Assembly: GCF_900289045.1 (NCBI RefSeq)
Contig: NZ_LT985188.1
Location: forward strand, 310,001-374,000
DNA length: 64,000 bases
Reading direction: 5' to 3'
Source of the DNA: Micropruina glycogenica
GTDB lineage: Bacteria > Actinomycetota > Actinomycetes > Propionibacteriales > Propionibacteriaceae
The notes below the pieces were generated by a model that did not search any database, was not told the origin of the DNA, and saw nothing but the letters and a program-made list of their open reading frames with translations. The first letter of the stretch is position 1, and each line of letters starts with the position of its first letter. The position numbers and the translations under genes are program-made. Shown piece after piece: positions 1-64,000 of this stretch.

Positions 1-503
1 GGGTCGGCGGGCAGAAACGGACGCGGGTAGCCGAACTGCTTCTTCAGAGCTCCGGTGGTGACGTAGCGCCCGATCGTGCCGTCGGTGTTGCTGAGCAGTT
101 TCGAGGTGAGCGGCAGCTTGCCGGTCAGGCGGCCCTCGACGTAGAGCGCGCCGAGCCGTTGGCCCAGTCCGTCGGCGACGGTGATCGACTGGTCGTAGCC
201 GCTGCCGTCCGCCGAGCGGTACTCGGCGTCCTGCAGGGCGCGGAACCGCTGCACCGAGGTGGCGTTGTGATTCACCCAGCTGGCCACGCGGTCGTTCCAG
301 GCCAGGGTGACGACGTCTTTGACCGTGCCGCTCAGGTCGGCCTTGCCGCTGGCGCGCCAGCGGTAGTTGAACGCGGCCAGCGCGGCACTCAGGTCGGGCT
401 TGGTCTTGTCGCTGGAGTAGCCGGACGCTGCCGCGGCGGGTTGGGTGGTGAGGCCCACGGTGAGCGCGACCAACAGCACACCGGCCGCACGGCGTCGGTG
501 CAT
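1..503 (-). CDS. Secreted PAP2-family phosphatase, C-terminal part outside window
   Basis: The frame starts at the ATG complementary to 501-503 and runs off the left edge, so only about 167 N-terminal residues are visible. It opens with an Arg-rich signal peptide (MHRRRAAG, then a Leu/Val-rich core ending in PAAAASG), so the mature protein should be exported. Near the visible end, KKQFGYPRPF fits the K-x6-RP first motif of the PAP2/class A acid phosphatase superfamily. The histidine-bearing second and third motifs would lie beyond the edge and cannot be checked. Likely role: extracytoplasmic phosphomonoesterase or phosphatidate-type phosphatase, substrate unknown. It is divergent from hutH across 160 bp and need not be functionally linked to it. 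Confidence 0.7.
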   Translation of the reverse strand, partial: MHRRRAAGVLLVALTVGLTTQPAAAASGYSSDKTKPDLSAALAAFNYRWRASGKADLSGTVKDVVTLAWNDRVASWVNHNATSVQRFRALQDAEYRSADGSGYDQSITVADGLGQRLGALYVEGRLTGKLPLTSKLLSNTDGTIGRYVTTGALKKQFGYPRPFLPAD

Positions 504-663
504 GGGGGCTCCTTCGACAATGGGTCTCTCAGCAGCGTCACCCGAGCGGCACGATGGGGCGTGGCGAACTCGCGTGCGCGCCTACTCGGATCCGAGACGC
601 AGCCCGGGTGAGGCTGGCCCGCGGGGCGACGAGCCGTCACCGTGTAGACGAGAGGAGACGTCC

Positions 664-2220
664 ATGGCCATCGGTGCGGTTGAGGTCGGCGTGGTTCGGG
701 TCGGTATGGGCCCGGTCAGCCGTGACGAGGTGGTGGCTGTCGCCCGCCACGACGCTCGGGTGACGCTCGCGCCCGACGCGCTGGCCGCACTGGCCGCCAC
801 GCGTCAGCGCATCGAGGCGCTGGCAGTGGCCGATCGTCCGGTCTACGGCGTCTCGACCGGGTTCGGCGCCCTGGCCACCCGGCACATTCCGGGCGATCGG
901 CGCGTCGACCTGCAGCGAAGCCTGATCCGCTCGCACGCAGCCGGGTCGGGGCCCGAGGTCGAGCGCGAGGTCGTCCGCGCGATGATGTTGCTGCGGCTGT
1001 CGACGCTGGCCACGGGCCGCACCGGGGTTCGTCCGGTGGTGGCCGAAACCTACGCCGCCCTGCTCAACGCGGGGATCACGCCGATCGTGCACGAGTTCGG
1101 ATCGCTCGGCTGTTCGGGCGACCTGGCCCCGCTGGCGCATTGCGCGCTCGCGGTGATGGGTGAGGGATTCGTGCGCGACGCGGGCGGCGAGCGCCGGGCG
1201 GCCGGCGCGGCCCTGCGCGACGCCGGCATCGAGCCGGTGACGCTGGCCGAGAAGGAGGGTCTGGCCCTGATCAACGGCACCGACGGCATGTTGGGCCAGT
1301 TGATTCTCGCCGGCCACGACCTCGCGGCGCTGCTGACCACGGCCGACATCACCGCCGCGATGAGCGTCGAGGCGCTGTTGGGCACGCCCCGGGTGTTCGC
1401 TCCCGACCTGCAGGCGTTGCGGCCGCAGCCGGGCCAGGCGGCGGGCGCCCGAGTCATCGCGGCGATGCTGGACGGCTCAGAGATCGCCGCCGGGCACGCC
1501 GACGACGAATGCCCCATCGTGCAGGACGCCTACTCGCTGCGCTGCGCGCCCCAGGTGAGCGGCGCGGCCCGCGACACGCTCGCGCACTGTTGCTGGGTGG
1601 CCGAGAACGAACTGGCCTCGGCGATCGACAACCCGGTGGTGACGCTGGATGGCCGGGTCGAAAGCAATGGCAACTTTCACGGCGCGCCGGTGGCGTACGC
1701 GCTGGACTTTCTGGCCATTCCGGTGGCCGATGTGGCCTCGATGAGCGAGCGCCGCACCGATCGGCTACTCGACGTGAAGCGCAGCCACGGGCTGCCGCCG
1801 TTCCTGGCCGGCGACCCGGGGGTCGACTCGGGGCACATGATTCTGCAGTACACCCAGGCCGGCATCGTGTCGGAGCTGAAGCGGCTCGCCGTGCCGGCCT
1901 CGGTCGACTCGATCCCCTCATCGGCCATGCAAGAAGACCACGTGTCGATGGGTTGGGCGGCGGCGCGCAAGCTGCGTCGCGCGCTCGACGGGCTCACCCG
2001 CGTGCTGGCTGGTGAGGCACTCAGTGCGGCGCGGGCGCTGGAGCTGCGCGAGCGTCGTCCGGCCCCGGCCACCGCGGCGGTGCGCGACCGCATTCGTCAG
2101 GTGGTCGATGGCGTCGGCCCCGACCGCTTTCTGGCACCCGAGATCGAGGCCGTGGTCGAACTCGTGCGTGACGGCGCTCTTATCGCCGCCGCGGAGCGAA
2201 TCACCGGCCCGCTTGAGTGA
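664..2220 (+). CDS. hutH: Histidine ammonia-lyase
   Basis: Histidine ammonia-lyase converts L-histidine to urocanate and ammonia, the first step of histidine degradation in the cytosol. The product is 518 aa, normal for the family. The ATG at 664 is chosen because GAGGAGA lies just upstream; the frame is open further upstream but without such a site. Visible motifs are YGVSTGFG (residues 61-68, catalytic Tyr region) and GSLGCSGDLAPLAH around residues 146-159, which forms the MIO electrophile. The MIO tripeptide here is Cys-Ser-Gly (150-152) rather than the textbook Ala-Ser-Gly; as far as I recall, this variant is usual in actinobacterial HutH. The gene is separated from hutUIG by a convergent IclR regulator and a repeat array, so it probably has its own promoter in the 504-663 gap. 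Confidence 0.95.
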   Translation: MAIGAVEVGVVRVGMGPVSRDEVVAVARHDARVTLAPDALAALAATRQRIEALAVADRPVYGVSTGFGALATRHIPGDRRVDLQRSLIRSHAAGSGPEVEREVVRAMMLLRLSTLATGRTGVRPVVAETYAALLNAGITPIVHEFGSLGCSGDLAPLAHCALAVMGEGFVRDAGGERRAAGAALRDAGIEPVTLAEKEGLALINGTDGMLGQLILAGHDLAALLTTADITAAMSVEALLGTPRVFAPDLQALRPQPGQAAGARVIAAMLDGSEIAAGHADDECPIVQDAYSLRCAPQVSGAARDTLAHCCWVAENELASAIDNPVVTLDGRVESNGNFHGAPVAYALDFLAIPVADVASMSERRTDRLLDVKRSHGLPPFLAGDPGVDSGHMILQYTQAGIVSELKRLAVPASVDSIPSSAMQEDHVSMGWAAARKLRRALDGLTRVLAGEALSAARALELRERRPAPATAAVRDRIRQVVDGVGPDRFLAPEIEAVVELVRDGALIAAAERITGPLE

Positions 2221-2230
2221 TCGCATGTCA

Positions 2231-2460
2231 GGGGACGGTTCTCCAACGGTTGGGGGACGGTTCTCCGACGGTTGGGGGACGGTTCTCCGACGGTTGGAGA
2301 ATGTGAAGTCACGGACCTTCGTAGACGGTTGGAGAACCGTCCCCTTGTTGGTTGGAGAACCGTCCCCTTGTTGGTTGCAGAACCGTCCCCTTGTTGGTTG
2401 GAGAACCGTCCCCTTGTTGGTTGGAGAACCGTCCCCTTGTTGGTTGGAGAACCGTCCCCA
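2231..2460. repeat. Inverted array of GGGGACGGTT units between convergent hutH and iclR
   Basis: Three direct copies of a 22-bp unit beginning GGGGACGGTTCTCC start at 2231, 2253 and 2275. After a short core (about 2301-2325) come six copies of a 23-bp unit containing GGAGAACCGTCCCC in inverted orientation, with CCGTCCCC at 2337, 2360, 2383, 2406, 2429 and 2452. The two halves can pair into long hairpins. The array fills the whole gap between the hutH stop and the regulator stop, so a bidirectional terminator role is plausible. The unit resembles REP-type sequences mobilised elsewhere by Y1/RAYT transposases (inference); no such transposase is in the window. A second array with the same core motif is at 54967-55240. 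Confidence 0.9.
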
Positions 2461-2465
2461 AACCG

Positions 2466-3245
2466 TCATTGCAGTCTCCGGGTGATCTCATTGGCGCCGG
2501 CCACCAGGTGCCCGATCAACTCGGACGGGTCGCGCAACGCCACCCGTGAGCGCCAGGTGCAGCTCAGGGCGGCCACCGGCTGACGGTGCAGGTCGAAGAT
2601 CGCCGCACCGGCCGAGCGCAGACCCGCTCCGATCAACTCGACCTCTTCGGACCAGCCCTGCGCGCGTTCCAGGGCGAGGGCGGTCTGTAACTCCTCCAGC
2701 GAGCGCGGCCCACGACCCGTCCGCGAGGTGAAGTCGCCCGGCTTGCTGTACAGCGCCTGCAACTGCTCGATGGGCAGGTGGGCCAGAATCGCCCGGCCGT
2801 TCGCGGTCAGGTGGGCCGGCAGCAACACCCCGACCGCGGTGACCAGCGGGGGCTCGTGTTCGCTCTGCTTGGCCGGGTACTCCTTCAGCAGGTACAGCGT
2901 GCTTGCCCCGCGCAGAATGCCCAGGTGCACGGTGATGCCCGCCGCGGCCGCGACCGATCGCAGCACCGGACGCGCCAGCCGCTCCATCTGGTCGTGCATG
3001 GTGAAGGCCGACGACAGCTGATACGCCGCCGCCCCCAGGGCATAACCCCTTGCCTCGGGCACATACACGGTGAACCCGCGCTCGGTGAGCACCGTGAGAA
3101 TGTGGTACGCCGACGACCGCGGCAGTCCGAGGTCGCGGGCGATCGTCGAGGCCGGCACCGTGCCCGTCCGCTGGGCCAGGTAACTCAGCATGTCGAGCGC
3201 GCGGCCGACCGCGGGCGACGTGCTCGACTCGTTCGCCACCGTCAT
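2466..3245 (-). CDS. IclR-family regulator, probable hut repressor
   Basis: A 259-aa protein with an N-terminal winged helix-turn-helix (about residues 10-70: AVGRALDMLSYLAQ, then DLGLPRSSAYHILTVL) followed by an IclR effector domain (LVTAVGVLLPAHLTANGRAILAHLP). IclR proteins bind small carboxylic acids and usually control neighbouring catabolic genes. It is divergent from hutU-hutI-hutG with a 123-bp shared upstream region and convergent with hutH, so control of histidine degradation with urocanate or a later intermediate as effector is the best guess. Its stop codon sits directly against the repeat array. No clear palindromic operator could be picked out by eye in 3246-3368. Confidence 0.88.
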   Translation of the reverse strand: MTVANESSTSPAVGRALDMLSYLAQRTGTVPASTIARDLGLPRSSAYHILTVLTERGFTVYVPEARGYALGAAAYQLSSAFTMHDQMERLARPVLRSVAAAAGITVHLGILRGASTLYLLKEYPAKQSEHEPPLVTAVGVLLPAHLTANGRAILAHLPIEQLQALYSKPGDFTSRTGRGPRSLEELQTALALERAQGWSEEVELIGAGLRSAGAAIFDLHRQPVAALSCTWRSRVALRDPSELIGHLVAGANEITRRLQ

Positions 3246-3368
3246 GCTCCGTTCTTGCTTCGACCGCGATCACTGTAGGGGCCAGTCTGTCTCGGATACC
3301 AGATGCGCCAGGCTTGCCTCGTGCATCCACCCCTTGGCTGACCAATGCTGAAGGTGAGAGGAGCACCC

Positions 3369-5072
<1,704 letters not shown>

Positions 5073-5077
5073 GCGCC

Positions 5078-6259
5078 GTGAGCGTGCTGATCGACAACAT
5101 CGGCTCGCTGGTCACCAACGACCCTGCGCACGGCGGCCTGCTCGGGGCGATCACCGACGCCGCCGTCGTGCTCGACGGCGACCGCATCGCCTGGGTGGGG
5201 CCCCGTGCCGAACTGGACGGCGCGGGCGCCGACGAGCGCCTCGACGCCGGTGGCAGGGCGGTCGTCCCGGGGTTCGTCGAAAGCCACAGTCACCTGGTGT
5301 TCGCCGGCGAGCGCGCGGAGGAGTTCGCGGCCCGCATGGCGGGGGAGTCGTACGCCGCGGGCGGCATCAGATCGACGCTGGCGAAGACGCGGGCCGCCAC
5401 CGACGACGAGCTGGGCGGCAACGTCGCCCGGCTCACCGGCGAGTACCTGGCCCAGGGCACGACCACCGTCGAGATCAAGTCGGGCTACGGCCAGAGCGTG
5501 CCCGACGAGCGGCGCAGCCTGCAGGTCGCCGGCTCGCATACACCGTTCGCCACGCTGTTGGCCGCGCACGTGACGCCGCCGGAGTTCGCCGGCCGCACCG
5601 ACGACTACGTGGCGATGGTGATCCACCAGATGATTCCCGCCTGCGCGCCGCTCGCGGGTTGGGTCGACGTGTTCTGCGAGGTCGGCGCCTTCGACGAGCA
5701 CCAGTCGCGGGCCGTGCTGGCCGCCGGAAAAGCCGCCGGACTAGGGGTGAAGGTGCACGGCAACCAGCTGCACCAGGGCCCCGGCGTGCAGCTCGCCGTC
5801 GAACTCGACGCCACCTCGGTCGACCACGTCTGCCACACCACCGACGCCGACATCGAGGCGCTGGCCACGTCGTCCACCGTGGCAACCCTGCTGCCCGCCG
5901 CCGACTTCAGCACCCGCAACCGCTACCCCGACGCCCGCCGGCTCTGGGACGCCGGCGTCACCGTGGCGCTGGGGGCCGACTGCAATCCGGGCACGTCCTA
6001 CACCACGTCGATGCCGTTCGTGATCGCGCTGGCCGTCCGAGACCTGCGGCTGAGCCCCGACGAAGCGCTCTGGGCCGCGACCGCCGGCGGAGCCAAGGCG
6101 CTGGGCCGCGACGACCTGGGCGTGCTGCGCCCCGGCGCGGTGGCCGACCTGGCTCTGTTGGACGCCCCGAGTCACCTGCACCTGGCCTACCGACCCGGCG
6201 TGCCGCTGGTCGTGGCCGTGGTCAAGAACGGCGCGCCGGCAAGGGGGCGATGGACGTGA
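5078..6259 (+). CDS. hutI: Imidazolonepropionase
   Basis: This amidohydrolase-superfamily enzyme opens the imidazolone ring of 4-imidazolone-5-propionate to give N-formimidoyl-L-glutamate. It is 393 aa from a GTG at 5078, five bases after the hutU stop. Metal-site elements include [12 protein letters not shown] (HxH), [21 protein letters not shown] and the late Asp in [15 protein letters not shown], a form typical of actinobacterial HutI. Its last codons overlap the start of hutG by 10 bp, so translation of the two is probably coupled. Confidence 0.95.
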
Positions 6260-7152
6260 TCGACCGCGAACCCGTGCGCTGGAAGGGCCGCGAGGACGGC
6301 CCCGGCGCCGAGCACGCCCGCTGGCACCACATCGTGACCGTGGCGCCAGGCGATGTCGCGATCGTCGGTTTCGCCAGCGACGAAGGCGTGCGGCGCAACC
6401 ACGGCCGGCTCGGCGCGGCCGAGGGGCCGACGGCGCTGCGCACGATGTTGGCCAACCTCGCCGACCCCGGACGTCCCGTCACCGATCTCGGCGACGTGGT
6501 GGTGGCCGACGGCAACCTCGAAGCGGGGCAGGCGCGGCTCGGTGCCGTGGTCGGCGGGCTACTCGACCGCGAGGCGCTGCCGCTCGTACTCGGCGGCGGC
6601 CATGCGGTCGCCTACGGCAGCGGCCTGGGCTGGACGGATCGAAGCGAGACCTGGGGCGTGCTCAACCTCGACGCCCACCTCGACCTGCGCCAGGCCCCGA
6701 TCGCCACGTCGGGCACGCCGTTCCGCCAGCTTGCCGATGATCTCGCCGCAGCCGGACGCCCCTTCCACTACTCGGTGATCGGCGTCAGCCGGCCCAGCAA
6801 CACTCGGGCCCTGTTCGACACCGCCGACCGGCTGGGCGTCGAGATCCTGTACGACGTCGACACCGACGCCACCAGCGCCGTCGCCGCGGCCGAGGCTCTG
6901 CTGAGCAGGGTCGACCGGGTGCACCTGACCCTCGATCTGGACGTGCTGCCGGCGGCCGTCGCGCCGGGGGTGAGTGCCCCTGCGGCCTTCGGAGTGGCCC
7001 CTGCGGTGATCCTCGCGGTGCTGCGCACCGTGGCGGCGTCGGGCCGGCTCGGCCTGTTCGAGGTGGCCGAGCTCAACCCGCTGTTCGACGTCGACGCCCG
7101 CACCGCCCGCATCGCCGCCCGGTTCGTCGACGAGGTAGTGCGGCACCTGTGA
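6250..7152 (+). CDS. hutG: Formimidoylglutamase, arginase family
   Basis: HutG of the arginase/agmatinase fold hydrolyses formimidoylglutamate to glutamate and formamide, completing the short form of the hut pathway without a tetrahydrofolate transferase. It is 300 aa from the ATG at 6250, inside the end of hutI; a GTG at 6255 is out of frame with it. Manganese-ligand motifs are visible: [19 protein letters not shown] (DxHxD) and [14 protein letters not shown]. It is the last gene of the operon; a palindrome in the short gap to the convergent exporter operon may end transcription. Confidence 0.9.
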
Positions 7153-7177
7153 TCGTGCTCCTACCGCCGTTGGGAGA

Positions 7178-7198
7178 TCCCGGGTCAAGCCCGGGATG
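7178..7198. terminator. REP-like hairpin between convergent operons
   Basis: ATCCCGGG and CCCGGGAT form a perfect 8-bp stem with a TCAAG loop between the hutG stop and the stop of the convergent adaptor gene. There is no T run, so the evidence for termination is structure and position only. The flanks (GGGAG before, GATGAC after) resemble the dispersed REP palindromes found elsewhere in the window. Confidence 0.45.
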
Positions 7199-7210
7199 AC
7201 GGTGGTCGGG

Positions 7211-8962
7211 TCAGCGGCTGGCCGTCGCCGTCGGTTGGGCGCTGGGTTGGGTCGAGCTGCCACCGCCGGACTGGGCCGCCGTGGTGGCCTGAGCCGTCGC
7301 GGTGGTCGTCGTACGCCGCTGGTTGTTGTTGGTGTTGGTCGGCAACTCCGCGGTGTTGTCGGCCAAAACCACCGTGTCACCGGCGCTGATGCCCTGCTTG
7401 ATCTCGACCCATCCGCCGCCCACGGCGCCGGTGGTCACCTGCACCGTCGAGGCCGTGGACGAACCCGAGGCCAGCACCTGCACCGTGGCCGTACCGGTAC
7501 CGGTGGGTGTGACGGCCGAGGCCGGCACCCGCACCGCGTTGGTGGCCGAGGCCACCGGAATGGTCACCGACGCCTTCGCGCCCGAGGCCAGCAACCCGTC
7601 CGCGTCGGACACCGTCACCACCGTGGTGTAGGTGGGCGTGTCACCCGCGGTGCCGCTGGTTTCGACGGCGCTGATGCTGGTGATCGTGCCGGCCAGGGCC
7701 TTGGTCGACCCCGCCGGGGTCACGGTCACTTTCTGGCCGTTCTCGACCAGCGTGCGGGTGGCCAGCGGCAACTCGAAGCTCACCTGGGCGTTACCGCTGC
7801 CCACGATGGTGATCGCCCCCGCGCTGGACGCCGAGCCCTTCGACAGCTCGACCGTGCCGACCGTGCCCGCGATGGGAGCCAGCAGTTCGGCGTTGTCGAG
7901 GTCGTCCTGCGCCGCCTGCAGCGCCTGCTCGGCCTGCAGCAGCTTGGCCTTGGCCGACGCCACCTGGGCGGCGCTGACGGTGGCCGTGGTGGTCGACGAA
8001 CTGCTCGACGAGCCCGACTTGGTGCTCGACGAACCCGACGTGGTGTTGGACGATCCCGTGCCGCTCTGGCCGCCGGTGCCGCCGTTGCCGGACGGCTGCA
8101 CCAACTGCTGCACCACCGTCTGCAGGTTCGCGGTGGCCAGCTTGACCTGCGCGCGAGCCTCACCGCACGCCTTGAGCTCGGCATCGGTGGGGTCGTTGGC
8201 CTCGATGATCGCGTCCTGGTCTTCGACCGTCGCGGACGGGCTGGCCGACGGCGATTCGCTCTCGGTGGGCGTCGGCTCGGCCGACGGGCTGGCCGTTTCG
8301 GTGGTCGTCTCGGACGGGCTCGGGCTGGCCGACGGGCTCTCGCTCGTCGACGGGGACGGGCTCGCCGTCGGTTCGGGAACGGCCCCGAACACGGGTTCAC
8401 AAGCGACCTCTTCGGCCGCGACCGCAGTGGTGAGCGCCGTGGTGGCGGCCAGCAGGGGAGCAGGGTTGATGGTCACCCCACCCTGCGCACCCGACCCGCT
8501 GCCGCCAGAGCCGCTCGAACCCGAGCCGCTCGAACCCGAGCCGCTCGAACTCGAACTCGAGCCCGACGAGCCCGTCCGGCTGCTGGTGCTGGTGGGGTTC
8601 TGTGCCGAGTACAGGTTCGCCTTGGCCTCGGCCACCGACGTCTCGGCGTCGAGCACCGCCAACTGCAGCGGACCCTTCTTGAGCACCGCCAGCACGTCAC
8701 CGGCCTCGACCTGATCGCCGACGGCGACCTTCACGCTGCTCACCGTACCGTCGACGGCGAAGCTCGCCTCTGAGGTGTTGGTGCGCGCGATGGTGCCCGA
8801 GGTGGTGTAGGTCTGGGTCACGTCGCCGGTGCCGGCGGTTGCGGTGACGTACCTCGTCTGACTGGACGGGTTCGCCACCGCGACCCCCCACCCCACGCCG
8901 CCGACCACGGCCAGCGCGGTGCCGGCGATGATCACAGCCCGAAGGCGTCCATTGATGGCCAT
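7211..8962 (-). CDS. Membrane fusion (adaptor) protein with long Ser/Pro-rich insert
   Basis: A 583-aa protein with an N-terminal membrane anchor (RAVIIAGTALAVVGGVGWGVAVA), a lipoyl/barrel-sandwich half (VSSVKVAVGDQVEAGDVLAVL), a helical hairpin (AKAKLLQAEQALQAAQDDL), the second half (LLAPIAGTVGTVELSKG) and a beta-barrel. This is the layout of HlyD/MacA-type adaptors. Two low-complexity segments are inserted, a Ser/Gly stretch near residue 135 and a Pro/Ser/Thr/Glu stretch near 205-250 rich in SPSPS and TPTES. It is the last gene of the exporter operon, 3 bp after the permease, and is the second adaptor in it. Substrate unknown. Confidence 0.85.
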   Translation of the reverse strand: MAINGRLRAVIIAGTALAVVGGVGWGVAVANPSSQTRYVTATAGTGDVTQTYTTSGTIARTNTSEASFAVDGTVSSVKVAVGDQVEAGDVLAVLKKGPLQLAVLDAETSVAEAKANLYSAQNPTSTSSRTGSSGSSSSSSGSGSSGSGSSGSGGSGSGAQGGVTINPAPLLAATTALTTAVAAEEVACEPVFGAVPEPTASPSPSTSESPSASPSPSETTTETASPSAEPTPTESESPSASPSATVEDQDAIIEANDPTDAELKACGEARAQVKLATANLQTVVQQLVQPSGNGGTGGQSGTGSSNTTSGSSSTKSGSSSSSSTTTATVSAAQVASAKAKLLQAEQALQAAQDDLDNAELLAPIAGTVGTVELSKGSASSAGAITIVGSGNAQVSFELPLATRTLVENGQKVTVTPAGSTKALAGTITSISAVETSGTAGDTPTYTTVVTVSDADGLLASGAKASVTIPVASATNAVRVPASAVTPTGTGTATVQVLASGSSTASTVQVTTGAVGGGWVEIKQGISAGDTVVLADNTAELPTNTNNNQRRTTTTATAQATTAAQSGGGSSTQPSAQPTATASR

Positions 8963-8965
8963 GTG

Positions 8966-10195
8966 CTACTCACTCCTCAATGCGTCGATCGGGGCCAACT
9001 TCGCGGCCCGCGACGCGGGGTACACACCCGCCACCAGGCCGATACCCAGCGACACCACGAGCGCGAGCAGGGTGGCGGGTATCGAAATGGCGACCGAGAT
9101 GCCGATGATCGGGGTCAGAATCAGCGCGCCGGTGACCCCGATGGCGATGCCGAGCAGACCGCCCAGCGTGCCGAGAATGCCGGCCTCGACCAGGAACTGT
9201 TGCCGAATCACGCCCGGTGTGGCGCCCAGCGCCTTGCGCAGGCCGATCTCGCGCACCCGCTCGCTGACCGACACCAGCATGATGTTCATCACGCCGATGC
9301 CGCCGACCAGCAGCGAGATGCCGGCGATGCCGCCGAGCAGCACGGTCAGGATTCCGGTGATCGAGGTCGCGGTCTCGACCAGCGACGCCTGGGTGCTCAC
9401 CGAGAAGTCGGCGTTGTCGCTCGTCACGCCGTGCGAGGCGAGCAGCGCGGTCTTCACCTGCTGGTAGGCCGCCGACAGGCTGTCGGCGTCCTTACCCGAC
9501 AGGTAGATGGACGAGATGCTGTTGGCGTTGCTCGACGTCGACAACCGGGCTGCGTACGAGGTCAGCGGAACGAGCACGGTGTCGTCCTCGTTGCTGGTGC
9601 CCGAGGTGCCCTGGGTGTTCAGAATGCCGATCACGGTGAACGACGAGCCGTTGATGCTGATCGTCTGGCCGACCGGCGAGCCGTCGCTGAACAGTTCGGT
9701 GGCGGTGGTCGAGCCGATCACCGCCACGTTGCTCGAGCTGTCGAGTTCGTCGGTGGTGAAGAACCGTCCGGTGCTCACCGTGCGGGCGCGCACCGTCAGC
9801 CAGTCGGGCGTGGTGCCGACCACGGTCGAGGTCCAGGTGGTGCTGGAGCTCTGCAGCGATCCCGAGGTGCTCGACACCGGGGCGACCGCCGCGATGTCGG
9901 GGGCCACGGTCTTGTCGGCGAGCATGGTCGCATCGGCGGTGGTCAGGGTCGACACCGAGCCGCCGCCGCCACGAAAGCCGCCCGACGACGTCGACTGGCT
10001 GGGCGTCACCACGATCAGGTTCGAGCCCAGCGCGTTGATGCGTGAGGTGATCGAGGCCGAGGCGCCCTGGCCCAGGCCGACGGTCAGCATGACCGCCGCG
10101 ATGCCGATCAGAATGCCGAGCATGGTGAGCAGCGACCGCATGCGGCGCGCGTTGAGCGCCGAGATCGCGGTGCTGATCGTTTCTTTCCACTCCAT
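8966..10195 (-). CDS. MacB-type ABC transporter permease
   Basis: A 409-aa permease of the MacB/FtsX family: an N-terminal helix (MLGILIGIAAVMLTVGLGQG), a large extracytoplasmic MacB-like domain (about residues 45-270), then three C-terminal helices with the FtsX signature (LLVGGIGVMNIMLVSVSERV, followed by REIGLRKALGATPG). It starts one base after the ATPase gene stop. Such permeases are mechanotransmission exporters of peptides, lipoproteins or antibiotics; the Ser-rich regions of the two flanking adaptors give no substrate hint. Confidence 0.9.
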   Translation of the reverse strand: MEWKETISTAISALNARRMRSLLTMLGILIGIAAVMLTVGLGQGASASITSRINALGSNLIVVTPSQSTSSGGFRGGGGSVSTLTTADATMLADKTVAPDIAAVAPVSSTSGSLQSSSTTWTSTVVGTTPDWLTVRARTVSTGRFFTTDELDSSSNVAVIGSTTATELFSDGSPVGQTISINGSSFTVIGILNTQGTSGTSNEDDTVLVPLTSYAARLSTSSNANSISSIYLSGKDADSLSAAYQQVKTALLASHGVTSDNADFSVSTQASLVETATSITGILTVLLGGIAGISLLVGGIGVMNIMLVSVSERVREIGLRKALGATPGVIRQQFLVEAGILGTLGGLLGIAIGVTGALILTPIIGISVAISIPATLLALVVSLGIGLVAGVYPASRAAKLAPIDALRSE

Positions 10196-10196
10196 G

Positions 10197-10891
<695 letters not shown>

Positions 10892-10895
<4 letters not shown>

Positions 10896-12202
10896 CGCGT
10901 CGGCCCGTTTCCGCCGGTAACGCCGCCCGGTGGCTGCCCGCCGCCGAGACCGCCGCCGCCGAAGCCGCCGCCGCCGAAACCGCCACCGTTCTGATTATTG
11001 GTGCCGCTGCTGCTGGTGCCGCTGGGGCGCGTGAAGGTGATCTGCACGCTGTCGCCCTCTGAGAGGCCCTTGGTGATCTGGGTGTAGGTGCCGAACACCT
11101 TGCCCACGGTCACCTCGACAGTGCTCGTGGCGGTGCCGTTCACCTTGGTGACCACGGTCTTGCCGTTCTCGGTTCGAATCGCCGCAGTGGGCACGGTGAG
11201 CACGTTGTCGTAGCTGCCGGTGGTGATCACCGCCGTGCCGGTGGTGCCCGAGTAGAGGTCTTTGTGGGTGCCCGACAGGTTGATCACCACGGGGAACGTC
11301 GCCGCCCCGTCACTGGTCGAGGTGGCCACGATGCCGACCGAGGCGACCGTCCCCTTGATCGCCTCGGTGGCACCGGACGGCGTGACCTCGACCGACTGGC
11401 CGGCCTTCAGGCTGCCCAGGTCGGCGCTGCCGACGGTGCCTTCGAGCTTCCAGGTGGCTGTTGAGATCACGCTGAACTGGGCGGTGCTGGTCGTGCTGGT
11501 CGTCGAGCTGCTGCCGCTGCCGGAGGAACTGCTGCCGCCCGAGCCGCTGGATTTCGACGACGACGACGAGCCGCTGCCGGTGACGCTGTCGCCCTCGTCG
11601 GCGTTGACCGCGGCCACCGTTCCGGCGATGGGGGAGCGCAGCACCGCGTTGGCCAGGTCTTGCTTGGCGCTGGTCAGGGCGGCCTTGGCCGAGCTCACCT
11701 GCGCCTTGGCCGAGGCGATCGCCGCGCTGCTGCCGTCGTTGTCGACGACCTCGTCGTAGTTGGCGTTGGCCGTGGTCAGGTTGGCGCTGGCGACGTCCAC
11801 CGCGTCTTGCAGGTCGGTGTCGTCGACGCGGGCCAGCTTCTGGCCCTTGCTGACCGTGTCGCCGGCCTTCACATACACCGTGGTGATGGTGCCCGACACC
11901 GCGAAGTTGACGTCGGACTGCTTGCGCGGGCTCAGCGTGCCGTCGAGGCTGACCGTCTGGGTCTGGGTGCCGAGCGTGGCCTGTACCGTGCGCGACGTGG
12001 TCTGGTTGGCCGCGGTGTTGCGCGAACGCGAGAACATCCAGCCGCCCACGCCGGCCGCCACCAGCACCACGAAGGCGACTGACAGCAACAGCCATTTCTT
12101 GCCAGACATACGAAAACGGCGCCGTTTGGGTGGCACCGTCGCCGGGTCGGTCACGTCTGCGCTTTGCCCTTCGGCGGCCGCGCTTGGTTCATCGGTTGAC
12201 AT
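10892..12202 (-). CDS. Membrane fusion (adaptor) protein, first gene of exporter operon
   Basis: A 436-aa adaptor with a cytoplasmic N-terminal tail, one membrane helix (WLLLSVAFVVLVAAGVGGWMF), a biotinyl-lipoyl half motif (ITTVYVKAGDTVSKGQKLARV), a helical hairpin, the second half (LRSPIAGTVAAVNADEGDSV), a Ser-rich linker and a barrel domain. The C-terminus is a Gly-rich tail with repeated GGGFGG. The operon order is adaptor, ATPase, permease, second adaptor. Two different adaptors for one MacB-like pump could form a hetero-oligomer or serve as alternates (inference). Direct repeats upstream suggest response-regulator control. Confidence 0.85.
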
Positions 12203-12267
12203 GCGTTTCGCGTCTCCTCAGCTGTTTACGGCAGTGACGCTAGGCCGTGAACCTGTGCCTTTGCTGT

Positions 12268-12290
12268 GTTCAGCTGTGGTTCAGGCTGTG
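12268..12290. promoter_or_regulatory. Candidate operator: GTTCAG direct repeat, 11-bp spacing
   Basis: GTTCAGCTGTG at 12268 is followed by GTTCAGGCTGTG at 12279, two direct half-sites 11 bp apart, 66 bp upstream of the exporter operon start at 12202. Head-to-tail sites at about one helical turn are typical for OmpR/PhoB-type response regulators. The two-component regulator in this window is of the NarL type, so the binder is probably encoded elsewhere. Confidence 0.35.
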
Positions 12291-12300
12291 CCGGAACCGC

Positions 12301-12948
12301 TTAGCCAAGGGCGAGCCAGGCGTGCAGCGCCGGGTCGTCCAGCGAGCTCAGAAAGGCGTGCGCGTCACTGGGGTCGCTGGGGCCGGACGGAATCATCGCC
12401 ACCCACAGTCCCGCCGCCCGCGCGGCGGCGGCCCCGGTGCGGGAATCCTCGATCGCGATCGCGTCGCCGGGCGCGACGCCCAGCAGTTCGCAGGCCCGCA
12501 GGTAGGCATCGGGGGCCGGCTTGCCGTTCGGCACCTCGTCACCGGCGACGACGATGTCGACCAACGCGGCCAGCCCCGAGCCGTTCAACGAGATGTCGAG
12601 CAACTCGCGCGGGGTGTTGCTGGCCACCGCGTACGGCACCCGGCTGCGCAGCAGGCCGAGCAACTCGACGGCGCCCGGCATCGGCGGCGCGTCGCGGCGC
12701 AACTCCACCCGGGCGCGCTGCATCAGGTCGGCCAGCACGACCGGCTGTGGCTCGTCGAAGTACTCGGCCATGATGCGGGCCGTCTCGGCCACCGCGGTGC
12801 CCAAAAACAGGTGTCGCTCGGTGTCGCCGTAGGGCACCCCCCGGCTGGTGAACATGGCCTGCTCGGCCACTCCCCAGGGCTTCTCGGTGTCGGCCAGCAG
12901 TCCGTCGAAGTCGAACACCACGGCTTGAACGGGGTCTGGGCGGCGCAT
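12301..12948 (-). CDS. HAD-superfamily phosphatase, beta-phosphoglucomutase-like
   Basis: A 215-aa haloacid-dehalogenase hydrolase. Motif I is VVFDFDGLLADTE (nucleophile Asp and the following Asp), motif II is around VASNTP, and motifs III/IV lie in NGKPAPDAYLRACELLG and AIEDSRTGAAAARAAG. The alpha-helical cap between motifs I and II is of subclass IA, as in sugar-phosphate phosphatases and phosphoglucomutases. The ATG at 12948 is preferred because GGTGG lies before it; an in-frame ATG at 12960 would add four residues. The frame continues open upstream but only as antisense through the IS element, so that extension is not real. Substrate cannot be told. Confidence 0.85.
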   Translation of the reverse strand: MRRPDPVQAVVFDFDGLLADTEKPWGVAEQAMFTSRGVPYGDTERHLFLGTAVAETARIMAEYFDEPQPVVLADLMQRARVELRRDAPPMPGAVELLGLLRSRVPYAVASNTPRELLDISLNGSGLAALVDIVVAGDEVPNGKPAPDAYLRACELLGVAPGDAIAIEDSRTGAAAARAAGLWVAMIPSGPSDPSDAHAFLSSLDDPALHAWLALG

Positions 12949-12978
12949 GGACGCCACCATAGGCGGGTGCCAGCCCCA

Positions 12979-13060
12979 GTCATCCCGGCGAACGCCGGGA
13001 TCTCGTCGTTGAGTGTGTCGCGATCGTGGTGGAAGATTCCGGCGTTCGCCGGAATGACGG
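12979..13060. repeat. Pair of REP-like palindromes left of the IS element
   Basis: CATCCCGGCGAACGCCGGGA (from about 12980) and, 35-40 bp on, GATTCCGGCGTTCGCCGGAA (from about 13035) are each palindromic and lie in opposite orientation to each other. They are followed at 13062 by GTCTCGACAAGCT, the other dispersed repeat type of this genome and the left half of the IS110 target. Similar palindromes occur near 38326, 53450, 58230, 58335 and 58410. Confidence 0.8.
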
Positions 13061-13129
13061 GGTCTCGACAAGCTGTGAGAGTTGGTGGTGGCTGGCCTGG
13101 GGCTAGCTGGCAGGGTGGTGGGACCGGTT

Positions 13130-13310
13130 GTTCGTGTGCGGGTCGTGACCCTTCGACAAGCTGACCGTCCGCAATTGTGCGGGGTGTCTTGGTCGAGATC
13201 TGTCCGGCTCGTGCACGGAGAACCGGCCGACCATCCCGGCCCACTCGTTGGCCTGATAGAAGCCCGTCCCACCGCTTTGGCGGGGTGACCGATCACAGTA
13301 ACGCCACGGG
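13130..13310 (+). ncRNA. Putative IS110 bridge RNA with readable target and donor guides
   Basis: The left-end non-coding region contains the guide pairs expected of a bridge RNA. Target loop: TCGACAAGCT at 13153-13162 is identical to the left target flank (13065-13074), and GGTCGAG at 13191-13197 is the reverse complement of the right target CTCGACC (14467-14473); a CCGC/GCGG hairpin (13169-13182) lies between them. Donor loop: ATAGAAGC at 13256-13263 repeats the element's right end (14457-14464), and TCACAG at 13293-13298 is the reverse complement of the left end CTGTGA (13073-13078), again with a GC-rich hairpin between. The order target loop then donor loop matches IS621. The RNA ends are estimates. 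Confidence 0.75.
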
Positions 13311-13389
13311 TGACTCTTTCCCCGGGATGGCCGCGCCGGTTCGACCGGCTCGATGCCCAACATCCCGAAAACAGGAGGCTCAGACACCG

Positions 13390-14460
13390 ATGGCCATCGT
13401 TGCAGATACCTACACCTATGTGGTGGGTGTGGACACCCACGCCGCCACTCATCATTACGCGATCGTGGAGACCCGTAGCGGCGGCCAGATCACCCACGGG
13501 AAGTTCCCCACCCATGCCGCGGGCTTGTTGCGGGCCGTGGATTGGATCAGCCGCCGCACCAGTGTTGACGACAACCCAGCTGTCGACCAGGTGCTGATCA
13601 GCATGGAAGGCACCGGCAGTTACGGCGCCCAGGCAGCCGAGCTGCTCGCCGCACGCGGTTACCGGGTCGTCGACGCACCCTCGCCGAAACGGGCTCGTGG
13701 CAGCGGCAAGAACGACCACATCGATGCCCTGGTCGCTGCCCGCGGCGCGTTACCCAAGGACAGCGAACGGCTCGCCGACCGACGCGCCGGCCATACCCGT
13801 GCCGCGCTGCAGATCCTGCTCACCGCCCGCGACAGCATGCGACGCGACCGGACCCGTTCCAAGAACCAGCTCACCGCGCTGCTACGCACCCACAACCTCG
13901 ACATCGATGCCCGCAAGGGAATCAACAAGGTCCACATCAGCCTCATTGCGGGCTGGCGCAAGCGGCCCACCGACACCACCCTGGCCCGGATCGCCCGCAC
14001 CGAAGCGCACCGCCTCGCCACCCGCATCCACACCCTGGACGCCGACCTCGACAGCAACGAGAAAGCCATCAACGCCCTCGTGCGTGAACTCGAACCAACC
14101 CTGCTCGACCTGCCCGGCCTCGGACCCATCAACGCCGCCATTGTGCTCGCCGTCTGGTCTCACCCCGGCCGCATCCATGACGAAGCCGGCTTCGCCAAGA
14201 TCGGCGGCGTCTGCCCCCTGGAGATCTCCTCGGGCAACTCCAAGGATCATCGCCTCAACCGCACCGGCGACCGACAACTCAACTCAGCCCTGAACTCCAT
14301 CGCGAACACCCGCATGCGACACGACGAAACCACCAAGGCCTACGTCAAGAAACGCAAACAGCAAGGCCAAACCAAACCCCGAATCCGACGCTGCCTCAAG
14401 CGCTACATCGCCCGCCAAATCTTCCGACACCTCAACACGACCACCCTTGACAAGACATAG
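13390..14460 (+). CDS. IS110-family transposase (bridge-RNA-guided DEDD recombinase)
   Basis: A 356-aa recombinase with an N-terminal RuvC-like DEDD domain (Asp15 in GVDTH, Glu73 in SMEGTGSYG, Asp109 and Asp112 in KNDHIDA) and a C-terminal Transposase_20 domain (LLDLPGLGPINAAIVLAVW, then EISSGNSKDHRLNRTGDRQL with the catalytic Ser near 280-284). The ATG at 13390 follows AGGAGG. All catalytic motifs are present, so the gene looks intact. It acts on DNA together with the RNA encoded just upstream, recombining the element circle into its target without target duplication. Confidence 0.95.
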   Translation: MAIVADTYTYVVGVDTHAATHHYAIVETRSGGQITHGKFPTHAAGLLRAVDWISRRTSVDDNPAVDQVLISMEGTGSYGAQAAELLAARGYRVVDAPSPKRARGSGKNDHIDALVAARGALPKDSERLADRRAGHTRAALQILLTARDSMRRDRTRSKNQLTALLRTHNLDIDARKGINKVHISLIAGWRKRPTDTTLARIARTEAHRLATRIHTLDADLDSNEKAINALVRELEPTLLDLPGLGPINAAIVLAVWSHPGRIHDEAGFAKIGGVCPLEISSGNSKDHRLNRTGDRQLNSALNSIANTRMRHDETTKAYVKKRKQQGQTKPRIRRCLKRYIARQIFRHLNTTTLDKT

Positions 14461-14537
14461 AAGCGTCTCGACCACCCAAGCTCGACCGCGGAACCGCAAC
14501 GGCCCGCCGCCCGCCCTGAGATACCATGAGGGCGATT

Positions 14538-14661
14538 CGTGCTCCGGGGTCGGTGTAAGTCCGAACCGGCGGTGACAGTCCGCGACCCGTCGCAGCAATG
14601 CGACGGTTGATCCGGTGAAACTCCGGAACCGACGGTGAAAGTCCGGATGGGAGGCAGCACG
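14538..14661 (+). ncRNA. FMN riboswitch (RFN element)
   Basis: The aptamer is recognisable by its conserved blocks in order: GGGGTCGGTGTAAGTCCG, ACCGGCGGTGACAGTCCGCG, a variable hairpin (CCCGTCGCAGCAATGCGACGG), GATCCGGTGAAACTCCGG and ACCGACGGTGAAAGTCCGG, then ATGGGAGGCAGCACG. The closing P1 helix pairs CGTGCT (14538-14543) with AGCACG (14656-14661). It precedes the riboflavin-type transporter genes, so high FMN should shut off uptake. A possible -10 (TACCAT, 14522-14527) lies just before it, about 55 bp after the IS110 right end, with no obvious -35. Confidence 0.95.
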
Positions 14662-14691
14662 GGCGGCGTCCGCTTCTGCGTGCGCCGTCGA

Positions 14692-14741
14692 TCGGCGCAT
14701 TCTCCTGCGCCGACCCCCGGTCGCGAAGCGAACCGGAGGAG
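14692..14741 (+). promoter_or_regulatory. Riboswitch expression platform with RBS-masking hairpin
   Basis: Downstream of the aptamer is a perfect 8-bp hairpin, TCGGCGCA/TGCGCCGA (14692-14713, loop TTCTCC), not followed by a T run. A second hairpin pairs CCGGTCGC (14717-14724) with GCGAACCGG (14728-14736, one bulged A). Its 3' arm ends in the first bases of the ribosome site GGAGGAG (14735-14741). This fits translational control by sequestration of the start site, the usual mode in high-GC actinobacteria, rather than attenuation. Confidence 0.6.
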
Positions 14742-14744
14742 ACG

Positions 14745-15509
14745 ATGACCAGCATCAGCCCGCAGACCAGGCGCCTCGTCGCGCCCCTGCTGCTCGGGCT
14801 CGCCCTGCTGGCGCTCTGGACGGCCCTGGCCGGCGTCGCCTCACCCGTACTGCTGCCCGGCCCCGCGAAGGTGCTGGCGCGGTTCTGGAGCGACCTGATC
14901 ACCGGAGCCCTGTGGCCCTACCTCGCCGTCACCCTTGCCGAAGCCCTGGGCGGCTGCCTGATCGGCGCCGCCGTCGCGCTGCCGCTATCCGTGGCGATTC
15001 ACCGCTCGGCGTGGTTCTCGGACGCCGTCCAACCGTTTCTCGGCGCCACCCAGGCCATTCCTGCGGTGGCGCTGGCGCCCCTGCTCGTGCTGTGGATCGG
15101 CTACGGCCTGCTGCCCGTGGTCTTGCTCTGCGCACTCATCGTGTTCTTTCCGATTCTGGTGGCCGCCGTGGTGGGCCTGCGCATGGTGCCCCGCGAGGTG
15201 GTGGACGCCGCCAGGCTGGACGGCGCCGGCAGCCTCGGCCTGCTGCATCACGTCGAGGCCCCGCTGGCGCTGCCCTCGCTGCTGGGCGGGTTCAAGAACG
15301 GCTTCGCGCTCAGCGTCACCGGCGCCGTGGTGGGCGAAATGGTGATGGGCGGCAGCGGCCTGGGCACCGTGCTCACCGTGCAACGCGACGCCGTCGACAC
15401 CACCGGCATGTTCGCCACCATCGCCTGGCTGTGCGTGATCGCCGCCACCGCCTATTCGTTGATCACCTGGTGGGAGCGCCGCTCCGCCATCGTCGAAGCC
15501 CTGACCTGA
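14745..15509 (+). CDS. ribX: Riboflavin-type ABC transporter permease
   Basis: A 254-aa inner-membrane permease of the SsuC/TauC (BPD_transp_1) family with about six helices and the cytoplasmic EAA loop (DAARLDGAGSLGLLHHVEAP). Membership in this family alone does not give the substrate, but the FMN riboswitch directly upstream and the SsuA-like lipoprotein directly downstream fit the RibXY riboflavin or flavin-precursor uptake systems. No ATPase gene is present between or next to the two, so an ATPase encoded elsewhere must energise it. The ATG at 14745 follows GGAGGAG. Confidence 0.75.
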   Translation: MTSISPQTRRLVAPLLLGLALLALWTALAGVASPVLLPGPAKVLARFWSDLITGALWPYLAVTLAEALGGCLIGAAVALPLSVAIHRSAWFSDAVQPFLGATQAIPAVALAPLLVLWIGYGLLPVVLLCALIVFFPILVAAVVGLRMVPREVVDAARLDGAGSLGLLHHVEAPLALPSLLGGFKNGFALSVTGAVVGEMVMGGSGLGTVLTVQRDAVDTTGMFATIAWLCVIAATAYSLITWWERRSAIVEALT

Positions 15510-15533
15510 AACAAAGCCTCGAAGGAGTCGTCC

Positions 15534-16544
15534 ATGCACCGCCGAACCCTGCTGACCGCCGCTCTGGCGCTCGCCGCCGCGGGCTGCGCCGGCCCGTCCA
15601 CCACCAGCGGGTCGCCTGCGGCCTCGGGCAGCGCGCCCACCAGCCGGGCCGTCATCGGGCTCAGCTACATACCCAACGTGCAGTTCGCGCCGTTCTATGT
15701 GGGTGTCAACGACAAGCTGTTCGACCCGGTGCCGGCCCAGGTGAGCCTGCGTCATCACGGCGCCACCGAGGGCCTGTTCAACGCGCTCACCTCAGGTGCC
15801 GAGCACTTTCTGGTGGCGGCCGGCAGCGAGGCCATGCAGGCGCGCGCCGAGGGTGTCGACGTGATCGCCGTGGGCGCCTACTACAAGTCGTTTCCGGTGC
15901 AGGTGCTGGCACTCGACTCTTCACCCGTTCAGGCCCTGGCCGACCTGAAGGGCCGGCGGTTGGGTGTGCCCGGCCGCTACGGCGAATCGTGGCTGGCGGC
16001 CCAGGTGGCGCTCAACACCGCCGGGCTGACCGAGGCCGACGTGACGATCGTCGAGGTCGGCTACACCCAGGTCGCCGCGCTGACCACCAAGAAGGTGGAC
16101 GCCGTGGTCGGCTTCACCACCAACGAACTGGTGCAGCTGCAACTCGCGGGCGCCAACCCACGCGCACTGCCGGTGGCCGCCGGCACCGTGCCCCTGGTCA
16201 GCACCTGCCTGCTCACCACCACCGCGTACGCCAAGAAGAACCCCGAGGTCGTCCGCCAGGTGGTGCAGGCGGTGGCGAGCGCGATCGAGGCCACCGCTGC
16301 CGACCAGCCGAAGGCGATCGACATCGCCGCCACCCAGATTCCGGGGTGGACGGCCGCGGCCCGGCCCAACGCCGAAGCGGTGCTGCAGGCGTCCATCGAC
16401 CTGATGGACGTGCACGACGGCACCTTCGGCCCGGCCCTGGACGCGACGCAGTGGGCTCAGATGGCTGAGTTTCTGCAATCGGGAAAGCTGATCAAGACCC
16501 CGGTCACGGCCACGGACGCCTTCACCAACACCTTCGCGATGTGA
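15534..16544 (+). CDS. ribY: Riboflavin-type ABC transporter substrate-binding lipoprotein
   Basis: A 336-aa lipoprotein with signal peptide and lipobox LAAAGC (lipidated Cys near residue 19) and an NMT1/SsuA-type periplasmic-binding fold (GLSYIPNVQFAPFYVGVNDK, then FNALTSGAEHFLVAAGSEAM and DLKGRRLGVPGRYGESW). Proteins of this fold bind sulfonates, pyrimidine thiamin precursors or flavins. The upstream FMN riboswitch makes riboflavin the most likely ligand. It is 24 bp after the permease in the same transcript, with AAGGAG before its ATG. Confidence 0.75.
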   Translation: MHRRTLLTAALALAAAGCAGPSTTSGSPAASGSAPTSRAVIGLSYIPNVQFAPFYVGVNDKLFDPVPAQVSLRHHGATEGLFNALTSGAEHFLVAAGSEAMQARAEGVDVIAVGAYYKSFPVQVLALDSSPVQALADLKGRRLGVPGRYGESWLAAQVALNTAGLTEADVTIVEVGYTQVAALTTKKVDAVVGFTTNELVQLQLAGANPRALPVAAGTVPLVSTCLLTTTAYAKKNPEVVRQVVQAVASAIEATAADQPKAIDIAATQIPGWTAAARPNAEAVLQASIDLMDVHDGTFGPALDATQWAQMAEFLQSGKLIKTPVTATDAFTNTFAM

Positions 16545-16686
16545 CCAGTCACGGACCCGCCTGGCGACCGTCGGACGGGAGTGGCACTATGACGGGTATG
16601 AGCCAGGTCGGTCCCGGAACGCCGAATTTCGTCCCGGGCAGAGCCCCCATGCGCGGGCCGCGGGTCAGTGCGAGCGATGGTTCGGA

Positions 16687-18957
16687 GTGCCGGGACGCGT
16701 GTTTTCGTTTGTGAGAAGCGGCGGCAACCTGGGCAGGGCTGATCCTGCGCGGGGTGCGACCGCGTCCGGTCTGCGGCTGTGGCTGGCGCGCGCCCTGGGC
16801 ATGACCTGCCTGGCCATTCTGGTGCCTGCGCTGTTCATCTCACTCAACCAGTTGCCCTACCTGCACTGGATCTGGCTGGTGTTGGTCGGCGGCAGCATCG
16901 TCGGTTTCAGCCTGCTGATGCCGGTGTACGCGTGGCAACTGGGTGATGTTCGGTGGCTGTCGGGGGCGTACGCGCTGGCTGTTCTGGTGGGTCTGCTGAC
17001 CTGGCCGCTGGCCTGGCTCATCGACACCCCGGCGCAAGCAGCGCCGTGGCTGTGGATGTGTCTCGGGGTGGCCAGCGTGTGCGCTGCGATGGCCACCACC
17101 GTGGGGGTGGGGTTCGGCTACGCCGCCGTTTCGTCGCTGGCGTTCGGTTTCGTGCGGCTCACGCCGGCCGGCGGCGCCCGCCCACCGCTGGGGGCGCTGC
17201 AGGACGTGCTCACCCTGATGGTGCTGCCCACCGCCCTGTTGCTACTGATTCAGTTCTTCGCCGGGGCGGTCGAAGAGCTGGACGCCACCACCGCCGAATC
17301 TCAGCGCGTCGAGGCCGACCGGGCCATCGACAAGGCGCTCAGCCAGCGCCGCACCGTGCTCGACGGCATCATTCACGACCGGGTGATGACCAGCCTGGTG
17401 GCGGCGGTGCAGACCGACCAGCCGCGCGGCGAGGTGGCCGACCTGGCCGGGGCGGCGCTCGACTCGCTGGCCGAAGCGGGAGCCCCGACCGACGTGGGGC
17501 AGCCGCTGTCGCCCCATCAACTGGCCCGGCTGATCGAGGGCATGGTCGAGGCCGTGTGTCCGCAGGCCACGGTCAATGTGGACGCCGACAGCGACGCGGT
17601 GGCCGTCAGCGCGTCGGTGGCCAGTACGCTCGGGCAGGCAGCGCGCGAAGCCGTGATGAACGTCACCCGGCACGCCGAGGCCGACCAGGTGACGATCGAC
17701 ATCTCGGCTCGGCTGGTCGGTGACGACCAGCGGGTGCGGGTCGACGTTCGTGACGACGGCCGCGGCTTCGACCCCGCCGAGGTGCCCGAGGGTCGGTTCG
17801 GCATTCGGGTGTCGATGAGAGAGCGCATGGCGGGCGTCGGCGGCACGGTCGACATCACCTCGCGCCCCGGTGACGGCACGCTGGTCAGCCTGCGCTGGAG
17901 CGGCCGCGACCAGCAGGCGGGCGAAACGATCTCGCGGCGCCGGGCGTCCGAGGCGTTACGTTCGGTGCTGCGCGTCGAGGTCTTTCTGTTTCTGGTCTGG
18001 CTGGTGGTCGGCGTGCAGGTGGTGGTCGGGTTGATCTCGGCGATCTCGATGCCCAACCAGGGCCCGGTGCTGGTGGCCCAGGGGTTGGCCATCGCAGCCA
18101 CCGCGATCGCACTGCACAAGGCCGGCGATCGTCCGATGACCACGCTGGAGGCCGGCCTGGTGGTGGTGTGCCTGGTGGCGATCGCGCATCTGGTGCACGC
18201 CACGTTGCCCATCGGCGAGATGCCCACCAACTCCACCTGGCACAGCACCGTGATCATGGCGTTGCTGATCACGGTGCTGGTGCGCGGCCAGCGACTGGCC
18301 GCCTGGCTGGGGCTGGCGGTCTTCGTGGCGCAGGCCGTCTACTGGGCACGCACGCACGAACTCGGGCCGGCAGCGGTGCTGCAAGAGATCTTCGGGCCCG
18401 TGCTCTGGCTGGGGCTGGCCACCCTGGTGCTGCGCGGCCTGCGCTCGATCGGCGAGCAACTGGTGCGGGTGCGCAAGCGCTCGCGCGAGAACACCCAGGC
18501 CATGGCCGAGAGCTTCTCGAACCTGGTGCTGCGTGACGTGTGGCTCACCCAGTTGCGCGAGCAGATCGGCCCGCTGCTGCAGAACCTGGCCGACCCGACC
18601 CACCAACTCACCCAGGCCGAGCGCGACGACTGCCGCATTCTCGAGGGCCGGCTGCGTGACGCGTTGCGCGCCGGCAACCTCGTCTCGCAAGGGGTCTCGG
18701 ACGCCATTCAGGCCGCCCGCGGACGCGGCGTCGAGGTGGTGCTGGTCGACAACCGCGGGTCGCGGCTGCCCGAGGCCGTCCGGTTGGCCACGCTGCGTCG
18801 ACTGGAGCAACTCGTGCGCACCTCCACCAGCGGACGTATCGTGGCGCGCACCGCACCCGAGGGCTATTCCGAGGCAGTCACCATTCTCACCGTCGACGCC
18901 GAACGCAATCTGACTACGATTGACGAGACCGGCACGGTGACAGTGAGGAAGACATGA
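16687..18957 (+). CDS. NarL-type sensor kinase with two membrane domains
   Basis: A 756-aa protein from a GTG whose ribosome site is weak, so the start is uncertain. Residues about 30-195 form a first multi-helix membrane domain. A HisKA_3-type dimerisation helix follows with His230 in LDGIIHDRVMTSL, then an HATPase domain with Asn325 (EAVMNVTRHAEA) and DDGRGFD (356-362). Unusually, this is followed by a second membrane domain of about five helices (430-585) and a cytosolic tail (590-756) with a long helix and a small alpha/beta-like region. The tail could be a degenerate second kinase module. Its stop overlaps the response regulator start by 4 bp. Signal unknown. Confidence 0.85.
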   Translation: MPGRVFSFVRSGGNLGRADPARGATASGLRLWLARALGMTCLAILVPALFISLNQLPYLHWIWLVLVGGSIVGFSLLMPVYAWQLGDVRWLSGAYALAVLVGLLTWPLAWLIDTPAQAAPWLWMCLGVASVCAAMATTVGVGFGYAAVSSLAFGFVRLTPAGGARPPLGALQDVLTLMVLPTALLLLIQFFAGAVEELDATTAESQRVEADRAIDKALSQRRTVLDGIIHDRVMTSLVAAVQTDQPRGEVADLAGAALDSLAEAGAPTDVGQPLSPHQLARLIEGMVEAVCPQATVNVDADSDAVAVSASVASTLGQAAREAVMNVTRHAEADQVTIDISARLVGDDQRVRVDVRDDGRGFDPAEVPEGRFGIRVSMRERMAGVGGTVDITSRPGDGTLVSLRWSGRDQQAGETISRRRASEALRSVLRVEVFLFLVWLVVGVQVVVGLISAISMPNQGPVLVAQGLAIAATAIALHKAGDRPMTTLEAGLVVVCLVAIAHLVHATLPIGEMPTNSTWHSTVIMALLITVLVRGQRLAAWLGLAVFVAQAVYWARTHELGPAAVLQEIFGPVLWLGLATLVLRGLRSIGEQLVRVRKRSRENTQAMAESFSNLVLRDVWLTQLREQIGPLLQNLADPTHQLTQAERDDCRILEGRLRDALRAGNLVSQGVSDAIQAARGRGVEVVLVDNRGSRLPEAVRLATLRRLEQLVRTSTSGRIVARTAPEGYSEAVTILTVDAERNLTTIDETGTVTVRKT

Positions 18958-19616
18958 GCGATCCAGCCCCGATCCGTGCCGCGATCATCGACGATCACGA
19001 GGCGATTCGGCTGGGCGTGGGTGCGGCCCTGCAGCAGCACACCGCGGGCCAGGTGAAGGTGGTCAGTTCGCACGAGACCGTCGATGAGTTTCTGGCCGAC
19101 GACGTCGACGCCGACGTGGTGATGCTCGATCTATCACTGGGCGACGATTCCGACCCCAAAGAGAACGTCGAGAAGCTCGCCGAGGGCGGCTACCGCATTC
19201 TGGTCTACTCGATCGCCGACGACATCAGGCTGGTGCGGCGTGCGCTGGCCGGTGGGGCCGACGGGGTGTGCCGCAAGGCCGAGCCGATCGCGCAGACCAT
19301 CGAGGCGCTCGAGGCGGTGGCGAACGGCCAGATGGTGCTGAGCCAAGAGATTCTGGCGGCCATCGAGTCCGACACCACCTACGTGGCGGCCAGCCTCGGC
19401 CCGCGCGAACGGCAGGTGTTGTCGCTGTATGTGGCAGGGCTCGAAATTCCCGAAGTGGCCCAGCAGTTGTACATCACCGAGAACAGCGTCAAGGAGTACC
19501 TCAAGCGCATTCGGGTGAAGTACACCCAGGTCGACCGGCCGGCCAACAACAAGCTCGACCTGCTGCGCCGGGCCATCGAGGACGGCATCATTCCGCCGGT
19601 GCAGCGACGCAACTGA
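18954..19616 (+). CDS. NarL/LuxR-type response regulator
   Basis: A 220-aa regulator with an N-terminal receiver domain (acidic pair Asp13-Asp14 in IIDDHEAIRLG, phospho-acceptor Asp59 in VVMLDLSL, Lys in CRKAEP) and a C-terminal LuxR-type helix-turn-helix (LGPRERQVLSLYVAGLEIPE, then VAQQLYITENSVKEYLKRIR). The ATGA overlap with the kinase makes it the cognate partner. Targets are unknown; no autoregulatory site was recognised upstream of the kinase. Confidence 0.92.
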   Translation: MSDPAPIRAAIIDDHEAIRLGVGAALQQHTAGQVKVVSSHETVDEFLADDVDADVVMLDLSLGDDSDPKENVEKLAEGGYRILVYSIADDIRLVRRALAGGADGVCRKAEPIAQTIEALEAVANGQMVLSQEILAAIESDTTYVAASLGPRERQVLSLYVAGLEIPEVAQQLYITENSVKEYLKRIRVKYTQVDRPANNKLDLLRRAIEDGIIPPVQRRN

Positions 19617-19753
19617 GTTCTTCAGGGAAGCGCTGATTCTTGTTGATCGAGCTTGTCGAGATCGCATCTCGGTAAGGGTTCCGACACGCTCAACCAGCGC
19701 GGCCGGTTGATCAACGCTTGCCCCCGGGGGTCAGGGCATACCTTGGCGGTGGC

Positions 19754-20404
19754 TCAGTACCAGCCGTGACCGGCCTTGAACCCCCAGGCACTGCAGGGCG
19801 TGCCGTAGCGATCCTTGATGTACTTCAGGCCCCACTTGATCTGGGTGGCCGGGTTGGTCTTCCAGTCGTCGCCTGCAGTGGCGAGCTTGCTGGCCGGCAG
19901 CGACTGCGGAATGCCGTAGGCGCCCGAGGTGGGGTTTTCGGCGTTCCACCGCCAGTTCGACTCCTGCGTCCAGATCTTGTCGACGCAGGTGAACTCATCT
20001 GCGCCCCATTCATACACCTTCAGCATCATGGCCTTGGCGATGTCGCGAGGGTCGGTGGTCTTGGGGTCGTAGCCGAGCTTCTCGACCTGTTCGGCGTAGC
20101 GGGTGGCGGCTTCGGTCTTCGCCCGCTGCTTCGCGAACTCGTTCACCTGCTGGGTGCGTTCGGCCACCGCGATCTCGACCGAAGCCTGGTTGAGCTCGGC
20201 CTGCCGCTGGTTGAGCGCCCGCGCAACCTCGGGCAGCAGGGCCGGACGGCTGTCGTCGCGCGAGATCTCACCGTCACGGTCGAGCGGCGCGACCGGCGCA
20301 GCAGCGGGAACCTGTGCGTGCGCCTGGGGCACCACGCCGAAGCCGGCGCTCAGGGTCACCGCAGCCAGCACTCCGAGTACGGGGCGGATCGGTGACGGCA
20401 CCAT
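19754..20404 (-). CDS. Secreted lytic-transglycosylase-like (SLT) protein
   Basis: A 216-aa exported protein: signal peptide (VLGVLAAVTLSAGFGVVPQAHA), a charged helical segment (about 45-110, ALNQRQAELNQ, VAERTQQVNEFAKQ) and a C-terminal lysozyme-like domain with a catalytic Glu in KIWTQESNWRW and the typical SGAYGIPQSLPASKL, ATQIKWGLKYIKDRYGTPC and a terminal GHGWY. Such small actinobacterial SLT proteins cleave peptidoglycan during growth or resuscitation. The start at 20404 (MVPSP) is preferred to the in-frame ATG at 20419 because the signal peptide begins there. Confidence 0.85.
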   Translation of the reverse strand: MVPSPIRPVLGVLAAVTLSAGFGVVPQAHAQVPAAAPVAPLDRDGEISRDDSRPALLPEVARALNQRQAELNQASVEIAVAERTQQVNEFAKQRAKTEAATRYAEQVEKLGYDPKTTDPRDIAKAMMLKVYEWGADEFTCVDKIWTQESNWRWNAENPTSGAYGIPQSLPASKLATAGDDWKTNPATQIKWGLKYIKDRYGTPCSAWGFKAGHGWY

Positions 20405-20485
20405 ACGAGGGTGCCACACAAACGTGGTTCAGCAAACTCTCAGTTGTCACCAGTTCGGGTGACAACGGGCCAGCACCGGGACAGG

Positions 20486-20755
20486 TCACCGTTTGCCCGG
20501 CGGCCCACCCAATCCGCGCAGAAAGTCGGGGTCGTCGTCGGGGGCCGGGGGACGCGTGTTGCGCGGGGGTTGGCGGCGCACGGGGCGTCCGAAGATCAGC
20601 CAGGCCAGCGCACCCAGTCCCGGCAGTGCGATCACCATCACGGCCCAGAGCCAGCGCGGCATGAGCCGGACGCGGTCGGGGTCGGACTGCGCCACCTCGA
20701 CCACGCAATAGATGACCAGCAGCGCCAGAATCAGCACCGGCAGTATGCGCGGCAT
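20486..20755 (-). CDS. Small PLDc_N-domain membrane protein
   Basis: An 89-aa protein with two hydrophobic helices (ILPVLILALLVIYCVVEVAQ, then WLWAVMVIALPGLGALAWLI) ending in FGRP, followed by a Pro/Arg-rich cytosolic tail. The second helix with its GALAWLIFGR end matches the phospholipase D nuclease N-terminal domain seen in cardiolipin synthases and, stand-alone, in many actinobacteria beside men genes. It has no catalytic HKD motif, so it is probably a membrane accessory of unknown role. It is divergent from menE across 33 bp. Confidence 0.75.
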   Translation of the reverse strand: MPRILPVLILALLVIYCVVEVAQSDPDRVRLMPRWLWAVMVIALPGLGALAWLIFGRPVRRQPPRNTRPPAPDDDPDFLRGLGGPPGKR

Positions 20756-20788
20756 GTCACCAATATAGGTCGGCATTAGGGTGAACGG

Positions 20789-21871
20789 GTGCCCTGCAGA
20801 CGATCAACCGGTGCCGGCATCGCGAAGGCCGTCGCCGAGGCACTCTCAGGCGGCCCCGGGGTGGCCGTCGCCGCCGACGTGCACGGCTTTCCCCCCGCGT
20901 GGCAACTGGACGGCCCGCCTCTCGACGACGGCGTGGCGGTGCTGGTCGGCACGTCCGGGTCGACCGGCGACCCCAAGGGTGTGCAACTGACGGCGGACGC
21001 GATCGGCGCCGCGGTGACCGCCACCCATGACCGGCTCGGCGGCCCCGGGCACTGGGTCTGCCCGTTGCCGCTGCACTACGTGGCGGGCGTGATGACCGTG
21101 GCTCGCTCAGCCCTGGCCGGCACCCGGCTGAGCGTGGTGCCCACCGACCTGACCTCGCTGCCGCGACACCCGGGCCGCAACTACGCCTCGGTGGTGGCCG
21201 CACAGTTGCATCGCGCCCTGGATGATCGAGCGATCACCGCCGATCTGGCCCGCTTCGACGCGGTACTGGTGGGCGGTTCGGCGATACCCCCCGCCCTGCT
21301 GCAACGTGGCCGGTCCGCGGGGGTGAATCTGGTGGCCACCTACGGCATGGCCGAAACCTGTGGTGGCTGCGTGTACGACGGGCTGCCGCTGGCCGGGGTG
21401 CAGGTGGCGATCGACCTGGCCGACCGCATCGCCATCACTTCACCCGCGGTGTTCAGCGGGTACCGGCTCGACCCGGCCGCCACTGACGCGGCGTTGACCG
21501 GGCGGACGCTGCGCACCAACGATCGCGGCCGCTGGAGCGGTGGACGGCTGCAGGTGCTGGGCCGGGTCGACGATGTGGTGATCACCGGTGGCGTCAACGT
21601 CGACCTGGCCGCGGCCCAACGGGTCGCCGACGCCGCGTTCGGGCCGGCGCGACTGGCCCTGCTCGCGGTGCCCGACGAGCGGTGGGGCGTCCGCATCGTC
21701 GCCCTCACCGACGCAGCGATCGACGTGGCCGAATGTCGCGCCCGGCTAGCCGATTCGTTGCAGCCGGCGGCGGTGCCGCGGGATCTGCGCCGCGTGGCTG
21801 GCCTGCCCCGCACGTCCACTGGCAAGATCGATCGGACGGGCCTGCTGCGGCTGTGGGCCGAAGGAGGCTGA
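20789..21871 (+). CDS. menE: o-Succinylbenzoate-CoA ligase
   Basis: This adenylating enzyme activates o-succinylbenzoate with CoA in menaquinone synthesis. It is 360 aa, short as in other actinobacterial MenE. Visible motifs are the P-loop GTSGSTGDPKGV, ATYGMAETCGG, the hinge region RTNDRGRW, and the late lysine in TSTGKIDR. GTG at 20789 is the start; the menA start follows the stop directly. It heads a compact menE-menA-menC-menD operon. Confidence 0.93.
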   Translation: MPCRRSTGAGIAKAVAEALSGGPGVAVAADVHGFPPAWQLDGPPLDDGVAVLVGTSGSTGDPKGVQLTADAIGAAVTATHDRLGGPGHWVCPLPLHYVAGVMTVARSALAGTRLSVVPTDLTSLPRHPGRNYASVVAAQLHRALDDRAITADLARFDAVLVGGSAIPPALLQRGRSAGVNLVATYGMAETCGGCVYDGLPLAGVQVAIDLADRIAITSPAVFSGYRLDPAATDAALTGRTLRTNDRGRWSGGRLQVLGRVDDVVITGGVNVDLAAAQRVADAAFGPARLALLAVPDERWGVRIVALTDAAIDVAECRARLADSLQPAAVPRDLRRVAGLPRTSTGKIDRTGLLRLWAEGG

Positions 21872-22750
21872 GTGGCCACGTCGACGCAATGGGTCGAGGG
21901 CGCCCGTCCACGCACCCTGCCGGCTGCGATCTCACCGGTGGTGGCCGGCAGCGGCATAGCCGCCCACGCCGGCGGCTTCGCGTTCTGGCCGGCGCTGCTG
22001 TGCCTGGTCGTCGCGCTGGCCCTGCAGGTGGGCGTCAACTACGCCAACGACTATTCCGACGGGGTGCGCGGTACCGATACCGACCGGGTGGGCCCGATGC
22101 GGCTGGTGGGCTCGGGGGTGGCGCGACCCGAGCAGGTGAAGGCGGCCGCTTTCGGCTGCTTCGGGGTGGCGGCCCTGGCCGGGCTCGGCATCGTGCTGAT
22201 CACCCAGTTGTGGTGGCTGCTGCTGGTGGGGGCCGCCGCCATCGCTGCGGCCTGGTTCTACACCGGCGGCAAGCGGCCCTACGGCTACCTCGGGCTGGGT
22301 GAGCTGTTCGTGTTCGTGTTCTTCGGCCTGGTCGCGGTGGGCGGCACGGTGCTGGTGCAGGTGGGGCACACCACCCCCGCCACCTGGGCCGTTGCGGTGA
22401 CCATCGGCGCCTTGGCCTGCGCCATTCTGGTGGCCAACAACCTGCGCGACCTGCGCGGCGACGCGGCGGTCGGCAAGCGCACCCTGGCCACCCGGCTGGG
22501 CGATCGCGGCACCCGCTGGTTCTTCGCCGCGCTGGTGCTGCTGGCCGTGGTGGGCGTGCTACTGGTCGCCGCCTGGGCGACGCCGTGGGCCCTGCTCGGC
22601 CTGGCCATGCTGGCGTTCCTGGTCACCCCCGTGCGCGAGGTGCTTGCCGGTGGCACCGGCCGGGCCCTGATCGGGGTGCTCAAGCAGATCGGCATCGGTG
22701 AGCTGGCCGCGGCGGTGGGTCTGGCCGTCGGCCTGGTGATCGGGCGCTGA
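21872..22750 (+). CDS. menA: 1,4-Dihydroxy-2-naphthoate polyprenyltransferase
   Basis: A 292-aa integral membrane UbiA-family prenyltransferase that attaches the polyprenyl tail to DHNA to form demethylmenaquinone. The first Asp-rich motif is NYANDYSDGVRGTD and the second is NNLRDLRGDAAVGKRTLA; eight to nine hydrophobic helices follow. GTG at 21872 starts directly after the menE stop, with AAGGAGG upstream. Its tail donor is probably made by the polyprenyl synthase at 50897. Confidence 0.95.
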   Translation: MATSTQWVEGARPRTLPAAISPVVAGSGIAAHAGGFAFWPALLCLVVALALQVGVNYANDYSDGVRGTDTDRVGPMRLVGSGVARPEQVKAAAFGCFGVAALAGLGIVLITQLWWLLLVGAAAIAAAWFYTGGKRPYGYLGLGELFVFVFFGLVAVGGTVLVQVGHTTPATWAVAVTIGALACAILVANNLRDLRGDAAVGKRTLATRLGDRGTRWFFAALVLLAVVGVLLVAAWATPWALLGLAMLAFLVTPVREVLAGGTGRALIGVLKQIGIGELAAAVGLAVGLVIGR

Positions 22751-22751
22751 C

Positions 22752-23708
22752 GTGCGATCGGTGGCCTACCAGGTGAACCTCACCACCCGCTTTCGCGGCA
22801 TCACCAGCCGCACGGGACTGCTGCTGCAGGGCCCGGCGGGCTGGGGCGAGTGGAGTCCGTTCCCCGAGTACGAGCGCCCCGAGATCGACGCATGGTGGGC
22901 CGCGGCGGTCGAGTCGGCCACGCTGCCCTGGCCGACACCGGTGCGTGACAGCGTGCCGGTGAACAGCATCGTGCCGGCCGTGTCGGCCGAGGTTGCGGGC
23001 CGGTACGCCACCGCCGGCGGCTGCCGCACCGCCAAGGTGAAGGTGGCCGAGCGCGGGCAGACCCTGGCCGACGACGTGGCCCGGGTCGAGGCCGTCCGCG
23101 ACGCCCTGGGGCCGAGTGGACGGGTTCGCGTGGACGCCAACGGGGCCTGGAGCGTGTCCGAAGCCCTGACGGCGATTCGGCAGTTGGCCCGGTTCGAGCT
23201 CGAATACGTGGAGCAGCCGTGCGCCGGAGTCGACGAGCTCGCCGAGCTGCGGGTGGCCCTGGCACGCGCCGGGCTCGACGTGGCGATCGCCGCCGACGAG
23301 TCGATCAGGCGCTCGGGCGACCCCGAACGGGTCGCGCGGTTGCAGGCCGCCGACGTGGCGGTGCTGAAGGTGCAGCCGCTGGGCGGCGTGCGGCGGTGCC
23401 TGCAGTTGGCCGAACGACTGGGGCTGCCGGTGGTGGTGTCGTCGGCGCTGGAGAGCTCGGTGGGCATCGCGGCCGGGGTGGCGCTGGCCGCGGCGCTGCC
23501 CGAGTTGCCGTACGCGTGCGGGCTGAACACGCTCGCGTTGCTGCAACAGGACGTGACCAGCGACCCGCTCGTGGTGAGCGAAGGACGGCTTGCGGTGCGT
23601 CGGGTGGCCCCCGACGGTGAGGCCTGGCAGGCTCCGCCGCAGACAGACCTCTGGTGGCGGCAACGTCGCGCGACGGTCGAGGCGGCCGGTGGGGAGGTGG
23701 CGGGATGA
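22752..23708 (+). CDS. menC: o-Succinylbenzoate synthase
   Basis: An enolase-superfamily dehydratase of 318 aa making o-succinylbenzoate from SHCHC. Active-site elements: Lys in TAKVKV, the metal ligands in RVDANGAW, YVEQP and AADES, and the second Lys in VLKVQPLGG. GTG start one base after menA; the last codons overlap menD by 4 bp. Confidence 0.95.
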   Translation: MRSVAYQVNLTTRFRGITSRTGLLLQGPAGWGEWSPFPEYERPEIDAWWAAAVESATLPWPTPVRDSVPVNSIVPAVSAEVAGRYATAGGCRTAKVKVAERGQTLADDVARVEAVRDALGPSGRVRVDANGAWSVSEALTAIRQLARFELEYVEQPCAGVDELAELRVALARAGLDVAIAADESIRRSGDPERVARLQAADVAVLKVQPLGGVRRCLQLAERLGLPVVVSSALESSVGIAAGVALAAALPELPYACGLNTLALLQQDVTSDPLVVSEGRLAVRRVAPDGEAWQAPPQTDLWWRQRRATVEAAGGEVAG

Positions 23709-25312
23709 GTTCACCGCAGTGCGCGGCAGCGATCGTGGCACAACTGCTGGCGCAGGGCGTCCGTGACGTGGTGCTGGCGCCCGGCTCGCGCAGTGCACCG
23801 CTGGCGTTGGCGCTGGCCCGGGCCGAGTCGTCGGGGTCGCTGCGGCTGCATGTGCGCTACGACGAACGCTCGGCCGGCTTTCTGGCACTCGGCCTGGCCA
23901 AGGGCGGGGGAGTGCCCGTCGCGGTGGTCACCACGTCGGGCACCGCGGTGGGCAACCTGTTGCCGGCCGTCATGGAGGCCCACCACGCTCAGGTGCCGCT
24001 GGTGGTGATCAGCGCCGATCGGCCCGCGGCGCTGGTGGGCTTCGGAGCGAATCAGACCACCGACCAGGCACGGCTGTTCGAGCCGTTCGTGCGCTGGTCG
24101 GCCCGGGTGTCCTCGGGTGCCCCCGCGGCGTCGTGGACGGCGCAGGCCGCCAAGGCCTGCCTGATCGCAGCGGGCCCGGCGAGCCGCCACCCCGGCCCCG
24201 TGCACCTCAACGTCGAACTGGCCGAACCCCTGGTGGGCGACTCGGACCAGCCCGTCGTACGCCCGGTGCGGCAACCGGCTGCGGCTGGGGCAGAACCGGT
24301 GACGCTACCCGCGGGCCCGCGCACCCTGCTGATCTGCGGCGACGCGTCCCCTGCCGTGGGCGCGGTGGTGGCCCGGCTGGCGCGCGCTGCGGGGTTACCG
24401 CTGGTGGCAGAGCCGTCCAGCAACGCGCGCTGCGCGGCCCTGCGCACCGGACGGCTGCTGCTGGCCGGCGCGCTCGCCGATCAGGTCGAGCGGGTGGTGG
24501 TGTTCGGGCACCCGACCCTGTCACGCCCGGTCAACCGCCTTCTGGCAAGGGCAGATGTTGAGTTGATCGTGGTGAGCGCGAACGCCGATTGGGTCGACCC
24601 GGGCTGGCGGGCGAGCCTGGTGGTGCGGGGCGTCGCGTTCGAGGGTGCCGACGCCGACCCCGACTGGCTGGAGCAATGGACGGCTGCCGACGCCGAGGTG
24701 GGCGACGCGCTCGACCGACTGCTGGCGGCGCAGTCGGCGCTCACCGGGCCCGCGGTGGCGGCGAAGGTACTCGCCTGCGTGGGTGACGGCGCGCTGGTGC
24801 TGGGCAGTTCGCAACCGATCCGCGACGCCGACCTGGCCGCCGAAACCCCGGCCGAGGTGTTCGCCAACCGGGGGTTGGCCGGCATTGACGGCACGGTGTC
24901 AACGGCGGTCGGCATCGCCACGGCGGTGGGGCGTCCGGTCACCCTGCTGTGCGGCGACCTGACCTATCTGCACGACGTCAACGGCTTGGCCGTTGGCTTG
25001 GGGGAGCGGCGACCCGACCTGCGCATCGTGGTGGCCGACGACGGCGGTGGCAGCATCTTCGCTACCCTCGAATACGGCGAGGCGCTCTATGCGGACGCTT
25101 TCGAACGGGTCTTCGCCACGCCGTCCGGCGTAGACGTAGCTCTGCTGACCGAAGCCCACGGCGTACCGGTGCGCCGGGTGGCCACGGCCGCTGAACTGCA
25201 GCAGGCGTTGCAGGCACCGATCGTCGGCACCGACGTGGTCGTGGTGACCGTCGACCGCACGGGCCGTCGAACGCTCAACGAGGCCGTCAACGCACTGGTC
25301 AACCAGCAATAG
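23705..25312 (+). CDS. menD: SEPHCHC synthase
   Basis: This thiamin-diphosphate enzyme joins 2-oxoglutarate and isochorismate, the committed step of menaquinone synthesis. It is 535 aa from the ATG at 23705, which overlaps the menC stop (ATGA). Motifs: VVLAPGSRSAPLALALA, the glutamate region YDERSAGFLALG, TTSGTAVGNLLPAVMEA, SADRPAAL, and the cofactor-binding GDLTYLHDVNGL. It is the last gene of the men operon, followed by a perfect 21-bp inverted repeat before a convergent gene. Confidence 0.95.
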   Translation: MSSPQCAAAIVAQLLAQGVRDVVLAPGSRSAPLALALARAESSGSLRLHVRYDERSAGFLALGLAKGGGVPVAVVTTSGTAVGNLLPAVMEAHHAQVPLVVISADRPAALVGFGANQTTDQARLFEPFVRWSARVSSGAPAASWTAQAAKACLIAAGPASRHPGPVHLNVELAEPLVGDSDQPVVRPVRQPAAAGAEPVTLPAGPRTLLICGDASPAVGAVVARLARAAGLPLVAEPSSNARCAALRTGRLLLAGALADQVERVVVFGHPTLSRPVNRLLARADVELIVVSANADWVDPGWRASLVVRGVAFEGADADPDWLEQWTAADAEVGDALDRLLAAQSALTGPAVAAKVLACVGDGALVLGSSQPIRDADLAAETPAEVFANRGLAGIDGTVSTAVGIATAVGRPVTLLCGDLTYLHDVNGLAVGLGERRPDLRIVVADDGGGSIFATLEYGEALYADAFERVFATPSGVDVALLTEAHGVPVRRVATAAELQQALQAPIVGTDVVVVTVDRTGRRTLNEAVNALVNQQ

Positions 25313-25366
25313 CCCAGCGAGTGGGACCCTCGCACGCACCCAGGCCACGAGCAGGGCTGGAGGTGG

Positions 25367-25455
25367 CGGAGGGGGCTCGACTCGAGATGTGGATGGGTCT
25401 GGCCGCCGAGGGAGCCTGCGCCCGAGGCTGGTTTTCTCGAGTCGAGCCCCCTCCG
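25367..25455. terminator. 21-bp perfect inverted repeat between convergent genes
   Basis: CGGAGGGGGCTCGACTCGAG (from 25367) reappears inverted as CTCGAGTCGAGCCCCCTCCG (ending 25455), separated by 47 bp. It lies between the menD stop and the stop of the convergent nuclease gene. The size and perfect pairing suggest a bidirectional terminator or a small non-autonomous repeat element; the sequence differs from the GGGGACGGTT arrays. No T run follows. Confidence 0.6.
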
Positions 25456-25496
25456 ACGCCGGTCCGCCTCACGGCATCTTGTCAACAACGGGTGAG

Positions 25497-27176
25497 CTAA
25501 GCGAGCCCGCGCAGCCAGCGCCGCACATGCCACGTGGCCTCGACGTCGTCCTCGTTGTATTCGAGCACGCGCTGCCTGGCCGCCTGCCGAATCGCCTCGG
25601 TGTCGCCCGCCAGCGCTTCGTCGAACCAGCCCTGGCTGTTGAGCCCACCGGGGGTGGCGTCACGCCAGGCGAACCCGGCCGCCTTCGACGCCACCACCTT
25701 CAGCCCCAGACCCTGGGTGCCGAAGAAGTGGGTGCGAATCACGGTGAACAGATCGAAGAAGTGGGTGTTGCCCCACTGCAACGCCCACGCCAGCGCCGGT
25801 GAGCCGCTGCGCCTGGCCAACCGGTCGAGCCGCACCACCTCGTAGTCGGAGTAGTGCACCACCAGGGCGTCCACGCCGTCGACCAGGTCGTGCAGCCACT
25901 GCATGGCGGCTTCGGCCAGGGCCACCTCGGCGTCGTCGTCGAGGTCTTCGAAAGCGCTGAAGTGCCGGTAGTAGTGCGAACCGTCGCGGGCGTCGCTGAC
26001 CAGAAACCCCCACAGGTACACCCGATCACCCACGGACGTTTCGATGTCGAGGTCGATCTCGACGGTCGCGGCGGGCAGATCGATGGGTCCCGTGGTGACG
26101 CGGTCGAAGTCGACCCCGCGGGCCATCAGCACCGAACGCCGCCACGCCAGCCGCAGCCGTTCCTCGGCCCCGATGCGGTGGGTGATGCGCGGCAGGTAGT
26201 CGGGCAGCAGTGCGTCCACGTCACGGGCGGCCAACTCGGTGACGGTGGCCACGCCGAGGTCGCGCAGCACCTGAATCTCGTGCACGTCGAGCGGCGACTT
26301 CGAAATGCGCAGGCTCAGGTCGTCGTCGGCCAGCCGGGGGCGGCAGACGTCCCACCACTGGCACCAGCTGCATTCGCGGTTCGCGATGGGTTCGAGCAGC
26401 GGCGGGTCGCCGGGCGCCAACGCTGAGGCGGCCAGCGCCAACTCGACCCGAAACGCGTGCTCGCTGTCGTAGCGCTCCAACGCCGAGACCGATTCGACGT
26501 CGTAGGGGTCGGTCAGGTCGCGCGGGCTGGGCGGCACCACGGGCAGACCCAGATCGACCCACGAGAGCACCCGGCCGAGGCCCTCGATGTCGTCGGTGCC
26601 CACCACCGCGGCCAACGGACGCCCCGACGCACGTCCGATGCGCTGCAGCATGCGGTGGTAGTGCGCCAGTTGCAGCAGGTCGTTGAGCCGCCAGGTGTGC
26701 CGAAACCGCCGTCCGGGTAGTTCGTGCCTGGTCAGCGGGTCGGCCAGGCTCGACCAGGTCAGCGTGGCGGGTTCGCGGCGCGGGTCGCTGACCCGGTGGA
26801 ACTTGATCTCGGCGGGGTGGTACCCGCCGTCGTCGGCGCGCAGCAACAGGTCGGGGCGCCCGCTGCGGTGCTGGTCGACGTCGCGCGGCAGCAGCGGGGC
26901 GATCAGCACCTGCACCCCGCCCGCCATCGCGGCCAGGGTGATCTGCTCCTGCTCAGCGCTGGGCAGGTCGGTGAGCAGCCGGGCGTCGAGCACCGAGCCG
27001 GTGAAGCCGCGCAACAGCTCGTGCAACACCTCGGCCTCGAACGCCACACCACCGTGAAAGACCTCGCGCAGACTCTCGTCGGCCCTGGTCGGCACGCTCA
27101 GCCCCGGGTGAAACGCGTTGTGCGTCTTGACCGGGCAGCTGCGCGCCGCGTAGGCGTCGAGGGTGAACGACTGCAT
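25497..27176 (-). CDS. TM0106-family RecB-like nuclease
   Basis: A 559-aa protein. The N-terminal half carries a RecB/Cas4-type nuclease core (FEAEVLHELLRGF, RPDLLLR, YHPAEIKFHR) with a Cys cluster ECSWCQWWDVC that may bind iron-sulfur. A helix-hairpin-like segment follows (LRDLGVATVTELAARDVDAL). The C-terminal half is an RNase H/YprB-like 3'-5' exonuclease domain (VEIDLDIETSVG, VVHYSDYEVVRLDRL, EYNEDDVEATW). This matches the TM0106 RecB-nuclease family, whose function is not established. Its ATG overlaps the menG stop by one base, so it is co-expressed with menG, probably without a pathway link. Confidence 0.85.
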   Translation of the reverse strand: MQSFTLDAYAARSCPVKTHNAFHPGLSVPTRADESLREVFHGGVAFEAEVLHELLRGFTGSVLDARLLTDLPSAEQEQITLAAMAGGVQVLIAPLLPRDVDQHRSGRPDLLLRADDGGYHPAEIKFHRVSDPRREPATLTWSSLADPLTRHELPGRRFRHTWRLNDLLQLAHYHRMLQRIGRASGRPLAAVVGTDDIEGLGRVLSWVDLGLPVVPPSPRDLTDPYDVESVSALERYDSEHAFRVELALAASALAPGDPPLLEPIANRECSWCQWWDVCRPRLADDDLSLRISKSPLDVHEIQVLRDLGVATVTELAARDVDALLPDYLPRITHRIGAEERLRLAWRRSVLMARGVDFDRVTTGPIDLPAATVEIDLDIETSVGDRVYLWGFLVSDARDGSHYYRHFSAFEDLDDDAEVALAEAAMQWLHDLVDGVDALVVHYSDYEVVRLDRLARRSGSPALAWALQWGNTHFFDLFTVIRTHFFGTQGLGLKVVASKAAGFAWRDATPGGLNSQGWFDEALAGDTEAIRQAARQRVLEYNEDDVEATWHVRRWLRGLA

Positions 27177-27910
27177 CAGGCCACGGCGCGGTGCAGGGCG
27201 ACGATGCCCCCGGTGAGGTTCTTCCACGAGACGTCGCGCCAACCGGCCGCGGCGAGCTTGTCGGCCAGCGGACGCTGCGCCGGCCAGGCCAGAATCGATT
27301 CGGCCAGGTACTCGTACGCGATCGGGTTGCTCGCGCTGAGTCGCGCGATCAGCGGCAGGGCCCGCAGAGCGACGTTGGCGTACAGCCAGCGCAGCGGCGC
27401 GAAGGTCGGCGTGCTGAACTCGCAGATCACGATGCGACCGCCGGGCCGGGTCACCCGGCGCAGTTCGGCCAGAGCGGCGTCGGTGTCTTCGACGTTGCGC
27501 AGCCCGAACGAGATGGTCACCGCGTCGAACGCCGCGTCGGCGAACGGCAGGGCCAGCGCATCGGCGTTCACGAAGGTGAGCTGCGGCTGCCGTTCGGCGC
27601 CCACCTGCAGCATGCCGAGGCTCAGGTCGGCCGCCACCACCAGGGCACCCGCGTCGGCGAACGGCTTCGACGACGTGCCGGTGCCGGCGGCCAGGTCGAG
27701 AATGCGCTGCCCGGGTTCGGGTGCCACCGCCGCCACGACCGCCCGGCGCCAACCCCGGTCGAGCCCGCCGGTGAGCAGGTCGTTGACCAGGTCGTAGCGG
27801 GCCGCCACCCCGTCGAACATCGCCGCCACGTCGGCTCTGCGCTTGGCCAGCGTCGCCCTTGCTCGTCCGGTGTCAACCACGGCGGCTAGCTTGCCACGCC
27901 GCACCGACAC
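27176..27910 (-). CDS. menG: Demethylmenaquinone methyltransferase
   Basis: A 244-aa UbiE/MenG methyltransferase that C-methylates demethylmenaquinone with SAM, the last ring step. Signatures: [20 protein letters not shown] near the N-terminus, SAM motif [44 protein letters not shown] and [16 protein letters not shown]. The GTG at 27910 is the start. It is divergent from an ABC transporter across 57 bp and is followed, overlapping, by the nuclease gene. Confidence 0.95.
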
Positions 27911-27967
27911 TCACCGACCCGGCGGACGATGCGTAGCAATCTTTCGTTGTGGTGGAGAATCGGGCCC

Positions 27968-28630
27968 ATGGCCAAACGCAGCACGGTGCTCAAGGTGGCT
28001 GGGATGAGCAAGTCGTTCGGCCCGGTCGTCATCGTCGAGAACTTCAACCTCGAGGTGCGTGAGGGCGAGGCGATCGCGCTGACCGGACGCAACGGGGCCG
28101 GCAAGTCGACCATTCTGCGCTGCATCGTCGGTGCCGACCAGCCCGACGAGGGCACCGTCGAGGTCGACGGCATTCGCATGAGCGAGACCAATCCCGAGGT
28201 GCGTCGCGCCGTGGCCACCGTGATCGACGACCTCGACTTCTTTCCCGACCTTTCGGTGGTCGAGCACCTCGACCTGCTGGCCCGGGCGCACGGCATCGCC
28301 GACGCCGAGCAGGCAGTCGACGAGGTGCTGCACGAGGTGCAGCTGGTGCCGCAGTCGGGGCAGTTGCCGGGCACGCTGTCGTCCGGTCAGCGCCGCCGGC
28401 TGGCGCTGGCCACCGCGTTCATCCGCCCGCGCCGGCTGCTGGTGCTCGACGAGCCCGAGCAGCGGCTCGACGTCGAGGGCGTGGAGTGGCTTGCCGCCCG
28501 GCTGGCCGCCGAGCGCAACCGCGGGCTGGCCATCGTGATGGCGAGCCACGAGCCCAAACTGGTGCAGAGCGTGGCCACCCGCATCGTGCGCATCGGCGAG
28601 TCCGTGGCCGTCGACGAGGTCGCCGGGTGA
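27968..28630 (+). CDS. ABC transporter ATP-binding protein
   Basis: A 220-aa ATPase: Walker A GRNGAGKST, signature LSSGQRRRLALATAF (SSGQ instead of SGGQ), Walker B LLVLDEPEQRLD, switch His in ASHEPK. The short A-subfamily-like form suggests an ABC-2 type exporter. ATG at 27968 is used. Its stop overlaps the GTG of the following membrane protein by 4 bp, so the two form one transporter of unknown substrate. Confidence 0.9.
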   Translation: MAKRSTVLKVAGMSKSFGPVVIVENFNLEVREGEAIALTGRNGAGKSTILRCIVGADQPDEGTVEVDGIRMSETNPEVRRAVATVIDDLDFFPDLSVVEHLDLLARAHGIADAEQAVDEVLHEVQLVPQSGQLPGTLSSGQRRRLALATAFIRPRRLLVLDEPEQRLDVEGVEWLAARLAAERNRGLAIVMASHEPKLVQSVATRIVRIGESVAVDEVAG

Positions 28631-30339
28631 GCAAGAAGTCCCGCAAGCTGATCAACGCGGCGCAGAGCAAGCCCGAGCCGTCCGCGCCCGAAGCGGTCGT
28701 CGAGCCGGCCGAACCCGAGCAGACGTTCTGGTTTCTGCCCGACGTGGCCCCCGAGCCGGTGGACGAGCGCGACCTGCACGAGGCGATGAAGCAGTGGCGG
28801 CACGGTCGCGCCACCCGAACCATCGGCGAAGCCATTCAGAACGCCTACGTGGCCATCTTCACGATCGTGATGATCGGCGCCATGATCACCAACCTGGTGC
28901 TCAAGGCGCAGTCGTCGATGGCCGGCTGTGCCGAGTTGTCGTGCCAGTCGGCCCGCACGCTGGTGCCGTGGGCCACCTGGTTCGCGCTGCTCGGCCTGGC
29001 CCTGGGCGTCAGCCGGCTGTTCGGGCCGGTGCTCGTGTCGGCCGCCGAAGGCTTCTGGCTGATGGACGCCCCCATCGAGCGTTCGCGGCTGCTGAGCGGA
29101 CGGCTGCGGCTGGCCGTGCTCGCCTTCGGCCTGATCGCCGCGGTGCTGGGTGCCCTGACCGCGGCGCTGAGCGGCTCCAGCCCGCTCGAGATCGCCCTGT
29201 GGGCCCTGGCGGACGGGCTGGGCGCGGCCGGGGTGACCGCGTTCGCCGCCGCAGAACAGACCCGCGAACGCGTGCGGCTGACCCGGCTGGTGCAGACCGT
29301 GCTGGCCACCCTGGCGCTGGCCACCCTGCTGCTCACCGTGGCCGTGGCGGCCGGTTGGCTGACCCTCTCGCTGCCGCAAGAGACGTCGCTGCTGGTGCCC
29401 GCCGTCGCGGCCGCGCTCGGGCTTGTGCTCCTGATCGTCGAACTGCTGGCGGCCCGCCGCCGGCTCGATCAGATCCGCCGGGCGCGGCTCGTGTCGGGCG
29501 GTTCGCTGGTGGCGGGCATGCAGGGCGCCATGTATGCGCTCGACTTCGGTCTGGTGCGCGACATCGTGGTCGAGCGGGCCGCCGTCGAGCTTGGCCACGT
29601 CAACCCGACCCCCGGCCGGGGGGTGGGCCTGCAGGCGCTGCTGTGGCGCGACCTGCAGCGGCTCACCCGGTTCCCGAGGCCGCTGGTGGGGCTGGCCGCG
29701 TCGGTGGTCGCCCCCTACGCCTTGGACGCTCTGGGCATGACCACGCTCAACCCGTTCATCTCGGGCCTGATCCTGGTCGTGGTGCTGGTGCCGTTCATGT
29801 CGATGCTGCGGGTGCTGTCGCGCACCGGCGGCCTGGCCCGCATGTTTCCGTTCCGCACCTCGCAGGTGCGCACGGTCGCGATGGTGGTGCCGCTGCTGCT
29901 GGCCCTGGCCTGGCAGGTGGCCACCGTGCCGGCCTTCGTGGGCATCACCTCGGGCGGAGCCGAGCGCAGCGTGCTCGACGGCGTCGCTATCGCGCTCATC
30001 ACCGGCATCGCGGGCTGGCTCGGGGCCGTCCGTTGGGTGACGGCGAAGAAGGTCGACTTCAACAGCCCGATGGTGGCCACCGAGTCGGGCGCGGTGCCCC
30101 CGACTTTGATTCTCAACCTGTTTCGCGGCATCGACATGGTGGCGTTGATCACCGCCCCGGTGATGCTGGGCGGCTCGCCGCTGTGGTCGTTCGCGCTGGC
30201 CGGCGTGGCGTTCGTCTTCTTGCGCGGCACGTTCAACATGGACGAGATGAAGTCCCAGCAGGAGCAACTCAAGCGCGAGCAGGACGCAGCCAAGAAGTCG
30301 TCCGGCGACAAGATCAAGGTGCAGCGGCCAAGTCGCTGA
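28627..30339 (+). CDS. Polytopic ABC exporter membrane subunit, DUF6297-like
   Basis: A 570-aa membrane protein with a charged cytosolic N-terminus (about 75 residues), then roughly 12 hydrophobic segments (for example TLVPWATWFALLGLALGVSR) with LMDAPIERSRLL between early helices, and a Lys-rich tail. The arrangement and coupling to the ATPase resemble actinobacterial DUF6297 proteins, which are thought to be ABC transporter permeases; the family name is from memory. GTG at 28627 overlaps the ATPase stop. Confidence 0.7.
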   Translation: MSKKSRKLINAAQSKPEPSAPEAVVEPAEPEQTFWFLPDVAPEPVDERDLHEAMKQWRHGRATRTIGEAIQNAYVAIFTIVMIGAMITNLVLKAQSSMAGCAELSCQSARTLVPWATWFALLGLALGVSRLFGPVLVSAAEGFWLMDAPIERSRLLSGRLRLAVLAFGLIAAVLGALTAALSGSSPLEIALWALADGLGAAGVTAFAAAEQTRERVRLTRLVQTVLATLALATLLLTVAVAAGWLTLSLPQETSLLVPAVAAALGLVLLIVELLAARRRLDQIRRARLVSGGSLVAGMQGAMYALDFGLVRDIVVERAAVELGHVNPTPGRGVGLQALLWRDLQRLTRFPRPLVGLAASVVAPYALDALGMTTLNPFISGLILVVVLVPFMSMLRVLSRTGGLARMFPFRTSQVRTVAMVVPLLLALAWQVATVPAFVGITSGGAERSVLDGVAIALITGIAGWLGAVRWVTAKKVDFNSPMVATESGAVPPTLILNLFRGIDMVALITAPVMLGGSPLWSFALAGVAFVFLRGTFNMDEMKSQQEQLKREQDAAKKSSGDKIKVQRPSR

Positions 30340-30420
30340 ACGGCCGCCGGCAAGTGCCTCGACAGTCCAGTCTGGGCGAGCCCGATCCCGTCACGACAAC
30401 GCGGCAACCCGCTGACCGCG

Positions 30421-30494
30421 TCGACGTTGCGCACCTTATGCCTCGTTGCGCATGGTGCACCCTGCGCAATGAGCCACGACCTGCGCAACGTCGA
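30421..30494. repeat. Nested palindromic repeat, copy 1, upstream of desaturase
   Basis: TCGACGTTGCGCA (30421-30433) and TGCGCAACGTCGA (30482-30494) pair perfectly. Inside are a second, partly diverged arm pair ending in TTGCGCA/TGCGCAA and the loop TGGTGCACCC. The 326-bp gap 30340-30665 otherwise shows no gene; TAAACT near 30595 could be a -10 for the desaturase. A near-identical copy in the same orientation lies after the desaturase gene. Confidence 0.85.
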
Positions 30495-30665
30495 CGAGGC
30501 GTAGCGGCACGGACTCCCTTGCCGCCTCGACGGGGTCGGCGGGCGGCGAATATCGGTAGTGAGATCGGTGGTGCGCCAGGGTGCTCGGGGACCGACTAAA
30601 CTGGAGACACCGTTTCTGGAGGCGCCGCCCGGGTTACTTGAATGGACCGGTGGAGATGCGAGCCC

Positions 30666-31766
30666 ATGACTGTTATCGATGCCGACACGCCGCCCACGAC
30701 CTCTCGCCCTCGGGCGCGCGACGAGATCACGCGTCGCACGCGAAGTTTCACCGAGCTCGCCGCGGCCGTGCGCGAGCAGGGGCTGAACGCGCGTACGCGG
30801 TGGTTCTACTACTCGGTGTTCGGCGTTTTGCTGCTGGCCCTGGGCGGGGCCTTCACCGGGCTGGTGCTGCTGAAAGACTCGTGGTTCACGCTGCTGATCG
30901 CCGCCGCGCTGGGCGTGATCTTCACCCAGTTCGCCTTTCTCGGCCACGAGGCGTCCCACCGACAGGTGCTGAACTCGGGTCCGGCCAACGACCGGCTCGG
31001 ACGGGTACTGGCGAGCTTCTTCGTCGGCATGAGCTACACGTGGTGGATGACCAAGCACACCCGTCACCACGGCAACCCGAACAAGGTCGGAAAAGACCCA
31101 GACCTGAAGTCCGACTTCGCCAGTTTCACCACCGACGACGCTGCCCAGAGCCGCGGTTTGAGGCGCTGGCTGACCCGCCGCCAGGGTTGGCTCTTCTTTC
31201 CGTTGCTCACGCTGCTCGGGTTCGACCTGCACAGCCAGTCGGTGCGTACCTTGCTCGGCCGCGGCCGGGTCGAGGGACGGGCGACAGAACTCGCTCTGCT
31301 CGGCACCAGGTTCGTTCTCTACCTTGGGCTGGTGTTCTGGCTGCTGCCCCTGGGCATGGCTTTCGCCTTCGTCGGCGTTCAGGTGTTGGTTTTCGGGTTG
31401 TACATGGGCATCACCTTCTCGCCCAACCACATCGGCATGCGCATCGTGCCGGCAAACTCGCGGCTTGACTTTCTCGACAAGCAGGTGCTCACCTCGCGCA
31501 ATGTCTCGGGCGGCTGGTTCGTTACCGTGCTGATGGGTGGGCTGAACTACCAGATCGAGCACCACCTGTTCCCGAGCATGCCCCGACCCCATCTGTTCAA
31601 TGCTCGGCGCCTCGTACTCGCCCACTGCCGCGAGCACGGCGTGCCGTATACCGAGAATCGGCTGGGAGAGGCGCTCGCGATCGTGGTGCGGCACATGAAC
31701 GACGTCGGCCTGGCAGCCGCCCGGCGGTTCACCTGCCCGACCGCGGGTGCGATGGGCCGGGGCTGA
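30666..31766 (+). CDS. Membrane fatty acid desaturase
   Basis: A 366-aa membrane-bound di-iron desaturase of the acyl-lipid/linoleoyl-CoA type. The three His boxes are GHEASH, HTRHHGNP and QIEHHLFPSMP, with four hydrophobic helices around them. It inserts a double bond into acyl chains using ferredoxin or a similar donor; position specificity cannot be read. The ATG at 30666 with GGTGGAG upstream is preferred over the in-frame ATG at 30642. The gene stands alone between two copies of a 75-bp palindromic repeat, which raises the possibility that it was acquired as a cassette. Confidence 0.9.
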   Translation: MTVIDADTPPTTSRPRARDEITRRTRSFTELAAAVREQGLNARTRWFYYSVFGVLLLALGGAFTGLVLLKDSWFTLLIAAALGVIFTQFAFLGHEASHRQVLNSGPANDRLGRVLASFFVGMSYTWWMTKHTRHHGNPNKVGKDPDLKSDFASFTTDDAAQSRGLRRWLTRRQGWLFFPLLTLLGFDLHSQSVRTLLGRGRVEGRATELALLGTRFVLYLGLVFWLLPLGMAFAFVGVQVLVFGLYMGITFSPNHIGMRIVPANSRLDFLDKQVLTSRNVSGGWFVTVLMGGLNYQIEHHLFPSMPRPHLFNARRLVLAHCREHGVPYTENRLGEALAIVVRHMNDVGLAAARRFTCPTAGAMGRG

Positions 31767-31831
31767 CTTCGCCTCCCAGTGCCTGCGGGCGAACCGGGGG
31801 ATCGGCTTGTACGTGGGTGATCCGATCCGGC

Positions 31832-31907
31832 GCCGACGTTGCGCACTTTGTGGCTCATTGCGCATGGTGCACCCTGCGCAATGAGCCACAACCTGCGCAA
31901 TGTCGGC
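31832..31907. repeat. Nested palindromic repeat, copy 2, downstream of desaturase
   Basis: Outer arms GCCGACGTTGCGCA and TGCGCAATGTCGGC pair with one mismatch; inner arms TGGCTCATTGCGCA (31851-31864) and TGCGCAATGAGCCA (31875-31888) pair perfectly around TGGTGCACCC. It is a close relative of copy 1 in the same orientation 1.4 kb away. It lies between convergent desaturase and menF, so it could terminate both. It is followed at about 31914 by GTCTCGACAAGCTCGGCC, an uninterrupted copy of the IS110 target repeat. Confidence 0.85.
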
Positions 31908-31955
31908 CGGACGGTCTCGACAAGCTCGGCCAACGACGGCTCGACCAACGACGGC

Positions 31956-33287
31956 TCAGCCCAGCAGCGCGTTCACCATCGGCACCAGTTTCGCCTGGGT
32001 CTCGGCCAGCTCTTCGTCGGGGTCGGAGCCCTCGACGATGCCGCAGCCGGCGAACAGCCTGATCTGGCGGGGGTCGTCGGCGTCGATGATTCCGCAGCGC
32101 AGCGCGATCGCCCACTCGCCGTCGCCGCGCGCGTCGATCCAACCCACCGGACCCGAATAGCGGCCCCGGTCGAGGCCCTCGAGCTCGGCGATCGCCGCCC
32201 GGGCGACGGACGTGGGTGTGCCGCAGACCGCCGCGGACGGGTGCAGCGCCGCAGCCAGCCGCAAAGCCCCGGCCTTCTTGTGCGCCACGGCGGTGACGTC
32301 GGTGGCCAGGTGCAGCACGTTGGGCAGTTCCAGCACGTAGGGCGACTCGGGCACGTTCATGCCCGAACACAGCGGGGCCAACGACTCGGCCACCGAGGCG
32401 ACCGCCAACTCGTGCTCGCCCAGGTTCTTGCTCGAACGGGCCAGGGCGGAGGCCAGCTTCAGGTCGGTCTCGTCCGACCCGCTGCGCCGAATCGTGCCGG
32501 CCAGAATGCGCGAGGTGGCCAGCCCGCGCTCCCGGCGGATCAGCATCTCGGGCGAGGCGCCGACCAGGCCGTCGATGCAGTACGTCCAGCAGCTCGGGTA
32601 GTCGCGGGCCAGAGTGTCGACCAGGTGTCGCGCATCGATCGGCTCGGACGCCCGCGCAGTGACAGACCGCGCCAGCACCACCTTCTCGAGCCCATTGGTC
32701 TCGATGCGACGGACGGCCTCGGCCACCCGTTCCTTCCAGCGGGCCTGGGCGGCCTCGTCCACCTCGATCCGGACGCTCCGCGGCGCCCGGGGCGCAGTGG
32801 GGCGGGCGGCGGTCAGGGCCTCGACGAGCTCGACCAGCGGTGAGGTCTCGACCTGCTCCACCAACTGGGTCTCGACCAGTTCGACCAGCGGCGGGATCTC
32901 GACCGGCGACACCCCATCACCCAGCACGGTCAGCCACGCCTGCCCCTGCCGTCGTCCGATGATCACCTTCGGAACGATGAGTCGTGACACCGCCTCGGTG
33001 TGGTCTGGGTCGAAGGTGAACGAGCCGAACGCCAGCGGCCCCGAGCCGGCCACGCCGGGCATTTGCGAGTGGTGATCGAGACCCTCGACCAGGGTGCTCC
33101 ACCAGGCGTCAGCCTCGGCCGGCGAGGTGACGTCTGTGCATGCGTAACACCCCAATCCGACCATGCCTTCGCCGTGCCTGATCCACGCCACGGAAGAGCC
33201 GTCCACAAGGTATTTTTCCAACATTCCCGGGTCGTTAATAGGCACTGTTCGGGCAATTGTGTAGGCAGCCGGAGGGGCAGAGATCAC
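31956..33287 (-). CDS. menF: Isochorismate synthase
   Basis: Chorismate to isochorismate isomerase feeding MenD. The product is 443 aa with a C-terminal chorismate-binding domain: EKVVLARSVTARA, CIDGLVGASPEMLIRRE, SRILAGTIRRSGS, LHPSAAVCGTPTS, GRYSGPVGWID and the Mg-binding end around AGCGIVEGSDPDEEL. Between N-terminal and catalytic domains lies a repetitive linker (residues 133-156, PLVELVETQLVEQVE then SPLVELVE) encoded by DNA resembling the genome's GTCTCGAC-AGCTCGACCA repeat. This looks like in-frame repeat insertion. It is divergent from menJ across about 110 bp. Confidence 0.9.
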   Translation of the reverse strand: MISAPPAAYTIARTVPINDPGMLEKYLVDGSSVAWIRHGEGMVGLGCYACTDVTSPAEADAWWSTLVEGLDHHSQMPGVAGSGPLAFGSFTFDPDHTEAVSRLIVPKVIIGRRQGQAWLTVLGDGVSPVEIPPLVELVETQLVEQVETSPLVELVEALTAARPTAPRAPRSVRIEVDEAAQARWKERVAEAVRRIETNGLEKVVLARSVTARASEPIDARHLVDTLARDYPSCWTYCIDGLVGASPEMLIRRERGLATSRILAGTIRRSGSDETDLKLASALARSSKNLGEHELAVASVAESLAPLCSGMNVPESPYVLELPNVLHLATDVTAVAHKKAGALRLAAALHPSAAVCGTPTSVARAAIAELEGLDRGRYSGPVGWIDARGDGEWAIALRCGIIDADDPRQIRLFAGCGIVEGSDPDEELAETQAKLVPMVNALLG

Positions 33288-33396
33288 CCGCGAAGCTTAG
33301 CCACCTTCCACGCCCGCCCCTCGAATGGCTGTCGTGTCATTTCGTGCCTAGACTGGCGGAGCCCACCCGGCAAAACGACCAGCGACGAGGAGCAGC

Positions 33397-34659
33397 ATGT
33401 CCGACGAGCACGCGGACGTCGTCGTCGTCGGGGCGGGCCCCGCCGGCGCGACCACCGCCTGCTGGCTGGCCGATCAGGGCCTGAACGTCGCACTGCTCGA
33501 AAAGGGCACCTTTCCGCGCGACAAGGTGTGCGGCGACGGGCTGACCCCGCGGGCCACCAAGCAACTGCTGCGGTTGGGCATCGACGTCAGCGAAGAAGCC
33601 GGCTGGCTGCACAACAAGGGCCTGCGGGTGCACGGCGGCCGCGCCGAACCCTTCGAGCTGCCCTGGCCGACGTTGGGGGAGTTCCCCTCGTTCGGGCTGG
33701 TGCGCAAGCGCGCCGACTTCGACGAATTGCTGGCCAACCATGCCGTCGCCAAGGGCGCCACGTTGTACCAGCAGGCCAACGTCACCGGCGCAGTCGTCGA
33801 CGAGCGCACCGATCGGGTCACCGGCGTCACGACCAAGGACGGACGCACCTTCACCGCACCGATCGTGGTGGCCGCCGACGGCAACTCGTCACCGGTGGCC
33901 AAGTCGCTCGGCCTGCTGAAGAACGCCAATCGTCCGATGGGTGTGGCCTGCCGTACCTACTTCACCTCGCCCCGGCACGACGACGACTGGATGGAGTCGT
34001 GGCTGGAGTTGTGGGACGGCAAGCCCGGCGAGTCGAACCTGTTGCCCGGCTACGGGTGGATTTTCGGCATGGGCGACGGCACCTGCAACGTCGGGCTGGG
34101 CACCGTGGCCAGCACGGCCAAGAGCCAAAAACTCAACTACCGCGAGTTGCTGCAGACCTGGCTGGCGAACACCCCGAAGGAGTGGGGTTTCAGCCCCGAC
34201 AACCAGGTCGGTCCGATCGCCTCGGCAGCGCTGCCGATGGCGTTCAACCGCAAACCGGCCTACACCCGCGGACTGGTACTGGTCGGTGACTCCGGCGGCA
34301 TGGTGTCGCCGTTCAACGGCGAGGGCATTCCGTACGCCATGGAGGCCGGCGAGGCGGCGGCCGAGGCGATCGTGCGAGCCCACGCCGAGGGCGTCGGCAC
34401 CCCCGGCGCCGAGAAGGCCCTCAACAGCTACCCGGCCCGGCTGGCGGCCGAGTGGGGCGGCTACTTCAGGCTGGGGCAGATGTTCGTCAAGCTGATCGAG
34501 CACCCGCAGGTGATGCACCTGTGCGTGCGCTACGGGCTGCCCCGGCCGGTGCTGATGCGATTCACCATCAAGTTGCTGGCCCACCTTTATGACACCAAAG
34601 ATGGTGATTGGATGGACCGGGTGATCCACTCGTTGTCACGGGCGGTGCCCGCAGCATGA
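33397..34659 (+). CDS. menJ: Menaquinone/geranylgeranyl reductase family flavoprotein
   Basis: A 420-aa FAD-dependent oxidoreductase: Rossmann motif VVVVGAGPAGATTACWL, PRDKVCGDGLTPRA and the second FAD motif VLVGDSGGMVSPFNGEGI. The family includes archaeal geranylgeranyl reductases and mycobacterial MenJ, which saturates one isoprene unit of menaquinone. Position 16 bp upstream of nuoA, within a menaquinone region, supports MenJ. ATG at 33397 follows GAGGAG. A possible -10 (TAGACT, 33349-33354) lies in the gap shared with menF, so this may be the start of the whole nuo transcript. Confidence 0.85.
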   Translation: MSDEHADVVVVGAGPAGATTACWLADQGLNVALLEKGTFPRDKVCGDGLTPRATKQLLRLGIDVSEEAGWLHNKGLRVHGGRAEPFELPWPTLGEFPSFGLVRKRADFDELLANHAVAKGATLYQQANVTGAVVDERTDRVTGVTTKDGRTFTAPIVVAADGNSSPVAKSLGLLKNANRPMGVACRTYFTSPRHDDDWMESWLELWDGKPGESNLLPGYGWIFGMGDGTCNVGLGTVASTAKSQKLNYRELLQTWLANTPKEWGFSPDNQVGPIASAALPMAFNRKPAYTRGLVLVGDSGGMVSPFNGEGIPYAMEAGEAAAEAIVRAHAEGVGTPGAEKALNSYPARLAAEWGGYFRLGQMFVKLIEHPQVMHLCVRYGLPRPVLMRFTIKLLAHLYDTKDGDWMDRVIHSLSRAVPAA

Positions 34660-34675
34660 ATCGACGGAGGCAGTG

Positions 34676-35035
34676 ATGAGTCCCTACATACCGATTCTGG
34701 GCATCATGGCGCTCGCCGGCGGCTTTCTGGTGCTGTCGGTGGTGCTCAGCCTGACCGTCGGGCCGCGTCGCTACAACCGGGTCAAGTACGACACCTACGA
34801 GTGCGGCATCGACCCCACGCCGGCCGCTGCCGGCGGCGGCCGGTTCCCGGTGAAGTACTACATCACCGCGATGATGTTTCTGGTGTTCGACGTCGAGGTC
34901 GCCTTTCTGTACCCGTGGGCGGTCACCTTCGACGCGCTCGGGGTGTTCGGCTTCGCCGCGATGATGATCTTTCTGATCGTGCTGGGCGTGGCGTACTTCT
35001 ACGAGATCAGGCGTGGTGGGTTGGAATGGGACTGA
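34676..35035 (+). CDS. nuoA: NADH dehydrogenase I subunit A
   Basis: A 119-aa small membrane subunit of complex I with three helices and the conserved loop KYDTYECGIDPT, plus RFPVKYYITAMMFLVFDVEV. ATG at 34676 lies 5 bp after GGAGG; the GTG at 34673 is too close to it. It is the first of 14 nuo genes in canonical A-N order. Confidence 0.95.
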   Translation: MSPYIPILGIMALAGGFLVLSVVLSLTVGPRRYNRVKYDTYECGIDPTPAAAGGGRFPVKYYITAMMFLVFDVEVAFLYPWAVTFDALGVFGFAAMMIFLIVLGVAYFYEIRRGGLEWD

Positions 35036-35062
35036 GCACGACGACCGCGCGAGGGGTGCGAC

Positions 35063-35620
35063 ATGGGGCTTGAGGAGAAGATTCCGCAGGGCGTGCTGCT
35101 GACCACCGTCGAAGGCATCTTCGGCTGGATGCGGCAGGCGTCGTTCTGGCCGGCCACCTTCGGCCTGGCCTGCTGCGCCATCGAGATGATGACCTACGGC
35201 GCGCCCCGCTTCGACGCCGGACGCTGGGGGCAAGAGGTCTTTCGCGCCTCGCCGCGGCAGGCCGACCTGATGATCATCTCGGGCCGGGTCAGCCAGAAGA
35301 TGGCCCCCGTGCTGCGCCAGGTCTACGACCAGATGCCCGAACCCAAATGGGTGATGGCGATGGGGGTGTGCGCCAGCTCGGGCGGCATGTTCAACAACTA
35401 CGCGATCGTGCAGGGTGGCGACCACATCGTGCCGGTCGACATGTACGTGCCGGGCTGCCCGCCGCGCCCCGACATGCTCATCGACGCCATGTTCAAGCTG
35501 CGCAAAGAGATCGTCATGAAGCGGCCCATCGGCGCCCATGAACTGGCCGAGATCGAAGCGCAAGAGCAGGCCGCGCTCGAGGCCATGGCCACGCACGAGA
35601 TGAAGGGCCTCATGCGATGA
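35063..35620 (+). CDS. nuoB: NADH dehydrogenase I subunit B
   Basis: A 185-aa peripheral-arm subunit that holds cluster N2 next to the quinone site. Ligand cysteines are visible in [20 protein letters not shown] and VPGCPPRPD. The C-terminus extends into a short charged helix. Its stop overlaps the nuoC start by 4 bp. Confidence 0.97.
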
Positions 35621-36411
35621 CCGACGACAAGCTGCCCGGCGAAGCGAAGACCGTCGACGAACCCGTCGAGGGTGCCGGTTCGGCGCCCAAGGCCGGCCTC
35701 GAGCGTGAGGACGCGCAGCCCGACGAGGCCACCGAGCTGTCTGAGGCCGTCGATCAGGCCGTCACCTACGCCGAGGGCCCGCACGCCATCGAGACGCGCA
35801 CCGGCATGTGGTCCAGCGGCTCGGGCGACACCTCCGGCTACGGCCGCATCGTGCGCGTGGTCGAGATGCCCAGTCAGCCGCTGCCGTCCGACGGCTGGTA
35901 CGCGGGCGTCACCGCGCGGCTGGACGAGCTGGTGCCCGACGCACTGGTCAGGGTCGTGTTCGACCGCGGCGAACTGACCTTCTACGTCGCCCGCGAGAAG
36001 CTCAGTCAGGTGATGGGCCAGCTTCGCGACGACGCGCACCTGCGGTTCGAGTTTCTGCCCAGCGTGTCGGGGGTCAACTACCCAACCGACGAGGGCGCCG
36101 AACTGCACGTGGTGTACCACCTGCAGTCGATGACCCACAATCGCCGGCTGCGGGTCGAGACCAGCTGCCCCGATGACGACCCGCACGTGCCCAGCGTGGT
36201 GGCCATCTACCCGGCCGCCGACTGGCACGAGCGCGAAACCTACGACATGTTCGGCATCGTGTTCGACGGCCACCCGCACCTGACCCGCATTCTGATGCCC
36301 GACGACTGGGTCGGCCACCCCCAGCGCAAGGACTACCCGCTCGGCGGCATTCCGGTGGAGTACAAGGGCGCCGTGGTGCCGCCGCCCGACCAGCGCAGGA
36401 GCTACAGATGA
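35617..36411 (+). CDS. nuoC: NADH dehydrogenase I subunit C
   Basis: A 264-aa 30-kDa-subunit homologue with an acidic N-terminal extension of about 70 residues and the core [28 protein letters not shown] and [17 protein letters not shown], ending in [14 protein letters not shown]. Its stop codon (TGA, 36409-36411) overlaps the first ATG of the tandem mini-ORF array that separates it from nuoD. This is the only large gap inside the nuo operon. Confidence 0.96.
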
Positions 36412-36940
36412 ATCAGTGTGAGCGAAGCGAACTCCAGCCGCACCGGCAAGGTGGGTACCGATGAGAGTGTGTGAGCGAAGCGAACTCCAGCCGCACCGGC
36501 GAGGTGGGTACCGATGAGAGTGTGTGAGCGAAGCGAACTCCAGCCGCACCGGCGAGGTGGGTACCGATGAGATTGTGTGAGCGAAGCGAACTCCAGCCGC
36601 ACCGGCGAGGTGGGTACCGATGAGATTGTGTGAGCGAAGCGAACTCCAGCCGCACCGGCGAGGTGGGTACCGATGAGATTGTGTGAGCGAAGCGAACTCC
36701 AGCCGCACCGGCGAGGTGGGTACCGATGAGATTGTGTGAGCGAAGCGAACTCCAGCCGCACCGGCGAGGTGGGTACCGATGAGATTGTGTGAGCGAAGCG
36801 AACTCCAGCCGCACCGGCGAGGTGGGTACCGATGAGATTGTGTGAGCGAAGCGAACTCCAGCCGCACCGGCGAGGTGGGTACCGATGAGATTGTGTGAGC
36901 GAAGCGAACTCCAGCCGCACCGGCGAGGTGGGTACCGATG
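36408..36940 (+). repeat. Ten 53-bp tandem repeats forming a chain of coupled mini-ORFs (nuoC-nuoD)
   Basis: Ten head-to-tail copies of a 53-bp unit run from the nuoC stop to the nuoD ATG. Each contains AGGTGG, six bases, then ATG, and encodes an 18-residue peptide ([18 protein letters not shown] in most copies). Each mini-ORF stop overlaps the next ATG as ATGA. Starts are at 36408, 36461, 36514, 36567, 36620, 36673, 36726, 36779, 36832 and 36885; the last stop overlaps the nuoD ATG at 36938. A 57-nt ORF minus the 4-nt overlap gives exactly 53. The first copy differs most (N-Q for R-L, one CAA codon) and copies 2-3 have GTG instead of TTG; the rest look identical. No promoter or terminator was seen. 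Confidence 0.95.
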
Positions 36941-38293
36941 AGCACCACCGACTTCTACGCCCAGCCCGGCGAAGAGACCGAGGGCACCGTCTACACGGCC
37001 ATGGGCGGCGACTGGGCCGAGATCGCGGCCGAGCAGGCCGAGCGATCCGACGAGATCCTGGTGATCAACATGGGGCCCCAGCACCCGTCCACCCACGGCG
37101 TGCTGCGGCTGATCCTCGAATGCGACGGCGAAACCGTGCTCTCGATCCGCCCCGGCATCGGCTTTCTGCACACCGGCATCGAGAAGAACATGGAGTACCG
37201 CACCTGGACGCAGGGCAGCACCTTCGTGACCCGCATGGACTACGTGGCGCCGCTGTTCAACGAGGCCGCCTACTGCCTGGCGGTCGAGCGACTGCTGGGC
37301 ATCGAGAACGACATTCCCGAGCGAGCCCAGGTGATCCGCGTGCTGATGATGGAGCTCAACCGCATCAGCTCGCACCTGGTTGCGATCGGCACCGGCGGCA
37401 TGGAGATCGGTGCGCTGACGGTCATGACGATCGGTTTCCGTGAGCGCGAGATGATTCTCGACTTCTTGGAGGCCGTCACCGGCCTGCGCATGAACCACGC
37501 CTACATCAGGCCCGGTGGGGTGGCCAACGACCTGCCCGAAACCGGCATCGCGCAGTTGCGCGAACTGATCGCGTGGCTGCACAAGCACCTGCCCGAGTAC
37601 GCGGCGTTCTGCAACGAGAACCCGATCTTCAAGATGCGCATGATGGGCATCGGCCATCAAGACCTGGCCGCCTGCATGGCGCTCGGCGTCACCGGCCCGG
37701 TGCTGCGCTCCACCGGCTACGACTGGGACCTGCGCAAGCAGCAGCCTTACTGCGGCTACGAGACCTACGAGTTCGACTCGGTCGCCTGGCAGCCCGACGA
37801 CGGGTGGGCGTCCAGTGACAGCTACGCCCGGTTCCGCATCAGGCTCGAAGAGATGTGGCAGAGCCTGCGCATCGTCGAGCAGTGCGCAGACCGGCTCGAA
37901 AGCACCGCCGGCAAGCCCGTGATGGTGGCCGACCCCAAGATCGCTTGGCCCGCGCAGCTCGCGGTGGGCCCCGACGGCCAAGGCAACAGCCACGAGCACA
38001 TCAAGCACATCATGGGCGAGTCGATGGAGGCGCTGATCCATCACTTCAAGCTCGTCACCGAGGGCTTCCGGGTGCCGCCCGGCCAGGCCTACGTGCCCAT
38101 CGAGTCGCCCAAGGGCGAGATCGCCTGCCACGTGGTGAGCGACGGCGGCACCAAGCCGTTCCGGGTGCACATGCGCGACCCCGGGTTCAACCATCTGCAG
38201 TCGGTGCCGATCCAGTGCGAGGGCGGCTTGATCTCGGACGTCGTGGTCGCGGTCGGCTCACTCGATCCGGTTATGGGAGGTGTCGACCGATGA
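36938..38293 (+). CDS. nuoD: NADH dehydrogenase I subunit D
   Basis: The 451-aa 49-kDa subunit lining the quinone cavity: [57 protein letters not shown] and the C-terminal [13 protein letters not shown]. The ATG at 36938 is fixed by homology and by the AGGTGG supplied by the last tandem repeat. The stop overlaps another short ORF that leads into nuoE. Translation of this subunit may depend on passage through ten upstream mini-ORFs or on direct initiation at its own site. Confidence 0.97.
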
Positions 38294-38391
38294 GCATCTC
38301 CACCCTCGCCATCTCGGCCCCAACCGTCCTCCCGGCGAACGCCGGGATCTCGAGCGCCATCACCACGACGTCCGTTGGGAGGAAAGTGTGA
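38290..38391 (+). CDS. 33-codon REP-derived mini-ORF bridging nuoD and nuoE
   Basis: An ATG overlapping the nuoD stop (ATGA) with a strong GGAGGT seven bases upstream opens a 33-residue frame (starting [11 protein letters not shown], ending TTTSVGRKV). Its TGA overlaps the GTG start of nuoE. The middle (about 38326-38351) is a dispersed REP palindrome, CTCCCGGCGAACGCCGGGAT. It is probably a by-product of REP insertion that kept translational coupling; a function for the peptide is not suggested. Confidence 0.5.
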
Positions 38392-39149
38392 GCGACCACG
38401 AGTTCCAGTCCTGGTTCCCCGAGTCGGGGTCGATCGATTACGACGACACCCAGACCAACATCACCGAGGCCACGCTCGACGAGATGCGCTCGATCGCGGC
38501 CCGCTACCCGCAGGCGCGCTCGGCGCTGCTGCCCATGCTGCACCTGGTGCAGAGCGTCGACGGCCGCATCAGCCCCGCCGGCGTCGAGGCGTGCGCGCAG
38601 ATTCTCGACATCACCACGGCGCAGGTCTCGGGTGTGGCGACCTTCTACACCATGTACCGCCGCCGGCCCGGTGGACGGCACCACGTGGGCGTCTGCACCA
38701 CCGCCCTCTGCGCGGTGATGGGCGGTGACGCCCTGCTCGACCAGGTCTGCGACCGGCTGGGCATTCACGAGGGTGAGACCACTGCCGACGGCGCGATCTC
38801 GCTCGAACGCATCGAGTGCAACGCCGCCTGCGACTTCGCGCCGGTGCTGATGGTCAACTGGGAGTTCTTCGACAACATGAACCCCGAGAAGGTGGACGAC
38901 CTGCTGGCCGCGCTGTCTTCGGGCGAGACCGTCAAGTCGCCGCGCGGCGCCACGCTCACCTCGTGGATGGAGGCCGAGCGGGTGCTGGCCGGTTTTCCCG
39001 ACGGACGGGCCGACGAGGGTCCGACCGCCGGCGAGGCGTCCCTGCTGGGCGTGAACGTGGCCCGCGAGAACGGCTGGCGCGCCCCCGACGCACCCCCGCC
39101 CATTCCGGCCTCCGACGAGGCCGCGAGCGCCGAAGGAGGGCAGAAGTGA
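38388..39149 (+). CDS. nuoE: NADH dehydrogenase I subunit E
   Basis: The 253-aa 24-kDa subunit carrying the N1a [2Fe-2S] cluster: GVCTTALCAVMGG (first two Cys) and RIECNAACDFAPV (last two). An Ala/Pro/Glu-rich tail of about 70 residues follows the core. GTG at 38388 has GAGGAAA before it. The stop overlaps nuoF by 4 bp. Confidence 0.95.
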   Translation: MSDHEFQSWFPESGSIDYDDTQTNITEATLDEMRSIAARYPQARSALLPMLHLVQSVDGRISPAGVEACAQILDITTAQVSGVATFYTMYRRRPGGRHHVGVCTTALCAVMGGDALLDQVCDRLGIHEGETTADGAISLERIECNAACDFAPVLMVNWEFFDNMNPEKVDDLLAALSSGETVKSPRGATLTSWMEAERVLAGFPDGRADEGPTAGEASLLGVNVARENGWRAPDAPPPIPASDEAASAEGGQK

Positions 39150-40462
39150 CCGACGAACTCACCCCGGTGCTCACCGCCAACTGGGCCGACGAACGGGCCT
39201 GGAAGCTCACCAACTACGAACGTCGAGGTGGCTACCAGGCCCTGCGCAAGGCGCTCAGCACCACCCCCGCCGACGTGATGGAGCTGGTCAAGGACTCCGG
39301 ACTGCGCGGCCGCGGGGGCGCCGGCTTTCCCACCGGCATGAAGTGGTCGTTCGTGCCGAAAGACAACCCCAACCCCAAGTACCTGGTCGTGAACGCCGAC
39401 GAGTCCGAGCCGGGAACCTGCAAGGACATGCCGCTGATGATGGCCAGCCCGCACACGCTGGTCGAGGGTGTGATCATCGCCTCGTACGCGATCGGCTGCC
39501 GTTACGCGTTCATCTACTGCCGCGGTGAGGTGCTGCACATCATTCGCCGGCTGCAGCAGGCCGTGCGTGAGGCGTACTCGGCGGGCTATGCCGGCAAGAA
39601 CATTCTGGGCAGCGGCTACGACGTCGAGGTGGTCGTGCACGCCGGTGCGGGCGCCTACATCTGCGGTGAAGAGACCGCACTGCTCGACTCGCTCGAGGGC
39701 CGCCGCGGCCAGCCCCGGCTGCGGCCGCCGTTCCCAGCCGTTGCCGGCCTGTACGCCTCGCCGACGGTGGTCAACAACGTCGAGACGATCGCGTCGGTGC
39801 CGTCCATCATCGACCGGGGGGCCGCCTGGTTCGCCTCGATGGGTACCGAGAAGTCCAAGGGCATGACCATCTACTCGCTGTCGGGTCACGTCAAACGGCC
39901 CGGCCAGTTCGAGGCGCCGCTCGGCGTCACCCTGCGGCAGTTGCTGGAACTGTCCGGCGGCATGCGCGAGGGCCACGAGCTCAAGTTCTGGACGCCCGGT
40001 GGCAGCTCCACACCGATCCTGACCGCCGAACACCTCGACCTGCCGCTGGACTACGAGGGCATGGCGGCGGCCGGCACCATGCTCGGCACCAAGGCGCTGC
40101 AGTGCTTCGACGAGACCACCTCGGTGGTGCGCACCACACTGCGCTGGATCGAGTTCTACAAGCACGAGTCCTGCGGCAAGTGCACCCCGTGCCGCGAGGG
40201 CAACTGGTGGCTGGTGCAGTTGTTGAAGAAGTTCGAGGCGGGCCAGGCCCAGCAGGGCGACGTCGAGAAGCTGCTCGACATCGCCGACGACATCGGCGGC
40301 CGTTCGTTCTGCGCCCTGGCCGACGGAGCGGTGGCTTGCCTGACCAGCGCGATCAAGCACTTCAGGGACGAGTTCGAGCAGGGCATGCACATTCCCGCGT
40401 GGGAGTTGTTCCCCTACGAACGCAGCGCGCTGTTCGCCGTACGGGAAGGGGCGCACGCATGA
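39146..40462 (+). CDS. nuoF: NADH dehydrogenase I subunit F
   Basis: The 438-aa 51-kDa subunit that oxidises NADH with FMN and passes electrons to cluster N3. Motifs: RGRGGAGFPTGMKW (NADH-binding), NADESEPGTCKD, GAGAYICGEETALLDSLEG (FMN), and the N3 ligands SCGKCTPCREG with a later Cys in SFCALADGA. GTG at 39146 overlaps the nuoE stop; AAGGAGGG lies upstream. Confidence 0.97.
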   Translation: MTDELTPVLTANWADERAWKLTNYERRGGYQALRKALSTTPADVMELVKDSGLRGRGGAGFPTGMKWSFVPKDNPNPKYLVVNADESEPGTCKDMPLMMASPHTLVEGVIIASYAIGCRYAFIYCRGEVLHIIRRLQQAVREAYSAGYAGKNILGSGYDVEVVVHAGAGAYICGEETALLDSLEGRRGQPRLRPPFPAVAGLYASPTVVNNVETIASVPSIIDRGAAWFASMGTEKSKGMTIYSLSGHVKRPGQFEAPLGVTLRQLLELSGGMREGHELKFWTPGGSSTPILTAEHLDLPLDYEGMAAAGTMLGTKALQCFDETTSVVRTTLRWIEFYKHESCGKCTPCREGNWWLVQLLKKFEAGQAQQGDVEKLLDIADDIGGRSFCALADGAVACLTSAIKHFRDEFEQGMHIPAWELFPYERSALFAVREGAHA

Positions 40463-42900
40463 CCGTCACCGCCAAACCGGGCGAGGTCGTCGCCAGCGAC
40501 CTGATCACCGTCTTCATCGACGGCACCGAGGTGCAGGTGCCCAAGGGCACGCTGGCGATCCGGGCCGCCGAGATGATCGGCGTCGCCATTCCGCGGTTCT
40601 GCGACCACCCGCTGCTCGACCCGGTGGGTGCCTGCCGGCAGTGCCTGGTCGAGGTGCCCGACATGGGCAACGGCCGCGGCATGCCCAAGCCCCAGGCGTC
40701 GTGCACCCTCGAATGCGCGCCCGGCATGAAGATCCTGACCCAAGAGACCTCGGCGGTGGCCGCGAAGGCCCAGAAGGGCATGATCGAGTTTCTGCTGCTC
40801 AACCATCCGCTCGACTGCCCGATCTGCGACAAGGGCGGCGAATGCCCGCTGCAGAACCAGGCCATGGCCAACGGTGCCGGCGAGAGCCGCTACGAGGGCG
40901 TGAAGCGCACGTTCCCCAAGCCGGTCAGCATCTCGGCGTTGGTGTTGCTCGACCGAGAGCGGTGCATTCTGTGCGCCCGTTGCACCCGGTTCTCGGAGCA
41001 GATCTCGGGCGACCCGTTCATCACCCTGGTCGAGCGCGGCGCGCTGCAGCAGGTGGGCTTTTACGAAGACCACCCCTACGACTCGTACTTTTCGGGCAAC
41101 GTCATTCAGATCTGCCCGGTGGGTGCGCTGACCAGCGTGTCGTACCGGTTTCAGAGCAGGCCGTTCGACCTGGTCAGCACTCCGGTCACCTGCGAGCACT
41201 GCGCCGGCGGCTGCCAGTTGCGCAGCGACCACCGGCACTTTCAGGTCAAGCGCCGGCTGGCCGGCGACGCCCCGTTGGTCAACGAGGAGTGGAACTGCGA
41301 TAAGGGCCGGTTCGCGTTCAAGTCGGGCCGCGGGCCCGACCGGCTCACCCGGCCGCTGGTGCGCGACAACGGGGTGCTGCGGGTGGCGTCGTGGCCCGAG
41401 GCCATCGACGCCGCGGTGGCGGGCCTGCGCCGGGCCGGCTCGCGGGTCGGCGTGCTGACCGGCGGACGGCTCACCGTCGAAGACGCCTACGGGTACAGCA
41501 AGTTCGCGCGAGCGGTGCTGGGCACCAACAACATCGACTTCCGCTCGCGCCCGGCCTCGGCCGAAGAGGCCGTCTTCCTGGCCAACCGGGTGGCCGGCAC
41601 AGAGCTCGACGAAGACCGGCTGAGCTACACCGCACTGCAGCAGGCCAAGCAGGTCGTGCTGGTGGCCTTCGAACCCGAGGAAGAGGCCGCGATGGTCTTC
41701 CTCCGGCTGCGCAAGGCGGTGCGCAAGAACGGCCTCAAGGTCGTGACCGTTGCGCCGTTCGCGTCCAACGGGTCGGTGAAGCTGAACGCCGAACTGGTCG
41801 CCACCGTGCCGGGTGCCGAGGCCGAAGCCTTGAACGGCATCACCGCGGACGCCGACACCATCGTGCTGATCGGTGATCGCGCCGCCGTGGTGCCCGGGCT
41901 GCTGAACGCCGCCGCCGACTTCGCCGACCGAACCGGCGCCCGACTGGGCTGGGTGCCCCGCCGCGCCGGCGACCGCGGCGCGGTCGAGACCGGCTGCCTG
42001 CCCAACCTGCTGCCCGGCGGCCGTCCGACCGGTGACGTGCTCGCCAGGGTCGACGTGCAGGCAGCGTGGGGCGTCGACAGCCTGCCCGGCACCCCGGGCC
42101 TCGACGCCGACGAGCAACTGGCCGCCGCCCGCGAGGGGGGCTTCGCCCTGCTGGTCGGTGGCCTGGAGCCGTCGGACTTCACGCAGGCGAACGAGGTGCG
42201 CGAGGGGCTTGAGAACGCGAGCTTCGTCGTGAGCCTCGAACAGCGGTTGTCTGAGGTCACCGAGCGCGCCGACGTGGTGTTTCCGATCGCGCTGATCGAA
42301 GAACGGCCGGGTCACTTCTTGAACTGGGAGAGCCGTCGCGGCCGGGTGAACACGGTGATCAAGCAGGCCAACCAGCCGATGACCGACCTGCGGGTGCTCG
42401 CCGCGCTGGCCGACGCCCTGGGTCGTCCGCTGGGTGTGCGCACCGCACGCCAGGCGCTGGCCGAGTTCGACGAGTTGGGGGCCTGGGACGGTGCCCGCGC
42501 CCCGCTGAGCCGCGGCCGAGGTGTGGCCGCCGATCACGCCGACGGCGAGGTGGCGTTGGCCACCTGGCGCGAACTGCTCGACGGTTCGCGGGCCCTCGAC
42601 TACGAGCCGGCCCTGCTCGAGACGGCCAAGCCCGTGGTGGCCAGGGTTGCACCCGAGACCGCCGAGCAGTTCGGCCTGACCGCCGCCGTCACCGTCAGCG
42701 GCAACGGCGGCTGGCTCACCCTGCCGCTCGACATCGTGCCGGGCATGGCGCCCGACACGGTCTGGGTGCCCACCCACGCCCCCGACACGCCGCTGTCTGA
42801 GCTGGGCCTGGTGCACGGCGATCCGGTGACCATCGGTTCGCCCGCCGCGGCGCTCGAGCGCGGCGAAGGTTTCGACCAAGGTGAAGGGGGCGTGGCATGA
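40459..42900 (+). CDS. nuoG: NADH dehydrogenase I subunit G
   Basis: The 813-aa large iron-sulfur subunit. The N-terminal ferredoxin-like part has FCDHPLLDPVGACRQCLVEV and CTLECAPGM; then HPLDCPICDKGGECPLQN and RCILCARCTRFSEQI for N4/N5-type clusters, and VTCEHCAGGCQLRSDHR for an additional cluster. A molybdopterin-oxidoreductase-like domain without a cofactor role follows. Its stop overlaps nuoH. Confidence 0.96.
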   Translation: MTVTAKPGEVVASDLITVFIDGTEVQVPKGTLAIRAAEMIGVAIPRFCDHPLLDPVGACRQCLVEVPDMGNGRGMPKPQASCTLECAPGMKILTQETSAVAAKAQKGMIEFLLLNHPLDCPICDKGGECPLQNQAMANGAGESRYEGVKRTFPKPVSISALVLLDRERCILCARCTRFSEQISGDPFITLVERGALQQVGFYEDHPYDSYFSGNVIQICPVGALTSVSYRFQSRPFDLVSTPVTCEHCAGGCQLRSDHRHFQVKRRLAGDAPLVNEEWNCDKGRFAFKSGRGPDRLTRPLVRDNGVLRVASWPEAIDAAVAGLRRAGSRVGVLTGGRLTVEDAYGYSKFARAVLGTNNIDFRSRPASAEEAVFLANRVAGTELDEDRLSYTALQQAKQVVLVAFEPEEEAAMVFLRLRKAVRKNGLKVVTVAPFASNGSVKLNAELVATVPGAEAEALNGITADADTIVLIGDRAAVVPGLLNAAADFADRTGARLGWVPRRAGDRGAVETGCLPNLLPGGRPTGDVLARVDVQAAWGVDSLPGTPGLDADEQLAAAREGGFALLVGGLEPSDFTQANEVREGLENASFVVSLEQRLSEVTERADVVFPIALIEERPGHFLNWESRRGRVNTVIKQANQPMTDLRVLAALADALGRPLGVRTARQALAEFDELGAWDGARAPLSRGRGVAADHADGEVALATWRELLDGSRALDYEPALLETAKPVVARVAPETAEQFGLTAAVTVSGNGGWLTLPLDIVPGMAPDTVWVPTHAPDTPLSELGLVHGDPVTIGSPAAALERGEGFDQGEGGVA

Positions 42901-44234
42901 TCCCGCTCGATCTCAGCCTGTTCGGCACCGACCCGTGGTGGCTGGTGGTCATCAAGGTGCTGGTGCTGTTCGTCGTGCTGCTGGTCTGGACGATCTTCAA
43001 CGTCTGGTACGAGCGGCGGTTGGTCGGCAAAATGCAGCATCGGCTCGGGCCGATCATGAACGGCCCTTTCGGGCTCGGCCAGGCACTCGCCGACGGTGCG
43101 AAGCTGCTGGTGAAAGAGGACTTCCGGCCCGCCTCGGCAGACCGGATCCTGTTCACCGTTGCCCCGCTGATCGCCGGAACGGCCGCCTTCACCGCCTGGT
43201 CGGTCATTCCGTTCGGCGGTGAGGTCGAGATCTTCGGCGTGAAGACCCGGTTGCAGCTCACCGACCTGCCGATCTCGGTACTGGTGATTCTGGCCGTGGC
43301 GTCGGTGGGCATCTACGGCTTCGTGCTGGCCGGCTGGTCGTCCAACTCGCCGTACTCGCTGCTCGGCGCGCTGCGGTCGTCGGCGCAGATGATCAGCTAC
43401 GAGCTCAGCATGGGGCTGGCCCTGGTGGCGGTGTTTCTGTACAGCCGGTCGATGTCGACGTCCGAGATCGTCGAGGCGCAGGGGCAGCCGTTCGTGCTCG
43501 ACCTGCAGCTGGGCGGCTTCCGGATTCACTGGGACTGGGGCATGCAGAGCTGGTACTTCCTGCTGCTGCTGCCGTCCTTCGTGATCTACGTGATCTCAAT
43601 GGTGGGTGAGACCAACCGGGCACCCTTCGACCTGCCCGAGTGCGAGTCGGAGTTGGTGTCGGGCTACCTCACCGAGTACTCGGGCTTCCGCTACGCGACC
43701 TACTTTCTGGCCGAGTACATCAACATGGCCACGGTCTCGGCTGTCGCCACCACGCTGTTCCTGGGCGGCTACCACGCGCCGTGGCCGATCAACGCGCTGA
43801 TTCCGGCGGTGGATCAGGGCTGGTGGGGGCCGCTCTGGTTCATGCTCAAGGTGCAGTTGCTGATCTCGCTGTTCGTGTGGCTGCGCGGCACCCTGCCGCG
43901 ATTCCGCTACGACCAGTTCATGACCCTGGGCTGGAAGTGGCTGATTCCGATCTCGCTGGTCTGGGTGATGGTGATCGCCACGTTCCGCATCGCCCGCAAC
44001 CTGGCCTGGTTCAGCAACCCCCTGGTGATGGGCGGCACGGTCGTCGTGATCCTGGCCCTGTTCGCCATCTGGTGGCTGCTCGACCGCGAACCCGAACCAC
44101 CCGAACCAGAAGCAGAGACCACCTTCGACGCCTTCGCCGGCGGCTACCCCGTGCCACCCATGCCGGGCCAGAAGCTGCCCGAACTGGCAGATGTGGTGCC
44201 TTCGAAGCTCGACGCCGAAAGGACGGACGCCTGA
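42897..44234 (+). CDS. nuoH: NADH dehydrogenase I subunit H
   Basis: A 445-aa membrane subunit at the foot of the peripheral arm, forming much of the quinone entry channel. Signature segments are [19 protein letters not shown] and [20 protein letters not shown], then [18 protein letters not shown]. About eight to nine helices are followed by a Glu/Pro-rich cytosolic tail longer than in E. coli. The stop TGA overlaps the nuoI ATG by one base. Confidence 0.96.
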
Positions 44235-44794
44235 TGGCCACGTTCGCAGATCGATGGGCCGGGTTCGGCGTCACGTTTCGAACCATGTTTCGCAAGACCT
44301 TCACCCAGGGCTACCCGGAAAAGGGCAAGGTCAAGGTCACCGCGCCGCGCTTTCACGGCCGGCACCAGTTGAACCGCTGGCCGGACGGGCTCGAGAAGTG
44401 CGTCGGCTGCGAGTTGTGCGCCTGGGCCTGCCCCGCTGACGCCATCTACGTCGAGGGCGCCGACAACACCGAAGAGAATCGGTTCTCGCCGGGCGAGCGG
44501 TACGGCTCGGTGTACCAGATCAACTACCTGCGCTGCATTCTGTGCGGCCTGTGCATCGAGGCCTGCCCCACCCGGGCGCTGACCATGACCAACGAGTTCA
44601 AGTTGGGCGACACCAGCCGCGAGAAGCTGATCTACACCAAAGAGCGGTTGCTGGCGCCGCTGCTGCCCGGCATGGAGGAACCGCCGCACGCCCGCCGCCT
44701 GGGCGAGGACGAACAGACCTACTTTCTGGGGCTCCCGAAGACCGGCACACCCGACACCCGCACCGGCCGCGCACCTGTGGGGGAGGCCCGATGA
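44234..44794 (+). CDS. nuoI: NADH dehydrogenase I subunit I
   Basis: A 186-aa ferredoxin-type subunit with two [4Fe-4S] motifs, [15 protein letters not shown] and [15 protein letters not shown], which carry clusters N6a and N6b between NuoG and NuoB. Overlaps nuoJ by 4 bp. Confidence 0.97.
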
Positions 44795-45576
44795 CCATCG
44801 TGTTCTGGATCTGTGCGCCCCTGATGGTGCTGGGTGGCCTCGGTCTGATCCTGTTTCGCAAGGCCGTCTACTCGGCGCTGTCGATGGCGCTCACCATGGT
44901 GTGCCTCGCGGTGCTGTACGCCTCGCTGGACGCCCCGTTCTTGTTCGCGATTCAAATCATCGTGTACACCGGCGCGATCCTGATGCTGTTCCTGTTCGTG
45001 CTTATGCTGGTGGGCGTCGACACCCCAGACTCGATCGTCGAGACGATCAAGGGCCAGCGCATTCTGTCGGCGATCGGGGCCCTGGGCCTGCTGGGGCTGA
45101 TGATCTTCTCCATCGGCGGGGCCGTCACCGGGCCGTCCGCCGGGCTCGCGGGCGCCGAACAGGCCGCAGGCGGCAACGTGCAGGGCATCGCGCAGTTGCT
45201 CTTCGGCCGCTACGTGTGGGTGTTCGAGCTCACCTCGGCGCTGCTGATCACCGCCGCGGTCGGCGCCATGATCCTGGCCCACGCGCAGCGCACCAAGCCC
45301 AAGCTCGGCCAGCGTGAGCAGGCGGACGCCCGCATGAAGGCCTACGCCGATCAGGGCACCCACCCGGGCTCGCTGCCCAACTCCGGCGTGTTCGCCACCA
45401 GCAACTCGATCGCCACCCCGGCCCTGTTGCCCGACGGCACCATCGCACCCGACTCGGTGAGCCAGACGCTGGCCGAACGGGGCGCGCAACTCGACAGCAC
45501 CCAGTTGCGCGCGCTCACCGCCGAAACCTTCGAGCGAGCCGAGCGCATCCGCGACGAGGAGGACGAGGAACTGTGA
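44791..45576 (+). CDS. nuoJ: NADH dehydrogenase I subunit J
   Basis: A 261-aa membrane subunit with five helices, including [20 protein letters not shown], the pi-bulge helix of the family. A hydrophilic tail of about 90 residues follows. ATG at 44791 overlaps the nuoI stop; the end overlaps nuoK. Confidence 0.95.
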
Positions 45577-45869
45577 TCGATCAGTACCTGTACCTGGCGG
45601 TGATCCTGTTCGTGATCGGCGCCGTGGGCGTGATGATTCGGCGCAACGCGCTGGTGGCGTTCATGTCGGTCGAACTCATGCTGAACGCCGCGAACCTGGC
45701 TTTGGTGGCCTTCGCCTGGCACCACGCCAGCTTCGACGGCCAGGTGGCCAGCTTCTTCGTGATGGTGGTGGCGGCGGCCGAAGTCGTGGTCGGCCTGGCG
45801 ATCATCGTCAGCATCTACAAGACCCGTCGTTCGACCTCGGTCGACAACGCGAACCTGCTGAATCAGTGA
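45573..45869 (+). CDS. nuoK: NADH dehydrogenase I subunit K
   Basis: A 98-aa three-helix antiporter-like subunit. [18 protein letters not shown] carries the conserved membrane Glu, and [20 protein letters not shown] the second acidic helix. GTG at 45573 overlaps the nuoJ stop. Confidence 0.96.
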
Positions 45870-45882
45870 TTGGGAAGACGGC

Positions 45883-47787
45883 ATGATCCCCCTCGAAACG
45901 ATCGATCCGGTGGCGGCCACCGGGTTGTTCAGCTACGCCTGGCTGATGATCGCGCTGCCCGCGTTGGGTGCGTTCGTGCTGCTCGGCTTCGGACGCTACG
46001 TCGAGAAGTCGGGCCCCTACCTGGCGGTGGCCACGATCGGCGGCTCGTTCGTGGTGGCGATGGCACTGTTCGTGCAGATGCTGGCGGCGCCCGTCGATCA
46101 GCGGGCCGTGTCGGTGCAGCTCTACACCTGGTTCACCACCGGCACCTGGCAGCTCGACGTCGGCCTGCTGGTCGACCAACTCTCGATTCTGTTCGCCCTG
46201 CTGATCACCGGCGTCGGCGGCCTGATTCACGTCTACTCGCTGGGCTACATGGCGCACGACGAGCGCAAGCGCCGGTTCTTCGGCTACCTGAACCTGTTCG
46301 TGGCCGCGATGCTCACCCTGGTGCTGGCCGACAACTACCTGGTGCTGTTCGTCGGCTGGGAGGGCGTGGGTCTGGCCTCGTATCTGCTGATCGGGTTCTG
46401 GCAGTACAAGCCCTCGGCCGCCGCCGCAGCCAAGAAGGCGTTCGTCATGAACCGGGTCGGCGACCTGGGCATGGTGCTGGCGATCTCGGCGATGCTGGCC
46501 CAGTTCGGCTCGTCCGCCTTCATCGACGTGAACCACGGCGCCGAACACCTGGCCCCGGGCTGGACGACCGCGATCGGCCTGTTGCTGTTGCTCGGGGCCT
46601 GCGGCAAGTCGGCGCAGGTGCCGCTGCAGGCCTGGCTCTTGGACGCCATGGAGGGTCCCACCCCGGTGTCGGCCCTGATCCACGCAGCCACCATGGTGAC
46701 CGCCGGCGTCTACCTGGTGGTGCGCAGCCACGCGATCTTCGACCTCACGGCCGACGCCCGCCTTGCAGTGGTGATCGTCGGCACCGTCACCCTGCTGGCC
46801 GGCGCCTGGATCGGTTGCAGCAAGGACGACATCAAGAAGGTGCTGGCCGGTTCGACGATGAGCCAGATCGGTTACATGATGCTGGCCGCCGGCATCGGCC
46901 CCGCAGGCTACGCGTTCGCGATCTTCCACCTGCTCACCCACGGGGCGTTCAAGGCGAACATGTTCCTTGGTGCAGGCTCGGTGATGCACGGCATGAACGA
47001 CGACGTCGACATGCGGCACTACGGTGCCCTGGCCAAATACCTGCCGATCACGTTCTGGACCTTCGCGTGCGGCTACCTGGCCATCATCGGCTTTCCGCTC
47101 ACCGCCGGCTTCTTCAGCAAGGACCACATCATCGAGGCGGCGTTCGGCCAGAGCGCTCTGGTCGGCACCCTGGCGCTGCTGGGTGCCGGTGTCACCGCCT
47201 TCTACATGACCCGGTTGATGCTGATGACCTTCGGCGGCAAGAAGCGCTGGCTGGACGGCGTGCACCCGCACGAATCGCCCGCGGTGATGACCGTGCCGTT
47301 GATCGTGCTGGCCGCGCTCAGCCTGGTGGCGGGTGCGGTGATGAACTGGTGGATTCAGGAGTGGCTCGAACCGGCCGCCGGCAACCACGCCCACGAGGTC
47401 GAGCTGCTGCCCACCCCGATCGGCTGGCTCACCATGCTGGTGGTCGCAGCCGGCGTGTTCGTGGGCTGGTGGGTGTTCGGGCGCAAGCCGATTCCGGCGG
47501 TGGCACCGCAGGGCAACGTGCTGGCCGTGGCCGGCCGCAACGAGCTGTACGGCAATGCGGTCAACGACACCCTGGTGGTCAAGCCGGTGTTGGGCGTGTC
47601 GCGGGCGGCGGTGGCCGCCGACGCCAAGGCTTTCGACGGTTTCGTGAACCTGCTCGCCAACGCCCTGGGGGGCCTCAGTGTGGGTGGCCGCAGGGTGCAG
47701 AACGGCTACGTGCGCAGCTACGCGCTCACCATGGTGCTCGGCGTGCTGCTGGTCGGCGTCGTGTTGATCCTCGGCCTCGGGGCCTGA
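45883..47787 (+). CDS. nuoL: NADH dehydrogenase I subunit L
   Basis: A 634-aa proton-pumping antiporter-like subunit with about 16 helices. Conserved parts are LVLFVGWEGVGLASYLLIGF, QVPLQAWLLDAMEGPTPVSA, LIHAATMVTAGVYLV and STMSQIGYMMLAAG, with the lateral helix near the C-terminus. It starts 13 bp after nuoK with no overlap. Confidence 0.96.
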   Translation: MIPLETIDPVAATGLFSYAWLMIALPALGAFVLLGFGRYVEKSGPYLAVATIGGSFVVAMALFVQMLAAPVDQRAVSVQLYTWFTTGTWQLDVGLLVDQLSILFALLITGVGGLIHVYSLGYMAHDERKRRFFGYLNLFVAAMLTLVLADNYLVLFVGWEGVGLASYLLIGFWQYKPSAAAAAKKAFVMNRVGDLGMVLAISAMLAQFGSSAFIDVNHGAEHLAPGWTTAIGLLLLLGACGKSAQVPLQAWLLDAMEGPTPVSALIHAATMVTAGVYLVVRSHAIFDLTADARLAVVIVGTVTLLAGAWIGCSKDDIKKVLAGSTMSQIGYMMLAAGIGPAGYAFAIFHLLTHGAFKANMFLGAGSVMHGMNDDVDMRHYGALAKYLPITFWTFACGYLAIIGFPLTAGFFSKDHIIEAAFGQSALVGTLALLGAGVTAFYMTRLMLMTFGGKKRWLDGVHPHESPAVMTVPLIVLAALSLVAGAVMNWWIQEWLEPAAGNHAHEVELLPTPIGWLTMLVVAAGVFVGWWVFGRKPIPAVAPQGNVLAVAGRNELYGNAVNDTLVVKPVLGVSRAAVAADAKAFDGFVNLLANALGGLSVGGRRVQNGYVRSYALTMVLGVLLVGVVLILGLGA

Positions 47788-47800
47788 GGGAGGAGATGAG

Positions 47801-49306
47801 ATGACGTTCGGTTGGCTGACCCTCCTCGGCCTGTTGCCGTTGGTGGGTGCGCTCGTGCTCGCACTGCCGGTGCGTGGCGCGGCCCGGGCCATCGGCCTGG
47901 CCTTCTCGCTGGCGACGCTGGCGGTGGCCGTGCTGGTGACCGTGCAGTACGTGGGCGGCGCCGATCTGGCCGTGCGGCTGCCGTGGATTCCGGCGTTCGG
48001 GGCTTGGTGGGCCCTCGGTCTGGACGGCATGGGCCTGATCATGGTGCTGATGACCGTGGTGCTCACCCCCATCGTGCTGTGGGCCGAGTGGGGCGTGCGG
48101 GGCCACGGACGCTGGAACGCGCAGGGCTACTTCGCGATGGTGCTGGCCCTGGAGGGCACCGCGCTGCTGACCTTTCTGGCCGATGACGTGCTGCTGTTCT
48201 ACGTGTTCTTCGAGGCCACGCTGATACCGATGTACTTCCTCATCGGTGGCTTCGGCGGTGCGTTGCGCCGGGCGGCGGCGCTGAAGTTTCTGATGTTCAA
48301 CCTGGTGGGCGGGTTCATTCTGCTGGCTTCGGTGATCGGGCTCTTCGCGGTGTCGGCGGCGGGCGGCACGCCCAGCTACCTGCTCAGCGACCTGGCCGGG
48401 CAGCCGATGGCCACCAACACCGCCCGCTGGCTGATGGTCGGCTTCTTGATCGCCTTCGTCATCAAGGCACCCATGGTGCCGTTGCACACCTGGCTGCCGG
48501 CGGCGGCCGAGCAGGCCACGCCCGGCTCGTCCACGTTGATGGTCGGCGTGCTCGACAAGATCGCCACGTTCGCCATGATCAAGTTCTGCATCGGGCTGTT
48601 CCCCGAGGCGAGCGCCTGGGTGGCGCCGTTCATGATCGCTCTCGCGCTGATCTCGATCATCTACGGTGCGGCGGCCGCGATCGCCTCCACCAACCTGTTG
48701 CGGCTGGTCAGCTACACCTCGGTGAGCCACTTCGGCTTCATGGTGCTGGGCATCTACATCTTCACCTCGCAGTCGATCAACGGCACCGTCTTCTTCATGA
48801 TCAACCACGGCTTCTCGACCGCCGCGCTCTTCCTGGCCGTGGGCTTCCTGATCAAGCGCCGCGGCTCGGCCGACATCAGCGACTTCGGCGGCGTCGAGAA
48901 GGCCACCCCGGTGCTGGCCGGCGCGGTGCTGCTGTCGGTGCTGTCGGCGATCTCGCTGCCCGGCATGTCGACGTTCGTCAGTGAGTTTCTGGTCATCGCC
49001 GGCACCTGGACGCGCGAGCCCTGGGTGGCCGCAGTGGCCGCGCTGGGCATCATTCTGGCCGCCACCTACGGCCTGCGCCTGTATCAGCGCACCATGACCG
49101 GGCCGCTGCCCGATGAGGTCGCCCCGCACTTCACCCACGATCTGGACGCCCGCGAGAAGTCGGTGCTGATTCCGGTGATCGCGGTGATTCTGCTGTTCGG
49201 GTTCATGCCCGGGCCGATCATGCAGCTGGCCGAACCGACCGCGAAGGCGGCGATGCAACGCATGCAGCTCGACGATCCGGTCGCGCCCGCGAAGGGAGAG
49301 AAGTGA
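47801..49306 (+). CDS. nuoM: NADH dehydrogenase I subunit M
   Basis: A 501-aa antiporter-like proton-pumping subunit of 14 helices. Markers are FYVFFEATLIPMYFLIG, PMVPLHTWLPAAAEQATPGSS and SYTSVSHFGFMVLGIY. GGGAGGAGATGAG precedes its ATG; the stop abuts the start of nuoN. Confidence 0.96.
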   Translation: MTFGWLTLLGLLPLVGALVLALPVRGAARAIGLAFSLATLAVAVLVTVQYVGGADLAVRLPWIPAFGAWWALGLDGMGLIMVLMTVVLTPIVLWAEWGVRGHGRWNAQGYFAMVLALEGTALLTFLADDVLLFYVFFEATLIPMYFLIGGFGGALRRAAALKFLMFNLVGGFILLASVIGLFAVSAAGGTPSYLLSDLAGQPMATNTARWLMVGFLIAFVIKAPMVPLHTWLPAAAEQATPGSSTLMVGVLDKIATFAMIKFCIGLFPEASAWVAPFMIALALISIIYGAAAAIASTNLLRLVSYTSVSHFGFMVLGIYIFTSQSINGTVFFMINHGFSTAALFLAVGFLIKRRGSADISDFGGVEKATPVLAGAVLLSVLSAISLPGMSTFVSEFLVIAGTWTREPWVAAVAALGIILAATYGLRLYQRTMTGPLPDEVAPHFTHDLDAREKSVLIPVIAVILLFGFMPGPIMQLAEPTAKAAMQRMQLDDPVAPAKGEK

Positions 49307-50856
49307 TGACGACCGTGGTGTTCGAATGGCGCGCGCTCGCACCGGTGCTGCTGGTGCTGATCGCTGCCGTGCTCGGCATTCTGGTCGAGGCGGTCGTGCC
49401 GGTGGTGCACCGGTTCTTCGCCCAGGTGTTTCTGGTCGTGGCCAGCATCGTCGCTTCGGCGGCGATGCTGGTGGCCAACTGGCGCGCCGGCATCGGCGGG
49501 CCGGTGGCGATGGGCTCGATGATGCTCGACCGGCCCACCTACTTCATGTGGGGCGCACTGCTGGTGTTCGGGCTGCTGGCCATTCTGGTGTTCGCCGAAC
49601 GTGAGGTGAACGGGGGCGTCAGCACGTTCGCCGCGTCGGCCGCCACGGTGCCGGGCAGCCGGGCCGAGGCCGAGGCGTCCGCCGCCCGGTTGGAGCACAC
49701 CGAGGTGTTTCCGCTGGCGCTGTTCGCGCTCGGCGGCATGATGGTGTTTCCGGCGGCGTCCGATCTGATCACCATGTTCGTGGCGCTCGAGGTGTTCTCG
49801 CTGCCGCTGTACCTGATGTGCGGCATGGCCCGGCGGCGGCGGTTGCTGTCGCAAGAGGCGGCCCTGAAGTACTTCCTGCTCGGCGCGTTCAGCTCGGCGT
49901 TCTTCCTCTTCGGCGTCGCCCTGCTGTACGGCTACGCCGGCTCGTTCGACTTCTCGGCGATCGCCGCCGCGGTGCAGAACCCGACCATGGGCTCTGGCAT
50001 TCTGATCGCCGGTATGGCGCTGCTGGGCGTCGGCCTGCTGTTCAAGGTGGGCGTGGTGCCGTTCCAGAGCTGGGTGCCCGATGTGTACATGGGCGCACCC
50101 ACCCCGGTGACCGGGTTCATGGCGATCTGCACCAAGCTGGCCGCCGTCGGCGCCACCCTGCGCGTGTTCTACGTGGCCCTGGGCGGCGAGCGCTGGACCT
50201 GGCAGCCGCTGCTGGCGGTGCTGGTGGTGGCCACCATGGTGGTCGGTGCGGTGTGGGGTCTGACCCAGACCGACATCAAGCGCACCCTGGCCTACAGCTC
50301 GATTGCGCACGCCGGGTTCATCATGACCGCGGTGGTGGGCGCCACCGCCGGTACTGCCACCAGCCCCCTCGACAGCCTGTCGTCGGCGCTGTTCTACCTG
50401 GTCGTCTACGGCCTGGCCAGCATCGGCGCGTTCGCGGTGATCACCCTGGTGCGCAACAACAGCGGCGAGGCCAACGCGATCGCGAGCTGGTCTGGGCTGG
50501 GCCGCACCAGCCCGCTGCTGGCCGGCATCTTCGCGCTGTTCATGCTCAGCTTCACCGGCATTCCGCTCACTGCCGGCTTCATCGGCAAGTGGGCGGTGTT
50601 CGCCGCGGCCTGGCGCGGCGGCTACGACTGGCTGGTGATCGTGGCGGTACTGCTCAGCCTGGTGGCTGCGGTGTTCTACCTGCGCATCGTCGTGGTGATG
50701 TTCTTCGGTGAACCCGCCGACGGCGTCGTGGTGGGTAAGGCGAGTGCCTTCACCTGGCTGCCGATCGCCGTCTCGGCCCTCGGCGTGGCGGTGCTGGGGG
50801 TCTTTCCCGGCCCGGTGCTTGCCCTGGCGACGGCTGCAGGCACGTTCATTCGGTGA
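49306..50856 (+). CDS. nuoN: NADH dehydrogenase I subunit N
   Basis: A 516-aa antiporter-like subunit completing complex I. Markers are FVALEVFSLPLYLMCGMARR, PFQSWVPDVYMGAPTPVTGF and AYSSIAHAGFIMTAVVG. The ATG at 49306 sits 7 bp after GGGAG; a GTG at 49303 overlapping the nuoM stop is an equally possible start. The polyprenyl synthase gene follows after 40 bp. Confidence 0.95.
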   Translation: MTTVVFEWRALAPVLLVLIAAVLGILVEAVVPVVHRFFAQVFLVVASIVASAAMLVANWRAGIGGPVAMGSMMLDRPTYFMWGALLVFGLLAILVFAEREVNGGVSTFAASAATVPGSRAEAEASAARLEHTEVFPLALFALGGMMVFPAASDLITMFVALEVFSLPLYLMCGMARRRRLLSQEAALKYFLLGAFSSAFFLFGVALLYGYAGSFDFSAIAAAVQNPTMGSGILIAGMALLGVGLLFKVGVVPFQSWVPDVYMGAPTPVTGFMAICTKLAAVGATLRVFYVALGGERWTWQPLLAVLVVATMVVGAVWGLTQTDIKRTLAYSSIAHAGFIMTAVVGATAGTATSPLDSLSSALFYLVVYGLASIGAFAVITLVRNNSGEANAIASWSGLGRTSPLLAGIFALFMLSFTGIPLTAGFIGKWAVFAAAWRGGYDWLVIVAVLLSLVAAVFYLRIVVVMFFGEPADGVVVGKASAFTWLPIAVSALGVAVLGVFPGPVLALATAAGTFIR

Positions 50857-50896
50857 GGCTAAGCTGGGCCAAGCCCCGCCTGTGACAAGGAGAAGC

Positions 50897-51877
50897 GTGA
50901 CCCTCGAGATCGGTGTCGATGAGACGTTCGCCGAGTCCGTCGCCGACCGGTTGCGCAGCATCGAAGATCGGCTGGGTGACGCGGCGTTCGGGCACACTCC
51001 GTTCGTCACCGAGGCGGCCTCCCACATCATCAACGCCGGCGGCAAGCGGTTCCGGCCGCTGCTGGTGGTACTGGCGTCGCGGCTGTACCCGGGCGCAGAC
51101 GACGATGCGGCCGAGCGGGCGGCGCTGGTGGTCGAGCTCACCCACGTGGCCAGCCTGTACCACGACGACGTCATGGACGAGGCCGATCTGCGCCGCGGTG
51201 CCGAGAGCGCCAACCATCGCTGGAGCAACTCGGTGGCGATCATGGTGGGCGACTTCCTTTTCGCCAAGGCGTCGTCGATCGTGGCCACCCTCGGTGTCGA
51301 CTACGTGGCGCTGCAGGCCGACACGTTCGCCCGGCTGGTCGAAGGGCAGATTTCCGAGACCCGTGGCGCCCAGGGCGACGACGACCCGGTGGCGCACTAC
51401 CTGCGCGTGCTGGCCGACAAGACTGGGTCGCTGATCGCGACGTCCGCGGTGTTCGGCGGCATGGTCTGCGGCGCTCCGCCCGAGGTGCTGCGCGCCCTGG
51501 CGGCTTTTGGCGAAGAGCTCGGCGTGGTGTTTCAACTGAGCGACGACATCATCGACATCGACAGCGACTCGACGGGCAAGACGCCCGGCACCGACCTGCG
51601 CGAGGGTGTGCCCACCCTGCCGACCATGCTGGTCAAGGCCGGCCGCGAGCCCGCGGACGACCGGCTGCGGCACCTGCTCGCCGGCACCATCGACGACCCC
51701 GACGACCTGGCCGAGGCCCTGGCCCTGATGCGGGCGCACCCGGCCATGGCGGCTGCCCGCGCCGAGGTCGAAAGGCGTGCACAGGTGGCCAAGCAGCACC
51801 TGGCCGTGCTGCCCGAGGGCCATGCCCGCGACGCCCTTCACGAGCTCTGTGACCAGATCGTGGCCCGCTCCGCGTGA
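50897..51877 (+). CDS. Polyprenyl diphosphate synthase (menaquinone tail)
   Basis: A 326-aa trans-prenyltransferase with the two Asp-rich motifs LYHDDVMDEADLRRG and QLSDDIIDIDSD, and GGKRFRPLLVVLA near the start. It elongates FPP or GGPP with IPP; chain length cannot be read reliably. Placement after nuoN in a region full of men genes points to the menaquinone tail donated to MenA. GTG at 50897 has AAGGAGAA upstream. Confidence 0.9.
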   Translation: MTLEIGVDETFAESVADRLRSIEDRLGDAAFGHTPFVTEAASHIINAGGKRFRPLLVVLASRLYPGADDDAAERAALVVELTHVASLYHDDVMDEADLRRGAESANHRWSNSVAIMVGDFLFAKASSIVATLGVDYVALQADTFARLVEGQISETRGAQGDDDPVAHYLRVLADKTGSLIATSAVFGGMVCGAPPEVLRALAAFGEELGVVFQLSDDIIDIDSDSTGKTPGTDLREGVPTLPTMLVKAGREPADDRLRHLLAGTIDDPDDLAEALALMRAHPAMAAARAEVERRAQVAKQHLAVLPEGHARDALHELCDQIVARSA

Positions 51878-51906
51878 TCGTCCAGCTTGGGCAAAGATTC
51901 TTGCCA

Positions 51907-51922
51907 CTGCCGCAAGCGGCAG
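51907..51922. terminator. Short GC hairpin upstream of ndh
   Basis: CTGCCGC and GCGGCAG form a perfect 7-bp inverted repeat with only AA between, in the 91-bp gap between the polyprenyl synthase stop and the ndh start. No T run follows. It may end the nuo transcript or be an operator for ndh; the evidence is weak. Confidence 0.25.
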
Positions 51923-51968
51923 GCAGACTCATGCACGCAAGCCGTCCGGCCTCACACCTGGAGTAGCC

Positions 51969-53327
51969 ATGCCTCGTCCCCACGTAGTCATCATCGGCTC
52001 CGGCTTCGGCGGTCTGTTCTCGGCGCGTGCGCTGGCCAAGGCCGACGTCGACATCACCATCATCAGCAACACCACCGCGCACCTGTTTCAGCCGCTGCTG
52101 TACCAGGTGGCCACGGGCATTCTGTCCAGCGGTGAGATCGCACCCGCCACCCGCGACATTCTGGCCAAGCAGAAGAACGTCAAGGTGCTGCTGGGTGAGG
52201 TGAGCCGCATCAACGTGAAGTCGAAGATCGTCGTCGCCGAGAAACTCAGCAAGCAGATCGTGCTGCGCTACGACTACCTGATCGTGGCTGCCGGCGCCGG
52301 GCAGTCGTACTTCGGCAACGACCACTTCGCCACGTTCGCGCCGGGCATGAAGAGCATCGACGACGCACTCGAGTTGCGCGCCCGCATCTTCGGTGCGCTC
52401 GAGATGGCCGAGCTCAGCCAGGACGCCGCCGAGCGCCGGTCGCTGATGACGTTCGTGGTGGTGGGCGCCGGCCCGACCGGTGTCGAACTGGCCGGTCAGA
52501 TCGTCGAACTCACCCACAAGACGTTGTCGCAGAGCTTTCGAAACATCGATACCAAGCAGTGCCGGGTGCTGCTGCTTGACGCGGCGCCGGTGGTGCTGCC
52601 GCCGTTCGGTGAGAAGCTGTCGGCGGCCGCCGCCAAAGAGTTGCAGCGCATCGGCGTCGAGATCAAGCTCAACGCCATGGTGACCAATCTGGACGCCACC
52701 GGACTCGACCTGAAGCACAAGGACGGCAGCACCGAGCGGGTCGACGCCATCTGCAAGGTGTGGGCGGCAGGTGTGCAGGCCAGCCCGTTGGGTAAGACCC
52801 TCGCCGACCAGTCGGGCGTCGAGGTCGACCGAGCCGGCCGGGTGCCCGTGCAGCCCGACCTGACCCTGCCGGGCAACCCGAACGTGTTCGTGATCGGCGA
52901 CATGATGAGCCTCGACCGGCTGCCGGGCGTGGCGCAGGTCGCCATTCAGGGCGCCAAGTACGCCGCCAAGACCATCATCGCCGACATCAACGGCCAGCCC
53001 CGGCCCGAAAAGTTCAAGTACTTCGACAAGGGTTCGATGGCTGTGATCAGCCGGTTCGGCGCGGTGGCCAAGATCAACGAAAAGCTGCAGTTCAGCGGCT
53101 TCTTTGCGTGGGTGGCCTGGCTCGGTCTGCACCTGATCTACGTGGTCGGCTTCAAGAACCGCATCACCACTCTGTTGCACTGGACCATCACGTTCCTCGG
53201 TAGCGGACGCTCCGAACGCGTCACCACCGAGCAGCAACTGGTCGGACGCCTGGCGGTCAAGCAGTTGGGCCCGGCCTTCGAGCCCACCATCTCAGGCATT
53301 CTCGACCCGAAGAAGATCGGGCACTAG
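51969..53327 (+). CDS. ndh: Type II NADH dehydrogenase
   Basis: A 452-aa non-pumping NADH:menaquinone oxidoreductase bound to the inner membrane surface. Two dinucleotide folds are seen: FAD (VVIIGSGFGGLFSARAL) and NADH (FVVVGAGPTGVELAGQI), with VFVIGDMMSLDRLPG as the second FAD motif and a hydrophobic C-terminal stretch (FFAWVAWLGLHLIYVVGF) for membrane attachment. ATG at 51969 follows GGAGTAG. It gives an alternative, energy-independent entry to the same quinone pool as complex I next door. Confidence 0.93.
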   Translation: MPRPHVVIIGSGFGGLFSARALAKADVDITIISNTTAHLFQPLLYQVATGILSSGEIAPATRDILAKQKNVKVLLGEVSRINVKSKIVVAEKLSKQIVLRYDYLIVAAGAGQSYFGNDHFATFAPGMKSIDDALELRARIFGALEMAELSQDAAERRSLMTFVVVGAGPTGVELAGQIVELTHKTLSQSFRNIDTKQCRVLLLDAAPVVLPPFGEKLSAAAAKELQRIGVEIKLNAMVTNLDATGLDLKHKDGSTERVDAICKVWAAGVQASPLGKTLADQSGVEVDRAGRVPVQPDLTLPGNPNVFVIGDMMSLDRLPGVAQVAIQGAKYAAKTIIADINGQPRPEKFKYFDKGSMAVISRFGAVAKINEKLQFSGFFAWVAWLGLHLIYVVGFKNRITTLLHWTITFLGSGRSERVTTEQQLVGRLAVKQLGPAFEPTISGILDPKKIGH

Positions 53328-53339
53328 CGAACGAGCGTT

Positions 53340-53478
53340 CGTCATTCCGAACTTGTTGGTTGAGCTTGTCGAAACCCCCTAGCTGCAACGGGTCTCGACA
53401 AGCTCCACCATCGAAATCTGCGCCTCCCCAGCGAACGACGGTCGTCATCCCGGCGAACGCCGGGATCTCTGCTTCGCC
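53340..53478. repeat. Mixed REP-like repeats between ndh and amidase
   Basis: The gap contains TTGGTTGAGCTTGTCGAAAC, GGTCTCGACAAGCTCCACCA (an uninterrupted IS110-target-like repeat, inverted relative to the first) and the palindrome CATCCCGGCGAACGCCGGGA. Together they fill most of the 216 bp. No gene was seen. Confidence 0.8.
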
Positions 53479-53543
53479 CACGATCGCCGCTGCGGGGGTT
53501 AGTCCGGCCGCGGCGGTGATGGGTCTCTGTCAGACTTGCTCGC

Positions 53544-54965
53544 GTGCGTGCCGATGAGTACACCGGGCTGAGCGCGCTGCAGACCGCTGCGGCGGTCAAC
53601 AGCCGCGAGTTGTCAGCGGTCGAAGTCGCCGAGGTGGCCCTTGCTGTCGCCGAACAGCGTGACCAGTACGGAGCCTTCACCTGCCTCGCGCCCGAACGGG
53701 CCATGGCGGACGCAAGGCGCACCGACCAGCGGGTCGCGGCCGGAGAGCGGCTGCCGTTGGCCGGCGTACCCAACCCGATCAAAGACCTGAACCCGGTCGA
53801 GGGTCTGCCCTGGCAGGCCGGCTCGTCCGCCATGCGGGGCGTGGTCGGCCCGGCGGACGACCCGATCGTGGGGTGGTTCGCCGAGGCCGGCACCACCATG
53901 CTGGGCAAAACCGCGACGCCCGAGTTCGGGTTGCCCTGCTACACCGAGCCCGACGGACGTCCGCCCACCGTCACGCCGTGGGACGTGACTCGTTCGGCGG
54001 GCGGCTCCAGTGGGGGAGCAGCGGCCGCCGTCGCCGCGGGCATCGCGCCCATCGCGCACGCCTCGGACGGCGGTGGCTCGATTCGCATTCCGGCCTCGGC
54101 CTGCGGCTTGGTGGGGCTCAAGGTCAGCCGCGGGCTGATCTCGCCCGGGGCGCGTCCGCCGGGGCCGGGGTTGGGCACCGAGGGGGTGGTGAGCCGCACC
54201 GTGCGCGACACGGCGCTCGCGCTCGACGTGCTGGCGGGTGCTCGGCCGGGCGACACCTACTGGGCGCCTCTCGCGCCGGGCGGTTACCTGGCGGCCTGCG
54301 AGCGGGCCCCCGAACGGCTACGGGTCGGATTGCTCACCACTCCGGTGATCGCGGCCGACGCCGAGGTGCACGCCGCCTGTCTGGACGCGGCCGCCCGCGC
54401 CGCCCTGTTGCTCGAGGGGCTGGGACACGAGGTCAGCGAGGCCCCGGTGGCGTTCGCCGCCGAACGCTGGGAGGCGTTCCGTTCGGTGTGGGCGGTGGGG
54501 GCGCTCGGCATTCCGCTGCCCGCCGAGGCCGAACCGGCGCTGACGCCCCTGACCCGCTGGCTGCGTGAGCGCGGGCGCAGCGCCACGGGGTTGGAGTACG
54601 CGGGTGCGATGGCGGCGATCCAGGTGCTCACCCGCGAGGTGGCGCAGACCTGGGCGGACTTCGACGTGATCGTGTCACCCACGCTGGCGCAGCCGCCGGC
54701 GCCCGTCGGCAGCCTGCGTGATGACGCCGACCCGTCCGCCGACTTCGAGGCACAGATGCGCTTCACGCCGTGGACCTCGGTGTTCAACCTGACCGGACGC
54801 CCCGCGATCAGCCTGCCGCTGCACAACGCCCGAATCGACGGGGCAGACTCGCCCGTGCTGCCGATCGGTGTGATGCTGGGCGCTCCGTTCGGCGCTGACG
54901 ACGTGTTGCTGGGCCTGTCCGCGGCCTTGGAATTGGTTGCGCCCTGGGAGCGTCCTGGTCGGTAA
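53544..54965 (+). CDS. Amidase-signature family amidase
   Basis: A 473-aa serine amidase. The catalytic triad sits in PNPIKDLN (Lys), [17 protein letters not shown] (Ser) and [12 protein letters not shown] (nucleophile Ser). No Cys pairs or other features of GatA are present and no gatB/gatC is nearby, so this is a metabolic amidase (aliphatic, aryl or peptide amide) rather than the tRNA amidotransferase. GTG at 53544 is the likely start though its ribosome site is poor. It converges on pdxR across an inverted repeat array. Confidence 0.88.
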
Positions 54966-54966
54966 T

Positions 54967-55240
54967 GGGGACGGTTCCGATTACCCACCAGACGGCCGGG
55001 TGAACGGTATTGGGGACGGTTCCGATTACCCACCAGACGGCCGGGTGAACGGTATTGGGGACGGATCTCCCCCTACGCGGCGGACTCTCAAAGGGTTTCG
55101 GCACTTCGGTGAACGGTAATCGGAACCGTCCCCAATACCCGCCAGGAGGCTTCGGTGAACGGTAATCGGAACCGTCCCCAATACCCGCCAGGAGGCTTCG
55201 GTGAACGGTAATCGGAACCGTCCCCAATACCCGCCAGGAC
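54967..55240. repeat. Second inverted array of GGGGACGGTT units between convergent amidase and pdxR
   Basis: Three direct copies of a 45-bp unit with GGGGACGGTTCCGATTACCC start at 54967, 55012 and 55057 (the third breaks off after GGGGACGG). After a core of about 50 bp come three inverted 46-bp units with GGTAATCGGAACCGTCCCCA (CCGTCCCC at 55126, 55172 and 55218). The halves can pair over more than 20 bp per unit. As in the array at 2231, it fills the gap between a plus-strand enzyme gene and a minus-strand regulator gene, ending two bases before the regulator stop. The repeat period is double, but the GGGGACGGTT core is the same. Confidence 0.9.
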
Positions 55241-55242
55241 GG

Positions 55243-56640
55243 TCAGGCGTCGATCGCGGCGACCAGCACCGCCAGGGCCTGGACGAGTTCGGGCTCACTC
55301 ACGCCGCCGAAGCCGAACACCACGCCCGAACGATCGTCACGCTCGCCCGACCAGTGTGCCGACAGGCGTCCTGCCAGCACACCGGCGGCTCGCGCGCGGG
55401 CCAACACCTCGGACTCGTCGCGCACGGTTTCGATCACCACGTGCAGACCGCCGTCCATCGGGTAGACGCGACCGCCCTGCAGCCCCGAGAGCGCCTCGGT
55501 GACCAGCTCGCGCCGCCGGCGGTACAGCTGCCGTATGCGCTGCACGTGCCGGCGCAGTTCGCCCGAGGTCAGGTAGTGCGCGAACGCGCGCTGAGTGAGC
55601 TGGGCGACCGGCTGCCCGAGGTCGGCACGCGACGCCAGCACGTCGGGCAGCAACCGCGACGGCGCCAGCAGGTACCCCACGCCCAGGCCGGGGCCGACGG
55701 TCTTGGCGAACGTGCCCAGGGTGACCACGCGTCCCTCGTCGGGGTCGTCGAGGGCCGCCAGCGCGGGCAGTGGGCGCGAGGTGTATCGCAACTCGGCGTC
55801 GTAGTCGTCTTCGACGATCACCACGTCATGTCTCGCGGCCCAGGCCAGCAACTGCTGCCGCCGGGCCACCGGCATCGAACCACCCAGCGGGTACTGATGG
55901 CTGGGCGTGACGATCAGCACCCGCGGCGCGTTGCGCTCGGGCAGGGCGTCGGTCACCAGTCCCTCTGCGTCGGCCGCGAGCGGCGTGGTGGCGAGCCCGA
56001 GCCGCCCGGGCACCCGGCGCAGCGACGGATACCCGGGCTCTTCGACCCCCACCGGCCCGGGCAGCCCCAGGGCGTGCAGCAGCACGGTCAGGCCCTCGCG
56101 GGCACCCGCGGTGACCACCACCTGCTCGGCGGGCCGATGGACGCCCCGCATGCGCCGTAGATGGTCTGCCAGCGACGTCCGTAACCCGGCGTCCCCGGCA
56201 GGGGCCGGGTCGGTGCCGAACGGGTCGTTGGCGGCGGCGCGCCAGGCTGTTCGCCACCCGGAGGTCGCGACGTCGGCCGTCCACGGACGGCCGGGTCGCA
56301 GGTCGATCAGTGGGCGCCCCTGAACTGGCGGAGGGGGCTCGGGGCCGGAGCGTCCAGGGTGCGGGTGCAGGGCGCGTAGCCGCGGGTTCACCACCGTGGC
56401 AGACCCGGGGCGAGCGGTCAGAAAACCCTCGGCCGTGAGCTGCTCGTAGGCCGCCACCACCGTGCCACGCGACACCGACGCCGCCCGGGCCAACGAACGG
56501 GTCGACGGCACCGGATCCCCAGGCGGTACCCAGCCGTCGAGCACCAGGCCGCGCAGGGCGTCCGCCAGTTGCACCGGCAGCGGTCGCCCGTCGTCGCGCG
56601 CGAGCGTCACCGGCAGGGTGACCTCGGCCGTGGTGCGCAT
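55243..56640 (-). CDS. pdxR: MocR/PdxR-type regulator of pyridoxal phosphate synthesis
   Basis: A 465-aa GntR-MocR protein. The N-terminal winged helix ([40 protein letters not shown]) is joined to an aminotransferase-fold domain ([31 protein letters not shown], and the PLP-binding Lys in [18 protein letters not shown]). Such regulators sense PLP and control pdxST; here the gene is divergent from pdxS with 67 bp between starts. ATG at 56640. Confidence 0.92.
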
Positions 56641-56663
56641 ACTGGATCATTGCAGATCGTCGA

Positions 56664-56688
56664 AACTGGCGCTTGGCTCAGACCAGTT
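56664..56688. promoter_or_regulatory. Candidate PdxR operator in pdxR-pdxS gap
   Basis: AACTGG (56664-56669) and CCAGTT (56683-56688) form an inverted repeat, and another ACTGG lies at 56641-56645. MocR regulators commonly use a direct plus an inverted half-site, so this arrangement is suggestive. It is the only dyad seen in the 67-bp shared promoter region. Confidence 0.4.
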
Positions 56689-56707
56689 CGGCCGCAAGGC
56701 TTGGCGC

Positions 56708-57619
56708 ATGACACTTGTGAACGACGCGCCCCGCACGGGCACCGACCTGGTCAAGAGCGGCCTCGCCGACATGCTGAAGGGCGGCGTGATCATGGACGTG
56801 GTCACCCCCGAGCAGGCCCGAATCGCCGAAGATGCCGGCGCCGTGGCCGTGATGGCGCTCGAGCGGGTGCCCGCCGACATTCGCGCCCAGGGCGGCGTGG
56901 CGCGCATGAGCGACCCCGACCTGATCAGCGGAATCATCGACGCGGTCACCATTCCGGTGATGGCCAAGGCCCGCATCGGCCACTTCGTCGAGGCCCAGGT
57001 GCTGCAACAGCTCGGCGTCGACTACATCGACGAGTCCGAGGTGCTCTCGCCCGCCGACTACGCCCATCACATCGACAAGCGCGGCTTCACGGTGCCGTTC
57101 GTGTGCGGTGCCACCAACCTCGGCGAGGCGCTGCGCCGCATCACCGAGGGTGCGGCCATGATCCGATCCAAGGGCGAGGCCGGCACTGGCGACGTGTCCG
57201 AAGCCACCCGCCACCTGAGGACGATCCGCGGCGAGATCGCCGGCCTGAGCGCCACCTGGCGCAGCAACCCCGACGAGCTCTACGTGGCGGCCAAGAACCT
57301 GCAGGCGCCCTACGAGCTCGTGCGTCACGTGGCCGAGGCCGGAAAGCTGCCCGTGGTGCTGTTCGTGGCCGGCGGGGTCGCCACCCCGGCTGATGCGGCC
57401 ATGATGATGCAGTTGGGCGCCGACGGCGTGTTCGTGGGCTCGGGCATCTTCAAGTCGGGCGACCCGGCCAAGCGGGCCGCGGCGATCGTCGCCGCGACCG
57501 CCGGCTACGACGACCCCGAACTGATCGCCCGGGTGTCGCGCGGCCTGGGCGAGGCCATGGTCGGCATCAACGTGGCCGACGTGCCCGCGCCGCACCGGCT
57601 CGCCGAACGCGGCTGGTGA
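56708..57619 (+). CDS. pdxS: Pyridoxal 5'-phosphate synthase subunit PdxS
   Basis: The 303-aa TIM-barrel synthase that makes PLP from ribose 5-phosphate, glyceraldehyde 3-phosphate and ammonia supplied by PdxT. Signatures are [38 protein letters not shown]-like (here [11 protein letters not shown], active-site Lys), [13 protein letters not shown] and RSKGEAGTG (second Lys). ATG at 56708; the stop overlaps the pdxT start. Confidence 0.97.
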
Positions 57620-58284
57620 GAGTCGGCGTTCTGGCCCTGCAGGGCGGCGTGCGCGAACACGCCGCCCTGCTGGCCGAGCTTGGAGCCGAGCCGGTGCTGG
57701 TGCGTCGACCCGACCAGTTGCGCGACCTGGACGCGCTGGCGCTGCCCGGCGGTGAATCGTCGGTGATCGACCGGCTGGCCAGGTCGACGGGGTTGTTCGA
57801 CCCGCTACGCCGACTGATCGCCGACGGACTGCCCACGCTGGCCACCTGTGCGGGGCTGATTCTGCTCGCGCAGGGCGTGCTCGACCCGGCGCCGGGGCAG
57901 CAGAGCCTGGGCGTGCTCGATGTGGACGTTCGCCGCAACGCGTTCGGCCCGCAGCTCGCCTCGGCCGAGGTGCCCCTGGCCACCCGGTGGGGGCTGGCGT
58001 CGGTGGCGTTCATTCGGGCTCCCGCGGTCGAACGCGTGGGTGCCGACGTTCAGGTGCTCGCCCAGCACGCCGGACGGGTGGTGGCCGTGCAACAGGGCAG
58101 CATCATCGGGCTGGCGTTTCACCCCGAGCTGACCGGTGAGCCGCTGTTTCACCAGCACCTGCTGGGTCTGGTGAGGCTCGTCGCACGTCCGTCATCCCGA
58201 CATCCAACCCTGTCATCCCGTCACCCAACCCTGTCATGCCGGCGGATGCCGGGATCTCTGCCTAGCGGGGTCACGAGCCGGTGA
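57616..58284 (+). CDS. pdxT: Pyridoxal 5'-phosphate synthase glutaminase PdxT, with repeat-derived tail
   Basis: A glutaminase that feeds ammonia to PdxS. Motifs are [21 protein letters not shown], the nucleophile Cys78 in [11 protein letters not shown] (commonly GTCAGMI), and FHPELTGE with catalytic His and Glu. The product is 222 aa, about 30 longer than usual. The extra C-terminus (from about residue 191, [18 protein letters not shown]) is translated from TCATCCCG-type repeats, so the original stop was probably lost through repeat insertion. GTG at 57616 overlaps pdxS. Confidence 0.92.
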
Positions 58285-58441
58285 ATGGATCTCCTCGCTG
58301 CCACGTCGTGAGATTCCGCGCGTCCGACCACGGTCATCCCGGCGAATGCCGGGATCTCTACCTCGCCAGATCAGGTTGCGGCGCACGAGTCCGCTCGCGC
58401 GGCCACGTCGTGAGATTCCGGCGTCCGCCGGAATGACGTGG
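58188..58441. repeat. REP cluster downstream of pdxT
   Basis: This 315-bp gap (58285-58599) and the end of pdxT hold at least three palindromes of the genome's REP type: CATGCCGGCGGATGCCGGGA near 58230, CATCCCGGCGAATGCCGGGA near 58335, and the inverted GATTCCGGCGTCCGCCGGAA near 58412. Two copies of CCACGTCGTGAGATTCCG (near 58301 and 58402) mark a direct duplication of a longer unit. No gene was seen in the gap. Confidence 0.85.
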
Positions 58442-58599
58442 GCACGCAAGACCTGCGCGCCGCGACTTTGTCAGTCAGCTTCGTCTGATTCATCGGCAGG
58501 GATTGCTTGCTCATCGTGGAAAACCCGCTCGGGGTGCGACTTGGCACCGCCGTGAGCGACACCGGTACCACCACGTTCACCGTCCGAAAGGACCCCTCG

Positions 58600-59133
58600 A
58601 TGCCGTCTGTCTGTCACTGGCAGTGGCGAGTCGCTGCCGTCGCGGTGTGCCTGGCCATGCTCGCCGGCTGCACGGACGCACCCACGCCGTCGATCAGCCC
58701 GTCAACGTCGAGCCGCGCGCAGGGTGAGTCGATCGAGGGCGGCCCCGCCTACGTTCTGCGCCAGAACGATCGGCTGCTGCTGCGATCGGTCTGTGCCGGG
58801 GGTTTCGCCGAGGCGTCCGTCACCGTGGTGGCCGGCCACAACGGCCATGGTCGAATGGCAGGCCCGCTTCGTCGACGCCGCGACGCCGGCCACCGAGTTG
58901 GCGTTGTACGCCGGCCAACTGACGGGGTATCGCGTCACCGACCGCAGACCCACGGGCATGAACACCGACACGCTCACCCTGTACTACTCGGTGACGAGCC
59001 AATCGTCACACGGGTGGAAGCTGACCGGCGACATCAATGACCTGCCCGAAGGCACCGTGCTGTGGTCGGGTGGCACCGAGCCCCTGTCAGACTTCGAGGC
59101 CAGCGGGTACGGCAGCACGCAGCCCTGCGTTGA
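58600..59133 (+). pseudogene. Lipoprotein gene broken by a frameshift
   Basis: The frame from the ATG at 58600 encodes a lipoprotein signal (AAVAVCLAMLAGC), a Ser/Thr-rich stretch and YVLRQNDRLLLRSVCAGGFA. After about 58845 this frame turns into Arg/His-rich nonsense, while the next frame gives credible protein (VEWQARFVDAATPATELALY, GMNTDTLTLYYSVTSQ, GTVLWSGGTEPLSDFEASGY). That second frame has no early stop and would run antisense into the neighbouring gene; a TGA at 59131 in the original frame may be the ancestral end, which would need a second shift. Either a true pseudogene or base-call errors near 58840. Family not recognised. Confidence 0.6.
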
Positions 59134-59145
59134 GCACCCCAGTCG

Positions 59146-59670
59146 TCATGCGTGGGTGAAAACGTCGATCCAATACCGGCGCCGCATAAGCCCGCCGCCC
59201 ACGTCGACCACATTCTCGAGCACCCCGCCGGCACCCTCGATCACCCGCGCAGACCCCACGTTGCCCTCGTCGCAGGTGACCAGGGCCCGATCGACGCCGG
59301 CCGCCGCCAGTCGCTGCAGCGACTGCCGCAGCATCTCGCCGGCATACCCCTTGAGCCGATGCGCAGGGGCCACCGCGTAACCGATGTGGCCCCCGTAGTG
59401 GTGCAGCCAGTCGGTGAGGGCGTAGCGCACCGAGGCCCGTCCAACCACGTCGCGGCCGACCTCGGCGACCAGAAAGTCGGCGCGTACCCGTCCGGGCTCC
59501 AGGTCGACGCCGGACGCCTCGCGCTCGGCTCGCCCCATCACCTCGGCCCAGGTGTGCCCTTCGGGCAACAGGTCGAACCCCTCCGCGGCCAGCTCGGCTT
59601 GCATGCGGCGCATGGGCACTTCGTCGGCGGCCGTGAGCGGTCGCAGGATCAGAGTGCAGCGGGCACTCAC
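59146..59670 (-). CDS. GNAT-family N-acetyltransferase
   Basis: A 174-aa acetyltransferase: LRPLTAADEVPMRRMQAELA at the start, beta-strand IGYAVAPAHRLKGYAGEMLR (acetyl-CoA pyrophosphate-binding loop, here R-x-x-G-Y-A), and VTCDEGNVGSARVIEGAGG. It belongs to the branch with long substrate loops; the acceptor is unknown. The GTG at 59670 overlaps the stop of the M13 peptidase gene by 4 bp, so the two are co-translated; the frame is open a further 33 bp upstream. Confidence 0.85.
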   Translation of the reverse strand: MSARCTLILRPLTAADEVPMRRMQAELAAEGFDLLPEGHTWAEVMGRAEREASGVDLEPGRVRADFLVAEVGRDVVGRASVRYALTDWLHHYGGHIGYAVAPAHRLKGYAGEMLRQSLQRLAAAGVDRALVTCDEGNVGSARVIEGAGGVLENVVDVGGGLMRRRYWIDVFTHA

Positions 59671-61583
59671 CAGATCTTCACCCGAAGCTCGGGCGCCATC
59701 CACAGCTCGTCGTCACCCGTGACGCCGAAGGCGGAGTAGAACTCTTCGATGTTGCGCACCACCTGGTTGCAGCGAAACTCGTCGGGCGAATGCGGGTCGG
59801 TGGTGAGTTGGGTGATCAGCGCCTCGGGCCGAGCCTTGTGCTGCCACGCCCGCGCCCACGACATGAACAGCCGCTGCTCGCCGGTCAGGCCGTCGATCGG
59901 TTCGACGTCTTGGTCGCCCACCGCCAGCAACCACGCCCGGTGGGCGATCGACAGCCCACCCAGGTCGCCGATGTTCTCGCCGATGGTCAGCTCGCCGTTC
60001 ACATGGTGACCCGGCGTCTCGTCGGGCTCCAGCTCGTTGTACTGCTCGATCAGGGCCTTGGTGCGGTCTTCGAAGGCGGCCCGGTCGTCGTCGGTCCACC
60101 AGTTGCGCAGCTTGCCGTCGCCGTCGCAGGTCGAGCCCTGGTCGTCGAAGCCGTGGCCGATCTCGTGGCCGATCACCGCGCCGATGGCGCCGTAGTTGAC
60201 GGCCTCGTCGGCGTGCTCGTCGAAGAACGGCGGCTGCAGAATGGCGGCCGGAAACACGATCTCGTTGCGCAGCGGGTGGTAGTAGGCGTTGACCGTCTGC
60301 GGGGTCATCAACCACTCGTGCTTCTTGATCGGGCCGCCCAGCTTCGACCACTCGTAGGCGTGCTCGAAGGCGGACGACCGCAGCACGTTGCCGACCAGGT
60401 CGTCGGCTTCGATCACCAGCGCCGAATAGTCGCGCCACTGGTCGGGGTAGCCGATCTTCGACACGAACTTGCTCAGCTTGTCGAGCGACTGGGTGCGGGT
60501 GGCCTCGGTCATCCAGTCCAGCTCACTGATCGACTGCCGGTACGCCTCGACCAGGTTGGCGACGAGCTCGTCCATGCGCTGCTTGGCCACGGGCGAGAAG
60601 TGCCGCTCGACGTAGAGCCGGCCGACGGCCTCACCCAGGCAGCGTTCCACCAAGGTGATGCCGCGCTTCCAGCGCGCACGGTTGGTCGGAATGCCGTTCA
60701 GCACGGTGCCGTAGAAGGCGAACCTGCTGGCCACGAACGCTTCGGGCAGGTACGGCGACAGCGCCGACAGCAGATGCCAGCGCGCCCAGGCCCGCCACGA
60801 CGACAGCCATTCCTCGTCGATCAGCTCGGCGAGCTCGCTCATGAACGACGGCTGCCCGTCGATCAACTGGTCCACCGGCGGCACCTGCGCGGCACCGAGC
60901 ATGCGCAGCCAGTCGACCCGTTGCGCGAACACCTCGGGACGGGTCGGGTTGTACATCTGCCGCAGATCACGGGTGCGCACCTTGTTCCAGTGCCGCTTGG
61001 CAATCTCGGTTTCGAGTTGCATCACCAGCCGGGCCTGATCGGCGTCCAGCCCGGCCAGGGTGAGGGTGTCAGCGACGTGCGTCACGTAGGCGTCGCGAAT
61101 GTCGGCGAACTTGTCGTCGCGGTAGTACTCCTCGTCGGGCAGCCCCAGGCCCGATTGCATGGCGAACAGGGCATAACGGGTCGGGTCGCCGGGGTCGGAC
61201 TCCACGTCGAGTGCGACCGGCGACCCGGTGCCGCGCAGAATGCTGCGACCGAAGTAGTCGAGCAGCGCCGGCACCGAGTCGATGGCGTCGACCTCGGCCA
61301 GCAAAGCCGCCACCGGATCGAGCCCGCGCCGTTCGACCTCGTCGGTGTTCATGAATGAGGCGAACAGGTTTTCGACCTTCGCCGCCTCACTGCCCGGCGT
61401 GGAGTTCTGCAGCCCGGTCACGATGTCGCGGACGGCCTCTTCGGCCTGCTCGCGCAACACCTGGGTGGCGCCGTAGCTCGGCCGGTCGTCGGGAATGGGT
61501 GTGCTGGCCAGCCAACGGCCATTGACATGGCGAAACAGATCGTCTTGAGGACGGACGGCGGGGTCGAGATCAAATGTCGTCAC
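59667..61583 (-). CDS. M13-family zinc metallopeptidase
   Basis: A 638-aa neprilysin/PepO-type endopeptidase. The N-terminal PEPTIDASE_M13_N domain begins PQDDLFRHVNGRWLAST; the zinc site is VIGHEIGHGFDDQG (HExxH) with the third ligand in ENIGDLGGLSIA, and the C-terminus has CNQVVRNIEEFYSAFGV and ends MAPELRVKIW. It has no signal peptide, as in most actinobacterial members, so it is probably cytosolic or exported without cleavage. The start at GTG 61583 is preferred; a TTG at 61613 would add ten residues. Confidence 0.92.
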   Translation of the reverse strand: MTTFDLDPAVRPQDDLFRHVNGRWLASTPIPDDRPSYGATQVLREQAEEAVRDIVTGLQNSTPGSEAAKVENLFASFMNTDEVERRGLDPVAALLAEVDAIDSVPALLDYFGRSILRGTGSPVALDVESDPGDPTRYALFAMQSGLGLPDEEYYRDDKFADIRDAYVTHVADTLTLAGLDADQARLVMQLETEIAKRHWNKVRTRDLRQMYNPTRPEVFAQRVDWLRMLGAAQVPPVDQLIDGQPSFMSELAELIDEEWLSSWRAWARWHLLSALSPYLPEAFVASRFAFYGTVLNGIPTNRARWKRGITLVERCLGEAVGRLYVERHFSPVAKQRMDELVANLVEAYRQSISELDWMTEATRTQSLDKLSKFVSKIGYPDQWRDYSALVIEADDLVGNVLRSSAFEHAYEWSKLGGPIKKHEWLMTPQTVNAYYHPLRNEIVFPAAILQPPFFDEHADEAVNYGAIGAVIGHEIGHGFDDQGSTCDGDGKLRNWWTDDDRAAFEDRTKALIEQYNELEPDETPGHHVNGELTIGENIGDLGGLSIAHRAWLLAVGDQDVEPIDGLTGEQRLFMSWARAWQHKARPEALITQLTTDPHSPDEFRCNQVVRNIEEFYSAFGVTGDDELWMAPELRVKIW

Positions 61584-61637
61584 TTGGGCGATCCTAGACG
61601 GCGCCACCGACAAAACCGGGGCAGCGGCCGGCCGGCC

Positions 61638-64000
61638 TCACAGACGTCCGGCCGTTGCCTCGTCCCACAGGTCGACCGGCGAGACCGGCGCCGACGTTCG
61701 CCCGGCTGCGGGCCCTGCCGAAGTCTCGCCCGAGCCGGCCCGATGCCGCTTGTGCGCGGTGGCGACCATGAGCTTGATCCGGTTGAGCTGGTTGGTCTCG
61801 GACGCGCCGGGATCGTAGTCCACCGAGACGATGTTGGCCTGCGGGTGACGGCGCCGCAGTTCGGCGAACATGCCCTTGCCCACCACGTGGTTGGGCAGGC
61901 AGGCGAACGGCTGGGCGCAGATGATGTTGGGCGCGCCCAACTCGATGAGTTCGACCATCTCGGCGGTCAGCAGCCAACTCTCGCCGGCCCGGGTGCCCAA
62001 CGAGATGATACCGTCGGCCTTCGCGGCCAGGTCTTTCATCGCCGGTGGCGGATCGAACTTGCCCCCGGTACGGCGCAGGGCTGCGACCACGGGCTGCTGG
62101 TAGCGCTCGATCAACCACAGTGCCAGCTTCTTGACGTGATGCGAACGCGGGCCGATCCCGAGGCTCTCCCACTGGTACTGGGCCGAATAGAGCGGCATCA
62201 GGAAGAACTGGACGATTCCGGGCAGAACCGCCTCACAACCCTCGGCCTCGACCACGTCGACGACGTGATTGTTGGCGTCTGGGTGGAACTTGACCAGGAT
62301 CTCGCCCACGATGCCGACCCGGGGTTTGCGGGGCACCTGCTGCAACGGCAACTCGTCGAAAGCCGCCACGATCCGCTTGATCAGCCCGAGGTAGCCAAGG
62401 TTGCGACCCAGCGTCGGACTGTAGCCCCCGTACTGCAGAAACTCCTGGCAGACGGCGTCCCAGCGGTCGTAGAGCGCCTTCGCGGCACCCGGCTCGACCT
62501 CGTAGGGCCGAACCCGCAGCAGCACGGTCTGCAACAGATCGCCCAGCACCAGCGCCTGGATCGCCGGGTGCAGCAAGCCGGGCGTGATCGAGAACCCGGG
62601 GTTCGCCTCCAGGCCCTGCACGCTGATCGCGAGCACCGGCACCTGGGGGTACCCGGCGTCGGCCAGCGCCTTGCGCAGCAGTCCGACGTAGTTGGTGGCG
62701 CGGCACATGCCGCCGGTCTGCGTGATGGCGACGGACGTCCGGTGGGGGTCGGCCTCGCCGGATCGGATCTTGTTGACCAGTTGGCCGACCACCATGATCG
62801 CCGGGAAGCAGGCGTCGTTGTTGACGTACTTCAGCCCGACCTCGATGTCGTCGGCGCTCGCCTTCTCGAGCAACCGCATGCGCAACCCGAGCTTGCGGAA
62901 CACCGGCATCAGCAGCCGGAAATGCACCGGTGCCATCTGGGGCGCGTAGATGGTGTGGGTGTCGCGCGCGTGCTCGTCGAACAACACCCGTTCGCCCAGG
63001 GCGCCGTAGGTGCTCACGGTCGCCGAGCCGCGGCGCTCGGCGGCCGCCGCCTTCATCGACCGCAGCCGAATGGTGGCCGCACCCAGATTCGAGACCTCGT
63101 CGATCTTCAGCAGGGTGTACATGTCGCCGGCCTGTTCGAGGATCTCTTGCACCTGATCGGTGGTGATCGCATCGACCCCGCAGCCGAACGAGTTCAACTG
63201 CACAAGATGCAGGTCGGGCTGCCGGGCCACCGTGGCGGCGGCTTCGTAGAGCCGGGTGTGGTAGGCCCACTGGTCGCGGACCCGGATCGGCCGGGCGAGC
63301 CGGGTGGCCTCGGGTGCCACGATAGAGTCCTCGGTCAGGACGCCCATTCCCAGTCCGTTGATCAGGCTCGGCACGCCGTGGTTGACCTCCGGGTCGACGT
63401 GGTAGGGACGGCCGGCGAGCACGATGCCCTTCAGCCCGTGCTCGGCGAGGTAGGCCAGGGCGCGCTCGCCCTCGGCGCGAATGTCGGCCTTGAACCGGGC
63501 GTCCTCGGCGTAGCCGGCCTCGACCGCGGCTGTCGCTTCGTCGATCGTGACGTTCCAGTCGGCGAACACCTCGACCAACCGCTCGGCCAGTTTGACCGGC
63601 TGGTCGAGGTTGAGCAGCGGCGCCATGAACCGCACGCCCGGTTCGTGCAGCCGGGTCAGGTTGCGTTGCAGCACCTGTGGGTAGAAGGCGACGATCGGGC
63701 AGTTGAAGTGGTTGTCGGCGGCGTCCACCTGTTTGGCCTCCAGTGGCACGCACGGGTAGAAGATGGTGCGGATCCCCCGATCGAGCAGGTTCTCGATGTG
63801 GCCGTGGGCCAGCTTGGCCGGGTAGCAGGCGTTCTCGGACGGGATCGACTCCATGCCGCGTTCGAACACCTCGTGGCTGGACCGCCCCGAGATCGTCACC
63901 CGAAAGCCGAGGCTGGTCAGAATCGTGAACCAGAGCGGGTAGTTCTCGTACATGTTGAGCACCCGAGGAATGCCGATCTGACCCCGAAACGCCTTGTCAT
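61638..64000 (-). CDS. 2-Hydroxyacyl-CoA dehydratase activase-like giant protein, C-terminal part
   Basis: The frame enters from the right edge (first visible residues DKAFRGQIGIPRVLNMYENY) and gives about 786 C-terminal residues. It matches the DUF2229/COG3581 portion of large CoA-activase-related proteins: TSLGFRVTISGRSS, SIPSENACYPAKLAHGHI, FYPCVPLE, VLAGRPYHVDPEVNHGVP, LNSFGCGVDAITTDQVQEIL, YVNNDACFPAIMVVGQLV, ITQTGGMCRATNYV and CAQPFACLPNHVVGKGM. The many conserved Cys suggest a [4Fe-4S] center. The N-terminal ASKHA ATPase (BadF/BcrAD) repeats should lie beyond the window. Full-length homologues are about 1,400 aa; their physiological reaction is not established. It ends in a Gly/Ser/Pro-rich tail. 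Confidence 0.85.
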   Translation of the reverse strand, partial: DKAFRGQIGIPRVLNMYENYPLWFTILTSLGFRVTISGRSSHEVFERGMESIPSENACYPAKLAHGHIENLLDRGIRTIFYPCVPLEAKQVDAADNHFNCPIVAFYPQVLQRNLTRLHEPGVRFMAPLLNLDQPVKLAERLVEVFADWNVTIDEATAAVEAGYAEDARFKADIRAEGERALAYLAEHGLKGIVLAGRPYHVDPEVNHGVPSLINGLGMGVLTEDSIVAPEATRLARPIRVRDQWAYHTRLYEAAATVARQPDLHLVQLNSFGCGVDAITTDQVQEILEQAGDMYTLLKIDEVSNLGAATIRLRSMKAAAAERRGSATVSTYGALGERVLFDEHARDTHTIYAPQMAPVHFRLLMPVFRKLGLRMRLLEKASADDIEVGLKYVNNDACFPAIMVVGQLVNKIRSGEADPHRTSVAITQTGGMCRATNYVGLLRKALADAGYPQVPVLAISVQGLEANPGFSITPGLLHPAIQALVLGDLLQTVLLRVRPYEVEPGAAKALYDRWDAVCQEFLQYGGYSPTLGRNLGYLGLIKRIVAAFDELPLQQVPRKPRVGIVGEILVKFHPDANNHVVDVVEAEGCEAVLPGIVQFFLMPLYSAQYQWESLGIGPRSHHVKKLALWLIERYQQPVVAALRRTGGKFDPPPAMKDLAAKADGIISLGTRAGESWLLTAEMVELIELGAPNIICAQPFACLPNHVVGKGMFAELRRRHPQANIVSVDYDPGASETNQLNRIKLMVATAHKRHRAGSGETSAGPAAGRTSAPVSPVDLWDEATAGRL

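Follow-up and report, generated by a model that had tools for sequence, protein, structure and literature searches.

The two-gene locus described here, which lies in a 64-kb stretch of Micropruina glycogenica DNA (the window), is, as far as its sequence tells, a RibXY riboflavin importer. It adds one member to a family already described, since RibXY has been published as an importer of riboflavin and its listed occurrences include Actinobacteria. We lean slightly towards the reading that this importer has lost its dedicated ATPase, RibZ, and that its permease, RibX, has switched to MsiK, an ATPase encoded elsewhere in the genome. The observations are that an FMN riboswitch precedes the gene pair, that a linked ATPase is missing throughout the relatives examined and that an otherwise SsuC-type permease bears a CUT1-type coupling loop; the partnership of RibX and MsiK is deduced from these sequence features. 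The coordinates are collected in Table 1.

Table 1. Features of the ribXY locus (positions in the window).
Feature	Position	Strand	Basis
-10-like hexamer TACCAT	14522..14527	+	by-eye alignment; relatives have TAnnnT hexamers in the corresponding position ahead of their riboswitches
FMN riboswitch aptamer	14535..14664	+	Rfam RF00050
aptamer 5' strand CCGGGGUCGG, candidate anti-sequestor	14544..14553	+	complementary to 14710-14720
linker segment CCGACCCCCGG, common to both alternative pairings	14710..14720	+	read from sequence
predicted hairpin over the ribosome-binding site GGAGGAG (14735-14741)	14714..14739	+	MFE structure
ribX, SsuC-family ABC permease, 254 aa	14745..15509	+	Pfam PF00528
RibX coupling (EAA) loop, residues 153-178, VDAARLDGAGSLGLLHHVEAPLALPS	15201..15278	+	CUT1-type loop
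RibX Asp159 codon	15219-15221	+	within the coupling loop
ribY, NMT1/SsuA-type substrate-binding lipoprotein, 336 aa	15534..16544	+	Pfam PF09084

The FMN riboswitch is matched over its full length (99.9 bits, E 5.9e-22, the gathering score being 66.2); no other Rfam match in the window exceeds its gathering score, and no second FMN riboswitch was found in the genome. The preliminary description had recognized this textbook aptamer correctly, but its start, given as 14538, was 3 nt off. No sigma-70 promoter was returned by a consensus scan; with the hexamer TACCAT as the -10 element, transcripts would begin roughly at the aptamer's first base. FMN probably exerts its control on translation, with the ribosome-binding site and the 5' strand of the aptamer competing for one linker segment. 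The hairpin that was thought to mask the ribosome-binding site is indeed predicted, but its mean pair probability of 0.79, compared with 0.76 in shuffled linkers (49% of 300 shuffles scored as high), is indistinguishable from what composition alone gives, and it was discarded as proof of the mechanism. The duplex of the first 40 nt of the aptamer with the linker reaches a z-score of -3.4 in the window locus and -1.75 to -2.9 in five Micropruina relatives, but over 65 leaders the mean is only -0.67, with values below -2 in 10 of the 65 (mononucleotide shuffles); the anti-sequestor duplex is thus conspicuous in Micropruina and not across the family.

Both proteins belong to the families proposed for them in the preliminary description. 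RibX is a BPD_transp_1 protein (E 1.6e-27), all its NCBIfam matches (SaoP, SsuC, TauC and others) being below cut-off. With the coupling loop masked, its closest E. coli relatives in a small custom database are SsuC (E 4e-15) and TauC (1e-12), MalF scoring only 7.5, so that overall similarity to CUT1 permeases is absent; in the loop-masked comparison of the genome's own permeases, the best E. coli match of RibX is TauC, followed by SsuC. The best PDB folds for its structure model (pLDDT 83.5) are OpuA, CmpB and NrtB. RibY is an NMT1 protein (E 1.4e-33) with a SsuA_fam match below cut-off and a cysteine, Cys18, that is invariant in 15 aligned sequences. The succession of an SsuC/COG0600-type permease and an NMT1/SsuA-type binding protein is the RibXY gene order. 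In a tree computed by a quick method without the loop columns, which included 27 of the 79 RibX sequences plus the window's own, riboswitch-linked homologues form a clade of 52 rows (SH-aLRT 97), and the window RibX clusters with them and not with ATPase-linked NMT1-type paralogues.

The host seems, from its gene content, unable to make vitamin B2. Lumazine synthase, the sole riboflavin-pathway gene tested, was found by model search in none of six genomes of the genus (this one and five others), two of which are at least 90% complete (this one, in one contig, and G003) and four below 90%; the same model detected 14 of 14 controls. It was likewise not found in 11 of 15 genomes with a strong RibY, and a PnuC/RibM-family protein is missing from all six same-genus genomes. 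RibXY is therefore probably the main flavin supply of the genome and must work; given the distribution of lumazine synthase, a relic or inactive pump is unlikely.

No ATPase gene is adjacent to ribXY, as had been noted before: the nearest ABC ATPase on the ribX side is a MacB/LolD-type gene on the opposite strand (10197-10895), and a further one is found near the 28-kb point of the window. A borrowed ATPase, already put forward in the preliminary description, is therefore the natural reading. The absence of an ATPase is the rule for RibXY loci. Among 80 related loci (the best 80 of 491, including one from Chloroflexota, L223), no transporter ATPase occurs within 2 kb in the sequence examined, none being nearer to the pair than 2.3 kb; two closer ATPase matches are UvrA (L224 and L239). 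An FMN riboswitch is present in 78 of these loci and directly precedes ribX in 76. Two loci that begin at contig ends show none (L176 and L220); in L225 the riboswitch found is 5.4 kb downstream, the leader of the pair itself falling beyond the contig start, and in L228 it precedes ribY only.

The coupling loop of RibX bears on the identity of the lender. It carries the sequence DAARLDGA, which follows the EAAxxDGA signature of CUT1 sugar permeases served by MalK, UgpC or MsiK; in the structure model, a predicted short helix (residues 150-158) is followed by D159-G160-A161, and a highly conserved aspartate is among the CUT1 coupling-helix contacts described in PMC8603345. The D-G pair at the CUT1 loop position occurs in 77 of 79 actinobacterial RibX (the 80 loci less L220, which has no permease in the locus) and in none of the 26 NMT1-type relatives whose loop could be read, of which 25 have an ATPase match. 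This count of 26 retains L137, whose truncated locus shows no ATPase, and omits L133 (a RibX-type DGA loop with no ATPase match and no riboswitch in a short locus), L145 (gapped loop) and L158 (no permease match). As controls, D-G was seen in 5 of 5 CUT1 permeases of E. coli that were read and in 0 of 10 others; of 30 own-genome permeases examined, 11 are closest to a CUT1 protein of E. coli once the loop is masked, and all of these have it, whereas of the remaining 19 only RibX does.

Loop profiles led to the same assignment. The window RibX scores 18.3 with the CUT1 profile, 9.5 with the Pot/Cys profile and -2.3 with the SsuB-type profile, and all 79 RibX are assigned to CUT1; leave-one-out tests recovered 16 of 16 CUT1, 45 of 47 SsuB-type and 8 of 11 Pot/Cys-type loops. 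When the Asp position is removed, 9 of the 79 RibX loops move to Pot/Cys and 5 of the 11 Pot/Cys loops to CUT1. Eleven of the 16 CUT1 profile members are own-genome permeases first chosen by their loop and lack of an ATPase, which is circular; with the loop masked, however, a CUT1 protein is the best E. coli match of all 11. A CUT1-type docking helix in an SsuC-type permease suggests that the motor of sugar pumps, a shared one, is borrowed. It points to MsiK and away from the orphan SsuB/TauB-like lender that the preliminary description proposed to look for; of 46 own-genome ATPase domains compared in a tree, none falls in the SsuB/TauB/RibZ group, and such a lender was rejected.

The msiK gene stands apart from ribXY (C1:3688205-3689302) and matches the NCBIfam UgpC subfamily at 459.5 bits (cut-off 432); its product is grouped with MalK and UgpC at a support of 100 in the same ATPase tree. 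An unlinked UgpC/MsiK-type ATPase and no linked one is the arrangement of an MsiK-dependent-like importer. Fifty of the 80 RibXY genomes were searched for MsiK, and 46 of these have it at 54% identity or more, the other four all being titled MAG. In Chloroflexota, an MsiK-type ATPase (E <= 1e-70) is found in 55 of 60 genomes, with or without RibZ, and none at this threshold in G644, which has an ATPase-less RibXY (L324). As MsiK-type ATPases are so common, their presence or co-occurrence with RibXY does not discriminate. No clear UgpC-type ATPase stands beside a D-G RibX among the loci examined. The one candidate, in L339, is the 5' part of a gene cut off by a contig end; its similarity to RibZ (2e-20) is about as strong as that to UgpC (1e-18), the permease next to it has a loop of the RibXZ kind, and the candidate was dismissed. 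No multi-pass protein was found encoded next to msiK on the same strand, but this holds for L095, L099 and L104 as well, and gene calling around the own-genome ATPases is unreliable at this G+C (three of 22 contexts had no called gene at all), so the missing permease neighbour is a hint only.

Chloroflexota offer a natural experiment. Sixty loci (two from one genome) were chosen by hand, mostly by score and with some skipped, 135 of 301 genomes having a match. Among the 51 that bear a riboswitch, 16 have an adjacent ATPase (the L339 fragment included) and 35 do not. All 16 RibX beside an ATPase have neither an acidic-G nor an S-G loop, whereas 33 of the 35 without an ATPase carry one of these loops, the exceptions being L333 and L338. 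The Fisher p of 2e-11 ignores kinship and serves as description only, as the link reflects about two evolutionary events in the tree and not independent cases. By profile, 12 of the 24 acidic-G loops are CUT1-like and 12 Pot/Cys-like.

A course of events can be proposed from these data. At low FMN, RibXY would be made, and RibY would catch riboflavin outside the cell and pass it to a RibX dimer. RibX may formerly have run on a dedicated SsuB-like ATPase, RibZ, which was then lost, and may now dock on MsiK, the multitask ATPase of sugar importers, in which case vitamin B2 import would share its motor with theirs. We give an even chance to the broader proposal that the SsuC-family RibX changed partners, with RibZ lost, the coupling helix converging on CUT1 and MsiK driving the importer in Propionibacteriaceae, other Actinobacteria and part of Chloroflexota. 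The loop evidence singles out one gene, msiK, and one residue, Asp159 of RibX. If true, a B2 importer that runs on a sugar motor would link the flavin supply of apparent flavin auxotrophs to their uptake of sugar, and a short coupling loop alone would predict the ATPase of an orphan permease.

Several alternatives have to be weighed against MsiK as the motor. Borrowing from another importer, for instance from a PotA/CysA-type ATPase or the one at C1:3211 kb, which adjoins permeases of its own, is unlikely. In its favour, the latter (C1:3211457) is placed beside the SsuB/TauB/RibZ group in the tree with a support of 84, and half of the acidic-G loops of Chloroflexota are Pot/Cys-like. The permeases of both kinds, however, carry L-G, M-G or similar pairs and not D-G, and the actinobacterial RibX loops are CUT1-like throughout. 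A dedicated RibZ elsewhere in the genome is improbable; the tree placed 46 domains and not all 83 ABC_tran matches, but none of the 46 is in the relevant group, and the genome's ten best SsuB matches, with MsiK at their head, are all among the loci compared.

We regard it as quite unlikely that RibXY needs no ATP hydrolysis and acts as a facilitator assisted by its binding protein, with flavokinase trapping the riboflavin. By the account in PMC4418817, ribXY of Chloroflexus aurantiacus was by itself enough for an E. coli riboflavin auxotroph to grow again at low riboflavin; malK and ugpC of E. coli K-12, however, could supply the ATPase, and a strongly conserved coupling loop would be pointless without an ATPase. 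That the pair carries a ligand other than riboflavin, for instance a thiamin precursor or some different aromatic compound, is very improbable: the nearest solved relatives of RibY are indeed HMP- and thiamin-binding proteins, that is, they bind a pyrimidine precursor or thiamin, but the riboswitch is nearly constant in the related loci, neither lumazine synthase nor a PnuC/RibM-family protein turned up in the genus, and a homologous RibXY has been tested as a riboflavin importer (as described in PMC4418817).

A two-gene ribXY without an ATPase is already in the literature. According to the parts of PMC4418817 that concern it, RibXY of C. aurantiacus (Caur_0816-0817) was cloned as two genes without an ATPase and complemented the E. 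coli auxotroph, and RibXY is listed in Actinobacteria too; by its published description, it shares with the window locus the FMN riboswitch, the COG0600-type permease and the COG0715-type binding protein. In the excerpts of the open-licence PubMed Central literature found, the power source of such importers is not stated. The ATPase-less loci of Chloroflexota mostly have acidic-G or S-G loops, whereas the window locus has the full CUT1 form. The RibXYZ-type loci of that phylum share the FMN riboswitch and have RibX and RibY homologues but differ in their coupling loop and in an adjacent ATPase, which is SsuB/TauB-like everywhere except for the L339 fragment, and ribXY of the roseoflavin cluster of Streptomyces davaonensis, unlike the window locus, sits in an antibiotic gene cluster. 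Sharing of ATPases among type I importers is held, in the relevant part of PMC7658222, to be confined to CUT1 sugar importers, an opinion that counts against the RibX-MsiK reading. These MsiK/MsmX-dependent importers resemble RibXY in having permeases without a linked ATPase, an unlinked multitask ATPase and the same D-G coupling loop, but differ in their sugar cargo and permease family. A shared ATPase for siderophore and haem importers is reported in a section of PMC10147376. The vitamin B6 importer P5PAB of Actinobacillus is, like RibXY, a two-gene vitamin importer and works with the ATPase of another system (from the account in PMC8427247); AfuC, the ATPase that it borrows, is that of a close paralogue, whereas MsiK, the lender proposed for RibX, would come from another permease family.

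The gene pair of the window is a member of the known RibXY family. As the preliminary description had claimed, an FMN riboswitch, the sole Rfam match above gathering score in the window, lies ahead of a permease gene and a lipoprotein gene, and no ATPase gene adjoining the pair was found in the window. The genome consists of one contig (C1) of 3.84 Mb, of which the window is C1:310001-374000, and neither a further FMN riboswitch nor an NMT1 protein other than RibY was found in it.

Features of the ribXY locus and of the insertion upstream of it
Feature	Position	Strand	Description
32-nt inverted repeat	12972-13065		arms 88% complementary, 30 nt apart
IS110-family RNA-guided transposase gene	ORF 13177-14460		within insertion
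FMN riboswitch	14535-14664	+	Rfam 99.9 bits, gathering score 66.2
ribX	14745-15509		254-aa BPD_transp_1 permease, downstream of riboswitch
ribY	15534-16544		336-aa NMT1/SsuA-type lipoprotein, downstream of ribX

RibXY was first proposed, and later tested, as a riboflavin importer in a report that lists Actinobacteria among the carriers of RibXY with an FMN riboswitch and refers to other work in which RibY binds flavin and a few Chloroflexi have an ATPase gene, ribZ, close to ribXY (PMC4418817). Strong RibY relatives (E < 1e-40) were identified in 15 of 37 related genomes, this one included; Rfam detected the riboswitch in 12 of the other 14, the riboswitch of locus L118 was found with a model built in this analysis, and L113, from a strong-RibY genome without an Rfam match, stops at a contig end. 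Among 80 loci, the best of 491 from a scan of species genomes, the riboswitch is present in 78 and stands directly before ribX in 76; L176 and L220 start at contig ends, and L225 and L228 carry the two odd placements. In L228 (Streptomyces chumphonensis, 4520-6942), ribX (5230-4520) and ribY (6001-6942) differ in strand, and the riboswitch (5480-5608) stands before ribY but not before ribX. In L225 (Georgenia thermotolerans), the riboswitch (7346-7477) probably precedes another gene, since it lies 5.4 kb downstream of ribXY.

RibXY loci without a linked ATPase are the rule. Searches with 13 ABC ATPases (tblastn) gave matches in 8 of the 80 loci, 67 of which extend 1 kb or more beyond the pair in each direction; the match is UvrA in L224 and L239, and in the other six transporter-type ATPases lie 2.3 to 4.7 kb from ribXY, and the three closest of them are encoded on the opposite strand. 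In contrast, 26 of 29 NMT1-type relatives (L133-L161) have an ATPase match within their short loci, and no riboswitch match was obtained in any of the 29. One of them, L133, from the same class, is close RibXY kin with a DGA loop and no ATPase match; no FMN riboswitch was found within 1.5 kb upstream of its ribY.

The genome contains 83 ABC_tran and 33 BPD_transp_1 matches. The preliminary description had suggested a search for an orphan SsuB/TauB-like ATPase; of the 46 own domains placed in a tree of ATPase domains, none fell into the group of SsuB, TauB and Chloroflexota RibZ, and the nearest to it, C1:3211457, has permeases beside it. The best match to the E. coli SsuB probe (44%), at C1:3688256, groups with MalK and UgpC (support 100) and scores above the NCBIfam UgpC subfamily cut-off (459.5 vs 432). 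We take this ATPase to be MsiK, the multitask ATPase shared by sugar importers. None of the 33 permease matches lies near it, and six sugar-type permease pairs lie more than 14 kb from any ATPase match.

Type I permeases touch their ATPase via the EAA loop, which in RibX reads VDAARLDGAGSLGLLHHVEAP and in a structure model forms a predicted short helix (150-158) followed by D159-G160-A161. The Asp-Gly pair (D-G) was found in 77 of 79 RibX from the 80 loci and is lacking in all 26 NMT1-type relatives whose loop could be read; in E. coli, read without MalG, YdcU and one half of ThiP, it is present in 5/5 CUT1 sugar-importer permeases read and 0/10 others. In a comparison taking in 30 of the 33 own permeases, D-G occurs in all 11 whose best E. 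coli match, with the loop masked, is a CUT1 protein, and in RibX only among the remaining 19. A twelve-position loop profile (leave-one-out on training loops: CUT1 16/16, SsuB-type 45/47, Pot/Cys 8/11) assigned 79/79 RibX to CUT1; with the Asp position left out, it assigned 70/79, and the Pot/Cys control drops to 6/11.

In a separate Chloroflexota set (60 loci, 51 with a riboswitch), an ATPase adjoins 16 of the 51 pairs, SsuB/TauB-like except for a fragment in L339 that RibZ and UgpC matched about equally. All 16 ATPase-adjacent RibX have neither an acidic-G (D-G or E-G) nor an S-G loop; the 35 loci without ATPase comprise 22 acidic-G, 11 S-G and two with neither, L333 and L338, the latter with a loop, RVFGATGW, that fits neither group. 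In L338 (402-2409), the order is permease, FMN riboswitch, binding-protein gene. Half of 24 acidic-G Chloroflexota loops score nearer Pot/Cys than CUT1, and 10 of 11 S-G loops nearer CUT1. In a RibX tree built by a quick method with loop columns left out, one clade (52 rows, SH-aLRT 97) unites the acidic-G RibX without an ATPase from Actinobacteria and Chloroflexota, a second (13 rows, support 91) the S-G loops with L333 and L334, and a third (support 84) the RibX adjoining RibZ. On this tree the loop-ATPase association amounts to roughly two changes rather than to 51 independent cases; the outgroup suggests loss of RibZ as the direction.

The best reading is that RibY would load riboflavin, a RibX dimer would translocate it, and MsiK, in common with sugar importers, would provide ATP hydrolysis. 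The EAA loop is described as the ATPase contact of type I permeases in PMC7658222, where ATPase sharing is said to occur in CUT1 importers only; yet AfuC is reported to power a vitamin B6 importer that lacks an ATPase (PMC8427247), and FhuC to serve several siderophore and haem permeases (PMC10147376). MsiK-type ATPases were found at 54% identity or more in 46 of 50 RibXY genomes, two of them in pieces, and at E <= 1e-70 in 55 of 60 Chloroflexota genomes, the five others including G644, which has ATPase-less RibXY. The presence of MsiK is necessary, not discriminating.

Lumazine synthase (PF00885), detected by its model in 14/14 control genomes, could be found neither here nor in five other genomes of the genus (completeness <90% for four of the six), and is missing from 11 of the 15 strong-RibY genomes. 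PnuC/RibM (PF04973) is absent from all six, above cut-off in none of the 15 (weak matches in two) and present in 5/6 family members without strong RibY. Because neither was found, flavin here probably comes mainly through RibXY, as judged from one biosynthetic gene and one transporter family.

As to regulation, the aptamer 5' strand (14544-14553) is predicted to pair with a segment, 14710-14720, that shares bases with the 5' arm of a hairpin covering the ribosome-binding site (14735-14741). This duplex beats shuffles in the genus (z -1.75 to -3.4) but does not do so family-wide (mean z -0.67 over 65 leaders). The RBS-masking hairpin put forward earlier as a testable control mechanism is predicted, but its pairing is no better than chance; translational control by FMN is plausible, if unproven.

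Relative to locus L108, which has about 30 bp at the site, ~1.54 kb is inserted between 12961 and 14532, directly upstream of the riboswitch. The insert carries a palindromic repeat as well as a gene for an IS110-type transposase, and its bases 12979-13005 recur unchanged in another part of the relative locus L107. A -10-like TAnnnT hexamer (14522-14527) is present as in relatives, and the DNA upstream of it, including the -35 region, is not common to them; because the -35 region differs, the importer may be expressed by insertion-sequence read-through or from a new promoter. Downstream of ribXY, 16687-19616 encodes a histidine kinase, with MacS as its best NCBIfam match, and a LuxR-type response regulator, with NarL as its best, neither match reaching its cut-off; homologous DNA also follows ribXY in L105, L106, L107 and L108.

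Among known systems, a Streptomyces ribXY of a roseoflavin cluster is described as highly active (PMC11039241), and the Chloroflexus aurantiacus ribXY, like the window pair two genes for a permease and a binding protein, enabled a riboflavin-auxotrophic E. coli to grow again (PMC4418817). With CUT1 permeases, whose reported coupling-helix contacts include a highly conserved aspartate (PMC8603345), RibX shares the D-G loop but differs in overall sequence: because loop-masked RibX is a relative of SsuC (4e-15) and not of CUT1 (MalF 7.5), its CUT1 likeness is, at the sequence level, confined to the loop.
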